Under the pieces are notes generated by a model. The model was not told where the DNA came from. It worked only from the letters and a program-made list of their open reading frames with translations, and searched no databases. The translations under genes and the position numbers were made by a program. From contig CAMDMA010000030.1 of the NCBI GenBank assembly GCA_945902075.1, positions 1 to 45,012 on the forward strand: a stretch of DNA of 45,012 nucleotides, given 5' to 3'. This DNA comes from Candidatus Kuenenia stuttgartensis (GTDB lineage Bacteria; Planctomycetota; Phycisphaerae; Phycisphaerales; SM1A02). Shown one piece after another: positions 1-45,012 of the stretch (positions are counted from its first letter, which is position 1; each line of letters begins with the position of its first letter).

Positions 1-1326
1 ATCGTCGGCGTCGACTGCACGATCATCATGAACCCCAAAACATGGGTCGCCTCCGGCCATGTAGGTGGGTTTAACGACCCAATGGTCGATTGCAAAGAGA
101 GCAAGCAGCGCTACCGCGCTGATCATCTGGTCGTCCTTGGCTCGACCGCTGCGGGTGCGCGTCTGCACGCCTTCGTCGAGAACGACGACGAGCAGCGCGC
201 CGCCGCCGCGAAGAACCTCGCGAAGTACGAGAAGCGAGATACGCTCGACCCGGCGGTCCATGTCGTCAAGCCGTTCATGTCAATCACCGCGGAAGAACGC
301 GCGCGCACGATGGGGCCACATGCGAAGGAAGTTGGCACGCTGACTGAGCCCCGCCAGTTCAATCTCATGTTCGAATCGAACGCGGGCGCCGTGCGCGACG
401 AAAGTTCGCTCGTCTACCTCCGCCCCGAGACTGCGCAGGGAATCTTCACCAACTTTTGGAACGTCTGCGACTCGACGCGCGTGCGCGTTCCGTTCGGCAT
501 CGCGCAGATCGGCAAAGCCTTCCGCAACGAAGTCACGCCGCGCAACTTCACCTTCCGTAGCCGCGAGTTTGAGCAGATGGAGATTGAGTTTTTCATCCGC
601 CCCGATACCGCAAACGAGTGGTACCAGTGGTGGCGCGACTGGCGATTCTCTTGGTGGAAGAAGATTGGCCTCGCTGGCGAGAATCTCATCCTCCGCGAAC
701 ATGACCGTGACGAGCTCGCGCACTACGCGAAGGTGGGCGCGGGTACAAGCGACATCGAGTATCGCTTCCCCTTCACTGCGCCGGGATACGGTGAACTGGA
801 AGGCATCGCGCACCGCGCGGACTTTGATCTTAAAGCCCACGCGAATGCCTGCGGCAAGGGCGAGAAGATGCGCTACTTCGACCAGGAGAAAAACGAGCGC
901 TACTTTCCTCACGTCATCGAGCCGTCGGCGGGTGCCGATCGCGGCACGCTTGCGCTCTTGTGTGAGGCATACACGCCCGATCCCTCGCGTGCATCCGGCG
1001 TCTTCATGAAGTTCGATCCGCGCATGGCACCGGTGAAGGCCGGAGTGTTCCCGCTTGTCAACAAGGACGGGCTGCCCGAAATCGCAGAGCGCCTCTTCCG
1101 CGATCTCCGTAAGCAACATGCGGTCGAGTTCGATGAGAAGCAGTCAATCGGTAAGCGCTATGCGCGCATGGACGAGGCTGGCACTCCCTACTGCATCACC
1201 GTTGACCATGACGGTGCATCGAGCGGCACGGCAACGATCCGCCACCGCGACACGCAGGCCCAAGACCGCGTGGCGCTTGACCAGATTCCAGCATGGGTTT
1301 CGGAGCGGGTTGCTGGTACGGGATGA
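1..1326 (+). CDS. glyS: Glycyl-tRNA synthetase, alpha2 type (5' end outside window)
   Basis: Charges tRNA-Gly with glycine in the cytoplasm. The reading frame is open from base 1, so the N-terminus lies upstream; an ATG at 28 is internal because the residues before it (IVGVDCTII) already belong to the family. Visible class II motifs are ASGHVGGFNDP near the N-terminal end, YLRPETAQGIF, the motif 2 region RVPFGIAQIGKAFRNE with FTFRSREFEQMEIEFF, and motif 3 around GTLALLCEAY. This is the single-chain homodimeric enzyme, not the alpha2beta2 GlyQ/GlyS form. The C-terminal anticodon-binding domain is present and ends with TGA at 1324-1326. No convincing terminator follows. Family assignment is secure. 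Confidence 0.96.
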   Translation: MVGVDCTIIMNPKTWVASGHVGGFNDPMVDCKESKQRYRADHLVVLGSTAAGARLHAFVENDDEQRAAAAKNLAKYEKRDTLDPAVHVVKPFMSITAEERARTMGPHAKEVGTLTEPRQFNLMFESNAGAVRDESSLVYLRPETAQGIFTNFWNVCDSTRVRVPFGIAQIGKAFRNEVTPRNFTFRSREFEQMEIEFFIRPDTANEWYQWWRDWRFSWWKKIGLAGENLILREHDRDELAHYAKVGAGTSDIEYRFPFTAPGYGELEGIAHRADFDLKAHANACGKGEKMRYFDQEKNERYFPHVIEPSAGADRGTLALLCEAYTPDPSRASGVFMKFDPRMAPVKAGVFPLVNKDGLPEIAERLFRDLRKQHAVEFDEKQSIGKRYARMDEAGTPYCITVDHDGASSGTATIRHRDTQAQDRVALDQIPAWVSERVAGTG

Positions 1327-1715
1327 CGCGCATCGGTTGATGCGCGCGTGGAATCAAGTCGACACAGTTTCGACGCACACTAGACTGAACCCGCACTGGA
1401 GTTGTCATCGGCTAAAAAGGCGGCGCGGCGCCGTGTGCCTTTCCGCAGCACGCGACGCCGCACCATTTGGTCGATTGAGTCTCGTCTCTACCCAGTCTCG
1501 TCTTCGGCCTTCGCACGTCATGCGATCGGCCGAGTACGCCCGCGGATAGTAGTACGAGCCGCCGACCGTTTCAGATCGACGGTCCACGCCAAATCTCATC
1601 AGTTTTTCACTCCCAGCCATGATATTGGGATGATTCCTACGAGGAAGGTGGATCTGTCGCGCTCCGTAAAGCATGCGGCGTACGGCGAAGCGCGAATTCT
1701 GAAAAGTATGATTCT
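1327..1715. other. Non-coding stretch downstream of glyS
   Basis: About 390 bases without a credible gene; short open frames here have the arginine/serine-rich composition of chance GC-rich frames. The only structure noticed is AAAGGC near 1415 and GCCTTT near 1436, which could pair across a GC-rich loop after glyS but has no U-tract, so it is not called a terminator. Confidence 0.5.
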
Positions 1716-1748
1716 AAAAAGCCCCATGCGGCCTTGCGGCCGCATGGG
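1716..1748 (-). terminator. Rho-independent terminator, minus strand
   Basis: Perfect 11-bp stem CCCATGCGGCC (1723-1733) / GGCCGCATGGG (1738-1748) with a 4-nt loop. Read on the minus strand it is followed by TTTTT (the AAAAA at 1716-1720). The plus-strand side has no U-tract, so it stops minus-strand transcription from astD or from the RNA above. Confidence 0.9.
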
Positions 1749-1960
1749 ACTCGTCCCTAAACGGGAGCGTGCCCTCTTTCGAGGGGGACCCGACGTGAGG
1801 AGTCGCGGGTCACTGCTCCCGTTGGAAGCCCTGGCGCTTTCGCACTGCGGGGCCCCCCGGATAGGACCCGCGCGTACTTCCAACTCCACAACTTCCAACC
1901 AATCCAGTATCGCCTAGCGATACGACGCGCGCCATGGGGAAGTTCCCCTAACCACAACGC
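1716..1960 (-). ncRNA. Candidate structured RNA ending in an intrinsic terminator
   Basis: On the minus strand this gap after astD is rich in exact complementarities. GTTGGAAG occurs twice (1892-1899 and 1877-1884) and can pair with CTTCCAAC at 1821-1828. CGCGGGTC (1865-1872) can pair with GACCCGCG (1804-1811). AACGGGAGC (1815-1823) can pair with GCTCCCGTT (1760-1768). CCCTC/GAGGG at 72-85 past 1700 forms a tetraloop hairpin, and GTATCGC/GCGATAC forms a hairpin around 1907-1923. The first two helices cross, implying a pseudoknot or a switch. The element ends at a strong terminator (1716-1748). It may be a free sRNA or the 3' UTR of astD. Motifs of tmRNA, RNase P RNA and SRP RNA were not found; 6S RNA cannot be excluded. 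The 5' end is a guess. Confidence 0.5.
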
Positions 1961-2029
1961 GTGGAATGAATGCCAGCAAAAGCCGACAAACGTGGGCAAA
2001 AGTGCGGGAAAGTGGCGATGCGCACCGCG

Positions 2030-3535
2030 TTACGCGAAGAAGCGTTCGTCGATGAACATGCCTGTCGGCACCGCGAGATCGGCGCGGTCCACCATCGTCG
2101 CCACTGGGTACGCCACTGAATCAACGGCAAATGCGCCCGCAGGTCGATGATTACCGCTTCGACCAAGGCCGCCGAAAGGAAGTTTGCTGCTTGCCCCCGC
2201 TGTGCCGGTGTTCAGGTTGATGCAGCCCGCGCGTGACGCATCAAAAAACTGACGCCATTCAGACTCCTCGTTGCTGAAGAGACTCGCAGCCAAACCGAAC
2301 TGCGTTGCGTTTGCTTGCTCAATTGCATCGCAGAGATCGGACGCGCGGGCAATCTGCACGAATGGACCGAAGATCTCGACCTCTTCGGAGGCTCGACAGA
2401 AGCGATCGATTTCGACGACACCCGGCGTGAGGAAAAAGCCAGCGCGATCGAGCACGCTCGCCTCAAGGAGCAGACGTCCACGCGACGCGAGCGTGTGCTG
2501 CGCGGAGAGCACCGCATCGCGCGCCTCTGCGGTGACCAGCGGCCCCATGAACGCGGGCACGCCATCGTCCGCCGCCGCAACAACGAGGTTTGAAGCGACC
2601 TTCAAAAACATTGGAACAAACCGATCCGCAACAGAGTCCTCGACGATGATGCGTCGCGTGCACGTGCAGCGCTGACCAGTGGTCGCAAACGACGCGCGAG
2701 CACATTCGATCGCAGCGCGGCGCAGATCAGCATTCGCCGTGACGACCGTCGGATTCGACCCGCCCATCTCAAGCGCGATCAGTCGGCCTGGGGTATCAAG
2801 ATTTGCCTCAAGAATGCGCCGACCGACGGGGAACGAGCCCGTAAAGAGCACTCCGTCGACGCCATCATGCGTCGAGAGCCGTGATGCAATCGCCGCGCCG
2901 CCCTGCACGACATTGAAGACGCCTGCGGGAAATCCCGCCTCGTGCGCAAGCTCCGCGAGAAGTTGTCCAACAGACGCGCCCTTCTCACTTGGCTTGAACA
3001 CAATCGTGTTGCCGAGAAGGAGCGCTGGCACGATGTGGCCATTCGGAAGATGCGCCGGAAAGTTGTACGGTCCCAGGACGGCCATCACTCCATGCGGGCG
3101 AAATGTGCAAATCCCCGTCTTACCCGCGCCCGCTGCAACTTCGAAGCCCGCGACCCGCGCGAGGACGCGATCCTCAAGTGTGATCGACACCTTTTCCGCC
3201 ACGATCTTCGCCTCAAGTTCCGCTTCCCAACACACCTTGCCGATCTCGCGCGAGATCGCCGCAGCAAGTCGCCCCGCGTTTCGTACACATGTCTCGCGCC
3301 AACGCTCGAGTTGCGTGCGCCGTTCCTCAAGCGCCAGCGCGCGCCACCCCGGCAGTGCGCGGCGCGCGGCGTGCACAGCCTCTTCAGCATGTGCCACGAC
3401 CGGTGTGCCACACCAGACAACACTCGAGGGCCGCGCGGGATCGCGCGTCACAACTCCATCACCCGTGAGCGGGCGAAAGACTCCGTCGATGTAGTCAGAA
3501 GGCGCGTGTGTCAGGTACGCGGAAGAAGCGAGCAT
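2030..3535 (-). CDS. astD: N-succinylglutamate 5-semialdehyde dehydrogenase
   Basis: Oxidises N-succinylglutamate semialdehyde to N-succinylglutamate with NAD in the arginine succinyltransferase (AST) pathway. It shows aldehyde dehydrogenase features in order: GPYNFPAHLPNGHIVPAL, KPSEKG, FTGSFPVGRRI, the catalytic Glu region ALEMGGSNP, the catalytic Cys in TTGQRCTCTRR, and EIFGPFVQ. The C-terminal GLGRSGNHRPAGA is typical of AstD. The 501 residues match the family. The ATG at 3535 is chosen over an upstream extension because GAGG lies just before it and the extension would be low-complexity Arg/Ser. It starts 16 bases after the astA stop, so the two are co-transcribed. Family identity is firm; exact substrate follows from context. 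Confidence 0.92.
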   Translation of the reverse strand: MLASSAYLTHAPSDYIDGVFRPLTGDGVVTRDPARPSSVVWCGTPVVAHAEEAVHAARRALPGWRALALEERRTQLERWRETCVRNAGRLAAAISREIGKVCWEAELEAKIVAEKVSITLEDRVLARVAGFEVAAGAGKTGICTFRPHGVMAVLGPYNFPAHLPNGHIVPALLLGNTIVFKPSEKGASVGQLLAELAHEAGFPAGVFNVVQGGAAIASRLSTHDGVDGVLFTGSFPVGRRILEANLDTPGRLIALEMGGSNPTVVTANADLRRAAIECARASFATTGQRCTCTRRIIVEDSVADRFVPMFLKVASNLVVAAADDGVPAFMGPLVTAEARDAVLSAQHTLASRGRLLLEASVLDRAGFFLTPGVVEIDRFCRASEEVEIFGPFVQIARASDLCDAIEQANATQFGLAASLFSNEESEWRQFFDASRAGCINLNTGTAGASSKLPFGGLGRSGNHRPAGAFAVDSVAYPVATMVDRADLAVPTGMFIDERFFA

Positions 3536-3551
3536 TGGCACCTCGTCTTGG

Positions 3552-4604
3552 TCAGGACTTTTTTGTTCGCCGCGGCTTCGGCTTCGACTCGGGCAGTGGC
3601 GTGAAGCCCACCGTCGCATCCGCGCCTGCACCAATGGCCTCAAGCGTCGCCGCTGGAAGGACAAGCCGCTCGCCGTCGAACTCGTAGACGCTTCGCGTTG
3701 CACGGAATCCGCCGCGGCCCTTGTGACTCACAAACGCTTCCTTCGCTCCCTCGACTGCACGCGACTCGGCAATCCGCATCGACTCCGTTGATTTGACCAA
3801 CGGGATGTCTGCGACCTTCGCGTCAAGGTACGGCCCGCCGTCAAACGGGTCCACATGACCGTGGTACTTGAAACCCTGCTGCTCAAGCATGCGCTTCGCA
3901 GGCTCGGTCTCGTCACCCACACGCCCGATCAAAGCGCGCGCCTCGGGCGGAAGCAACGAGACAAACATCTCGCCCTTTGGCCAGAGCGAAAGCAAAAACT
4001 CCTTCGAGCGCGAACTAAAGAGATCGGCCTCTTTGTAAGAGAGATTAATGAAACGCCGCCCGAGGTACTCCCAGAGCAGCGTGCCAGAGTCGGGCGTGAG
4101 CGGACCCATCATCTCGGCGAGGATGCGCTCAGCGAAAAGCTCGCGATGGAGTCCGATGAAGTGAAAGCGAATCAACGAAAGAAGCGACCCCAGTCGCTCG
4201 GGATGCCCACGAAAACCGGGCGCGAGAATGAGTCCACCAACTTCGCTTGGACCGCTGGTATCGGTGCCGATTTCAAGGGTTGTGTGCACCTGTCCGCCAC
4301 CAAGATCTTCGCTGTAGAACTCGCGTCGACCCGTCTTTAAATAGATATGAGGATGCCCCTCCCAAGAGACACACCCAAGAATCGAGCACGTACCGATGAT
4401 CTCGCCCGAATCGCGGTCTTCAAGCGCAAACATGAATTCGCGATGTCGGATGTCATCCACATCGCCAGCAAAGCTCCGACGACTTCGCCCAACTTTCGCG
4501 GCGAGCAGATCTTTGTCTGCTGGCAAATTGATGAAGTGCACCATCTTCGCGAGCTTGAGTAGCGTCGGAAGATCATCGAGAATTGCGGGGCGAATGACGA
4601 ACAT
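3552..4604 (-). CDS. astA: Arginine/ornithine N-succinyltransferase
   Basis: Transfers succinyl from succinyl-CoA to the alpha-amino group of arginine, or of ornithine in AOST-type enzymes. The 350 residues begin MFVIRPAILDDLPTLLKLA, the GNAT-like start of AstA. Family-typical stretches are SWEGHPHIYLK, EVGGLILAPGFRGH, LLSLIRFHFI, ERILAEMMGPLTPDG-like, LWEYLGRRFINLSYKEAD and the C-terminal GFKYHGHVDPFDGGPYL. The ATG at 4604 follows the aminotransferase stop by 4 bases; a start 14 codons upstream would overlap that gene and is less likely. No good Shine-Dalgarno is visible, suggesting translational coupling. A lysine/arginine-rich tail (PKPRRTKKS) ends the protein. No succinylarginine dihydrolase (astB) lies nearby, which leaves ornithine as a plausible natural substrate. 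Confidence 0.93.
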   Translation of the reverse strand: MFVIRPAILDDLPTLLKLAKMVHFINLPADKDLLAAKVGRSRRSFAGDVDDIRHREFMFALEDRDSGEIIGTCSILGCVSWEGHPHIYLKTGRREFYSEDLGGGQVHTTLEIGTDTSGPSEVGGLILAPGFRGHPERLGSLLSLIRFHFIGLHRELFAERILAEMMGPLTPDSGTLLWEYLGRRFINLSYKEADLFSSRSKEFLLSLWPKGEMFVSLLPPEARALIGRVGDETEPAKRMLEQQGFKYHGHVDPFDGGPYLDAKVADIPLVKSTESMRIAESRAVEGAKEAFVSHKGRGGFRATRSVYEFDGERLVLPAATLEAIGAGADATVGFTPLPESKPKPRRTKKS

Positions 4605-4608
4605 GCGT

Positions 4609-6045
4609 TCAGGCCGTTCTTGCGAACGATTTCTCCATGATCTCAAAGACAGGGACGAACTGCTCCGGCTTCATGACCCCGATCGGCGGGAGAAGACGGA
4701 CGTGGTATGGACCATGGCCGCAGGAAAATGCGATCACGCCGTCCTCGAAGAGATTGTTGAGGAGCCGGCCGATCTTCTCTTTGTTTCCACCAAACGGCGT
4801 AAGGCGCATCATGCCTCCGGTTCCGCCGACGAACGAGCGATTCGCCCGACCAAGAGAGTTCACCACCGGTGGGAACCATTCTGGATGCCTTGCGACGAAT
4901 GCATCGGCGTGCGACTTGTACGCTGCAAACAGCCGCGCAATTCGGCCGTCCGGACCGTAGTAACCATCGTTCTGCAATCGACGGAGGATTGAGAGCCCCG
5001 TCGCAAATGCGCTCGTCGACGCTGCGAACGTACCCGAGAGGAGCCCAGCTTTCGGATTGAATGCGGCGGTGTACAGACATGCGCATGCCTGCGATATTTT
5101 TCCGATCGTGACGACATCGATGTACTGCCCAAGATCCAACCGTTCAAAGGCAAACATGGTTTCGGTACGACCGAAGGTTTGGACCTCATCATCCCAGATC
5201 GGGATTCCTGCCTTCTTTGCCGCCTCGAAGAGCGCGACGAAAAACTCGCGCGGCGCGGTGTTGAAGCCACCCTCGCCTTGAACGAGTTCGGCGATAAGGC
5301 AGCAGTGTTGTCCGGGATAGCGATGAATGAGTTGCTCAAGATGCCACACCGTCATATCGATCGAGCGCTGTCCCATTTCTGCGTCGTAAAACGGCAGATA
5401 GTCCACGAGGATATTTTGCGCGATTCCCTGCCGATACGCGGCGGTATCGCCGATTTGTGACATCGTCGTCGAGCGGCCCATGAAGCAGTCGGCGAACGCA
5501 ATGATCCGCGGTGCCGCCCCCGTCTTTTGCTGGCAAACTTTGAGGGCAGCCTCGTTGGCCATGCAACCCGAATTGGTGATAAAGCAGTGTTTGAGGCGCG
5601 AACTTCGCGCGGCCTCGTGGGCGAGAAGTTCGCCAAACTCAATCGCTTCGGGGTTGTACTGGAGGTTTCCCTGCATCACGAGATCGGAAAGCGACGCGCG
5701 CAGCGAAGCCTCCACGAGTGTCGGATCACCGTGACCAAACATATGGACACCGATGCCGTTGATCAGATCCCATTTGACGCTTCCGTCCATGAGTTCGACA
5801 AGTGCGCCATTGCCGAGACCTGATCCGAGATAGGGATAGAGCGGACCGCGGCCGCGGACCTCAGTCGCTCGGGCGAGCCAGGAGGCCAGCGAGTCTTTGA
5901 GTTCCGCGCGAGGTGGTCGCGCACCAGTAAGTTCGCGCTGCTTTGCTTCAAGCTCTGTGCGGATCGCGCGGATGGCGGCGTGCACCGACTCGCTCGCGTG
6001 GAAAGAGGCACCGACGGTATGAGGGGCAGTCTCTGTTGTCGTCAT
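4609..6045 (-). CDS. Class III aminotransferase, probable succinylornithine transaminase
   Basis: PLP-dependent aminotransferase of 478 residues. Fold-type I class III features are FGHGDPTLVEA, the PLP-phosphate region TNSGCMANEAALK, the Asp pair in WDDEVQTFGRTE, and the Schiff-base lysine in VTIGKISQACA. The lysine context and the added length (E. coli AstC is about 406 residues) separate it from classical AstC/ArgD enzymes and recall lysine epsilon-aminotransferase-like relatives. Its place directly before astA and astD argues that it converts N-succinylornithine to the semialdehyde. The ATG at 6045 is 89 bases after the M20 gene stop. Substrate is inferred from the operon only. Confidence 0.82.
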   Translation of the reverse strand: MTTTETAPHTVGASFHASESVHAAIRAIRTELEAKQRELTGARPPRAELKDSLASWLARATEVRGRGPLYPYLGSGLGNGALVELMDGSVKWDLINGIGVHMFGHGDPTLVEASLRASLSDLVMQGNLQYNPEAIEFGELLAHEAARSSRLKHCFITNSGCMANEAALKVCQQKTGAAPRIIAFADCFMGRSTTMSQIGDTAAYRQGIAQNILVDYLPFYDAEMGQRSIDMTVWHLEQLIHRYPGQHCCLIAELVQGEGGFNTAPREFFVALFEAAKKAGIPIWDDEVQTFGRTETMFAFERLDLGQYIDVVTIGKISQACACLYTAAFNPKAGLLSGTFAASTSAFATGLSILRRLQNDGYYGPDGRIARLFAAYKSHADAFVARHPEWFPPVVNSLGRANRSFVGGTGGMMRLTPFGGNKEKIGRLLNNLFEDGVIAFSCGHGPYHVRLLPPIGVMKPEQFVPVFEIMEKSFARTA

Positions 6046-6134
6046 GGTTTCGGCTCGCAGCGCGCAACGCGCGGACTTCTATTTCGTCCGTTCGGAGACG
6101 GGGGCTGTAGCCTAGGCGCACCAATTTCAGGCAG

Positions 6135-7364
6135 TTACGGGACGCGGCCTCTGCGCGAGAGTGCGATAGCAAGCATTGCCGCCCGCGATCCGAGCGAGTC
6201 GAGGTCGATGTACTCGTCGAGACGATGCAAATTCCCGCCTCGTGGCCCCATTGTGTCGAGCGTGGGAAGACCCTCGGCCTGCATCAGGTTGCCGTCAGAA
6301 ACCCCACCTGATTTGCCGAAGCCAACCGGCTCGCCGAGGATGGCTCCGATCTCACGCAATTCCTCTGCGAGCGCGCGCACGGCGGGAACCTCAGGTTTCG
6401 CCGGGCGGTTCGACTCGTACTGAACCCTCGTTCGCGGTAGCGGAGCGTCGGCCGCACTCGCGAGGGCGCGGAGTCCTTGCTCGACAAGCGCTTCATGTGC
6501 GGCATCTCGGAAGCGCGCGTTGCCCCAGGCGAGGGCGTGGTCCGCAACGATATTCGTGGCCTTTCCCCCCTGGAGCGGTCCGATGTTGACAACCGTCCCC
6601 TGCTCGAGGTCAACGAGCCGCGCGGCGGCGAGAATATTTGCCGCGATCGCGTTCACCGCAGAGACGCCATGCACGAAATCCCGACCCGCGTGCACCGCTC
6701 TGCCCTCGCACTCGATCCGAAAGGTCGCGCTTCCAAGCCGCTCAAGGACAAGTGATCCGTCTGGAAGTGATGGCTCCATCGCGAATCCGATGTCGTGCCG
6801 TCTACTCTCTGCACGAATCGCGTGCGCACTATGGAGGCTTCCCGCCTCTTCGTCAGAATTGAGTAACACCGTCCACGCGACATCGACGCCCTCAGCTTCG
6901 AGAGCCTCAAGGGCGTGCAGCATGATCACCAGGCCGCCCTTCATATCGATCGCTCCTGGGCCCTCTGCGCGCGTTGGGCTGATGCGGGTCAGCGACTGAA
7001 ACGCGTCGAACGGATCATGCACGGTGTCGAGATGCCCGGTGATCAAAACACTTGGGAAGTCCGCTCCTTCTGCACGCCGTTCTGCACGCCGTTCTGCACG
7101 CAAGCACGGCGGCGGCGGTGCGTCCACTGCCTGCCCGGGCTGCACGATCCATGATGGTTTGGGTTCCCCGGGAATCTCGGTGATGTCCGCATGGAGCGCG
7201 GCGAGACGCGCAGCCATGATGGCGCGGAATCGCGCGAGACCTCCCTCGTGACCAGTGCCCGTGGGAATCGCGACGAATGCCGCGAGGTCAGACTCCATCG
7301 CCCCGACCCGAGCATGGAGACGTTCTGCAATCCGTCGTTCAAGCGGCGTCAATCCGTCAGACAT
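6135..7364 (-). CDS. M20 family metallocarboxypeptidase (carboxypeptidase G2-like)
   Basis: Zinc amidohydrolase of 409 residues related to glutamate carboxypeptidase and DapE/ArgE. Metal and catalytic motifs are GHLDTVHD, GAIDMKGG, the general-base pair in NSDEEAGS, FAMEPS and the C-terminal GGNLHR. The dimerisation-domain histidine is in GRAVHAGRDF. The GPGAIDMKGGL stretch is closest to carboxypeptidase G2, which releases glutamate from N-acylglutamates. That fits a replacement for AstE, hydrolysing N-succinylglutamate to succinate and glutamate. The start at 7364 overlaps the dapF stop by 8 bases and has GGAG upstream; a longer frame to 7433 would run deeper into dapF. A DapE role is possible because dapF is adjacent. 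A near-perfect short repeat (AERRAERRAE) sits near residue 110. Confidence 0.85.
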   Translation of the reverse strand: MSDGLTPLERRIAERLHARVGAMESDLAAFVAIPTGTGHEGGLARFRAIMAARLAALHADITEIPGEPKPSWIVQPGQAVDAPPPPCLRAERRAERRAEGADFPSVLITGHLDTVHDPFDAFQSLTRISPTRAEGPGAIDMKGGLVIMLHALEALEAEGVDVAWTVLLNSDEEAGSLHSAHAIRAESRRHDIGFAMEPSLPDGSLVLERLGSATFRIECEGRAVHAGRDFVHGVSAVNAIAANILAAARLVDLEQGTVVNIGPLQGGKATNIVADHALAWGNARFRDAAHEALVEQGLRALASAADAPLPRTRVQYESNRPAKPEVPAVRALAEELREIGAILGEPVGFGKSGGVSDGNLMQAEGLPTLDTMGPRGGNLHRLDEYIDLDSLGSRAAMLAIALSRRGRVP

Positions 7365-8307
7365 GTTGTTCTCCAAGCGGCTTAAATCCGTGCGCCACAA
7401 GCGTTGCCTCCAAGGCGTCGAGATCAACTTCACCCTCGAAAACTTCAGTCGCGGGTCCGGTCATTCGAACACTCGCACGCTCTGACGGCCACTCAAGGCG
7501 AAGTGGCCCACCGGGCAATCGTGCATCAAGCGTGTGGGCGCATCGACCGAGAAGTACCCCGGCCACGCACACTGCACTCGCACCTGTTCCACACGCGAGG
7601 GTGACTCCTGATCCACGTTCCCATGTCCGCATCGATGCCTTATGCGACCCCGGACCAAACGCTACGAAATGGACGTTGATTCGGGCGGGGAACCACACAT
7701 CGCGCTCGATCTGGGGACCAATGAGTTCGAGTGGAACCAGTGACGGATCTGCGCACACAAATACCACGTGGGGGTTTCCCATCGAGACAAGTGTGAGATG
7801 TGGCTCAACGCGCGCATCGACCCACCAACCCTCGTGGCCAAAACGCGCGAGATCCACTGCGTGGCCGACGACGTGACACTCAGGCGACAAGCCTTCGATG
7901 CGAGCCGGAATACGCGCATGCTCCAAAATCGGCGAGCCCATCATCACACTCGCGTATGCGACGCGGCCATCTGTGCCACGCTGCCATTCGACCTCAAGCA
8001 CGCCGCGGCCCGTTTCGATGCGCAGCGGGTTCGCCGTAGAAATGCCGCGATCCACCGCAAACTTTGCGACGCAGCGGATGCCATTCCCACACATCTCACC
8101 TTCGCTTCCGTCGGCATTAAACATGCGCATGCGGAGATCGGCAGGGGCGCGTGTCGCTGTACAGACCGCGATGAGGCCATCGCTTCCAATCGCGAAGTGG
8201 CGATCACTCACGAGTCGCGCCGCGCGCGCGAAATCAAGCGCAGGATCGATGGATGCATCGATATAGACGTAGTCGTTACCAATGCCGTGCATCTTCGTGA
8301 AGCGCAT
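7357..8307 (-). CDS. dapF: Diaminopimelate epimerase
   Basis: Interconverts LL- and meso-diaminopimelate for lysine and peptidoglycan synthesis. The protein of 316 residues starts MRFTKMHGIGNDYVYID, the canonical DapF N-terminus. The two catalytic cysteines are in EMCGNGIRC and LACGTGASAV. GNPHVVF and the following region also match. The start at 8307 is fixed by the family N-terminus; the longer open frame upstream is not coding. TACACT stands exactly 6 bases before the ATG and no Shine-Dalgarno is present, so the mRNA is probably leaderless. The stop overlaps the M20 gene start, indicating coupled translation. It is a little longer than E. coli DapF (274 residues). Confidence 0.96.
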   Translation of the reverse strand: MRFTKMHGIGNDYVYIDASIDPALDFARAARLVSDRHFAIGSDGLIAVCTATRAPADLRMRMFNADGSEGEMCGNGIRCVAKFAVDRGISTANPLRIETGRGVLEVEWQRGTDGRVAYASVMMGSPILEHARIPARIEGLSPECHVVGHAVDLARFGHEGWWVDARVEPHLTLVSMGNPHVVFVCADPSLVPLELIGPQIERDVWFPARINVHFVAFGPGSHKASMRTWERGSGVTLACGTGASAVCVAGVLLGRCAHTLDARLPGGPLRLEWPSERASVRMTGPATEVFEGEVDLDALEATLVAHGFKPLGEQHV

Positions 8308-8313
8308 GGCGCG

Positions 8314-8319
8314 AGTGTA
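8314..8319 (-). promoter_or_regulatory. -10 hexamer for leaderless dapF mRNA
   Basis: TACACT on the minus strand with 6 bases (8308-8313) before the ATG at 8307. There is no Shine-Dalgarno. With normal -10 to start-site spacing, transcription would begin at or next to the A of the ATG. No convincing -35 was seen. Confidence 0.6.
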
Positions 8320-8339
8320 GCGCGGAGAGCCGCGAGCTC

Positions 8340-9743
8340 TCACAAGTCCGACCCAAGCACGACAGTGACCACGAGCACGAGCAAGGCGCTCCAACGAATC
8401 CAAGCGACAAGTCGATCGATCGGGAGCGCTCCATGCGGTTGGCCGACGAGCGAGCGAAGGTACTCTTGACGCCAGTTGATTGAACCGTGGCGCCAACTCG
8501 GCCGCGACTTCGGCGCATGATTCAGAAACGCCACTGAGCCGAGGGCGCCAACCATGGCATCGACCGATTCGGCCGTTGCCTCGTCGCGTCCTTCGCGTGC
8601 ACTCAGGAGTTGAACCGCATAGGTGTCGGCCTGTCGCTCAATGCGACGGCTTGCGAAACCGAATGCAGAGAGCCCCACGAGTAGCACCGTGCCATCACGC
8701 ACCAACCCAGAAATCTGCGCGATTGCGTGCTGTTGCGACTCATCCATACCGACCGCGAGACGCTGGTACACGGCCTCGGCGATCGGGTGCGCCGCTGCTC
8801 CGGCAATCGTCCAGCATGCGAGGACGACCACGATCATCCACGGAAGGTGTCGACGTGCAACGTGTCCGAGTTCGTGGGCCATCACCGCGCGAACTTGCGT
8901 TCGCGGCATGCACTCAAGAATCGCATCAGAGAGCATCACGCAACGCAGTCCACGAAAGAGCCCCATGACCGCTGCATTTGCGACGAGCCCATCCGTGGGC
9001 CACACCCAAATTTCTGACACACCAATTCGTGCGTCGCGTGCAAGCCGCTCGAGATCGTCACGCAAGTCTCCATTCTCAAGGCGACGTAACCCGAGAAGGA
9101 GCGGCACGATCACTGGAACAAGGAGAAACAGAATGGTCGCGCCAAGAATCGCACCGAAAAATCGCCACAATTCGGCATGTTCTGGCGCGTAAGCATTCGC
9201 AAGTGTGAATGCAAGTTCGCTCATGAGAAGTGGTACGACGAGAGGAACCACAAGCGGCAACAGTCCGGCACGAGCCTGCGCAGCGATATAGGCTGCGCGC
9301 GATGGCACCTCGTGGACCGATCCACCCGCATCGAGTTGGCGCATGATCGTCGACTCACGAATGCGTCGCTCAACCGGCCATGCGTTGGCATACACCGCGA
9401 GCGATGCGATGATTCCACACGCGAAAAGAAAGCACACGACGCCCGCGTTTCCAATACGAAACGCGAGTTCGGGATGAAGTGAGCCGCACGCTGCGATCAG
9501 CAGAAAACCGCTTACGAGCCAATGCGCACGCGCGTTGAACGCGAACAGCCGATCGGTTGCTTTCGTCGATCGTCGATCCATACCCTCGAGCGCCGCGCGC
9601 CCGAGCAACCAACCAATGCAGAGCACCGCGAGAGGCGCGGCGAGAGCGATTCCTGCACTCGTCCACGCATCCATTGGCAGGACGCCTGCAAGTTCACCCG
9701 CGAGGAGCGCAATAGAGAGTTGGACGATGAGCGCAAGTTGCAT
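8340..9743 (-). CDS. M48 family integral-membrane zinc metalloprotease
   Basis: Membrane protease of 467 residues resembling the HtpX/Ste24 group. About eight hydrophobic segments are visible, including LVSGFLLIAACGSL, a long LLPLVVPLVVPLLM block and LPWMIVVVLACWTIAGAAA. The zinc-binding HELGH in RAVMAHELGHVARRH and the third-ligand motif RRIERQADTYA are intact, so it should be active, with the site facing the cytoplasm or membrane. Family members degrade misfolded membrane proteins or act in envelope stress; the substrate here is unknown. The ATG at 9743 lies one base after the upstream lipoprotein stop (TGA-C-ATG), with AAGG before it, so the pair is coupled. The gene ends 32 bases before dapF. 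Confidence 0.88.
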   Translation of the reverse strand: MQLALIVQLSIALLAGELAGVLPMDAWTSAGIALAAPLAVLCIGWLLGRAALEGMDRRSTKATDRLFAFNARAHWLVSGFLLIAACGSLHPELAFRIGNAGVVCFLFACGIIASLAVYANAWPVERRIRESTIMRQLDAGGSVHEVPSRAAYIAAQARAGLLPLVVPLVVPLLMSELAFTLANAYAPEHAELWRFFGAILGATILFLLVPVIVPLLLGLRRLENGDLRDDLERLARDARIGVSEIWVWPTDGLVANAAVMGLFRGLRCVMLSDAILECMPRTQVRAVMAHELGHVARRHLPWMIVVVLACWTIAGAAAHPIAEAVYQRLAVGMDESQQHAIAQISGLVRDGTVLLVGLSAFGFASRRIERQADTYAVQLLSAREGRDEATAESVDAMVGALGSVAFLNHAPKSRPSWRHGSINWRQEYLRSLVGQPHGALPIDRLVAWIRWSALLVLVVTVVLGSDL

Positions 9744-9744
9744 G

Positions 9745-11292
9745 TCAGCCTTCTGGCCGGGCGACCGCGCCGAGATCAACAACGACTCGCCCATGGCGAT
9801 AGAAGTCGACATCGATCAAATCAGCGGTGAGAAAGGTAAACACAATGCCGTTACAGCGCGCGCTATCTGCAAAGGTGAAGTCACCGAGGTGTGGCCCCGC
9901 GTAGTCGGCGTTGTCGTATTTCTGTGTGTGATTGTGATAGTGAAACGGGGCCGTATAAAGCGCATCGAAGAGAGCCTGTGGGCTCTCGTAGCGCACATCA
10001 CTCGACTTCGCGCGCGGTAGAAACTCCAGTAGTTCGCCACGATGCTTTGCGTCGACTGCAATAACGCCGCCGTACTCGGTTGTTCGATCCTCGCGATCGC
10101 GATCCGCTTGCTCAAAGACATGCGCGAGCATCGCCCGTTCATTGAGAAGGTCGAGCGCGAGAAGCATGGCGGCGAGATCCGCCCACACCAGTTTTCCTCG
10201 CTGCTGGTAGAGCGTTTCCGTGAAACCGTCGCCGTAGCCCGTGAAATCAGGAGACGCCTTCTTTCGATTTTCCGTGCGCGCCGTGAGTTCGGCAAACAGA
10301 TCAGGTTCGGTCGTTGCCAAGAGTTCGGGACGACGCCGAAGAATTGCGACAGCCACAGGAAGCGCGCGCATCTCGAGTGATTCGCGACGCGCTGCCGGCA
10401 TGCGCGCGAGTGCTTCCTTTGCTTCGTCGAAAAACGCCGCACGGTTCGGCTCGCACAGCTTTCGCGCCCAAAGGATCTCTTCGCGCGTTGTCGGTAGGAC
10501 GCCAAGGTCGGTCGATATCCGGCCGAGGTCGACGAGCATCGCATCACCTCGAACGGCGTCTGCATCGGCGAGCAGTGCGCGAAGTCGAGGCGCGTCGCCA
10601 CTTTTCATGAGCAACTCCCAGCAACGCGCACGCAGGTTGGCCTGTGTCGCTGGATTTGCCTCGCGCATCGTCCGCAGGATCGTGACGCTGATCTGATCTT
10701 CACCAACAATCATTCCAAGCGCGACGCGCTCCGGTCGCATCGCCACACCATCAAGTCCCGGAACGGGATTCGCCCAGGCCCGGATCAATGTCGGGACGAG
10801 GTCGACCTCTTTCTTTTCACCAACGAGTTCGCACACCCGCTCGCGCCACATGATGTCGCCCATCCGCGGCAAACTGTTCGCAAGCGCGTCGACGACGGCG
10901 GCTTTGTCTGTTTCGTAGAGCAACTCAAAGGCCTGCACTCGGGCGTCGATGGCGTAGCCGTCGGCAGCGATCATCCGCCGAAGGGCCGCCTTCGTTGCGT
11001 CGTCAACGCCGCGCATTCGCGCAGCCTCGATCGCATCGAAGTAATGCTCACGCGCCTGTCCGCTCCGCGAAAGCACCTCCGCGGGGTTCGTCACGCTCTC
11101 CGGGCCTCCGGTGCAGCCGGTCAGAACAAGCATGCCCGAAAACACGCCAGCGAGCAGACCGCTTTGGACGACTCGCGCGGAAGTATGCCTAGATGCGCGG
11201 AGCACCGATGGCAGGAGTACGGGTGTGCCCGCGAGGAAGGCCGCACGGTGGGATGGTTCGGCAACGGTGGGTTTGAACAGGCAGATCGTCAT
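9745..11292 (-). CDS. Predicted lipoprotein with HEAT-like helical repeats, function unknown
   Basis: A protein of 515 residues not assigned to a named family. The chosen start (MTICLFKPTVAEP) precedes a hydrophobic stretch and a lipobox, LVLTGCTGG, so it should be an outer- or inner-membrane lipoprotein. The central part (roughly residues 80-300) is alpha-helical with repeating Leu/Ala/Arg patterns such as RVQAFELLYETDKAAVVDAL, resembling HEAT/armadillo-type repeats. The C-terminal part is different, with HYHNHTQKYDNADYAGPHLG, rich in His, Tyr and Asp. The long N-terminal region before the hydrophobic segment is unusual for a signal peptide, so the true start may lie further downstream. It is the first gene of the unit running through the M48 protease into dapF. 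Confidence 0.7.
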   Translation of the reverse strand: MTICLFKPTVAEPSHRAAFLAGTPVLLPSVLRASRHTSARVVQSGLLAGVFSGMLVLTGCTGGPESVTNPAEVLSRSGQAREHYFDAIEAARMRGVDDATKAALRRMIAADGYAIDARVQAFELLYETDKAAVVDALANSLPRMGDIMWRERVCELVGEKKEVDLVPTLIRAWANPVPGLDGVAMRPERVALGMIVGEDQISVTILRTMREANPATQANLRARCWELLMKSGDAPRLRALLADADAVRGDAMLVDLGRISTDLGVLPTTREEILWARKLCEPNRAAFFDEAKEALARMPAARRESLEMRALPVAVAILRRRPELLATTEPDLFAELTARTENRKKASPDFTGYGDGFTETLYQQRGKLVWADLAAMLLALDLLNERAMLAHVFEQADRDREDRTTEYGGVIAVDAKHRGELLEFLPRAKSSDVRYESPQALFDALYTAPFHYHNHTQKYDNADYAGPHLGDFTFADSARCNGIVFTFLTADLIDVDFYRHGRVVVDLGAVARPEG

Positions 11293-11348
11293 CGTGATGG
11301 CTCTTTGGCGCGTGCGGCGACAGCGGGAAACCGTATCATCGGCCTTTC

Positions 11349-11633
11349 GTGCGCGACGCAAGCAACCAGCCAGAGAACGACAATCCCGTCGCGGCCGAGT
11401 TTCGCGCACGGGTAGAGCGGCTTCTCGACCTCATTCGACCGTCAGTCCGGGAGGACGGCGGCGACATTGAGCTTGTCTCTGCGGACCCCGCCGGACTTGT
11501 CCGAATCCGCTTTCTCGGCGCCTGCGTGGGATGTCCCTCGGCAGGTATGACCCTCCACCACGGAATTGAGCGAACACTCCGAAGCGAACTCGGCCCGGAA
11601 CTTCGGGTTGAAGCCGTCGCCGAATCCCGTTAA
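11349..11633 (+). CDS. NifU C-terminal domain iron-sulfur scaffold protein
   Basis: Small protein of 94 residues made of a stand-alone NifU C-terminal (Nfu) domain. The hallmarks are IRPSVREDGGDIELV near the N-terminus and the cluster-binding CxxC in GACVGCPSAGMTL. Such proteins carry [4Fe-4S] clusters to client apoproteins; RimO in this window is an obvious type of client, though no link is shown. The start is GTG, with TATCAT 9 bases upstream and no Shine-Dalgarno, which suggests a very short or absent leader. It is divergent from the lipoprotein gene with only 56 bases between the two starts. Confidence 0.9.
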   Translation: MRDASNQPENDNPVAAEFRARVERLLDLIRPSVREDGGDIELVSADPAGLVRIRFLGACVGCPSAGMTLHHGIERTLRSELGPELRVEAVAESR

Positions 11634-11653
11634 TCGGCGCCCGAGTTCGAAAA

Positions 11654-11672
11654 GGAAAGTCGAGAACTTTCC
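11654..11672 (+). other. Inverted repeat after the NifU-like gene
   Basis: GGAAAGT (11654-11660) and ACTTTCC (11666-11672) form a 7-bp stem with a 5-nt loop, 20 bases after the stop. It could attenuate or end transcription, but there is no U-tract on either strand. Confidence 0.35.
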
Positions 11673-11743
11673 CTTCCGGCACAAGCCCCTGTCGGGTAGT
11701 CTGACCCGGTCAGCCATGTGGCAGACGGTCCGTCGACCAGGGC

Positions 11744-11749
11744 AGGAGG
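11744..11749 (+). promoter_or_regulatory. Strong Shine-Dalgarno of csrA
   Basis: AGGAGG, 9 bases before the csrA ATG. It contrasts with the many genes here that lack any Shine-Dalgarno, and it overlaps a GGA that CsrA itself could recognise. Confidence 0.7.
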
Positions 11750-11758
11750 TCCCCAAGC

Positions 11759-11992
11759 ATGCTTGTCATCACACGCCGCGAAGGTGAAGAAGTCGTCATC
11801 GGAGATCCAGCGTCCCCGATTGGTGTCGTTCGCATCGTCGCGATCAAGGGCGATCGAGTTCGCGTCGCATTCGACTTCCCGAGAACGGTCGAGGTCCACC
11901 GCCGCGAGGTTGCAGACCAGATCATCGCCAACGCGACTGAAGAAGGTCGCAACGTGATCGGCTCGATTCGACCAGCCACTGAAGGCGGGTAA
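11759..11992 (+). CDS. csrA: Carbon storage regulator CsrA, RNA-binding translational regulator
   Basis: Homodimeric RNA-binding protein that recognises GGA in hairpin loops and usually blocks ribosome binding. The 77 residues begin MLVITRREGEEVVIGD, followed by VRIVAIKGDRVRVAFDFP and VEVHRREV, covering the full CsrA fold including the RNA-contacting N-terminal strand and the Arg-rich strand 5. The start has one of the best Shine-Dalgarno sequences in the window, AGGAGG at 11744-11749. Because that site contains GGA, CsrA could bind its own mRNA. A TAGTCT hexamer at about 11695-11700 may be the -10. A hairpin-rich RNA candidate with several GGA triplets follows immediately. Confidence 0.96.
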   Translation: MLVITRREGEEVVIGDPASPIGVVRIVAIKGDRVRVAFDFPRTVEVHRREVADQIIANATEEGRNVIGSIRPATEGG

Positions 11993-12094
11993 GGACGAGC
12001 GCGACGGGCTGTGTGCCGCGGCCTGTCGGCTCTGAAGCACCATTACCCGTTGGTTGACTGCTTTCATCACTGCAAACACTTCATGAAAACGAAA

Positions 12095-12116
12095 GCGCGC
12101 GCCAAGTGGCGCGCGC
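12095..12116 (-). terminator. Intrinsic terminator, minus strand
   Basis: Perfect 9-bp stem GCGCGCGCC / GGCGCGCGC with a 4-nt loop. On the minus strand it is followed by TTTCGTTTTC, a good U-rich tail. It probably ends transcripts arriving from mraZ. In the plus direction the tail (ATCCGTTTGATT) is weak but could also slow csrA transcription. Confidence 0.7.
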
Positions 12117-12118
12117 AT

Positions 12119-12307
12119 CCGTTTGATTGTGGCACTGGTGGGTACCACAACCACAAGGAGTCTTGAAAGCGGCTCCGACCCTTCCGGGCCGGAGTCGCAA
12201 ATCCGGGGAATCGACGATCCGTGTCGACCCCGCTGATCGCCCGGCCATCCTTGGCCGAGCGGAGCGAATCTCGGGACACCTGCGCGCACCCGTGCGCAGG
12301 TGTTTTT
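12119..12307 (+). ncRNA. Candidate hairpin-rich RNA downstream of csrA
   Basis: Three strong hairpins in a row, then a terminator. Hairpin 1: GCGGCTCCG (12169-12177) with CGGAGTCGC (12190-12198), capped by CCC-TTCC-GGG. Hairpin 2: CGGGG/CCCCG plus TCGAC/GTCGA (12204-12232). Hairpin 3: CGGCC/GGCCG (12242-12257). The terminator at 12276-12307 points in the plus direction. No protein frame is credible. It may be an independent sRNA or the csrA 3' UTR. GGA triplets near 12157, 12192, 12208 and 12261 raise the idea of a CsrA-binding RNA, but several are in stems, so this is speculation. It was not recognised as a known RNA family. Confidence 0.45.
12276..12307 (+). terminator. Rho-independent terminator, plus strand
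   Basis: Perfect 10-bp stem ACACCTGCGC (12276-12285) / GCGCAGGTGT (12294-12303) with an 8-nt loop, followed directly by TTTTT (12303-12307). It ends the csrA transcript and/or the RNA candidate. Confidence 0.92.
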
Positions 12308-12569
12308 GCTGGAATTTCGGTCGTTGCCTCAACGTCCGCGCCGAGAGCGCATCCTTGCGCCTCTGCATCCAACCACCGTTTCCGGTGTTCCCTCGCAGCC
12401 GGTGCTCTCAACGATCCTTGTCGATCGCACCAGCGTGTTTCGTTCCAATCGCATGCGCACCCTTCCGGGTCCGAACACGTGTGTAGCACCGTTGTGCCAA
12501 CCGCCCTTCCACACACTCGACGCTTCGCGCAAGAGGCCTCAAGCCTCAAACTTTGCACAGTTCATCCGA
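12308..12569. other. Non-coding stretch between the csrA terminator and mraZ
   Basis: About 260 bases with no credible gene on either strand. A 163-residue minus-strand frame (12067-12558) crosses two terminators and has chance-like composition. On the minus strand this is the mraZ 3' UTR; only a weak GAGGC/GCCTC hairpin near 12532-12546 was seen. Confidence 0.5.
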
Positions 12570-12980
12570 CTACGCCTTTGTCTTGAACCGAACCCGCTCT
12601 TTCTCGCGATCGTCTCGCGATGCAAGCTCAAGATGGTCCCGCACTCCGAGGATCACGACCTGTCCACTGAGCCCGAAGTCCTCAAGCAAGCGCTCCGGAA
12701 TTCGAACTCGCCCTGCACTGTCGAACGGCACTCGCGCTGCCCTCGGGAAGTAATCGCGATTGAAGCGAACCACTTCTTCCTGAGTCACAAGCCCGCTCTC
12801 AATTCGGTCAGCGTGCTCCACAAACTTCTTCTCTGGCCAAAGCCAAAGACCACCGTTTTGGCCGGGTGCTGCCACAAACATCGCACCGTGCCGCTCCGCG
12901 TTCCATGCGTCACGAATCTCGGCCGGGATTGCCAGTCGCTGCTTCGCGTCGAGGGAATGCTCGTACTCGCCGAGAAACAT
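12570..12980 (-). CDS. mraZ: Transcriptional regulator MraZ
   Basis: DNA-binding AbrB-like regulator that, in other bacteria, represses the division and cell-wall (dcw) operon by binding tandem boxes at the promoter. The 136 residues contain two SpoVT/AbrB half-repeats: FLGEYEHSLDAKQRLAIP at the N-terminus and RVPFDSAGRVRIPERLL around residues 80-100, with the DxxxR signature in each. It normally precedes mraW/rsmH, but here no dcw gene follows; the transcript runs into an intergenic terminator at 12095-12116. Upstream lies a promoter overlapped by five GTGKK boxes, so autoregulation is likely even though the operon is split. Confidence 0.95.
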   Translation of the reverse strand: MFLGEYEHSLDAKQRLAIPAEIRDAWNAERHGAMFVAAPGQNGGLWLWPEKKFVEHADRIESGLVTQEEVVRFNRDYFPRAARVPFDSAGRVRIPERLLEDFGLSGQVVILGVRDHLELASRDDREKERVRFKTKA

Positions 12981-13005
12981 AGTGGAGTCCTACCGGGACT
13001 TTGGG

Positions 13006-13058
13006 AGAATACAACACTTCGCCCCACCTTTCAACACTCCGCAACACTTTCATACCAC
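13006..13058 (-). promoter_or_regulatory. mraZ promoter with five phased MraZ boxes
   Basis: On the minus strand a -10 like TATTCT lies at 13006-13011. Immediately upstream are five 5-bp boxes: GTGTT (13013-13017), GTGGG (13023-13027), GTGTT (13033-13037), GTGTT (13043-13047) and GTGGT (13054-13058). Four are spaced exactly 10 bp and the last 11 bp, on one helix face. MraZ in Escherichia and Mycoplasma binds comparable direct repeats with 5-bp spacers. The boxes cover the -35 region, as expected for repression. Confidence 0.75.
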
Positions 13059-13212
13059 TTTCCTCCAATTTTTCTTTCGGCAATTTAGTTCCTTGGAGTG
13101 GCCAACCGACGTAAACACTGCATGTTGACCAGGTTACGAAAAACTTGCCTCCTCCTCTTGGCCCCGATCGGTTTGGCGCCCAAAGGCTGAGCTCCCCACC
13201 ACCACGTTCCGC

Positions 13213-13821
13213 ATGCACCCAGAACCCACCGAAGCCACGCTCGCAGCACTTGGTTGCGTTCCATCCGCTCAATACCTTTTGACAACGGCCTACGGCGATG
13301 TTCGGGATGGGCGCATCGTTGAGCGCGTGCAGCAATGCGGAACGCAGCCGCCGATGCTGCTTGTCGCGATGGAGAAGGGCAATCCCCTTTCCGTCCTCAT
13401 CCGTGACAGCCGCACATTTGCCGTGTCACTGCTCGACCCAAATGAACGTTTGGTGCAGCGCGTGTTTGGCCCAGATCGACGGATCGGCGAGGATCCGTTT
13501 TTGACGTACCCCTTTCAACGAGGCTTGATGGGCGCGCCGATCGTGACCCGCGCGACCGCGTGGTTTGACTGTGAGGTCATTCGCCACCTTGATATGGAGA
13601 CGAATTACGAGCTCTACATTGGGATCGTGCATCACGCCGGACTTGGCGTTGCACCCGCGCATCGGTTGAACGCAGCACTCAACATTGCGCGGGCACAGGA
13701 CGCTCGTGCGCCGCGCATGCGGTCGGTTCCAGAACGCACCGGACATGATCGCATCGCTGCTACCGAGTCGCCCGCCGAGCGCGCGCGAGTCGCGAAGCCA
13801 CGCGCCGCACGGACCCGCTGA
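13213..13821 (+). CDS. Flavin reductase-like (FMN-binding) domain protein
   Basis: Protein of 202 residues with a flavin reductase/DIM6-NTAB-like split-barrel fold. Visible pieces are the N-terminal PSAQYLLTTAYGD, the FMN-contacting region PPMLLVAMEKGNPLSVLIRDSRTFAVSLLD, and the C-terminal CEVIRHLDMETNYELYIGIV. The final 45 residues are Arg/Ala-rich and look disordered. Family members reduce free flavin for a monooxygenase or bind FMN directly; the partner is unknown. The ATG at 13213 has no Shine-Dalgarno. The amidohydrolase starts 22 bases after the stop, so they may be co-transcribed. Confidence 0.8.
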   Translation: MHPEPTEATLAALGCVPSAQYLLTTAYGDVRDGRIVERVQQCGTQPPMLLVAMEKGNPLSVLIRDSRTFAVSLLDPNERLVQRVFGPDRRIGEDPFLTYPFQRGLMGAPIVTRATAWFDCEVIRHLDMETNYELYIGIVHHAGLGVAPAHRLNAALNIARAQDARAPRMRSVPERTGHDRIAATESPAERARVAKPRAARTR

Positions 13822-13843
13822 GGCTTTCCTACCCTAGCGGGCG

Positions 13844-14941
13844 ATGCCGCGCCTTCCAGTTCCACCGACCCCGCTTCGCGACGAACCCTCAAACCGCCTC
13901 GGGCTTGACTTTGCCGCAGAGGCTTTGCGGCTGCCGTCGCTGGGATTTGGAATTGTCGACATACACGCACACATCAACGGCCTTGAAGCAAGTGCGTTGT
14001 GGGAGCCGATCGCGCACGCCTACGGCGTGGAGCGCACGATGTCGATGTCACGGCTCGAGGACATCCCTGCGCTTCGCGAGCGTTTCGGGAGCCGACTCGA
14101 GTTCATCGCCGTTCCAGACTGGCACTCGACTGATCGTCGCGAGGCACACGGCGCAGGGTACCTCGGCCGTCTGGAGGGCTATCGCGAACTCGGCACGCGC
14201 GTCGCGAAGTTCTGGAACGCTCCGCGCGTGATCGAGTTTGGCAGAGACGCTGGCGACCCAGACCTCCTCGCGCTCGACGGACCGGTGCGGCGTGAACAAA
14301 TCCGTCTCGCGGAAAAGCTCGGCATGATTTGCATGACGCACGTCGCCGACCCGGACACCTGGTTCGCGACCAAGTATTCCGATCACTCCATCTACGGCCG
14401 TAAGCGTGAGCACCACATGAGGCTCCGCCGCGTCCTCGACGCGAGCACCGTTCCGTGGATCGCAGCACATATGGGCGGCTCGCCTGAGGACCTCGCATTC
14501 CTCGACACAATGCTTGATGCGCACCCGAATCTTTATCTCGACACCAGTGCGACCAAGTGGATGGTGCGCGAACTTGGCCGCCACAGCCGCGACGAAATTG
14601 TCGGCTTTCTCGAGAAGTGGCGAGGGCGCATCATGTTCGGCACCGACACCGTGACCACCGATGAGCATCTTCGCGATGGTGCGAAGTCAAGCGAGATGGC
14701 TCTGAAAGCGACAAGTCGCGAGAGTGCGTTTGATCTCTACGCGAGCCGCTATTGGGCGCTGCGCATGATGTGGGAGGCGGATGGCGAGACTGTGTCGCCG
14801 ATCTCGGATCCGGACCTTGCGATGGTCGATCCGTCGCGATTCGGCCCACTCGACTCACCGGTGCTCCGAGGACTCAGGCTTCCGCCGGACCTCTTACGCG
14901 TGCTTTATCGCGATGCAGCGATCGCGCTCTTTGGAGATTGA
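13844..14941 (+). CDS. Amidohydrolase-2 family TIM-barrel metal hydrolase
   Basis: Protein of 365 residues in the ACMSD/amidohydrolase-2 group, which hydrolyse or decarboxylate aromatic and cyclic acids using one metal. The metal-binding HxH is in VDIHAHING, and further ligands are in CMTHVADPDTW, AAHMGGSPED and the final Asp in MFGTDTVTTD. The start ATG at 13844 has TACCCT 8 bases upstream and no Shine-Dalgarno. Its 3' end overlaps the convergent glycosyltransferase-like gene by 37 bases. The substrate cannot be told from sequence. Confidence 0.82.
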   Translation: MPRLPVPPTPLRDEPSNRLGLDFAAEALRLPSLGFGIVDIHAHINGLEASALWEPIAHAYGVERTMSMSRLEDIPALRERFGSRLEFIAVPDWHSTDRREAHGAGYLGRLEGYRELGTRVAKFWNAPRVIEFGRDAGDPDLLALDGPVRREQIRLAEKLGMICMTHVADPDTWFATKYSDHSIYGRKREHHMRLRRVLDASTVPWIAAHMGGSPEDLAFLDTMLDAHPNLYLDTSATKWMVRELGRHSRDEIVGFLEKWRGRIMFGTDTVTTDEHLRDGAKSSEMALKATSRESAFDLYASRYWALRMMWEADGETVSPISDPDLAMVDPSRFGPLDSPVLRGLRLPPDLLRVLYRDAAIALFGD

Positions 14942-15975
14942 CTTGCGGAGAGCGCGGAGTACGACCCTCGATGTGGAATGGCTGCTAGCGCACGGCACAG
15001 CTCGGCGATATCTGAGTTGAAACGCGTGATACGCGGCAAAGACTCCGAGACCGCACTCTGAGCGTGCTCTGCGGGGAGTTCGATGGTTGTATGGGCGATC
15101 ACGGGAATACCCGCGGCTAACGCATCGAGCGCCGAAACGGGCGAAACAAACCCAAGCTCATCCGAAAGTCCCCAGCGCGCATCGAGCGGATGGTTTCGCC
15201 GTGTACCAGCGCAGCGGATCGGCGCAGTCCCCACACCATCGCAATCGATGACCATCGCGTCGATTGCGCAATGAAGTTCCCACGGCTCTTCAGCACGTGC
15301 ATCAAGAATCATCGGTGCAGCGCCAGTCGCATGCACAATCCACGATGAAATTGCCGCAATGTCTGGAAGAGCAGGCGAGACGACCATCCGGAGTCGCGCA
15401 CCCCCCACGATCGCCATACCGACCGCCCGCGCAACGAAACGCGCATCGGTCCACTCTGCAGGTTCGCCGCCGAGTAGCACGAGGCGTTCATGGTCCGCGA
15501 CCCCAAACTCGCGCCGAATGCGCGCACCACGCGATGACCCATCGGTAACCAATCGCGAGGCAACTGAAATTGGCGCAACCGAAACTGCTGCCCGCGGCAC
15601 TTCAACCTCGCACTCCATGCATCCCAGACTTCGCATGATCCGCTGCGCGCGTGCGCCGCCGGCGACGACGCGATGCATTCCACTCCACATCGCAGACATC
15701 CCCGGTCGTAACTGCGCAGCCAACCACCACGATCCCCCCACGCTTGCGAGGCGATGGCAATGAATCTCGCGCGAAAGCCCGTAGGCAATGATGCGCTCGA
15801 GACACCATTCCGGACCAAGCACCAGCAGCGCGTCGTCTGGAGCGAGCACCGCCGCGATGGATCTCCAGAGCGAGGGACCGGATTCTTCTGCGGCGACGAC
15901 AAACAGCTTGCGGCAATCGCCGCGAGTGCTCTCACCAGCTCCCGCATGCGTCTTCTCGTTCGCGCCGGATTTCAT
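14905..15975 (-). CDS. Glycosyltransferase-like protein (GT-B fold suspected)
   Basis: Protein of 356 residues. The C-terminal part has a GT-B/glycosyltransferase group 1 look: LVLLGGEPAEWTDARF, MIVDARAEEPWELHCAIDAMV-like spacing and FVSPVSALDALAAGIPVIAHT, where the SALDALAAGIPVI segment corresponds to the nucleotide-sugar-binding end of these enzymes. The N-terminal half is divergent and no catalytic residue can be named. It is the last gene of a minus-strand unit after two lipoproteins, 27 bases downstream of the second, and overlaps the amidohydrolase 3' end. A role in envelope glycan or glycolipid synthesis is inference only. Confidence 0.6.
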   Translation of the reverse strand: MKSGANEKTHAGAGESTRGDCRKLFVVAAEESGPSLWRSIAAVLAPDDALLVLGPEWCLERIIAYGLSREIHCHRLASVGGSWWLAAQLRPGMSAMWSGMHRVVAGGARAQRIMRSLGCMECEVEVPRAAVSVAPISVASRLVTDGSSRGARIRREFGVADHERLVLLGGEPAEWTDARFVARAVGMAIVGGARLRMVVSPALPDIAAISSWIVHATGAAPMILDARAEEPWELHCAIDAMVIDCDGVGTAPIRCAGTRRNHPLDARWGLSDELGFVSPVSALDALAAGIPVIAHTTIELPAEHAQSAVSESLPRITRFNSDIAELCRALAAIPHRGSYSALSASQSPKSAIAASR

Positions 15976-16002
15976 GGGCGTTCTCTTCTCGCGAGAGTCG
16001 CG

Positions 16003-16686
16003 TCACTGCCGTCGCGTGCCGAGATTCTCGCCAAGATCGACCCGTTCATGCTGGTAGAAGAGTTGGGCAACTTCAAGTGCGATCTTCCGCACAAGCTCGT
16101 CCTCGACCTGTGTGCGTCCAGCGCGCGTGCGCAACGCAGAAGCGTCCTTCTCACGAATCACCGCAGTGATCTCGCGTCCGTCCGGCATGATTTCAGCCAT
16201 CGGATAGGAACGCATTTTGTTTTCGAGATCAAGAACCTTCACGCGAACCATCGCTGTCGGGCGAATGCCTCGGTCATCGCTGCGGCCAGCAAGATCGAAC
16301 ACCATGGGCTGGATGTGAATCACCTGCGCACAATCAAGCGCGCGTCCGATGGCCTCAACAGACATGAGCTTTGAACTCTCGCCTTTTGTTCCACTCCGTG
16401 CGACCATAACCGCATCGCGCGAGGCAACTGTGGAGTCGAGATGATCGCGTTGCATCAAATCGATTGACACTGCATCGCCAAGCGTCGTCCGAAGCGCCGT
16501 GCGCGGCAAAATGTTGCGCGGATCGTCGACAAACACGACGGTCTTTTTGTTGGGCAGCGTGTACTCCGCGTCGACCTGCCCCGGACCCTCGATGGCGTAC
16601 GCGACCGGAGTCACAATATTGCAACCGCTGAGTACAGACACGCCGAGGATCGCTGCCGAGAGAGAGATAAGACTGATGATTCGCAT
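16003..16686 (-). CDS. Predicted lipoprotein, second of a related pair
   Basis: Protein of 227 residues with a signal peptide (MRIISLISLSAAILGVSVLSGC) ending in a good LSGC lipobox. The mature part has KTVVFVDDPRN, a DAVSIDLMQRD helix, and a C-terminal ALEVAQLFYQHERVD. The overall order (lysine-rich strand with VVFVDD, helix, strand, C-terminal LFYxH) parallels the neighbouring upstream lipoprotein, so the two look like distant paralogues. The ATG at 16686 is preferred to an upstream in-frame one because it begins the signal peptide. Function unknown; it probably sits in the periplasmic face of a membrane. Confidence 0.75.
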   Translation of the reverse strand: MRIISLISLSAAILGVSVLSGCNIVTPVAYAIEGPGQVDAEYTLPNKKTVVFVDDPRNILPRTALRTTLGDAVSIDLMQRDHLDSTVASRDAVMVARSGTKGESSKLMSVEAIGRALDCAQVIHIQPMVFDLAGRSDDRGIRPTAMVRVKVLDLENKMRSYPMAEIMPDGREITAVIREKDASALRTRAGRTQVEDELVRKIALEVAQLFYQHERVDLGENLGTRRQ

Positions 16687-16759
16687 GATGCTTTGCCTAT
16701 GGGTTTCGCGCAGTGATTTGCGTACTGTGGCGTAATTGATCTCGTCTTCCGCAACGCAC

Positions 16760-17467
16760 TCAATACTCCGGATACTTGTCTTCAATGTGGCGATAGAAGA
16801 GCCATGACGACCCTTGGATAAATAGCGTCAGAAGCCCACGCTGAATGTCCTCGCGACGAGCAGATTCACGACCGACACCTTCGCGGTTTGGAAATTTCTC
16901 GACGACGTTCGCGGTGAATACGAACTCATCAGGCGAGATGCCGTCTGCCTCAATCACGCCGACGTTCGCGCCAGCCACTCCGTCCCAGAGGTAGCTGTTT
17001 CCGACGGGATTGAGCCGATACTCGTAGAGGTCGATGTAGATCAGTCGATCGACGCCGAGCTCGCGCGCGATCTCTCCGTAGGGCAGAGAACGCCATTGCG
17101 GGGTTCGATACTGCCACTCAAGGACCTGACCCGGCGGGAGGACTGACGCACCCTTCACATACTCGCGAATACGCACGGCGACATTGGCGGTGACGTTACC
17201 AACGACATCCGGGTGCTCGACGAGCGTCGCATAATCGGCATTCACGATGACAGCCGAGGTCTTCCCTTCGAGACCGTCATATTGCGCCGGAACGTCGAGT
17301 TTCTTGCCGCGCTCAATCTGCTGTCCAATTGCGCCGACGGCACCCGCGATACAGCCAGGGCCGGTGGCCGCGAGCGTTGCCGCGCAGAGGAGGGCGAACA
17401 CGCGCGACATCGATCGTGTTGCGATGTGTACGAAGCGGACGGTGGTGAGCGTGGTGTTCATGATCAT
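16760..17467 (-). CDS. Predicted lipoprotein, first of a related pair
   Basis: Protein of 235 residues with an N-terminal hydrophobic segment (FALLCAATLAATGPGC) and a Cys that could be lipidated, though GPGC is a weaker lipobox than usual. The mature region has KTSAVIVNADYATLVEHPDV, then ELGVDRLIYIDLYEYRLNP and the C-terminal SSWLFYRHIEDKY. The VIVNADY strand and LFYRH end correspond to VVFVDD and LFYQH in the next gene. It overlaps the DUF2752 gene stop by 4 bases (ATGA), so it is translationally coupled to it. Function unknown. Confidence 0.75.
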   Translation of the reverse strand: MIMNTTLTTVRFVHIATRSMSRVFALLCAATLAATGPGCIAGAVGAIGQQIERGKKLDVPAQYDGLEGKTSAVIVNADYATLVEHPDVVGNVTANVAVRIREYVKGASVLPPGQVLEWQYRTPQWRSLPYGEIARELGVDRLIYIDLYEYRLNPVGNSYLWDGVAGANVGVIEADGISPDEFVFTANVVEKFPNREGVGRESARREDIQRGLLTLFIQGSSWLFYRHIEDKYPEY

Positions 17468-18027
17468 CCCATCAACCCGCGCATAAGCACGGCCTTATAT
17501 CCCCATGCAAGCAGCGCGATGATGCCGAGCATCCACGCAGCGCGCGCGTTCCACATTCGCTCATACACCGGCCAGACGGTCCGGCCGGTTGCGAGCGTCC
17601 ACAATGAACCAACCAACGCCATGCCGGTGGCAACCGCGAGCAAGCAGCCCATTGGCTGCGCCAAGAAGCTCTCGATCAGACGGCCCTTCGCCGCGTAGGC
17701 AAAGGCGGTGGTCATTCCGCAACTTGGGCATGGTACCCCGAAGCGATCCGGCCATGAACACGCCGGAAGTCCGAGCGCGCGGTGCGTCCCGAAACCTTCA
17801 CCGGCGGGCCGAAGCGACCATGCGACAACAAGGAGCGAACCCGTGCAGGCCGCGACGATCGCGGAGGCAAGAACCCGGCGCCGATGCTCTGCGGGCAGAA
17901 GTGCTGGACACAGCATCTCGGCCGCGCCAATTGACGGAACTCCTGATGCGCCGGACGCCGGGGCCGTTGACGGATCAACAGCCTCAACCGGCAATGAAGG
18001 TGGCAGATCGGCTTGATTTCGGCTCAC
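17464..18027 (-). CDS. DUF2752 family membrane protein
   Basis: Protein of 187 residues with a proline/serine-rich N-terminus, then hydrophobic helices (LASAIVAACTGSLLVVAW, MGCLLAVATGMALVGSLW, AAWMLGIIALLAWGYKAV). Between the first two is the family signature FGVPCPSCGMTTAFAYAAKG, a CxxCGMTTAF motif. DUF2752 proteins are common in Bacteroidetes and Planctomycetes but have no established function. The start is GTG, with TACCCT exactly 6 bases upstream and no Shine-Dalgarno, so the mRNA is probably leaderless. It heads a unit with the two lipoproteins and the glycosyltransferase-like gene. Confidence 0.85.
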   Translation of the reverse strand: MSRNQADLPPSLPVEAVDPSTAPASGASGVPSIGAAEMLCPALLPAEHRRRVLASAIVAACTGSLLVVAWSLRPAGEGFGTHRALGLPACSWPDRFGVPCPSCGMTTAFAYAAKGRLIESFLAQPMGCLLAVATGMALVGSLWTLATGRTVWPVYERMWNARAAWMLGIIALLAWGYKAVLMRGLMG

Positions 18028-18033
18028 CGACGC

Positions 18034-18039
18034 AGGGTA
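18034..18039 (-). promoter_or_regulatory. -10 hexamer for leaderless DUF2752 mRNA
   Basis: TACCCT on the minus strand, 6 bases before the GTG at 18027. It is divergent from the matching box of the dipeptidase gene (18068-18073), with 28 bases between the two. Confidence 0.55.
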
Positions 18040-18067
18040 GCCGCCACGCGCATCGGACGCGCGCGAT

Positions 18068-18073
18068 TACCTT
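18068..18073 (+). promoter_or_regulatory. -10 hexamer for leaderless dipeptidase mRNA
   Basis: TACCTT on the plus strand, 6 bases before the ATG at 18080. No Shine-Dalgarno is present. Confidence 0.5.
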
Positions 18074-18079
18074 GCTCCG

Positions 18080-19099
18080 ATGACCACCTGGATCGACGGC
18101 CACCTCGACCTCGCGTACCTCGCTCTCAACGGCCGCGATCTGCGTGCCGATGTCCCAAAAGACGCGCCCCACGCCCTGACACTGCCTGCGCTGCGGGATG
18201 GGAACGTCCGCGTTGCACTCGGAACGATCTTTACGGAGCTTGGGGGTGACCCTTCAAATGAAGCGGTCGCGTATCGCGACTCCGATGACCTTGAGGGTGC
18301 ACACCGCGTGGGACTCGCACAACTCGAGTGGTACGAGGCGATGGAACGCGCGGGCGAACTCGCGATCGTTCGCACCTGTGGTGACCTCGCCCGTGCGCTC
18401 CGCGGTGAAGGGGCCATGGGAATCGTCCTCCTCATGGAGTGTGCGGATCCGATCCGTTCCCCTGACGAAGTGCTGTGGTGGCACGCGCGCGGGCTTCGCG
18501 TGGTTGGCCTCAGTTGGGCGCATGGAAGCCGCTACGCGGGCGGAAACGCGCGGGCTGGCGGACTCACCCCCATTGGGCGGCGCATGATTGAAGCGCTTGA
18601 TGCATGCGGCATGCTGCATGATGCATCACATCTTTCACGCGCGGCCTTTGAGGATGTGCTCACCGCGACTCCGACTCGCGTGATCGCAACCCATTCGAAT
18701 GCACAGTCGCTCCTCGATCCGAACGAACGACATCTCACCGACGCGCAAATCGCGGCACTTCGCGACCGCGATGGCTGGATCGGATTGAACCTGTACGGAC
18801 GATTTCTTGCCCACGGCCGACGCGCGACGCTTGCCGATTGCGTTGCGCACACCATGCATGTCGCGCGCATCGCAGGCGCGAACCGCGTAGGGCTCGGAAG
18901 TGATCTCGACGGCGGATTCGGTCGCGAGCAACTGCCACTCGAAGTGCAGTCGCCGCGAGACTACTCCCAGCTCCTCGAAGGGCTCGATGCTGCGGGATTC
19001 GCTGGCGTTGCTGGAGCGGACGCAAATGAGTGGCGAACGCAATTCGCCTCCGCGAACCTCGCGCGCATTCTTGCGGATGCCTTGCCCGAAGCACCGTAA
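18080..19099 (+). CDS. Membrane dipeptidase-like zinc peptidase (family M19)
   Basis: Protein of 339 residues related to renal dipeptidase, which cleaves dipeptides including D-amino-acid ones. Metal-site motifs are WIDGHLDLAY at the N-terminus, the bridging Glu in LLMECADP, and histidines in LHDASHLSRAAF and IATHSNAQSL. The barrel ends with VGLGSDLDGGFG. Length is shorter than many members, which reach about 370. No signal peptide is seen, so it should be cytoplasmic. The ATG at 18080 is supported by the family N-terminus. It converges with the ParA-partner gene, 14 bases apart. Confidence 0.9.
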   Translation: MTTWIDGHLDLAYLALNGRDLRADVPKDAPHALTLPALRDGNVRVALGTIFTELGGDPSNEAVAYRDSDDLEGAHRVGLAQLEWYEAMERAGELAIVRTCGDLARALRGEGAMGIVLLMECADPIRSPDEVLWWHARGLRVVGLSWAHGSRYAGGNARAGGLTPIGRRMIEALDACGMLHDASHLSRAAFEDVLTATPTRVIATHSNAQSLLDPNERHLTDAQIAALRDRDGWIGLNLYGRFLAHGRRATLADCVAHTMHVARIAGANRVGLGSDLDGGFGREQLPLEVQSPRDYSQLLEGLDAAGFAGVAGADANEWRTQFASANLARILADALPEAP

Positions 19100-19113
19100 C
19101 CCGCACTCCCGAT

Positions 19114-20622
19114 TCAGCCGTGCACACGCTGCGCGAGATACCCGCAGCGACCGGCTACCTCAACGAGCATCAGCACGTACGACCGCGCGCCCTCGATCGG
19201 ACGCGCTGCGGCGAAACTCGGGTAGACGATATTGATAGCCGCGCTTGTTGCAGGATCGCAGGCTGGATGCGCCGCGCGAAGAATCTCCGCGTGGTCCCGA
19301 ATCCAATCTCGAACTTCGAGGAGCGCGCCGAGATCCTCGCGTCGACCCACGACATGCAGCAGGCCTGCTGCGTCGCACGCGATCTCCACCGCACGCGCAG
19401 ATGGCGCTCGGAAGGGAAAGGCCGCGAGCCCTTCGATGTGCTTTGCAAGCGGTTCCGGGAGGTTGGACTCGATCATTCGCGCTTCACCAACCACCACGGG
19501 AAGTGGTGGCAGGCTCGCGGACTCCACGGCAGGTTCCGACTTTGTCGACGCGCACGCAGCGCCCGGCTTCCGAAGGGCCACGCGCTCCGCAGACGCTGAC
19601 TCAATGCGTGCGCGCGCCTCGATGAGCTCGTCAACTGAAATCAATGGAGGCTTTGCCCGCGGTTGAATACGCGTGGCAGCGGTCGCGGAAGCTGCCGACG
19701 CTGCTTCAACGCGTGGGAGTGCCGCGATCGGCGTAGGCGGGAGCGATCCATGAAATGGAATCGGAGCCTCGTTGCGCGAGCGTGGCGGAACGGAACTGGT
19801 CGGCCCACGACGCTCTGCGCGAGGACCGAAGCGTTCGCCGACGACGGGTTGCTTTGCATCCACGGTCGGTCGCGCCGACACCCCGCCGTGCGACGCTGTC
19901 GGCGCTGTGCGGGCGGGAATCGGAGCAGCCTCCGCCTCCGACATCAGCGCGTAAATCTGCGCGAGCGTGGGCGAGGGTGCGTCAAAGGTCCCACGAAACG
20001 CGCTCTCCACAGGGGCCACGCGTTGGAGTCCACCGTCGACGGGAAGTTCAATATCGAGAAAACGCTGGGCGACCGCGCGCAACTTTCCGCCGACCTGCGC
20101 CGATGTGTCTGAGTCTGCGCCGAGCACCGTGACCGAAATCGACGGGCGTGTTCCAATGGATGTCCGCGCGTCGATCGACGCCATGCACCGTTTGACCAGT
20201 TCATACGCAGCCAGAACTGCCGGGTCATCTGCGCCAGTCAGGATGACTGTGCTCGCGGTCCCTTCTGGGATTTCGATCATGTCGTTTGTCCGCGGCACAA
20301 TCATCCAAGTCGACACGATTGGTGCAATGGCGCGAAGGGCTTCAGGAAGCGTGGACTGTGATGTGATCGTTGGTCGGCGCGCACCGGCGCGGAACAACTC
20401 AAGCTGGACCGCGTCATGCTCAAGCCGCACGAGACAGATTGCTCCATGTGCGCGTGCCTCGCGATCTGCGTATTGCGAAAGCCAAAGCCCACTCATCACG
20501 GGAAGATGACCGACGAGGAGAAGCGTGCGTTGCGCACTCGGAGATGCATTTTGCGCGGTCATACGCGGACCGAGAAACGCATCGAGGTTCATCTCGAAAG
20601 GACTGGGGACTCCCGCACTCAT
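19114..20622 (-). CDS. ParA-coupled protein with MinD/FlhG-like fold lacking a P-loop
   Basis: Protein of 502 residues. Residues about 30-205 read like a degenerate MinD/FlhG ATPase: RTLLLVGHLPVMSGLWLSQY, the strand STVILTGADDPAVLAAYELV (where FlhG/MinD have the Asn/Glu-Pro-x-A-x-x-D-A-Y segment) and VTVLGADSDTSAQ followed by a helix and RFLDIELPVDGGLQ. No Walker A lysine motif is present, so ATP hydrolysis is unlikely. Residues about 210-370 are a Pro/Ala/Ser-rich linker. The C-terminal part is helical and ends with a compact alpha/beta region. Its start overlaps the ParA gene stop by 4 bases (ATGA) with GGGAGGAG before it. It is therefore made alongside ParA and may bind or regulate it. The fold assignment is by eye. 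Confidence 0.65.
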   Translation of the reverse strand: MSAGVPSPFEMNLDAFLGPRMTAQNASPSAQRTLLLVGHLPVMSGLWLSQYADREARAHGAICLVRLEHDAVQLELFRAGARRPTITSQSTLPEALRAIAPIVSTWMIVPRTNDMIEIPEGTASTVILTGADDPAVLAAYELVKRCMASIDARTSIGTRPSISVTVLGADSDTSAQVGGKLRAVAQRFLDIELPVDGGLQRVAPVESAFRGTFDAPSPTLAQIYALMSEAEAAPIPARTAPTASHGGVSARPTVDAKQPVVGERFGPRAERRGPTSSVPPRSRNEAPIPFHGSLPPTPIAALPRVEAASAASATAATRIQPRAKPPLISVDELIEARARIESASAERVALRKPGAACASTKSEPAVESASLPPLPVVVGEARMIESNLPEPLAKHIEGLAAFPFRAPSARAVEIACDAAGLLHVVGRREDLGALLEVRDWIRDHAEILRAAHPACDPATSAAINIVYPSFAAARPIEGARSYVLMLVEVAGRCGYLAQRVHG

Positions 20623-21986
20623 CGGCTCCTCCCCTCGCTCATACGCGCGGGCATCGACTGCCCAGCACCGTGTGGAACTTCGACCAAACTCACACCGATA
20701 GTGCCTTCTTCGGCCTCGCGATGGGTGTTGTGAGGATCGAGCATTTCGAGGCCGTCGACCGCGATGCGGTACGCATGGCGACCGGGCGACAACTCGACAG
20801 ATGCCTCCATACGCATGCCATCGGAACTCGCCATCAGCGGAGTTGCCACTGGATTCCAACCATTGAAGTCTCCGACGACGAACAGCCCGTGTGCTGTTGC
20901 GGGCTGACTGAAGATGACCACGCCCTCGCGATCTGCACGTACGCCGAAGCCGCCGCCAAACGGCACTGGGCTACGCGCACGATCTGCGAGTGCGCGCAGT
21001 CGGGAGACAAGATCTGCAGCTCGGTCGAGGGTGGCGTCGGGGGTCGAATGCGCGCTTGAATTGGTGCTTGAGCCTACGGACGTGGATTCACCGACGGATC
21101 CGAATGCGGCGGCTTCATCGAGTGAGAGATCGAAACCGGGGAGCGCAACGTTTCGCGGAATATCCATAAGTGGCGGCTCCGCAGCGCCAAAATCTGCGAG
21201 TGCGGTCGCTGCAGGCGCATTTTCGGCAAGCCACGCGGCAAGTAGCGCGAAGTCCGCCTCGGCCGCCGAACCCGGCGCAAACTCCATGATCGACTGCCCG
21301 TAACTCGCGGCATCACGCAGCTCTTCGTGCTCACGAATCATGATGGGCAGGAGATACTCCGGAAAGCGCTTCGCAAGCGTGGCAACAACATCGCGCGAGA
21401 GCGCGCGAGATTCGTTGTAAAGCGTCGGCAGCAGCGCAAAGGGAATGTCGCGACCGAAACGCCGCACGATCGATCGAATGGTTTCGATCTGCTTCTCAGC
21501 GCCCTTCAAACTGAAGTAGCCGGTCTCCACGGGAATCAGCACAAGATCAGACGCGCGCAGCGCGTTAAACGTCAGCAGGCCGATCGTCGGGGGGCAGTCG
21601 ATGATGCACCAGTCAAATTCGTGCTGCCACGCGCCGAGGACGCGCGCAAGGCGTCGATCGCGATCGAAGCGCGCCGCGAGTGGGCCGTTGGGCGCCTCGA
21701 GCGATGCGAGCGCGACGCTCGACGGGACAAGTTTGAGACCGTGGCCCACTTCCCAGAGATACTCGTCCGCGCGCGGCGGATGCGCGTGGTCGGCGAGCAT
21801 GGCGTCGGCGATCGTGCGCTCGAGCGTGAGATCAGGCACCCCCAGGCCGGCCGCGCAGTGCGACTGCGGATCCATATCAACAAGGAGCACCCTCGCGCCG
21901 TCACGGGCGAGGATGGCCGCGAGATTAACAGCCGTTGTGGTCTTGCCACAACCGCCCTTCTGATTGACGATCGAGACTACGCGCAT
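20619..21986 (-). CDS. ParA/Soj-type ATPase fused to an AMPK-type glycogen-binding domain
   Basis: Protein of 455 residues. Residues 1-260 are a ParA/MinD ATPase: deviant Walker A QKGGCGKTTTAVN (9-21), Walker A' LLVDMDPQSH (34-43), Walker B CIIDCPPTIG (127-136). After an acidic, serine-rich linker, residues about 347-437 match the AMPK beta glycogen-binding domain: FVVGDFNGWNP, LSPGRHAYRIAVDG and DPHNTH, ending in an SLVEV strand. The first sugar-stacking Trp (NGW) is kept. The AMPK Lys in YKF is Arg here, and the second Trp after VDG is lost, so sugar binding is uncertain. ParA proteins position DNA, chemoreceptor clusters or carboxysomes. No ParB or parS is present. It lies 54 bases after aroB and overlaps its partner gene. 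Confidence 0.88.
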   Translation of the reverse strand: MRVVSIVNQKGGCGKTTTAVNLAAILARDGARVLLVDMDPQSHCAAGLGVPDLTLERTIADAMLADHAHPPRADEYLWEVGHGLKLVPSSVALASLEAPNGPLAARFDRDRRLARVLGAWQHEFDWCIIDCPPTIGLLTFNALRASDLVLIPVETGYFSLKGAEKQIETIRSIVRRFGRDIPFALLPTLYNESRALSRDVVATLAKRFPEYLLPIMIREHEELRDAASYGQSIMEFAPGSAAEADFALLAAWLAENAPAATALADFGAAEPPLMDIPRNVALPGFDLSLDEAAAFGSVGESTSVGSSTNSSAHSTPDATLDRAADLVSRLRALADRARSPVPFGGGFGVRADREGVVIFSQPATAHGLFVVGDFNGWNPVATPLMASSDGMRMEASVELSPGRHAYRIAVDGLEMLDPHNTHREAEEGTIGVSLVEVPHGAGQSMPARMSEGRSR

Positions 21987-21998
21987 GGAGCGAATGTC

Positions 21999-22019
21999 GG
22001 CATTCTCACGAGGAATGCC
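21999..22019. repeat. Inverted repeat between aroB and the ParA fusion gene
   Basis: GGCATTC and GAATGCC (7-bp perfect arms, 7-nt loop) lie between the aroB stop and the ParA gene start. It could be an operator or an RNA hairpin that tunes expression of the downstream pair. No U-tract follows. Confidence 0.4.
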
Positions 22020-22040
22020 CGAATAATCAGACCTTCATCA

Positions 22041-23204
22041 TCACATCGCTGATTCACCGGCAGCGCCGATCGCCGCCAGCCCCGCAAGCACCGTCTCTTC
22101 CGGTGGGTCCGTGACCACCGTGACATCTCCCATCTTGCGCGCAAGCACGAGTCGGAGGACGCCGCCTTGGTTCTTCTTGTCGAAACCCATGCGGTGCCGA
22201 ATTTCTGACTGCGGAATGGGCAAGGGCATCCGGATTGGTAGACCAAGTTGCGAAAGGAGCCGTTCGACCCGAACCGCGAGCGGCTCATTTGGAGAACCCA
22301 CGCTTGGGGAACCAACCGGCGGCGCGAAGTACGCGTGGGCGCAGTGGGCAGCTGCGACCATTCCGATCGCAACAGCCTCTCCATGAAGGAGTTGAAGCGC
22401 GGGAACCGTTTCGATCGCATGCCCAAATGTGTGGCCGAGATTGAGGAGTGCCCGCTCGCCGAGCTCGTGAGGATCGCGGGCGACGATAGCGGCTTTCACC
22501 GACGCGGAGGCTGGGATCAATCGGTCGAGCGCTGATACATCCCCGGCGGCGAGCGCGCGCGCGTCCGCTTCAAGCGCGGCGAGCAGCGCGCCACCGGCGA
22601 TCACCGCGTGCTTGGCGCACTCCGCGAGGCCAGCACGCAACTCGCGCACCGGAAGCGTCGTCAACAGGTCGGCATCGGCGATCGTCACCTTCGGTTGCCA
22701 AAACGCGCCCGCGAGATTCTTCCCAAGTCCTCCGCCTGGAAGCGCTAGATTTACGCCGGTCTTCCCACCAATCGACGCGTCAACCATGGCGAGGAGCGTC
22801 GTCGGGATTTGGACGAGGTCGATTCCCCGGAGGTAGGTCGCGGCGGCGAAGCCCGCGACATCACCGACAAGCCCCCCACCCAGCGCCACCAGCAGGCCGC
22901 CTCGATCAAGTCGTGCCTCGAGCGCGGCACTCCAAATCGCTTCGACTTCGCGCATCGACTTCGTTTCTTCACGTGCGCGCATCTCGTGCACAGCGACCCG
23001 CGCGCCGGCGCGCTCGAGGGCCGTCACGACGCGGGGTGCGTGGGTTGCGGCGATGCTTGCGTCAACAACGACGAGGACACGGCGTGCATCGATTGCGATC
23101 GACTCGCGCGCGAGGATTGAACCCACGACTTGTACGCCGCCGCGACGGACGACCAGACTTGTCGCGTGGCCGGGTACGTCGATGGGGATACGAATTTCGC
23201 TCAT
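22041..23204 (-). CDS. aroB: 3-dehydroquinate synthase
   Basis: Second step of the shikimate pathway: cyclises DAHP to 3-dehydroquinate using NAD and a divalent metal. The 387 residues show the NAD-binding GGLLVALGGGLVGDVAGFAAA, then IPTTLLAMVDASIGGKTGVN, the metal ligands in LRAGLAECAKHAVI, LLNLGHTFGHAIE and LHGEAVAIGM, and the late MGFDKKNQGG. Between residues about 315 and 335 is a small insertion with a near-repeat, GSPSVGSP. The ATG at 23204 fits the family N-terminus and lies 7 bases after the small membrane-protein gene. The other genes of the unit have no evident aromatic-pathway link. Confidence 0.96.
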   Translation of the reverse strand: MSEIRIPIDVPGHATSLVVRRGGVQVVGSILARESIAIDARRVLVVVDASIAATHAPRVVTALERAGARVAVHEMRAREETKSMREVEAIWSAALEARLDRGGLLVALGGGLVGDVAGFAAATYLRGIDLVQIPTTLLAMVDASIGGKTGVNLALPGGGLGKNLAGAFWQPKVTIADADLLTTLPVRELRAGLAECAKHAVIAGGALLAALEADARALAAGDVSALDRLIPASASVKAAIVARDPHELGERALLNLGHTFGHAIETVPALQLLHGEAVAIGMVAAAHCAHAYFAPPVGSPSVGSPNEPLAVRVERLLSQLGLPIRMPLPIPQSEIRHRMGFDKKNQGGVLRLVLARKMGDVTVVTDPPEETVLAGLAAIGAAGESAM

Positions 23205-23211
23205 AGTGCCT

Positions 23212-23490
23212 TCATCGGTCCGCGGTGGAGTTCCCACGCAACCTCGCCAGTGCGGCCGCTGGGTCGTCGGGAAGCGTTGCTTCTCTCGGGTCGATGACAT
23301 CCGTGCGTCCTCCCGCGCGCGCTGCGCTGCGATCGGTCTGCGACGCGCGCCGAGCCTTTAGAACGCGGGACTTTCGACGCATACGCAAGAGCGTGTGGGC
23401 GATCGAAAGCGCGATCACGATGCCAAGCAGCGGTCGAAGTTCGATGGGGAAGCCGGGAGGCACCGGAGTTGTCGAGGCGGGGTCCAGCAT
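23212..23490 (-). CDS. Small single-pass membrane protein upstream of aroB
   Basis: Open frame of 92 residues with one hydrophobic segment, LLGIVIALSIAHTLL, followed by a strongly basic stretch (RMRRKSRVLKARRASQ) and a charged C-terminus. This gives an N-out, C-in topology by the positive-inside rule. It ends 7 bases before the aroB start, and that tight spacing and the plausible composition are the main reasons for calling it. No homologue is recognised. A competing frame on the same strand (23201-23527) has Arg-rich chance-like composition. Confidence 0.55.
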   Translation of the reverse strand: MLDPASTTPVPPGFPIELRPLLGIVIALSIAHTLLRMRRKSRVLKARRASQTDRSAARAGGRTDVIDPREATLPDDPAAALARLRGNSTADR

Positions 23491-23659
23491 CGCGGCGCAG
23501 CGCGGAGGCTAACCGCTCTGCAGTCACGGCTCAATCAGGGTCGCCACGGGAAAGGTGTGATGCTGGCATGTCTCGGGCATGTGCCAGGCCCCGTTTGACG
23601 GACAACAGAAACTATCGCGAACCACGCCGTCCGCAGCACCGAATCCAACGGCACCGATC

Positions 23660-23693
23660 AAAAGCACAAGGCCGCGGGCGAAGCCGCGGCCTT
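23660..23693 (-). terminator. Terminator of tRNA-Glu(CTC)
   Basis: Perfect 10-bp stem AAGGCCGCGG (23668-23677) / CCGCGGCCTT (23684-23693) with a 6-nt loop, 11 bases after the tRNA. On the minus strand it is followed by GTGCTTTTG. Confidence 0.8.
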
Positions 23694-23703
23694 ATGCGTT
23701 GAG

Positions 23704-23778
23704 TGACCCCAAGGGGATTCGAACCCCTGTTCTATCCGTGAGAGGGATATGTCCTAAACCGGGCTAGACGATGGGGCC
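23704..23778 (-). tRNA. tRNA-Glu (anticodon CTC)
   Basis: A 75-base cloverleaf on the minus strand. The acceptor GGCCCCA pairs with TGGGGTC (one G-T pair), the T arm contains GGGGTTCGAATCCCC, and the anticodon arm is TATCC-CTCTCAC-GGATA, giving CTC, which reads GAG. The CCA end is not encoded. Confidence 0.95.
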
Positions 23779-23950
23779 AGCGCGTGACGGTGTTTACAGC
23801 TCAGATCTCTCACAATCATGAACTCCGTCGCGGCGCACTATAGCGTCCTCGCGCACGGCTGTGAAGGGTGAACGAGCATGGCGTCGTGCGTGCGTTTCGC
23901 GCGTGAATGACGCGCAACCCCGATCAGAAGTTGCGAGATGGACAGCGCCC

Positions 23951-23988
23951 AAAAAGACGAACAGGCGCCGCGGAAACCGCGACGCCTG
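23951..23988 (-). terminator. Terminator of tRNA-Glu(TTC)
   Basis: A 12-bp stem CAGGCGTCGCGG / CCGCGGCGCCTG on the minus strand (one G-T pair, 3-nt loop), followed by TTCGTCTTTTT. It lies 12 bases after the tRNA. Confidence 0.9.
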
Positions 23989-24000
23989 CGTCGATTTGAA

Positions 24001-24075
24001 TGACCCCAGAGGGATTCGAACCCTCGTTACCTCCGTGAAAGGGAGGTGTCCTAGACCAGGCTAGACGATGGGGCC
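24001..24075 (-). tRNA. tRNA-Glu (anticodon TTC)
   Basis: A 75-base cloverleaf on the minus strand. The acceptor GGCCCCA pairs with TGGGGTC, the T arm has GAGGGTTCGAATCCCTC, and the anticodon arm is CCTCC-CTTTCAC-GGAGG, giving TTC, which reads GAA and by wobble GAG. The CCA end is not encoded. It differs from the neighbouring tRNA-Glu mainly in the anticodon stem and T stem. Confidence 0.95.
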
Positions 24076-24089
24076 GGTCAGGGGCGGAG

Positions 24090-24095
24090 ATGATA
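24090..24095 (-). promoter_or_regulatory. Possible -10 of tRNA-Glu(TTC)
   Basis: TATCAT on the minus strand, 14 bases before the mature tRNA 5' end. No good -35 match is visible at the usual distance. Confidence 0.35.
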
Positions 24096-24156
24096 GCAAG
24101 GTGCTCCGAACCCTGCAGCACGCACGGAAGACCAATTCCGCGCACAATCCCGTCGG

Positions 24157-25536
24157 ATGACCGCACCCAAAGCACCTCCCCCGCCCCCGCCGCCGACAGC
24201 GGTTGGTGTCGCGCGGCCGTTGCGGGTGATTGCCATCTGCCCTCTGGCATTCGAGCGTCGGATTTTGCGACGGTTTGCCAAACTTCCCACGGTCGGCGCA
24301 GGGCCTGGACCGGATGGCATCCGGCGAGCGTTCTCATGGCGCGCGGACTGGCCATTTCCGCAGCCGGATCTTGTCGTACTCGTGGGGACTGCCGGCGCGC
24401 TGAACGCTCGGTGTATCCCGGGCAGTGACCATCTCGTGCGTGAAGTTTGCAGGCCCGATGGAAGCGTGCTCGTGTCCAGAGTTGTGCGGGAAGCAGACGC
24501 GCGGGTTGTCGAGTCTCCGTTGATCGTGTCGACTCGGGAAGCGAAGCGGGCGCTTGGCCTCGCGACCAAGGCCGATCTCGTAGATCTGGAATCGTTCGCG
24601 TTTGCCGAATGTGCAGAGTCCGCGGGGCTTCGCTGGGCAATCGTGCGCGGAGTGAGCGATGGCGTGGATGATGTACTCCCGCGTGAATGTGCGGGGTTCA
24701 TCAACGATGCTGGCGAAACGCGCCTTCTGCGCGTCCTTCGTGCAATCGCCCTTCGTCCCAGGCTTCTCGTGGAGCTTGCGCAGATCGGTCGCACCGCGAG
24801 GCGCGCGATGCGCAGCGCAGCGTTTACAACCGATGGATTGGCATGCGTCGATACGATCGAACTCTGTAACCCGCACCATCCGCTTCTCTTGTACGGAGGC
24901 TCGTTCGACCCGCCCCACGCGCGGCACGCTTCGATGCTCGCAGACGCTGTGCGCGCGTTGCAAGCGCCGTGCGCGCTTGTGGTCCCGGCCGCACTCAATC
25001 CCTTGAAATGCGCGACGCCACCAGCGCCCGCGGATGCTCGTATCGCCATGTGCGAGGCGACATTCAAACCCATTGAGGACAGGGTTCCCGTTGAAGTTCG
25101 CATCTCGGCCGCGGAGGTCTCCCGGCCGGGGCCGAGTTACACGTTCGACACCGTTCAACAACTTCTAACCGAACGCCCCGCCCTCTCTGGAAGCCTTCGG
25201 ATGCTGCTCGGAAGTGACGCGCTGCGCGACATCATGCGGTGGCACCGTTGGCGCGAGTTACTGGCGCTCGTTCAACCCGCGGTTGTCGTGCGCCCGCCCG
25301 ATGACCATGCCTCCGTCACTCGATTTCTCAAAGAATTCGGTGTGACACAGGGGTTCGCGGACGCTCCGACCTGGCTCTTATCGCTGCCACCCGTCGAACT
25401 TGCCTCGACCGAAATTCGACGCGCCATCGCCGCCGGAATACGACCCGCTGGCATCGCCGAGGACGCTTGGCGTGAAATCTCGGCGCGGGGCCTCTACGGC
25501 TTCGGCGAAGCGCGCGAACGGATCTACACTCTCTGA
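24157..25536 (+). CDS. nadD: Fusion of an MTA/SAH nucleosidase-like domain with NadD
   Basis: Protein of 459 residues with two enzymatic domains after a run of nine prolines. Residues about 22-220 look like a nucleoside phosphorylase/MTA-SAH nucleosidase: LVVLVGTAGAL, VDLESFAFAECAESAGLRW, and IVRGVSDGVDD with the catalytic Asp at about 168. Residues about 243-459 are nicotinate-mononucleotide adenylyltransferase, which makes NaAD from NaMN and ATP: GGSFDPPHARH (247-257), LLGSDAL, RWHRWREL, VVVRP and the phosphate-binding ASTEIRRAI. The usual HxGH reads HARH, so the glycine is replaced by arginine. The joined domains suggest a link between nucleoside cleavage and NAD synthesis or salvage. CACAAT lies 8 bases before the ATG. 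rimO starts 3 bases after the stop. Confidence 0.87.
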   Translation: MTAPKAPPPPPPPTAVGVARPLRVIAICPLAFERRILRRFAKLPTVGAGPGPDGIRRAFSWRADWPFPQPDLVVLVGTAGALNARCIPGSDHLVREVCRPDGSVLVSRVVREADARVVESPLIVSTREAKRALGLATKADLVDLESFAFAECAESAGLRWAIVRGVSDGVDDVLPRECAGFINDAGETRLLRVLRAIALRPRLLVELAQIGRTARRAMRSAAFTTDGLACVDTIELCNPHHPLLLYGGSFDPPHARHASMLADAVRALQAPCALVVPAALNPLKCATPPAPADARIAMCEATFKPIEDRVPVEVRISAAEVSRPGPSYTFDTVQQLLTERPALSGSLRMLLGSDALRDIMRWHRWRELLALVQPAVVVRPPDDHASVTRFLKEFGVTQGFADAPTWLLSLPPVELASTEIRRAIAAGIRPAGIAEDAWREISARGLYGFGEARERIYTL

Positions 25537-25539
25537 TCT

Positions 25540-27090
25540 ATGGCGTCCCGCCCCGCAGCTCCGTCCGTCTCCCGCGTCAGCTTCGTCAGCCTCGGCTGTC
25601 CGAAGAACCTTGTCGACAGCGAAAAAATGCTCGGAGTCCTCAAGGACTCCGGGTTCGTGCTCGTCAACGAAGACCAGCGGCCCGATGCGATTGTCGTCAA
25701 CACCTGCGGGTTTCTCGAAGCGTCGAAGGACGAATCACTCGAAGTGATTCACGATGCGATCCGCCGTAAAGAGGCTGGCGAAATCAAGCGCGTTGTCGTC
25801 GCGGGCTGCCTCGTGCAGCGCCATCGCGCAAAGCTCCTCGAGTGGGCACCGGGCATTGACGCGATGGTCGGCGTGTTTGATCGCGATCACATCGTCGATG
25901 CCGTCGCTGGTGAAAATGTGGCAGAACTCGCTGAAAAAGCGCCGAAGTATTGGATCGCTGGTAACGCCCTGCAGGCAGCAAGTGCGCGCGGAATGCAGAC
26001 GGTGGGACTCACCGTAAACGGCGCCGACGGCAAGGGAATCGGCTACTTCGAAGGCGACGACAATCGCGTGCGTCTGACGCCGCGGCACTGGGCGTACCTC
26101 AGAATCAGTGAGGGATGCAACCAACGCTGCGCGTTTTGCACGATTCCCTCGATCCGCGGCAAGATGCGCTCGAAGCCGATCGAGGCAATCGAGGCCGAAG
26201 CGCGCAGCCTGATGGCTTCTGGTGCGTTCGAGTTGAATCTCATCGGCCAAGACACCACGTCATACGGGATGGATGTTGGCTACGACGGCGGACTTCCCGG
26301 GCTCCTCAAGTCCGTCAATGGTGTCGCTCGCGAGTTTGGTGGCGGATGGATGCGGCTGATGTATGCCTATCCGTCGAAGTTCGACGATGCCTCGATCGAT
26401 GCCATTGCCAATCTCGACAACATCCTGAAGTACATCGATATGCCGCTGCAACACGCGTCCAACGCGATGCTCAAGGCGATGCGCCGCCACACAACGAGGG
26501 CGAACACGGAGGCGCTCCTTGAGAAACTTCGCGATCGCGTGCCGGGAATCGCGATTCGAACGACCTTTATCGTCGGATTTCCTGGAGAGACTGAGGATGA
26601 TTTTGAGCAGCTCTGCGAGTTCATCTCAGAGCAGCAGTTCGACATGATGGGCGTGTTCCGTTACTCGGCCGAAGATGGCACGCCCGCCGGCACGATGGAG
26701 CAGGATCCCGCGCTCGCGGTCCCCGATGAGGTGAAGCGCGAACGCGAAGAGCGCATCATGCTGCTTCAGCAGGAAATTGCCTTTGAGAACGCGAGATTGC
26801 AGGCAGAAGCGAAGGCGCAGTTTGATGTACTCATCGAAGGCCCTGCGGCCGGACGTACAAAGGGTCGCGCAACCACTGGCGTGACGAAGGGCGGCTCGCT
26901 CTACACCGGCCGCGCGTACTTCCAAGCACCCTCCATTGATTCGCTCACGTATGTCCAGTCGACGGAGAAGCGCGCTGCTGGCGAACTCGTGCGCTGCACC
27001 GTCGTCGACGCAAACGGCTACGACCTCGTTGCGATTCCAACGGATGAACTTGAGAAGAAGGTTTCCCTCCCGATCATGCATCGGCATTGA
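25540..27090 (+). CDS. rimO: Ribosomal protein S12 methylthiotransferase
   Basis: Radical-SAM enzyme that adds a methylthio group to an aspartate of ribosomal protein S12 (uS12). Domain order: UPF0004 domain with three cluster cysteines (SLGCPKN at 20, NTCGFLE at 56, AGCLVQR at 90), radical-SAM CxxxCxxC in EGCNQRCAFCTIPSIRG (193, 197, 200), then a C-terminal TRAM domain from about residue 425. The SIRGKMRSKP stretch separates RimO from MiaB. At 516 residues it is longer than E. coli RimO (441), mainly from an insertion at about 130-175 and a longer TRAM end. It starts 3 bases after the nadD fusion. A TACACT 9 bases upstream, inside the end of nadD, could be chance. Confidence 0.95.
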   Translation: MASRPAAPSVSRVSFVSLGCPKNLVDSEKMLGVLKDSGFVLVNEDQRPDAIVVNTCGFLEASKDESLEVIHDAIRRKEAGEIKRVVVAGCLVQRHRAKLLEWAPGIDAMVGVFDRDHIVDAVAGENVAELAEKAPKYWIAGNALQAASARGMQTVGLTVNGADGKGIGYFEGDDNRVRLTPRHWAYLRISEGCNQRCAFCTIPSIRGKMRSKPIEAIEAEARSLMASGAFELNLIGQDTTSYGMDVGYDGGLPGLLKSVNGVAREFGGGWMRLMYAYPSKFDDASIDAIANLDNILKYIDMPLQHASNAMLKAMRRHTTRANTEALLEKLRDRVPGIAIRTTFIVGFPGETEDDFEQLCEFISEQQFDMMGVFRYSAEDGTPAGTMEQDPALAVPDEVKREREERIMLLQQEIAFENARLQAEAKAQFDVLIEGPAAGRTKGRATTGVTKGGSLYTGRAYFQAPSIDSLTYVQSTEKRAAGELVRCTVVDANGYDLVAIPTDELEKKVSLPIMHRH

Positions 27091-27105
27091 GCCTCGGTCC
27101 TCATC

Positions 27106-28092
27106 ATGCACACACGCGAAGCAGAAGACCTCGTCCGACCGCTCCTCTGGATCGGCTTCGATGGAAAAATCCCTCCGCCCGAAACGGTGAAGCTCATTCA
27201 TCAGGGAGTTTCTGGCGTGATTCTCTTCGCGCGCAATGTCGGTACGCGTGACGAGACGCGCACACTGATCCACGAGTTGAAGTCGATCGCTCGCGGCACG
27301 CTGCTGCTCTCCGTCGATCAAGAAGGTGGACGTGTTGCCCGATTAACCGATGGTTTTGAAGTATTTCCACCTCTGCGCGAACTCGGCTCGAAAGGCGTGG
27401 ATGAAGTTCGCGCCATTGGGCGCCGATTGGGTGCGCAGGTTCGTGATGCGGGTTTCGACATTGACCTCGCGCCGGTCGTGGATGTCGACTCGAACCCAGC
27501 AAACCCTGTGATCGGCGAACGCTCATTCTCGCGCGATCCGGAACAGGTTGGCGTGCTCGGTGCCGCGATGATCGAGGGACTTGAGTCAGAACTTGCCGCG
27601 TGTGCGAAGCATTTTCCTGGGCACGGCGACACCGACAAAGACTCGCACTACGACCTCCCACGATTGCCGCACGCGCTCGACCGCTTGCGTGCGTGTGAGC
27701 TGGTTCCATTCAAAGCTGCGGTTACAGCGGGCGTTTCCTGTGTGATGACGACGCATGTGGTGTTCGACGCGCTTGATCCAGGCGTTGCCGCCACGATGAG
27801 TGCACCCGCGATTGCGCTGCTGCGTGGGGAGATTGGCTTTCAAGGCGTGTGTGTGAGCGACTGCCTTGAGATGAAGGCGATCTCTGCGCATTTCGGTTGC
27901 GGAAATGCTGCCGTCCGCGCAATCGCGGCGGGCGTGGATGCGCTCCTCGTCTGCCACACGACCGATGCGCAGCATGAAGTCATCGAGTCGCTGGCCGCCG
28001 CGGTGGTTGACGGCAAAATCGCGCCAGCGCGCGTGCATGAAGCCCGCGGGCGACTCGTCGCGCTTGCGGAGCGACACGGGCGCATGATCTGA
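27106..28092 (+). CDS. nagZ: Beta-N-acetylhexosaminidase (GH3, NagZ-type)
   Basis: Removes N-acetylglucosamine from muropeptides during peptidoglycan recycling in the cytoplasm. The 328 residues match the single-domain GH3 form: FARNVGTRDETRTLI, LLLSVDQEGGRVARL, APVVDVDSNPANPVIGERSF, the catalytic-loop motif KHFPGHGDTDKDSHYDLP, and the nucleophile Asp in VCVSDCLEMKAI. No signal peptide is present. It starts 15 bases after rimO, so it is probably in the same transcript. Its protein-level neighbours do not otherwise concern recycling. Confidence 0.93.
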   Translation: MHTREAEDLVRPLLWIGFDGKIPPPETVKLIHQGVSGVILFARNVGTRDETRTLIHELKSIARGTLLLSVDQEGGRVARLTDGFEVFPPLRELGSKGVDEVRAIGRRLGAQVRDAGFDIDLAPVVDVDSNPANPVIGERSFSRDPEQVGVLGAAMIEGLESELAACAKHFPGHGDTDKDSHYDLPRLPHALDRLRACELVPFKAAVTAGVSCVMTTHVVFDALDPGVAATMSAPAIALLRGEIGFQGVCVSDCLEMKAISAHFGCGNAAVRAIAAGVDALLVCHTTDAQHEVIESLAAAVVDGKIAPARVHEARGRLVALAERHGRMI

Positions 28093-28435
28093 ATGCGCAA
28101 GGCCGATCGGCTCCAACGGAACGGACACGTGGTTCGTGAGGAGACTCGACCGTCGACGATGACGACTCAGCTGCCATCCATTTTCTGCGCTTCTTCGATG
28201 AGACGGCTGAGGAGCGCGACGCGCGCTCGCGTGGAGAGGCCGCAGCTTCGGCGCGGCAGCCCCCCGCTGCGCCGCGGCAATCCCCGCTTCTTCCGCACGG
28301 AGCGCGCCGAAACGGTCCTGGTTCGACCGCCTACTCTGCATCCTGCGACTGCGACGCGTTGACCGCATGATGTGAAATTGCCGTGTTTCAGGCCGTGCGA
28401 AGCACCGCGGCGGGCGGCTACACTGTCGGATTCCC
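28093..28435. other. Intergenic stretch between nagZ and lepA
   Basis: About 340 bases. An 89-residue plus-strand frame has chance-like Arg/Pro composition and is not called. A small minus-strand frame is described separately. The lepA -10 (TACACT at 28419-28424) lies at the right end. No terminator was found. Confidence 0.5.
28167..28298 (-). CDS. Possible small basic protein (weak)
   Basis: A 43-residue frame from GTG at 28298, too short for ordinary calling. It has a duplicated GLPRRS motif near the N-terminus, many Lys/Arg, and an amphipathic C-terminal helix ALLSRLIEEAQKMDGS that looks more protein-like than the surrounding frames. No Shine-Dalgarno is present. Antisense to nothing known. 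It could equally be chance in GC-rich sequence. Confidence 0.2.
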   Translation of the reverse strand: MRKKRGLPRRSGGLPRRSCGLSTRARVALLSRLIEEAQKMDGS

Positions 28436-30241
28436 GTGAATATCCGCAACTTCTCCATCATCGCCCACATTGACCACGGCAAGAGCACCCTTGCCGATCG
28501 CCTCCTTCAGCAGACGAAGGCTGTCTCTGCGCGCGAGGCACGCGCACAGTTTCTCGACTCGATGGATCTCGAGCGCGAGCGCGGCATCACCATCAAAGCT
28601 TCCGCCGTGACCGTGAGCCACACCTACAAGGGTGAGGTCTACGAACTCAACTTCATCGACACGCCTGGCCACGTCGACTTCACCTACGAGGTGTCGCGCG
28701 CACTCAAAGCGTGTGAGGGCGCCGTGCTTGTTGTGGACTCAACGCAAGGGGTGCAGGCGCAGACCGTCGCAAATGCCTACCTCGCTGTTGCAGGTGACCT
28801 CACACTCATTCCCGTCATCAACAAGATCGATCTTCCCGCAGCCGACCCAGACCGCGTCGCGATGGAAGTCGAGCATGTTTTCGGTTTTGCTGCGGAAGAC
28901 TGCATCTATGTCTCCGCGAAGACCGGCCAAGGCATCGACGAACTCCTCGATGCAATCTGCGAGCGCCTTCCTGCGCCGAAACCACCGACAACGAAGAAGC
29001 TTCGTGGGCTTGTGTTCGACGCGAAGTACGACGATTACCGCGGTGTCGTCATGTACGTGCGAATCTTCGACGGACAACTCAAGCAAGGCGACAAGATTCG
29101 AATGATGGGAACGCAGCGGACGTTTAACGTCACAGAGCTCCTGCGTTACACGCCGTTTCCGCAGAAGGTCAAAGATCTGCAGCACTCGCAGGTCGGTTCG
29201 GTCTGCGCAGGAATGAAGACACTCGGCGATGTCCGCGTCGGTGACACCATCACGCTTGAGTCAGATCCAGCCGACATCGCACTTGAGGGTTACGAAGAAC
29301 CAAAGCAGATGGTGTACTGCGACTTCTATCCCTCAAGCGCTGATGAGCAAGGAAAGAAGTCAGACTTCGAGCAACTCCGCGAGGCCATCGAGAAACTCCA
29401 TCTCAACGATGCGAGCTTTACCTTCGAAACCCAGCACTCTGAAGCACTCGGCTTCGGCTTCCGCTGCGGCTTCCTTGGTCTTCTTCATATGGACATCGTG
29501 CAGGAGCGCCTCGAACGCGAAGGCGGCGTCGCCATCGTCCAAACTGCCCCCACGGTGTCGTACATCATCGACCTCACCGATGGCACAGAGCAAGAGATCC
29601 ACAACCCCGCTGATCTCCCCGATGGCTCGATCATTCAGGCCATCCGCGAACCGATCGTCAAGATCGACATCATCTGCCCGAACGAGAACATCGGCGACCT
29701 CATGAAACTCGCGGAGAGTCGCCGAGGAATCTTCGTCGCCCAAGAAATGATCAGCGAAACGCGGCAGATCCTGAAGTACGAGGTGCCGCTCGCAGAGATC
29801 ATCTACGACTTCTACGACAAACTAAAGTCGGTCACACGTGGCTACGGCACGATGGACTACCAGATCATCTGCTATCGCGCGGATCGACTGGTCAAGGTGT
29901 CGATTCTCGTCAACGGCGAGCCCGTCGAGGCACTTTCGCTCATCTGCCACCGCGACAACGCCGAGCAGCGTTCGCGTGGAATCCTGCAGAAACTCAAAGA
30001 GCAGATCGACCGCCACCAATTCGAGATTCCGCTGCAGGCAGCAATCGGCGGCAAGGTCATCGCGCGCGAGTCGATCAAATCCATGCGCAAGAATGTGACC
30101 GCGAAGTGCTATGGCGGCGATATCTCGCGAAAGCGCAAGCTTCTTGAGAAGCAGAAGGAAGGCAAGAAGCGCATGAAGCAAATCGGCAGCGTGTCGATTC
30201 CGCAAGAAGCGTTCATGGCCATTCTTGATCAGGGTGATTGA
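28436..30241 (+). CDS. lepA: Elongation factor 4 (LepA), ribosomal back-translocase GTPase
   Basis: Ribosome-binding GTPase that promotes back-translocation or aids ribosome assembly. The 601 residues match the family length. Visible are G1 AHIDHGKST (10-18), G2 RERGITIKA, G3 DTPGHVDF, G4 NKIDLP, the EF-G-like domains, and the LepA-specific C-terminal end with SIKSMRKNVTAKCYGGDISRKRKLLEKQKEGK (quoted in part: KCYGGDISRKRKLLEKQ). The start is GTG at 28436, fixed by the conserved NIRNFSIIAHIDHG. TACACT stands 11 bases before it and there is no Shine-Dalgarno, so the leader is very short. The gene is monocistronic and converges with the OmpH-like gene. Confidence 0.97.
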   Translation: MNIRNFSIIAHIDHGKSTLADRLLQQTKAVSAREARAQFLDSMDLERERGITIKASAVTVSHTYKGEVYELNFIDTPGHVDFTYEVSRALKACEGAVLVVDSTQGVQAQTVANAYLAVAGDLTLIPVINKIDLPAADPDRVAMEVEHVFGFAAEDCIYVSAKTGQGIDELLDAICERLPAPKPPTTKKLRGLVFDAKYDDYRGVVMYVRIFDGQLKQGDKIRMMGTQRTFNVTELLRYTPFPQKVKDLQHSQVGSVCAGMKTLGDVRVGDTITLESDPADIALEGYEEPKQMVYCDFYPSSADEQGKKSDFEQLREAIEKLHLNDASFTFETQHSEALGFGFRCGFLGLLHMDIVQERLEREGGVAIVQTAPTVSYIIDLTDGTEQEIHNPADLPDGSIIQAIREPIVKIDIICPNENIGDLMKLAESRRGIFVAQEMISETRQILKYEVPLAEIIYDFYDKLKSVTRGYGTMDYQIICYRADRLVKVSILVNGEPVEALSLICHRDNAEQRSRGILQKLKEQIDRHQFEIPLQAAIGGKVIARESIKSMRKNVTAKCYGGDISRKRKLLEKQKEGKKRMKQIGSVSIPQEAFMAILDQGD

Positions 30242-30266
30242 GTTCGCCGAGCACTATTCTTCGTCC

Positions 30267-30302
30267 AAAAAAATGCGGGGTTCCCTGAAGGGAACCCCGC
30301 AT
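30267..30302 (-). terminator. Rho-independent terminator of the OmpH-like gene
   Basis: Perfect 13-bp stem ATGCGGGGTTCCC (30273-30285) / GGGAACCCCGCAT (30290-30302) with a 4-nt loop. On the minus strand it is followed by a run of seven T. It sits 39 bases past the minus-strand gene's stop; on the plus strand it lies just past lepA but lacks a U-tract, so any stop there would be weaker. Confidence 0.93.
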
Positions 30303-30340
30303 TGCTTCGTCCATGCTTGATACAAAAGATCGCGCGCGAT

Positions 30341-31069
30341 TTACTCGCTGAGATTGAGCGCCTTCATGACCTCGGCGGTGATATCAATCGCGGCGGGATA
30401 CTTGAGAAACGCGCGCGCCTGGATCTGCGCGAGTGCTTCGCCTGCGCGTTCGGCTTGAAACGGGTCGGCAGTTGGGTAAAAGCGAAACACGAGATCGATC
30501 TCTTCCTTCTCAGAAACAGCTTCAACTGCAGCCACGAGTTCGCGATACGCCTGCTCAAACTGCTCAGCCGCCATCTTGTCCTCGCGCACGCGTACGCCTT
30601 CAAGCCAGCGGCTGTACTCCTGCTGAAGCTGCGTGAATTCTCGCTGGCCCTCCGGTGCTGGCGGTGCGCCATCCGCACCCGCTGGGAACTTCTTTTGGAT
30701 CTCTTCTGCACGCTTGTTGAACTCAGCCTCTTCCGCTTTCGCCGCTTCCTGCGTCTCCTTCCGCTTGTCGGCGTAGCTCGCGCCCTCGAAGATCTTTTTC
30801 ATGACCTTGTCGATGTCAACAGAGCCCACGCTCCACACGCGATTGGTTGAGCGGTCGCCCCACGCAATGCGGCCGTCCTTCGCAGTCACGCGAACTGGGT
30901 CCTTCCCACCTTCTCCCGCGAAGATCACACCGTCGGTCGGACCGAGGTCAGATGCCGTGCGGTCTATCGCGTGGGCGAGCTGCGCGGGCGCAGACTGAAA
31001 GGCGAAAGCGAAAGCAAGCGCGGAAAGCGCGAGCGACGATGCGAGCACAATTCGTTCGAAACGATTCAT
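30341..31069 (-). CDS. OmpH/Skp-like periplasmic chaperone
   Basis: Protein of 242 residues with a signal peptide (FERIVLASSLALSALAFAFAFQ). The mature part has GSVDIDKVMKKIFEGASY, where OmpH/Skp proteins place their conserved short strand and helix, then a long Glu/Lys/Ala/Gln-rich coiled coil interrupted by a Pro/Gly patch (PAGADGAPPAPEG), and a second helix ending in KYPAAIDITAEVMKALN, which corresponds to the Skp C-terminal strand. Skp carries unfolded outer-membrane proteins across the periplasm. The ATG at 31069 is preferred over an in-frame TTG two codons upstream because TACACT lies exactly 6 bases before it. It is 13 bases downstream of lipB but appears to have its own promoter. Confidence 0.8.
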   Translation of the reverse strand: MNRFERIVLASSLALSALAFAFAFQSAPAQLAHAIDRTASDLGPTDGVIFAGEGGKDPVRVTAKDGRIAWGDRSTNRVWSVGSVDIDKVMKKIFEGASYADKRKETQEAAKAEEAEFNKRAEEIQKKFPAGADGAPPAPEGQREFTQLQQEYSRWLEGVRVREDKMAAEQFEQAYRELVAAVEAVSEKEEIDLVFRFYPTADPFQAERAGEALAQIQARAFLKYPAAIDITAEVMKALNLSE

Positions 31070-31075
31070 TTCCAA

Positions 31076-31081
31076 AGTGTA
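31076..31081 (-). promoter_or_regulatory. -10 hexamer for leaderless OmpH-like mRNA
   Basis: TACACT on the minus strand, 6 bases before the ATG at 31069, immediately after the lipB stop codon. It decides the start codon and suggests transcription independent of lipB. Confidence 0.55.
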
Positions 31082-31082
31082 C

Positions 31083-31778
31083 TCAGCCCGCCGTCAGTCG
31101 TCCTGTCTCACGGATAAACCAATGCGCGACGCGTTGCTTGACCTCGTCGAGCGTGGGCGCACGCGAACCGAGTTCGGCTGCGATACTCGTGACCGGCCGG
31201 GCGAGCCCGCACGGAACAATCAGGTTGAAATGCGCGAGTTCTGGCGCAATATTGAGTGCGAAACCGTGCAACGAAACATAGCGCGAGAGTCGCACCCCGA
31301 TCGCAGCAATCTTGCGCTCGGGAACCCCATCAGCGCCGACCCAAACACCGGTCGCGGTTGGATCACGAATTCCCGCGAGACCGTCCTCGGCAAGGGTGTC
31401 GATGATGCACTGCTCGAGAAACCGTACATACGGATGCACGCGCAGGCCGAGACGCTCGATGTCGAGAATTGGATAGGCGACGAGTTGCCCCGGGCCGTGA
31501 TAGGTCACGTCACCGCCTCGATCGGTCTCGACGCGCTCGATGCCCTGCGCGGCGAGCACCTCGTCATCGGCGAGCACATGGGTAGACGCAGCGGCCCGGC
31601 GCGTTACCGTAATGACAGCGGGCGCATGCTCGAGAAGAAAGACCGTCATTGGTGCGCGGGTCAAACGCCCTTCGACCACACGCTCGTGCGTCTCGCGCTG
31701 AAGCCGAAGCGCGTCGAGATAGCCCATGCGAGCAAGGTCGATGACAACGAGGGACTCCGAATGGGCAAGCGTGCGCAT
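31083..31778 (-). CDS. lipB: Octanoyl-(acyl-carrier protein):protein transferase
   Basis: Transfers octanoyl from ACP to lipoyl domains, the first step of lipoate synthesis. The 231 residues carry the family motifs in order: LLEHAPAVITVTRRA, DRGGDVTYHGPGQLVAYPI, KIAAIGVRLSRYVSLHGFALN with the catalytic Lys, and FNLIVPCGL with the acyl-accepting Cys. The ATG at 31778 is chosen because upstream residues are unlike any LipB and would run into lpxA on the other strand. TACGCT lies 11 bases upstream. It is divergent from lpxA with 48 bases between start codons. No lipA is in the window. Confidence 0.95.
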   Translation of the reverse strand: MRTLAHSESLVVIDLARMGYLDALRLQRETHERVVEGRLTRAPMTVFLLEHAPAVITVTRRAAASTHVLADDEVLAAQGIERVETDRGGDVTYHGPGQLVAYPILDIERLGLRVHPYVRFLEQCIIDTLAEDGLAGIRDPTATGVWVGADGVPERKIAAIGVRLSRYVSLHGFALNIAPELAHFNLIVPCGLARPVTSIAAELGSRAPTLDEVKQRVAHWFIRETGRLTAG

Positions 31779-31814
31779 AGCGAGCGCAAAGCGTACGACG
31801 CTCGACCGTTTCCG

Positions 31815-31820
31815 TACAAT
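31815..31820 (+). promoter_or_regulatory. -10 hexamer for leaderless lpxA mRNA
   Basis: TACAAT (5 of 6 match to TATAAT) with 6 bases before the GTG at 31827. No Shine-Dalgarno is present. Confidence 0.6.
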
Positions 31821-31826
31821 CGCCGC

Positions 31827-32648
31827 GTGCCCAACATCCACCCGACCGCCGTCCTTCACGGAGACATTCAACTCGCCGACGATGTCGAGATCGGGCCGCA
31901 TTGCGTGCTCAACGGCAGCATCCGCCTTGGTTCGGGCTGCGGGCTCGTCGGCGGAGTTCACCTCCAAGGACCGCTTTCGATGGGCACGCGAAATGTGTGC
32001 TATCCCGGGTGTTCCATCGGTTTTGCGCCGCAGGATCTGAAATTTGCCTACTCAAAGGACGGTGCTGGAACCGTCGTCGGCGATGGCAATACCTTCCGTG
32101 AGAACGTCACCATCCACCGCGCCACACGCGATGACCGCCCCACGCGCATCGGCGACCGCAACTACTGGATGGCCTGTTCGCACGCTGGCCACGACGTACA
32201 GATCGCGAACGATTGTATTTTCGCAAACAACACGCTTTTCGCTGGGCATGCAGAAATCGGTGACCGCGTCGTGACGGGAGGCGGAGCAGGAGTCCATCAG
32301 TTTGTGCGCATCGGCCGCGGCGCGATGCTCGGCGGACTCTGTGGCGCAAGCAAAGATGTCTGCCCGTTCTTCACGCTGACTGCGACGAACTACATCGGTG
32401 GCTTCAATCGAATCGGTCTCCGTCGTGGCGGCGCGAGTGCTGAAGATGTTGATCTCGTCAAGCGCATGTACGGCATCCTCGTTCGCAGTCGGCAACTTTT
32501 CTCGACGCGTGTTTGCGAACTTGAAACCCTTGCCGGACATCCGCTCGCAGATGAATTCATTGCGTTTGTGAAGTCATCAAAGCGCGGAGTCTCGACGCGA
32601 CACGGACGGGTGACCTTCAGTCGTGCAAGCGTGATGGAAGACGCATGA
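31827..32648 (+). CDS. lpxA: Acyl-ACP:UDP-N-acetylglucosamine O-acyltransferase
   Basis: First step of lipid A synthesis. The 273 residues form a left-handed beta-helix of hexapeptide repeats from IHPTAVLHGDIQLADDVEIGPHCVL to about residue 180, then a helical C-terminus. Typical LpxA features are GCSIGFAPQDLKF, FRENVTIHRAT, the catalytic His in CSHAGHDVQIANDC, AGVHQFVRIGRGAMLGGLCG, FNRIGLRRGG and the late SSKRGVS. The start is GTG at 31827. It presents lipid A synthesis as a capacity of this organism, which agrees with an outer membrane. The next gene overlaps its stop by 4 bases (ATGA). Confidence 0.95.
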   Translation: MPNIHPTAVLHGDIQLADDVEIGPHCVLNGSIRLGSGCGLVGGVHLQGPLSMGTRNVCYPGCSIGFAPQDLKFAYSKDGAGTVVGDGNTFRENVTIHRATRDDRPTRIGDRNYWMACSHAGHDVQIANDCIFANNTLFAGHAEIGDRVVTGGGAGVHQFVRIGRGAMLGGLCGASKDVCPFFTLTATNYIGGFNRIGLRRGGASAEDVDLVKRMYGILVRSRQLFSTRVCELETLAGHPLADEFIAFVKSSKRGVSTRHGRVTFSRASVMEDA

Positions 32649-33541
32649 CCCAACAGTTCACCGCCCTCCCAACCCACGCAGCAGCAGGTCCACTCTTTGC
32701 GCATATCGCTCGACAGAAGACCGGCACCGCGCTGCTTGAGTTCGCAGTACTCGGCTCGAGTTCCGCAGGGAATGCGTCGATTCTTCGTGTCACAACGGCT
32801 GATTCACGAAGACAGATTCTTATCGATGCCGGCCTTTCGCCCCGCGCCGTTCGCGGCCATCTGTCCGTGCTTGACTTCGAAATGGACGAGACGAACGAGG
32901 TTCTTTTCACACACTTCGACAACGACCACGCGAAATCGGGATGGGGAAAAGTCGCGATGGAAACGGGGCTGCGACTTCGCTGCTCATCGCGCCATGTTGC
33001 CGGTGCGCGCGCGCGCGGCTACCCAGACATCGCGATTGAGTCGTTTGACGCGCGCGGCGCAGGATTCGATCTTGGACCGGTGCGGGTGATTCCTTGCGAA
33101 AATCCGCACGACGATGGCGGTACCGTCGCGTTTCGCCTCGAAACTCCTGCGGGCGATCTCGGTTTCGCAACGGATCTTGGCCGCGTTTCCGACGCGCTTA
33201 TCGATTCCATGCGCGGAGTACACCTGCTCGCGATCGAGTCGAACTACGACCCCGTCATGCAGGAAAGTTCGAATCGACCGCGGTTTCTCAAGGACCGCAT
33301 CATGGGCGGTCGCGGACACTTGTCGAATGCAGAGTGCATCGATGCCGTGCGCGCGATTGCGTGGCCCGATGAACCTGAGCAAGTTGTGCTGCTGCATCTT
33401 TCCCGCGACTGTAACTGCCGCGAACTCGTGGGTGACCTCTGGGCAGATGCTCTCCCCTCGCTCGCGCCGAAACTCCGTATTTCGCAGCCTTTTGCGGCGA
33501 TGCAACCGATTCGAATGAAGGAAGGCAGAGTACAACCATGA
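32645..33541 (+). CDS. Metallo-beta-lactamase-fold hydrolase, YycJ/WalJ-like, with altered metal motif
   Basis: Protein of 298 residues. The core FAVLGSSSAGNASILRV and ILIDAGLSPRAVRGHL match YycJ-type MBL-fold proteins, and LAIESNYDP and LLHLSRDCN match the later metal-site regions. The usual THxHxDH reads THFDNDH, so the second histidine is aspartate. That change could alter the metal site or indicate a distinct nuclease or phosphodiesterase subgroup. The first 30 residues are an extension. It overlaps lpxA by 4 bases and its own stop overlaps the next gene by 4 bases, so three genes are translationally coupled. Confidence 0.82.
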   Translation: MTQQFTALPTHAAAGPLFAHIARQKTGTALLEFAVLGSSSAGNASILRVTTADSRRQILIDAGLSPRAVRGHLSVLDFEMDETNEVLFTHFDNDHAKSGWGKVAMETGLRLRCSSRHVAGARARGYPDIAIESFDARGAGFDLGPVRVIPCENPHDDGGTVAFRLETPAGDLGFATDLGRVSDALIDSMRGVHLLAIESNYDPVMQESSNRPRFLKDRIMGGRGHLSNAECIDAVRAIAWPDEPEQVVLLHLSRDCNCRELVGDLWADALPSLAPKLRISQPFAAMQPIRMKEGRVQP

Positions 33542-34335
33542 GCAACGACCCTGCCCGCGAGGAACCTGTTCAGATCGAGTCCATAGGTTGGCTCGCGCTC
33601 GTCGCACGCTGGGTCGAGATCGCGCGTGCGAGCCGCGCGATTCCCGCAAGCGACGCGCGACTCCGGGACTCGATCCCCGAACTCATCACGATTGAAGCAA
33701 CAACTGCAGCACTCGGTGAACTTGGTCAACTCCCCGCCATCGAGCGTCCCCATGCGCGGGTCGTCGCAGAGGTCACCATTCGCCGAGCTGCCCGCACACT
33801 CGACCAGTTATGGCGTGGTGAGGAGTGGCCTGCGGAGTTTCTTGAGGCCTGCGAAGTTGCCGAGCGCGCGCTCCGCCTCGCGATCTACGCTGGGCTTGAG
33901 GAATTCGTGGTCGACGATGTTGAGCCGTTCACAGTGCCGGATCTCGAACTCGGTTTCACAGACACCGATCCGACCACCCACATTGGGACGCTCGCCGTGA
34001 TGCCGCCTGGGTCGATCGCGATGCCGAGTGAACCGGTTGCGTGGTGGTGCGGACGCCAGGCTCCATCCATCCAATCGCCGAGACTGAGCCGCCGACCCGC
34101 TGCCGCGCCAACTCAGGTGTATCGCGTGCTTGACGAGCGCGGCCGCTTCGTCGAGGACATTGTCGCGAGCCTGGAGGACGACCTCGCCGCCGGACTGCCG
34201 ATGCTCACCCCGCTTCTTCTCGACGGTGTGACCATCGGTCGATTTCTCCATGCAGCTGAGCCGTGGGAAGCGTTGCAGCGGCGCGGTCTTGACGGACGCT
34301 CCACCATCCCCGTCCGCCGCGGCGACTTTGCCTGA
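33538..34335 (+). CDS. Conserved-looking protein of unknown function
   Basis: A 265-residue protein not recognised. The first half is helical (GWLALVARWVEIARASRAIP, TTAALGELGQL, ARVVAEVTIRRAARTL) and acidic. The middle has a short hydrophobic beta stretch with THIGTLAVMPPGSIAM, and the end carries QVYRVLDERGRFVEDIVASL. No signal peptide, membrane segment or catalytic motif is visible. It starts inside the stop of the MBL-fold gene (ATGA overlap). The next gene has its own -10-like box, so this may end the lpxA unit. Confidence 0.65.
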   Translation: MSNDPAREEPVQIESIGWLALVARWVEIARASRAIPASDARLRDSIPELITIEATTAALGELGQLPAIERPHARVVAEVTIRRAARTLDQLWRGEEWPAEFLEACEVAERALRLAIYAGLEEFVVDDVEPFTVPDLELGFTDTDPTTHIGTLAVMPPGSIAMPSEPVAWWCGRQAPSIQSPRLSRRPAAAPTQVYRVLDERGRFVEDIVASLEDDLAAGLPMLTPLLLDGVTIGRFLHAAEPWEALQRRGLDGRSTIPVRRGDFA

Positions 34336-34379
34336 ATCCATCGCCATTTACGCGGCGCCTCCGCTACCCTCCGGCCCCG

Positions 34380-36299
34380 ATGTCTGATGCGCTCACCCAT
34401 GAATGCGGCCTTGCCTTCGTACGGCTCCGCAAGCCGCTCTCGTGGTTCCAACGCGAGCATGGCGATCCGCTGTGGGGCCTTCGGCGGCTTTATCTCCTGA
34501 TGGAGAAACAGCACAACCGTGGCCAGGACGGCGCGGGAATCGCCTGCGTCAAGTTCGACATGCCCGCAGGCGACGCATTTCTCGAGCGCGAGCGCACGGC
34601 CAAGCGGAATCCGATCGAGCGGCTCTTCGATGAAGCGCTCTCTCCGGCGCGCGATTTCAGCGAGTCCGAACTCGCGACGATGGACGAGACCCAACTCAAA
34701 AAACGCTTCCGTCTCCTTGGCGAAGTGTTACTCGGCCACCTGCGGTACGGCACACATGGCGGTCGTGCAAGTTCGATGTGCCATCCGTACCTTCGCCGAT
34801 CGAACGCAGAATCACGCTCCATCGCGATGGCCGGAAACTTCAACCTCACCAATTCGTCGGAACTCTTCGAGAAGTTGGTCGCGTACGGCCTCCATCCGGT
34901 TGGCGACAGTGATACCGGCGTCGTCCTCGAGAAAATCGGCTATTTCGTCGATCGCGAGCATGCCCATCTTGAAGCCACGATGGGCGCGGGATCGTTTCTG
35001 AATCTTGAAGGTTCAATGCTCGCGACGGAAATCTCGCGGCAACTTGACCTCGCGCGCGTTCTTCGCCGGGCGACGGAGCACTTCGATGGCGGCTACGTCT
35101 TCGCAGGGCTCCTTGGAAATGGCGACAGTTTCGTCTGCCGCGATCCTGCTGGTATCCGGCCAGGGTTTTTTCTTGTTCGTGACGATTGCATCGCAGTCGC
35201 GAGTGAGCGAGCCGCGCTCTCGACCGTCTTCGACACCGATCCACGCGAGATTGAGCCGATTCCCCCCGGCCACGCGCTCATCATCAAGCGTGATGGGACT
35301 TTTTCTCTCGAGCGCTTCGCCGAACAATTGCCGCTGCGACAGTGCACATTCGAGCGCATTTATTTCTCACGCGGAAACGATCCAGCGATCTATCGAGAGC
35401 GCAAGCAACTCGGCCGAAACCTGGCGCCTCGTGTTGTTTCATTGCTCAAGGACGACCTCGATCACGCAGTCTTTGGCTTTATTCCCAACACATCCGAGAC
35501 GTCGTACCTCGGCCTCCTCGAAGCACTCGGCGAGACGAGGCAGCGCATGGCAGCCGAACGTATCTGGTCAATGGTGCAGGCCGGAACTGCCACGCGGGCG
35601 TCGATCGACGCAGCGCTTGCAGGCCGCGTTCGTGGTGAAAAAGTTGCGCATAAGGACCAACGACTGCGCACGTTCATTACCCATGACTCCGCGCGGAAGG
35701 ACCTCGTCAACCACATCTACGACATCACGCGCGGGACGATTTATCCTGGTGATACGCTTGTGGTGGTCGATGATTCCATTGTGCGCGGTACGACTCTGCG
35801 TGAGTCGATCATCACGATGCTCGCGCGGCTCAATCCTCGCAGCATGGTGGTCGCAAGTGCGAGCCCTCCGATCATGTATCCCGACTGCTACGGCATCGAC
35901 ATGAGCCAACTTGGGCGTTTCATCGCGTTTGAAGCAGCGGTCGCCATCGTTCGTGAGCGCGGCCAAGATGATGTTCTCGCTGAGATTGAAGCCAAGTGCA
36001 TTGAGCAAGCTGGCCGCGACCCGTCGTGCATGAAGAACGAGGTGGCGCGTCTCTACGCGCTCTCGACCCACGAGGACATTGAGAACAAAGTGGCAGAGCT
36101 CATCCGCTCCGACACACTTAAGTGGCAAGGACGGATCGATGTGGTCTACCAGTCGGTCGCGGGGCTCCGCGCTTCGATGCCCGAGCACACGGGCGACTGG
36201 TACTTCACCGGCGAGTATCCCACGCCTGGGGGTTATCGGGTGCTCAACACCGCCTATCTCAATTGGCGCCGCGGTAAAGATGGAAAGCGGGCGTATTGA
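34380..36299 (+). CDS. purF: Amidophosphoribosyltransferase, long form
   Basis: First step of purine synthesis: makes phosphoribosylamine from PRPP and glutamine. The N-terminal glutaminase domain has the catalytic Cys in THECGLAFVRL; eight or nine residues precede it, so a propeptide must be removed, as in Bacillus PurF. MEKQHNRGQDGAG, HLRYGTHGG and AMAGNFNLTN follow. The C-terminal phosphoribosyltransferase domain carries ERIYFSRGN, the PRPP loop TLVVVDDSIVRGTT and SASPPIMYPDCYGIDM. At 639 residues it exceeds E. coli PurF (505) and resembles the long form seen in Bacteroidetes. TACCCT lies 9 bases before the ATG. It may be the sole purF or a paralogue. Confidence 0.9.
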   Translation: MSDALTHECGLAFVRLRKPLSWFQREHGDPLWGLRRLYLLMEKQHNRGQDGAGIACVKFDMPAGDAFLERERTAKRNPIERLFDEALSPARDFSESELATMDETQLKKRFRLLGEVLLGHLRYGTHGGRASSMCHPYLRRSNAESRSIAMAGNFNLTNSSELFEKLVAYGLHPVGDSDTGVVLEKIGYFVDREHAHLEATMGAGSFLNLEGSMLATEISRQLDLARVLRRATEHFDGGYVFAGLLGNGDSFVCRDPAGIRPGFFLVRDDCIAVASERAALSTVFDTDPREIEPIPPGHALIIKRDGTFSLERFAEQLPLRQCTFERIYFSRGNDPAIYRERKQLGRNLAPRVVSLLKDDLDHAVFGFIPNTSETSYLGLLEALGETRQRMAAERIWSMVQAGTATRASIDAALAGRVRGEKVAHKDQRLRTFITHDSARKDLVNHIYDITRGTIYPGDTLVVVDDSIVRGTTLRESIITMLARLNPRSMVVASASPPIMYPDCYGIDMSQLGRFIAFEAAVAIVRERGQDDVLAEIEAKCIEQAGRDPSCMKNEVARLYALSTHEDIENKVAELIRSDTLKWQGRIDVVYQSVAGLRASMPEHTGDWYFTGEYPTPGGYRVLNTAYLNWRRGKDGKRAY

Positions 36300-36414
36300 C
36301 CGCAGTTTTTGTGTTTCTGTCGGAAGACTCGCTCCGCGATGGCTTCGCCTAGGCGTGTCAAGAGCTGCGTGAATTGGGTCTCGCGGTTGGATCGCGGCTG
36401 TCCAACGTCATGTC

Positions 36415-36443
36415 TTGACGGACGCGGCGGTTTCCGCTCTACT
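36415..36443 (+). promoter_or_regulatory. Near-consensus sigma-70 promoter of rpsD
   Basis: TTGACG (36415-36420), 17-bp spacer, TCTACT (36438-36443). This is the best two-part promoter in the window. The start point would fall near 36450, leaving a leader of about 115 nt before rpsD. Confidence 0.75.
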
Positions 36444-36503
36444 CTCGATCCCCAATGAATCGGCTCTCGACGCTCGTGCGTCGCTGAACCAGAAGTCAAC
36501 AGC

Positions 36504-36535
36504 CCGATCCCCGGCGCACGACGGCGCCCGATCGG
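36504..36535 (+). promoter_or_regulatory. Stem-loop in the rpsD leader
   Basis: Outer stem CCGATC/GATCGG and inner stem GGCGC/GCGCC with loop ACGACG form one hairpin that ends 28 bases before the rpsD ATG. S4 often controls its own synthesis by binding mRNA leaders, so this is a candidate site; direct proof is absent. Confidence 0.35.
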
Positions 36536-36563
36536 ACAATCCCTGCAGGAAACTGGAAGAACC

Positions 36564-37163
36564 ATGTCGCGCTATCTCGGTCCGAAGGTGAAGCTCTCGC
36601 GCAAGGTCGGCGTCCCGATTGCGGACATTCCAAAGCACACCTCGAAGCGCCAGCTCACGACCCCGGGCGTCCACGGCGCACGCGGTCGCCGTCAAAAAGC
36701 CTACGGCATCCGCAAGGACGAAAAGCAGAAGCTTCGCTTCCACTACAACGTTCTTGAGCGTCAGTTCCGCCGCTACCTCGTCGAAGCAGGCCGCCGACCC
36801 GGAAACACCGGTGAAGTGCTGATGCAGCTTCTCGAGCTCCGCCTCGACAACGTTCTGCGTCGCGCTGGCTTTGCCCGCACGATCTGGGGCGCGCGTCAAC
36901 TCTGCGTGCACGGTCACGTCAAGGTGAACGGCGAGAAGGTCGACCGTCCTTCGTTCTCGCTCTCGGTTGGCGATGTCGTCACCGTCCGCGACCAGATCCA
37001 GAAGCTCTGCCGCGAGCAGATGGAATCGATTCCGGGCCACCAGGTTCCGGGTTGGATTGCTGTCAATCCGGCAGAACTCTCGGTCAAGTGTGTCTCGATG
37101 CCAACCTCCGATCAGATTCCGTTCGATGTCAACACGAACCTGATCGTCGAGTTCTACCGCTAA
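36564..37163 (+). CDS. rpsD: 30S ribosomal protein S4 (uS4)
   Basis: Primary 16S rRNA-binding protein. The 199 residues begin MSRYLGPKVKLSRKVGVP, lack the zinc-binding cysteines of the other S4 class, and hold the conserved RLDNVLRRAGFARTIWGARQ and S4 RNA-binding domain VHGHVKVNGEKVDRPSFSL. The ATG at 36564 follows GGAAG. Unlike the usual alpha-operon position (near rpsK, rpoA, rplQ), rpsD stands alone here with its own consensus promoter and terminator. It probably represents a stand-alone transcription unit. Confidence 0.97.
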   Translation: MSRYLGPKVKLSRKVGVPIADIPKHTSKRQLTTPGVHGARGRRQKAYGIRKDEKQKLRFHYNVLERQFRRYLVEAGRRPGNTGEVLMQLLELRLDNVLRRAGFARTIWGARQLCVHGHVKVNGEKVDRPSFSLSVGDVVTVRDQIQKLCREQMESIPGHQVPGWIAVNPAELSVKCVSMPTSDQIPFDVNTNLIVEFYR

Positions 37164-37205
37164 AGTTGCGCGCGGTAAAACGCGCACAACACCGTGAAGC
37201 CTACG

Positions 37206-37240
37206 AGGCCGGAGCAAGTGCTTCGGCCTTGTTTCTTTTT
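37206..37240 (+). terminator. rpsD intrinsic terminator
   Basis: A 10-bp stem AGGCCGGAGC (37206-37215) / GCTTCGGCCT (37220-37229) with one G-T pair and a 4-nt loop, followed by TGTTTCTTTTT. It lies 42 bases after the rpsD stop. Confidence 0.8.
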
Positions 37241-37273
37241 CGGCCTTGTTTCTTTTTCGGCCTTGTTTCTTTT
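37224..37273 (+). repeat. Triplicated 17-bp terminator tail
   Basis: CGGCCTTGTTTCTTTTT occurs at 37224-37240 and 37241-37257, with a third, slightly changed copy at 37258-37273. Each copy holds part of the terminator's 3' arm plus its U-tract. The ascending arm could pair with any copy. The array lies in the leader of the following membrane-protein gene. Confidence 0.75.
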
Positions 37274-37334
37274 CTCGACGTCGTTTCTCTCCTCCACAAG
37301 GAAACCTCGGTTTCCGATATTCTCCCTGACCAAT

Positions 37335-39311
37335 ATGCTTAAGTTCCTTCGACAGTACAACCAGTGGATTCTCGTGGTCGGTGGCACCCTGCTTCTGATC
37401 ACGTTTCTCATGCCAACCGCTATCCAAAATTGCGCACAGGAAAGCGCAGTCTCCGGTGCGACTTGGGCGACCTACGACGGTGACAAGTTGGTCACTGGCG
37501 CTGATCTCGAAGCTTCGCGCGGAGAGATGCGCGTCGTCGAGCTTGTCGGAAATCAGGTGCTGAATTCGCTGGGTGCAGATCGCGACCCGGCCCACTGGTG
37601 GCTGCTCACCCACGAAGCCGCGCAAGCCGGACTCGTCGGTGGACTTGGCGACGGCGAGGCGATCGTTGTGCAAATGGCGGCGCAACGCGCGGAGGCGGCC
37701 AAGACGAATCCAAACATGGGCGGCACAACGCCCGACGCTTTGATGGGCGAGCTCGTTCGAAACTCGCGCACCAACCGCGATGTTGTGCTCAACACCCTTG
37801 CGAAGATGCAGGGCGTTTCTCGTCTCGTCAACCTGTCTGCGAACATCGATCGCGTGAGCAACGCGCGCTTTGAGCATGCAGCAGCGCAGGCGCTTCTCGG
37901 GGTTTCCGGCGACATGTTCATCGTCGATGCGCGTGTGATACCAGCGATCGAGCCATCGCCGATCCAAGTTGCAGCTGTCGAGGAAGCGCTCCTCGCCGAG
38001 CATTTCAAGAAGTTTGCTGACAAGCCGGCGCCTGTCGGCGGAAAGCCCGGGCGCGACAACTTCGGCTACCGAATCCCTGACCAGGTCAAACTGGAATGGC
38101 TCACCATTCCGAAGGCGTCCGTTGCGGCGAGCGTCCAGAATGCTCCTGAGCTCGCGACCCTCGCCCTTAAGAAGCGGTTCGCGCAAGACCCCGCGAAGTA
38201 TGGCGCACCTGCCGACGGTAGCGGAACCTTCACCGCCTTCGAGTCCGCCGTCCGCTCAAAGACCACGGATGAACTCGTCACCCAACGCCTCGACGCGATT
38301 GCAAAGTTCGCAACCGACCAGCTTGGGCTCGCGCAGCGCACACTGAAGCGCGACGGCGCCTACTTTGCGCTGCCCACCGATTGGGCGAGCCAAATGCCCG
38401 GCTTTCCATCACTCGCGCAGTCGATCGCGGCTGAGTTCGCGATTGAGTCACCGATCTACCGATCAAGTGGCGAGAGTTGGATGGGCCCAGCCGAACTGGA
38501 AGCAGACCCGATTCTTGGTCAACTCTCGACTGATCGCTTCGGTGTCGCCATTCGCCTTCCGCAGCTGGTGGCTGGCGCGAAAGAGCTTTCTGCCAACAAC
38601 CTCAATGCACCTTTCCAGCTCAACATCGCAAGCCCCCCGCTTGTTTCGAATACAGGCGATGTGACGTTTGTGCGATTGATCTCTGCGGAAACTTCGCGGC
38701 CGGCAGCGGACCTCGCTGCTGTGCGCGACGCTGTCGTCCGGGACGTGCTGTCCATCGCTCGGTTTGAGTGGTTGGAAAAGAACCAAGACGCGATTGCGCA
38801 ACAAGTCGTGGCGGAAGGAATTCGCCCCGTCGCTGCGAAGTACGGTTCCGAAGTGCTCTTCGCAAATGAACTGCGCGAGGCAAACCCGCAATTCGTCACG
38901 TATGGCATCCGCCTTGCGAATCCAATCCCGGGACTGGGAACGGACGCAAAAGCACTCGCTGCGATCATCCAGAAAGCTTCGAAGTTGCCCGCGACGGCTG
39001 ACCTCTCCACCATCCCTGCCGCGGAGCGCACCTTTACTGTGCCCGCTGCCGATCAGCTTTCGCTGGTGGTGATTCAAGTCTCCGCACTCGCGCCGCTCAC
39101 GATTGAGCAATACCGGGAAATCGCTGCGAATCCGCAGAGCGTTGGCATCGTGCGCGATCCAAACTTCGGCATCAATCCCTCGATCATGTTCAACTTTGAG
39201 TCACTCGCAAAGCGTCACGACTTCAAGCTCACGCGCCTCGAGGGTGATGAGGATGAAGCCGCCGCGGAAAGTGCGGAAGCGTCGGCATCCTCCGCTGCGA
39301 ACAACGCTTGA
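37335..39311 (+). CDS. SurA-N/PpiD-like membrane-anchored periplasmic protein
   Basis: Protein of 658 residues with one N-terminal membrane anchor, MLKFLRQYNQWILVVGGTLLL, and a long periplasmic part. The anchor and the following helical stretch (ATYDGDKLVTGADLEASRGE) are the SurA-N/PpiD-like start seen in many Planctomycetes. The rest is Ala-rich and helical, with a GYRIPDQVKLEWLTIPKASV segment where PpiD-like proteins have a rotamase domain, but I cannot confirm a full PpiC domain. It ends in an acidic/Ala tail. It may help fold envelope proteins. The ATG at 37335 is preferred; the 47-residue upstream extension encodes the triplicated repeat. TATTCT lies 11 bases upstream. Confidence 0.7.
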   Translation: MLKFLRQYNQWILVVGGTLLLITFLMPTAIQNCAQESAVSGATWATYDGDKLVTGADLEASRGEMRVVELVGNQVLNSLGADRDPAHWWLLTHEAAQAGLVGGLGDGEAIVVQMAAQRAEAAKTNPNMGGTTPDALMGELVRNSRTNRDVVLNTLAKMQGVSRLVNLSANIDRVSNARFEHAAAQALLGVSGDMFIVDARVIPAIEPSPIQVAAVEEALLAEHFKKFADKPAPVGGKPGRDNFGYRIPDQVKLEWLTIPKASVAASVQNAPELATLALKKRFAQDPAKYGAPADGSGTFTAFESAVRSKTTDELVTQRLDAIAKFATDQLGLAQRTLKRDGAYFALPTDWASQMPGFPSLAQSIAAEFAIESPIYRSSGESWMGPAELEADPILGQLSTDRFGVAIRLPQLVAGAKELSANNLNAPFQLNIASPPLVSNTGDVTFVRLISAETSRPAADLAAVRDAVVRDVLSIARFEWLEKNQDAIAQQVVAEGIRPVAAKYGSEVLFANELREANPQFVTYGIRLANPIPGLGTDAKALAAIIQKASKLPATADLSTIPAAERTFTVPAADQLSLVVIQVSALAPLTIEQYREIAANPQSVGIVRDPNFGINPSIMFNFESLAKRHDFKLTRLEGDEDEAAAESAEASASSAANNA

Positions 39312-39356
39312 TTGCTCATTTGGGTTTGCGAGCGCGTCGGACAAGCGAAAGAACAC

Positions 39357-39758
39357 ATGAGCACTGAAGCACTTCCCAATGTCAAGTTCGAGGACTTCGC
39401 GAAACTCGATTTTCGCGTCGCGACGATCTTGAGCGCTGAACCTCATCCGAATGCCGACAAGCTCCTCAAAATCCGACTCGACGACGGCACTCCCGAGGGT
39501 CGACAGGTTTGCGCCGGAATCAAGGCGTGGTATGACCCCGCGACACTTGTTGGGACGCAAGTTGTGATCGTGGCCAATCTCGAACCGCGTCAACTGCGCG
39601 GCGAGGTGAGCCAAGGCATGATTCTCGCCGCGAGCGATCTGAAGCCGCTTGCAGAGGGCACCGCAGCAAGTGGCGATGCAAAGCCGGGCGTAGACGAGCG
39701 CGATGTTGTCGTGCTCACCGTCGCGAAGCCCGTAAAGCCTGGCTCACGCGTGTCGTGA
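39357..39758 (+). CDS. Stand-alone tRNA-binding (OB-fold) domain protein
   Basis: A 133-residue protein matching the C-terminal tRNA-binding domain of methionyl-tRNA synthetase and CsaA: FEDFAKLDFRVATILSAEPHPNADKLLKIRLD, then KAWYDPATLVGTQVVIVANL and RGEVSQGMILAAS. Such free domains dimerise and bind tRNA, or assist MetRS. Residues after about 105 (DLKPLAEGTAASGDAKPG) form a small insertion before the final strand. The ATG at 39357 fits the family start. It follows the SurA-N-like gene by 45 bases, possibly in the same transcript. Confidence 0.9.
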   Translation: MSTEALPNVKFEDFAKLDFRVATILSAEPHPNADKLLKIRLDDGTPEGRQVCAGIKAWYDPATLVGTQVVIVANLEPRQLRGEVSQGMILAASDLKPLAEGTAASGDAKPGVDERDVVVLTVAKPVKPGSRVS

Positions 39759-39787
39759 TTCGAGCGTGCATCGTGCACCACGCGTAC

Positions 39788-41227
39788 TCATAATTCATCG
39801 TCGAGCGACGGCGACGGGTCAATGGACGGCTCGCTTGAAGTCGGTGTCGGGGTATCAGTTGGCCCCTCCACCCGCTCCTGACGCGTGATCTCCGCATCAT
39901 GGATTCGCCAACCATCGCTGTTTGCGGCGACGACAAAACGACCGTCGTACTCGTTCGTGCGATTGTGGGCGTGGCCCCAGTGGGTAACACGGCCATCGAC
40001 CTGCCACGATGCCTCGATCACAAATGCAGAAACGCTCGTCTCACCCACGACGATCTCGCCATGCGAAACCACTCGGGTTGAAATCGGACGAACCGTGACG
40101 ACCCGACTCATCGCTCCGCCCTCTTCTTCCATGACAAGCGCTCGACGGACTCCGAGATAGGTCTCCTCGAGCAATGCACCGTCGACACTTGCTGCCAACG
40201 CGTCATACACGGCACTTTCGCTGTCGTAATCAAACGCGCGGTAGAGATTCGCGTGAAGCGCCTCAAAGGTCTGCTGCGCTTCCACCTCATCAGGTGGAAG
40301 CGATGGGCGGGTTCCAAGGGAGAGAAATGCGGGGCCGGAAGGTCGTATCACCAAGACGATGAGTGCCGCAGCCAGCCCGGTTGCAAGCGAAACACGCGGC
40401 GTACAGCGCGTGAGTGCTGCGACGAGAAACGCGGCTGTGAAGGACACGAAGGCAATCGTCGCCCATGGCGGCACGAGCGGCCGCGGTGCTGGTGGCGTTG
40501 GCACTGCCTCAAGCCGCGCGGCAATTCCCTCCCCCGGACGATGCCAGGTGTAGCCTGGCTCCGCACGTGTGAAGAGCAACTGCGAGCGGAGTCCATCCGC
40601 AGTCCACTCCGCAGCGATTTCAAGCGGCGGCTTCGACGCCAACGGCGACAGAAGATCCGGCGGGTACACAGGCCACGCGAGCGCAACCTCGTTTGGCTTT
40701 TCCTTGAGCGGATAGGCAAGTTCAAACGAAATCTTTCGAAGTCCGCGCCAACCACTCAATGGGAAGAGTGGGAGCAGCACCTCATCGGGTGAGTTGAGTT
40801 CGACCTTGCGAATCAACGGTACAACGGTAAATCCGTCGATACGCACCGGCATTTGTTGCACAAAGTAGGCTTGCAGTTTCGGCGCGAGAAATCTGACCTC
40901 GCTTTCATCGATCCGCTCAGAATCCTCGCGACCGACATCGAGCATCCAGTCGAGGAAGACGAGGTTCATCGCAATTTCGATGACGAACTCGCTCTCCTGG
41001 AGTCGGAAGCGCAAGTCGCAGTGAGGACCATCTTGAGGGTGGCGCGCTTCGAACCCCATGTTTCCTGAGGTAATCGCAACGATTTCAGACCGCGGTCGGC
41101 AATACCCTGCGAGGGCCGTGGTAGAACATTCTGCGACACCGAAAGCGGCAACAGATAGCGTCAAGGCCGCCCATGAACTCAATTGCGCGAGAGCACGCGG
41201 AATCCGCCCCAGAGTTAGACGCAGCAT
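39788..41227 (-). CDS. Unknown membrane-anchored protein with two transmembrane helices
   Basis: Protein of 479 residues, not assigned. A likely signal sequence (LSSWAALTLSVAAFGVAECS) opens the chain. The N-terminal domain (to about 290) is beta-rich with EVLLPLFPLSGWRGLRKISF, then two membrane helices (TIAFVSFTAAFLVAAL and GLAAALIVLVIR) and a C-terminal domain FEALHANLYRAFDYDSESAVYDALAAS that ends in an NTF2-like-looking beta stretch (HWGHAHNRTNEYDGRFVVAA). The C-terminal tail is Thr/Pro/Ser-rich. The start codon at 41227 is uncertain; it leaves only 17 bases to the divergent peptidase start. No homologue is recognised. Confidence 0.6.
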   Translation of the reverse strand: MLRLTLGRIPRALAQLSSWAALTLSVAAFGVAECSTTALAGYCRPRSEIVAITSGNMGFEARHPQDGPHCDLRFRLQESEFVIEIAMNLVFLDWMLDVGREDSERIDESEVRFLAPKLQAYFVQQMPVRIDGFTVVPLIRKVELNSPDEVLLPLFPLSGWRGLRKISFELAYPLKEKPNEVALAWPVYPPDLLSPLASKPPLEIAAEWTADGLRSQLLFTRAEPGYTWHRPGEGIAARLEAVPTPPAPRPLVPPWATIAFVSFTAAFLVAALTRCTPRVSLATGLAAALIVLVIRPSGPAFLSLGTRPSLPPDEVEAQQTFEALHANLYRAFDYDSESAVYDALAASVDGALLEETYLGVRRALVMEEEGGAMSRVVTVRPISTRVVSHGEIVVGETSVSAFVIEASWQVDGRVTHWGHAHNRTNEYDGRFVVAANSDGWRIHDAEITRQERVEGPTDTPTPTSSEPSIDPSPSLDDEL

Positions 41228-41244
41228 CAACCGAAGAACCCAAC

Positions 41245-43215
41245 ATGCACACGCACACTTGCACACTCCCGCGCTCCATCCTGTCGATCGTTGTTGGCGG
41301 ATTCGCTGCATCATTTGTGATTGTCGCCGCTCCGACGACCTTTGCACAAGACGCCGTCGTCGAATCCATCGCGACTCCTGCGACCGCCGCGGTACCCGCG
41401 CAGATTCCCACCCAGATTCATGTGGCAATCGCGGCCGCTGAGCCCTTGGTCCAAGCCTTCAACGAGCACCTCACCATCCTCGCGAGTCCATGGATGGAGG
41501 GTCGCTTGCCAGGGACCCGCGGCATGGAGCGGGCGATGGCGTACATGGAAGACCAGTTCCAGATAGCCGGACTTGAGCCGGCGTTTCAGCCTTCTGATGG
41601 CGGCGCGAAGTCTTATCGCCAGCCCTTCTCGCTCGGTGGGAAACGTGAGGTGGTTGAGCAATCCATCGTCGCAACCTGCGGCGAGAACCAAACCACGCTT
41701 GTCGCGGATACGGATTTCATGTTTACCTCGCTCGGCAAAGACGGCAGTGCTGCCGGCGAAATCGCCTTCGTCGGATACGGGATCGAAGACGGCCCCGATG
41801 GATACAACAGCTTCGCAACCGACCACTCGCTTGAGGGGAAGATCGCGATGGTGCTTCGATTCGAACCGATGGATGGAGCTGGCAACAGCCTCTGGTCGGG
41901 TGGCGAAGGATGGTCTGGCCGCGCAGGCTTCGCAGGAAAGATCGCCGCGGTCGCCAAGCGCAAGCCCGCGGCGATTCTTGTTGTGAATACTCCGGGCGCG
42001 AATGACCCGCGCATCGATAGTTTGAGTGCCGCTGGTGGCCGCGCGATGTCCGACATTCCGGTGTTCATGGTGTCGACCTCGGCGGCAGAGCGATTGGTCG
42101 CTGCGTGCGATGGCACACGCGCGCTCATGGACCTTCGCAAACTCGCAGACACCCCTGCCGACGGCGCACCCCGCAGCTTTGACCTCAGCGGGTCGAAGGT
42201 CGCGGTCGTGGGTCGCAGCGAGGAGAAGCCGGTTCGCGCAGAAAATGTTGTGGGGGTGCTCCCCGGTCGTGGCGCGCTCGCAAACGAAGTCATCGTCATC
42301 GGCGGCCATCTTGACCATCTCGGCCAGGGCGACTTTGGGTCGCGCGAAGCCCCGGGGAAATTGCACCCGGGCGCCGACGACAACGCGTCTGGCGCGGCAG
42401 GCGTGATCCTTCTCGGCGACATGCTGAAGAAGGACTACGACGCGCTTCCACCGGAAACACCGCTGCGCACCGTGGTCTTCATCGGCTTCAGTGCCGAAGA
42501 AAGCGGCCTCAACGGGAGTCGCTACTACGTCGACCATCCGATCTATCCGATCAAAGACACCGTCTTGATGATGAACTTCGACATGATCGGTCGCATCAAG
42601 GATGGGCGGCTGAGCGTGACTGCATCGACCGGCGCGAAGGGACTCAAGGAGTGGGCGGAGCCGATCTATGCGAAGTCGCCACTCAAGGTCATTCAGTCGG
42701 CGGGGCGTGGGGGCGGAAGCGATCACGCGAGTTTTCAGGCCGTAGGCGTGCCAATTCTCTTTGCGATCATCGCGGACTTCCATGACGACTATCACACCTC
42801 GCGCGACGTGGTCGGATTGATCGACCGGGAGGCATCGGTGCAGGCGGTTGAGCTTTGGCATGATCTTGCACTTGACATGGCCAAGCGCGAGCAGCGCTTT
42901 GAACTCGATCCCAACTCGGGCCCGATGCGCGCGCAACCAATGAAGGTGCGCGCCGGACTCCGGACGCGCGAGTCCGAAGATGGCAGCGGACTCGAGGTCG
43001 TCGATGTCACCAAGGATGGAAGCGCCGACAAGGCAGGAATTCTCAAGGGCGACAAGATCATCAAGTGGAACAAGAAGGACCTCGCGAATCGTGCAGCTTT
43101 CGTCGAGGATCTGCGAACGCATGAACCCGGCGACAAGGTGCAGGCGGTTGTCCTTCGCGACGGCGAGGAGAAGACGGTGTACGTCGAGTTACAAGGCGCG
43201 AAGGACGGCCTATAA
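41245..43215 (+). CDS. Secreted M28 aminopeptidase with PA and PDZ domains
   Basis: Protein of 656 residues with a signal peptide ending near VAAPTTFAQ. A PA-like insert covers roughly residues 140-300. The M28 catalytic domain has the five expected zinc/base positions: GGHLDHLGQ, GADDNASG, SAEESGL, MNFDMIGR and HDDYHTSRD. A C-terminal PDZ domain spans about 575-650 (GLEVVDVTKDGSADKAGILKGD). Such enzymes are exported aminopeptidases for peptide nutrition or protein turnover; the PDZ may bind substrate C-termini. The start at 41245 is taken because it begins the signal peptide; a longer frame to 41173 has no leader function. Confidence 0.92.
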   Translation: MHTHTCTLPRSILSIVVGGFAASFVIVAAPTTFAQDAVVESIATPATAAVPAQIPTQIHVAIAAAEPLVQAFNEHLTILASPWMEGRLPGTRGMERAMAYMEDQFQIAGLEPAFQPSDGGAKSYRQPFSLGGKREVVEQSIVATCGENQTTLVADTDFMFTSLGKDGSAAGEIAFVGYGIEDGPDGYNSFATDHSLEGKIAMVLRFEPMDGAGNSLWSGGEGWSGRAGFAGKIAAVAKRKPAAILVVNTPGANDPRIDSLSAAGGRAMSDIPVFMVSTSAAERLVAACDGTRALMDLRKLADTPADGAPRSFDLSGSKVAVVGRSEEKPVRAENVVGVLPGRGALANEVIVIGGHLDHLGQGDFGSREAPGKLHPGADDNASGAAGVILLGDMLKKDYDALPPETPLRTVVFIGFSAEESGLNGSRYYVDHPIYPIKDTVLMMNFDMIGRIKDGRLSVTASTGAKGLKEWAEPIYAKSPLKVIQSAGRGGGSDHASFQAVGVPILFAIIADFHDDYHTSRDVVGLIDREASVQAVELWHDLALDMAKREQRFELDPNSGPMRAQPMKVRAGLRTRESEDGSGLEVVDVTKDGSADKAGILKGDKIIKWNKKDLANRAAFVEDLRTHEPGDKVQAVVLRDGEEKTVYVELQGAKDGL

Positions 43216-43248
43216 ACCGACTCCGCGTGGATGGGCGCAATGCCGCTG

Positions 43249-43944
43249 TTACATCAGCCGGAGTTCATCGCGGAGGATTGCAGCAAGTTCGTAGTTCTCG
43301 GAGAGGACTGCCGTCCGAAGCCGCGCCTCCAATTCGCTCCGCTGCGCAGGCGGGAGTTGGGGCACAAGCGTGTCGCGCATCGACCGAAGCGCTGTGACAT
43401 CGCCGAGGACATCAAAATGCTCAGCGATTCCTGCTCGCTCTGCAGCTTCAAAGAGCATTTCGAGTCCGGCATCGATGACAGAGCCAGCCTCCCGGGCTCG
43501 ACCGGCCGCAGCCAGCATCGCCGAAGCAGCACGCGTGCGGAGCACGATGGCCGAGAACCGTGCGCCGTCAGCCCATTCGGCGTCCGCATCAGGCCCGCAA
43601 CGCGCAAGAAATGCCGCCGATGCAAGCACAAACTCCGCGTCACCAAGCGCACGCCTCGCATCACCGATTGCCATAAAGGCGACCGCCCGCTGCTGATACT
43701 GCACCAACTCGAGTCGAAGAAGCGCGGCCTCGGCGGAGGACAGCCGTTTCCCGCGTCGGGCGGCTGTCTCATCAAACACACTTGGTTTCCCGTCCGGTCG
43801 GCCGATCGACTCCATCTGCAAAATGCCGAGTTCCACTCGGATTTGGAGCACTTCCCGCTCCGCATCGAGACGAACGAGCCGGGCATTTACACGCCCACCC
43901 TCATACGGAAACTCACGGAGTAACTGGTCAAGCGCCCTGTCCAA
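43249..43944 (-). CDS. UVR-motif protein
   Basis: Protein of 231 residues with a C-terminal UVR motif, ELEARLRTAVLSENYELAAILRDELR, the UvrB/UvrC-type helical hairpin used for protein-protein contact (quoted in part: LRTAVLSENYELAAILRDE). The N-terminal 60 residues contain basic and acidic segments and the middle is a long Ala/Arg-rich helical bundle. UVR motifs also occur in McsA and ClpC, so it may bind one of those; there is no zinc finger. The start is TTG at 43944, the only plausible one after an in-frame TAG, with GAGG 9 bases upstream. It converges with the M28 peptidase. Confidence 0.7.
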   Translation of the reverse strand: MDRALDQLLREFPYEGGRVNARLVRLDAEREVLQIRVELGILQMESIGRPDGKPSVFDETAARRGKRLSSAEAALLRLELVQYQQRAVAFMAIGDARRALGDAEFVLASAAFLARCGPDADAEWADGARFSAIVLRTRAASAMLAAAGRAREAGSVIDAGLEMLFEAAERAGIAEHFDVLGDVTALRSMRDTLVPQLPPAQRSELEARLRTAVLSENYELAAILRDELRLM

Positions 43945-44362
43945 GTCGATGGTCCTCTAGGGAATCATCGGCCAAACCAAACGGAAAGTTCGCGATACCC
44001 CGCATGATTGGAACACACCCTCGGGGGATCGACGTATATGCTGTGAACTGTCGGCCCGGCTGAGCCGACCCACCGAACGGAGGTTGTGATCCACGGTCAG
44101 GTGTAGGGTGCTTGAGAGCCTCGAGAGGGGTTCACCAGCGCGCGCACCGGAGAGTTCCGCCCACACGGAAGTGCGGCGTCGAGGGAGCGAAAGGGACGAA
44201 GCGCACGATGCGTCTTCGCCTCGTGTGTTGCCATGGTCCCATGGCGCATGCCGCTAACTCTCGCCATTGGAACGGACTCTCAAGTCCTGCTCATCGGCAT
44301 TTGCCGCATGAACGGGATGAGACTTGGGGTTACTTGTGTTCGTCTCCCGTAATGAGGTTCCC
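43945..44362. other. Long leader and intergenic stretch before the sigma gene
   Basis: About 418 bases with no credible gene. On the plus strand a TATATG hexamer at 44035-44040 could be a -10, and GGAAC at 44010-44014 might be a -35 for an ECF-type sigma, but the 18-bp spacing is marginal. GTCGGC/GCCGAC (44049-44069) and GGACT/AGTCC (about 44277-44290) are small hairpins in what would be a long sigma-gene leader. Confidence 0.4.
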
Positions 44363-45012
44363 ATGGGTCGTTCGTCACTGCAGTCAGACCTACAACTCTA
44401 CCTCCGACAGATTAACGAGGTCCGCCTTCTCAACGCTGAGGAGGAGAAGGACCTTGGTTGGCGCATCATCAATGACAATTGTTGTGCGTCCAAAGATCGC
44501 ATGATCCGGGCGAATCTGCGCCTCGTGATTTCCATCTCAAAGAATTACGTCAACCGAGGGCTCTCGCTCGCGGATCTCATTGAAGAGGGCAACATCGGCC
44601 TCATCCGCGCGGTCGAAGGGTTTGATCCAGCACAGGGCGCGCGGTTCTCCACCTATGCATCGTGGTGGATCAAGCAAGCGATCAAGCGCACGCTGATCAA
44701 TGCCGTGCAGCCGATCCACATCCCGGCCTACATGATCGACTTGATCGGCCGCTGCAAGGAAGCATCACGGCGCCTTGAAGAGCTCTTTGGGCGTCCGCCT
44801 TCGACGCAAGAACTGGCCGACGACCTCAAGATTCCGGTGCGCAAACTCGTTGTCGTCCGACGTGCGGTGAAGGCGTACAACGCGCCTAGCCAGTCACCTT
44901 CGAACGAGCGTGGAGACGGCCCGGAGCTCCACGAAATGTTCGAGGATCACCGCAATAAGAAGCCTGAAGAGTCGGTCTCCCGCCGCGAGGAATTCCGACT
45001 TGTGCTTCAACT
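44363..45012 (+). CDS. Primary-type sigma-70 factor (3' end outside window)
   Basis: Begins MGRSSLQSDLQLYLRQINEV, which is sigma region 1.2, and continues through regions 2.1-2.4 (NLRLVISISKNYVNRGLSL, LIEEGNIGLIRAVEGFDP, FSTYASWWIKQAIKRTL) into region 3 (QPIHIPAYMIDLI, GRPPSTQELADDL). The frame is open at the window end after about 216 codons. The short N-terminus, without region 1.1, and sequence close to RpoD suggest a group 2 or primary sigma factor; rpoD itself is possible but not provable from this fragment. The ATG at 44363 has GAGG in the right place. Confidence 0.92.
   Translation, partial: MGRSSLQSDLQLYLRQINEVRLLNAEEEKDLGWRIINDNCCASKDRMIRANLRLVISISKNYVNRGLSLADLIEEGNIGLIRAVEGFDPAQGARFSTYASWWIKQAIKRTLINAVQPIHIPAYMIDLIGRCKEASRRLEELFGRPPSTQELADDLKIPVRKLVVVRRAVKAYNAPSQSPSNERGDGPELHEMFEDHRNKKPEESVSRREEFRLVLQ

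Follow-up and report, generated by a model that had tools for sequence, protein, structure and literature searches.

Among the old, conserved proteins of the Phycisphaerae is a Soj-type ParA ATPase with an AMPK-beta-type (CBM48) domain that a flexible linker attaches at its C terminus. On the best reading, the ancestral protein of this class was a positioning or sensing ATPase in direct contact with alpha-glucan, with a pseudo-ATPase as regulator. In the copy described here, direct glucan contact has probably been lost or repurposed. The features of the window (the whole analysed stretch of 45,012 nucleotides) that make up or flank the gene pair are the following.

19114..20622, minus strand: partner gene P0002, 502 amino acids, ATG at 20622
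19123..19491, minus strand: conserved C-domain of the partner, residues about 378-500, for which no known family was found
19918..20532, minus strand: N-domain of the partner (residues about 31-235), with an FlhG/FleN/MinD-like fold that lacks a P-loop
20619..21986, minus strand: ParA-CBM fusion gene P0001, 455 amino acids in one open reading frame (AAA_31 3.2e-43, AMPK1_CBM 7.6e-6)
20673..20948, minus strand: AMPK-beta/CBM48-type domain, residues about 347-438
20979..21026, minus strand: predicted linker helix, residues 321-336, DRAADLVSRLRALADR
21207..21986, minus strand: Soj-type ParA ATPase domain, residues about 1-260, with P-loop QKGGCGKTTT, Asp39, and Asp130
22041..23204, minus strand: aroB (3-dehydroquinate synthase), upstream neighbor of ParA, TIGR01357 3.1e-96

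The ATPase domain and its linker

The N-terminal domain assumes the ParA fold. A VIA fold search with the ParA model, which covered mainly residues 1-261, returned Soj as the top match (9a6n_A; Z 36.8, rmsd 1.6, 250 aligned residues, 36% identity). The Soj/ParA structures 9a6n, 2bek, and 6iub (Z 33.8-36.8) share with it the ATPase domain, the deviant P-loop, and the catalytic residues. Lys10, Lys15, Asp39, and Asp130 are invariant in all 65 aligned ParAs, which bears out the intact deviant Walker A and Walker B motifs described in a sequence-only reading of this DNA. In contrast to Soj/ParA, the window protein adds the C-terminal AMPK-type domain, and no ParB gene lies beside it: the downstream gene encodes an FlhG-like pseudo-ATPase, and the upstream gene is aroB.

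Could this be an ordinary chromosome-partition ParA with an incidental extra domain, its partner being a degenerate ParB substitute? Soj is the closest fold and ParA_partition the best NCBIfam match, but the score of that match (114.6) is far below the cut-off of 180, the scanned window neighbors gave no match to a ParB family, and the genome carries another ParA elsewhere (L259, 3825-5285). We therefore consider this explanation very unlikely.

The linker helix is modeled with low confidence (pLDDT about 48-67). Its consensus, RAAELAxRARxL, is also recognizable in relatives that lack the CBM (alignment A1), and Arg329 is found in 61 of 65 aligned ParAs. A second conserved helix motif of the ParA/partner pair reads DxLADLFL. 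A frame or assembly artifact of one contig was ruled out, as ParA and domain share a single open frame across many loci (50/59 genomes, 70/73 ParA frames, and 70/80 named loci, in overlapping sets).

The AMPK-type domain and its sugar site

The fusion of ParA to an AMPK-type domain, first proposed from the window alone, is a property of the family. Each of the 65 proteins of alignment A3 (ParAs chosen as long enough to contain the CBM; L170 out, L182 in) matches AMPK1_CBM at E<=0.01, the best at 1.7e-15, and the best solved relatives of a profile built from 16 domains are AMPK beta CBMs (E 2.2e-14). A strong ParA match occurs in 92 of 150 genomes of the class, with the domain on 87 of the 91 ParAs read; one of the 74 class regions, G329, yielded no ParA frame. 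Cultured representatives of the family are on record (CP087563 'syqfu', locus L164, and CP066225 ZRK32, locus L182). A search of the open-access literature, with the listed matches judged by title, found no published description of such a fusion, in line with the earlier remark that no described system of this form was known to its author.

Taken alone, the window copy is at sequence level a borderline AMPK1_CBM match, because its scores straddle the curated cut-off of 26.8 bits: residues 364-430 reach 26.5 bits in hmmscan, and the protein reaches 30.2 bits in the genome search. The AlphaFold2 model of residues 351-440 has a pLDDT of 91-97. Two outcomes had been named beforehand as refuting the idea, namely a profile or structure at odds with an AMPK/CBM48-like fold and a pair absent from relatives; neither came about.

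According to passages of PMC2642990 and PMC6274970, AMPK requires W100, K126, and W133 for full glycogen binding, and L146 and T148 are described as further sugar contacts in a passage of PMC2642990. The ParA domain belongs to the same family as the AMPK beta glycogen-binding domain (PDB codes 1z0n and 4yee), and canonical ParA members, such as the L084 and L164 proteins, carry the equivalents of W100, K126 (as Arg), and W133. Indeed, this Trp/Arg/Trp set is invariant in 64/64 domains from outside the window's order, where median column conservation is 62.5%. The N150 equivalent is present in 58 of these domains, whereas the L146 equivalent is mostly Phe or Tyr (62/64) and the T148 equivalent mostly Glu (54/64). 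Measured against the contacts given in PMC2642990, the outside-order domains thus possess three of five carbohydrate-contact residues. They further differ from AMPK beta in being fused to ParA, outside any kinase complex.

The window copy retains Trp377 (W100) and Arg407 (K126), but Glu414 occupies the position of W133 and the N150 equivalent is lost, so that its set of carbohydrate-contact residues is incomplete. In the window's genus, 0/14 domains have Trp at the W133 position (Glu in 11/14), and the N150 equivalent is lost in 14/14. In the same genome, the AMPK-type CBM of an alpha-amylase-family protein still has both tryptophans. The loss of the second Trp, which had been noted before as tempering the sugar-binding idea, is therefore real and the doubt was justified. 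The suggested role of this copy in placing or sensing glycogen is not supported as it stood, given the decayed site throughout the genus and the glycogen genes not found above the thresholds used in its 16 genomes (see below). For the ancestral protein of the class, the idea of sugar reading is much stronger than could be known from the window.

The domain could instead be an E-set fold for protein-protein contact, for example with the partner, and have no sugar function. The window's genus keeps and conserves the domain despite the Glu at the W133 position in 11/14, while sister lineages lost it; the window copy's Pfam score, which is borderline, and the L146 and T148 equivalents, which are unlike AMPK, point the same way. 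An invariant Trp/Arg/Trp set outside the order, including 40 domains with no partner match in the region read, argues against this explanation, and we regard it as unlikely.

The partner protein

The start of the partner gene overlaps the ParA stop by ATGA at 20622-20619, as had been stated. The N-domain of the partner resembles FlhG/FleN (PDB codes 4rz2 and 5j1j): Foldseek matched it to 4rz2_A (E 8.7e-6, TM by target 0.43), and VIA, with coverage mainly of residues 27-207, to 4rz3_A (Z 12.0, rmsd 3.6, 159 aligned residues). Sequence-profile matches to FlhG (6.5e-5) and FleN (1e-3) are weak but independent of structure. A P-loop-like motif is found in 0/66 partners (alignment A2, 66 of 71 partners; the long or odd L164, L181, L193, L200, and L201 were omitted), and GHLPVxxGxW occupies the P-loop position. 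The earlier description as a P-loop-less FlhG/MinD-like protein is thus upheld, and the partner is, for want of the P-loop, not classed as FlhG. Unlike FlhG/FleN, it also has a long linker and an extra C-domain, and it adjoins ParA.

The C-domain is modeled with a pLDDT of 89-97 (residues 381-500). Pfam and NCBIfam scans of the window partner gave no match, and a Pfam scan of all 66 partners found no family in more than one member. We rejected the partner as a recognizable duplicate of this ParA; profile-profile comparison with hhalign found nothing (probability 0.1 of 100).

Of the 73 named loci that leave 900 bases or more for it, 72 have a partner homologue directly downstream of ParA, and the pair is conserved within the window's order. 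Some further families of the class also have the partner after the fusion; in several more, no recognizable homologue was found next to it, and for 40 of the 64 outside-order domains the region read, in some cases short, gave no partner match. The parts are therefore separable. Within the order, the partner persists where the CBM is lost, and glucan can therefore not be its whole purpose. The coupling of ParA-CBM and partner is thus looser than had been proposed earlier, as each occurs without the other's characteristic part.

Relation to glycogen genes

In the 16 genomes of the window's genus, glycogen synthase and phosphorylase were not detected, and neither was a branching enzyme above the cut-off. 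Across the order, the W133 equivalent is kept in 27/29 genomes with a glucan-polymer gene versus 4/29 without (Fisher 7e-10), and within family f1 in 5/5 versus 4/29 (p 4.5e-4). The order set comprised 58 of 61 genomes: G008 and G009 (no ParA locus) and G029 (truncated) were dropped, and G014 is also off the tree. Trp retention also correlates with glucan-gene presence in a Pagel-type test (p 0.004), an association that reflects few independent events on a tree that is the ParA gene tree. There are exceptions in both directions: G041 and G048 have GT3 and phosphorylase with a decayed or lost CBM, and four f1 genomes in which no glucan gene was detected have kept this Trp. GlgE was found in 1/61 order genomes.

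Class-wide, ParA shows no association with GT3 glycogen synthase, which is present in 41/92 genomes with ParA and 29/58 without (p 0.61). Families f9, f103, f104, and most of f91 have an intact CBM but no GT3. GlgA is nearly absent (3/150 at E<=1e-60, one above cut-off), and 50 of the 92 ParA-bearing genomes have neither GT3 nor GlgA, the two genes of the class survey. Among the 15 neighbor-family representatives scanned, of which 8 are without a Pfam match, there is no glycogen gene.

Possible function

Our main reading, plausible though short of probable, is a ParA whose CBM takes glucan as cargo or signal, with a pseudo-ATPase as regulator and a sugar site that decayed in the window's genus. 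It is favored by the invariant Trp/Arg/Trp set together with the kinship to AMPK beta CBMs, by the conserved catalytic residues and the Soj fold, by the Trp that tracks glucan genes in the order, by the adjacency of a partner that is FlhG/FleN-like in structure and profile, and by the intact tryptophans in the alpha-amylase-family CBM of the same genome, unlike the ParA copy. It is disfavored by the missing class-wide association with GT3 and the many genomes lacking both surveyed genes, by the deviating L146 and T148 equivalents, by the exceptions named above, and by scanned neighborhoods without glycogen genes and a partner that outlasts the CBM.

Mechanistically, ATP-bound ParA dimers would ride the nucleoid as in Soj and McdA, and their two CBM domains would bind alpha-glucan chains. 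Glycogen-type particles, or enzymes on them, may thereby become cargo or a local signal with no ParB- or McdB-type cargo adaptor. The pseudo-ATPase, where present, might regulate the ATPase cycle or pair with ParA via a MinD-like face, in place of a partner that activates the ATPase. In the window's genus, the ParA/partner core would work on something other than glucan; because the sugar site is decayed and glycogen genes were not found, the CBM fold is probably kept there as a protein-binding or vestigial module.

The nearest working analogy is McdA/McdB carboxysome positioning, if a ParA-type ATPase here serves a carbon-metabolism body; McdA is among the VIA fold matches of the window ParA (6non_B, Z 30.2). 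In contrast to McdA/McdB, cargo binding would reside on the ATPase itself, and the partner is a pseudo-ATPase of FlhG-like fold. BcsQ of cellulose synthesis is likewise an ATPase of the ParA type linked to a glucan pathway, and its Pfam model matches 65/65 aligned ParAs. BcsQ is not known to carry a CBM, and a Pfam scan of ten window proteins found no bcs genes.

Alternatively, the protein may sense glucan rather than move it. By analogy with AMPK, the CBM would read glycogen or malto-oligosaccharides and gate the ATPase, so that carbon status would feed into some other ParA job, such as chromosome or division-site placement or FleN-like regulation. Those f1 genomes that have lost the CBM and show no detected glycogen genes still carry the ParA/partner core, so the job of the core would not be glycogen itself. 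The same domain is used allosterically in AMPK, according to a passage of PMC2642990, and soluble glucans could be read in the ParA genomes that lack both GT3 and GlgA. The 15 neighbor-family representatives include no such regulator, parB, or flagellar gene, which is weak counter-evidence because of the 8 without a Pfam match. We hold both the gating and the coupling to another job to be possible but doubtful.

A bolder reading, which we offer tentatively and with considerable doubt, is a glycogen partition system in which a nucleoid-riding ParA grips the particle by its own AMPK-type domain, with no ParB-like adaptor and with pseudo-ATPase tuning in some lineages, and which was dismantled stepwise, first the sugar site and then the whole domain, where glycogen was abandoned. 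The positioning of DNA, carboxysomes, chemoreceptor arrays, and flagella depends on ParA/MinD ATPases (PMC10241942). The distribution of glycogen in bacteria is absent from the cases treated in a review of organelle positioning from 2025 (PMC13052382), whose main text contains the word glycogen 0 times. A class-conserved ParA with a glycogen-binding-type domain and an invariant Trp/Arg/Trp set opens this question to direct testing, with the naturally intact, decayed, and missing domains as ready controls.

A role as a defense gene was rejected: PADLOC gave ParA three weak matches, the stronger two within the first 45 residues around the P-loop, and the partner none. The aroB family is found in 57 of 85 loci, and 56 of these 57 copies share the ParA strand.

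ParA-CBM and its P-loop-less partner

The window corresponds to contig C30 in a 3.31-Mb assembly. Its minus-strand gene order is aroB, ParA, and partner, with the last two arranged as follows:

20619-21986, minus strand, ParA with an extra C-terminal domain (ParA-CBM), 455 aa
19114-20622, minus strand, partner gene, 502 aa, ATGA overlap with the ParA gene

The ATPase domain of ParA-CBM assumes a Soj-like fold (9a6n_A; Z 36.8, rmsd 1.6, 250 aligned by VIA structure comparison), and the ParA catalytic residues are invariant in all 65 aligned proteins. The extra domain (residues 351-440, pLDDT 91-97 in the predicted model) falls in the AMPK-beta/CBM48 family. For the window copy, the match to the family profile is borderline (26.5 and 30.2 bits, cut-off 26.8). 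The AMPK-type domain profile is matched by 65/65 ParA proteins in an alignment of those chosen as long enough to hold the domain, and a profile of 16 domain sequences retrieves AMPK beta CBMs as top solved structures (2.2e-14). The same genome encodes a second ParA with an Ala-rich tail (L259 3825-5285, minus strand, contig C1), ∼3 kb downstream of biotin-ligase-like and quinolinate-phosphoribosyltransferase genes.

Pfam and NCBIfam searches assigned the partner to no family. Its predicted N-domain is closest to FlhG and FleN by Foldseek (4rz2_A; E 8.7e-6, TM by target just 0.43), by VIA (4rz3_A; Z 12.0, rmsd 3.6, 159 aligned), and by sequence profile (FlhG 6.5e-5, FleN 1e-3). A P-loop is found in 0/66 partners; its place is taken by a conserved GHLPVxxGxW motif, with Trp47 present in 66/66. 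The sequence-only reading of the partner as a P-loop-less FlhG/MinD-like protein is therefore correct. A Pro-rich linker of low model confidence leads to a conserved C-domain, for which a Pfam scan gave no family. Profile comparison gave no sign that the partner is a recognizable copy of the neighboring ParA.

Distribution and gene neighborhood

A locus scan with one genome per species (best 80 loci) returned mostly MAGs labeled Phycisphaerales, Phycisphaerae, Phycisphaeraceae, or Planctomycetota; a few carry labels such as Limnohabitans or Leptolyngbya and seem to have been mis-assigned. The CBM domain is present in 70 of these 80 loci and absent from eight complete ParAs, and two ParAs are cut by a contig end. 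The partner lies directly downstream of ParA in 72/73 loci where 900 bases or more are available (strain ZRK32, L182, is the exception), which is a count rather than an independent test, since the partner profile was built from relatives including some counted genomes.

In the class Phycisphaerae, 92/150 genomes hold a ParA match at E<=1e-90. Inspection of 91 of them (18 in one set and 73 of 74 regions in another) located the CBM domain in the ParA frame in 87/91 (17 + 70). Outside the class, among the matches listed from a 246-genome phylum sample, none extends past profile position 355 of 459. In loci from outside the order, a match to the partner profile lies downstream of ParA in 24/65 and is missing from the rest, some of which have too little room; in G317 and G321, two genomes from outside the order, the next gene starts, by eye, with a LADLLLG/LGDLFFG motif as in partners. 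From these counts, the ParA-CBM fusion looks like a trait of the class, and the partner looks to have been gained in some lineages or lost in others.

The sole strongly conserved upstream neighbor of ParA is aroB (57/85 loci). Of 15 other neighbor families scanned by representative, eight are without Pfam match; the rest are DUF2752, an M19 dipeptidase, MraZ, ClpX, a metallo-beta-lactamase fold, acyltransferases, and an LpxA-type protein, so that no recognizable parB, flagellar, or glycogen gene is among them. An overlapping ORF pair of the window (16003-16785 and 16760-17467, minus strand) is lipoprotein-like by eye, with no Pfam family over cut-off; a relative of the 16003-16785 product lies downstream of ParA in 29/85 loci. 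A single ORF at 24157-25536 (plus strand) joins a phosphorylase-superfamily part (PNP_UDP_1) to a cytidylyltransferase-like part, which we guess to be of the NadD type.

Sugar site and glycogen genes

In AMPK, W100, K126, W133, L146, and T148 are described as contacting the sugar, with mutations markedly lowering glycogen binding; a separate study saw only partial disruption by W133L (PMC2642990, PMC6274970). All 64 domains from outside the order share the W100, K126 (as Arg), and W133 equivalents (median column conservation 62.5%); at the L146 position most have Phe/Tyr (62/64), and at the T148 position most have Glu (54/64). The equivalent of N150, which we take to be a sugar contact in AMPK, is Asn in 58/64.

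Within the order, the second Trp (W133 equivalent) is retained in 22/23 domains outside family f1, in 9/13 domains of f1 genera other than that of the window, and in 0/14 domains of the window's genus; eight further genomes of the sample are without the domain, and one is truncated. The decay of the sugar site is therefore lineage-specific. Glu occupies the position in 11/14 species of the window's genus (e.g. L064-L068, L226-L231), which points to a newly imposed constraint rather than decay alone. The window's own genome encodes an alpha-amylase-family protein (contig C37, L001 1273-3213; PF00128, 1e-44; N-terminal hydrophobic segment) that carries a canonical AMPK-type CBM (4.6e-11) with both Trp intact, unlike the window ParA-CBM.

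Among 61 genomes of the order, we found GlgA (GT5) in 2, GT3 glycogen synthase in 15, GT35 phosphorylase in 20, GlgE in 1, and GlgB over cut-off in 6 (35 at E<=1e-40 including weaker matches; 231.5 bits in the window's own genome, cut-off 463.95). Any of GlgA, GlgB over cut-off, GT35, or GT3 was counted as the glycogen-gene set. Across the 58 evaluable genomes, this set occurs in 27/31 with the second Trp versus 2/27 without the Trp or the domain (p 7e-10); inside f1, it occurs in 5/9 versus 0/25 (p 4.5e-4), or 5/9 versus 0/12 if the window's genus is taken as a single case (p 0.006). A Pagel-type test on the ParA-domain tree, off which ∼5 independent losses can be read, gives p 0.004, with the association limited by incomplete MAGs, a single-gene tree, and a rooting outgroup that is not monophyletic. 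G041 and G048 are counter-examples to the trend, and four f1 genomes retain the second Trp with no glycogen-set gene detected. Class-wide, GT3 is no predictor of ParA, occurring in 41/92 genomes with ParA and 29/58 without (p 0.61), and GlgA occurs in 3/150 at E<=1e-60 (one over cut-off). The data therefore support a sugar site that tracks glycogen metabolism within the order, a link that is unproven beyond it.

The eukaryote-type GT3 occurs in 70/150 class genomes and lies ∼1 kb from GlgB in four genomes of family f2 (G037, G042, G046, and G050), for example:

G042:C1:1486852-1488621, GT3, adjoining GlgB at 1483962-1485815

GT3 of PVC bacteria is already covered in a 2024 review (PMC11046441), so its occurrence here is not new.

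Proposed mode of action and related systems

Parts, fold, conservation, and co-occurrence are established for ParA-CBM and its partner. By extension from Soj, ParA-CBM would dimerize with ATP and bind the nucleoid. The two CBMs of the dimer would bind alpha-glucan directly, and the pseudo-ATPase partner may regulate ParA. Direct glucan contact is the reading we favor, and it could take two forms: a glucan particle might be the cargo, or glucan might be a signal that is read as in AMPK. Both versions fit, and neither applies well to the window's organism, where none of the glycogen genes searched exceeded the thresholds used. With this and the decayed site, the ParA/partner core there would presumably serve another cargo, with the CBM retained for protein contact or as a remnant.

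The arrangement differs from ParABS, as the gene after ParA-CBM is not parB, and from FlhG, as the partner is without a P-loop. McdAB, which is defined by the activity of its partner, may be analogous to ParA-CBM and its partner. BcsQ resembles ParA-CBM at the ATPase-family level only.
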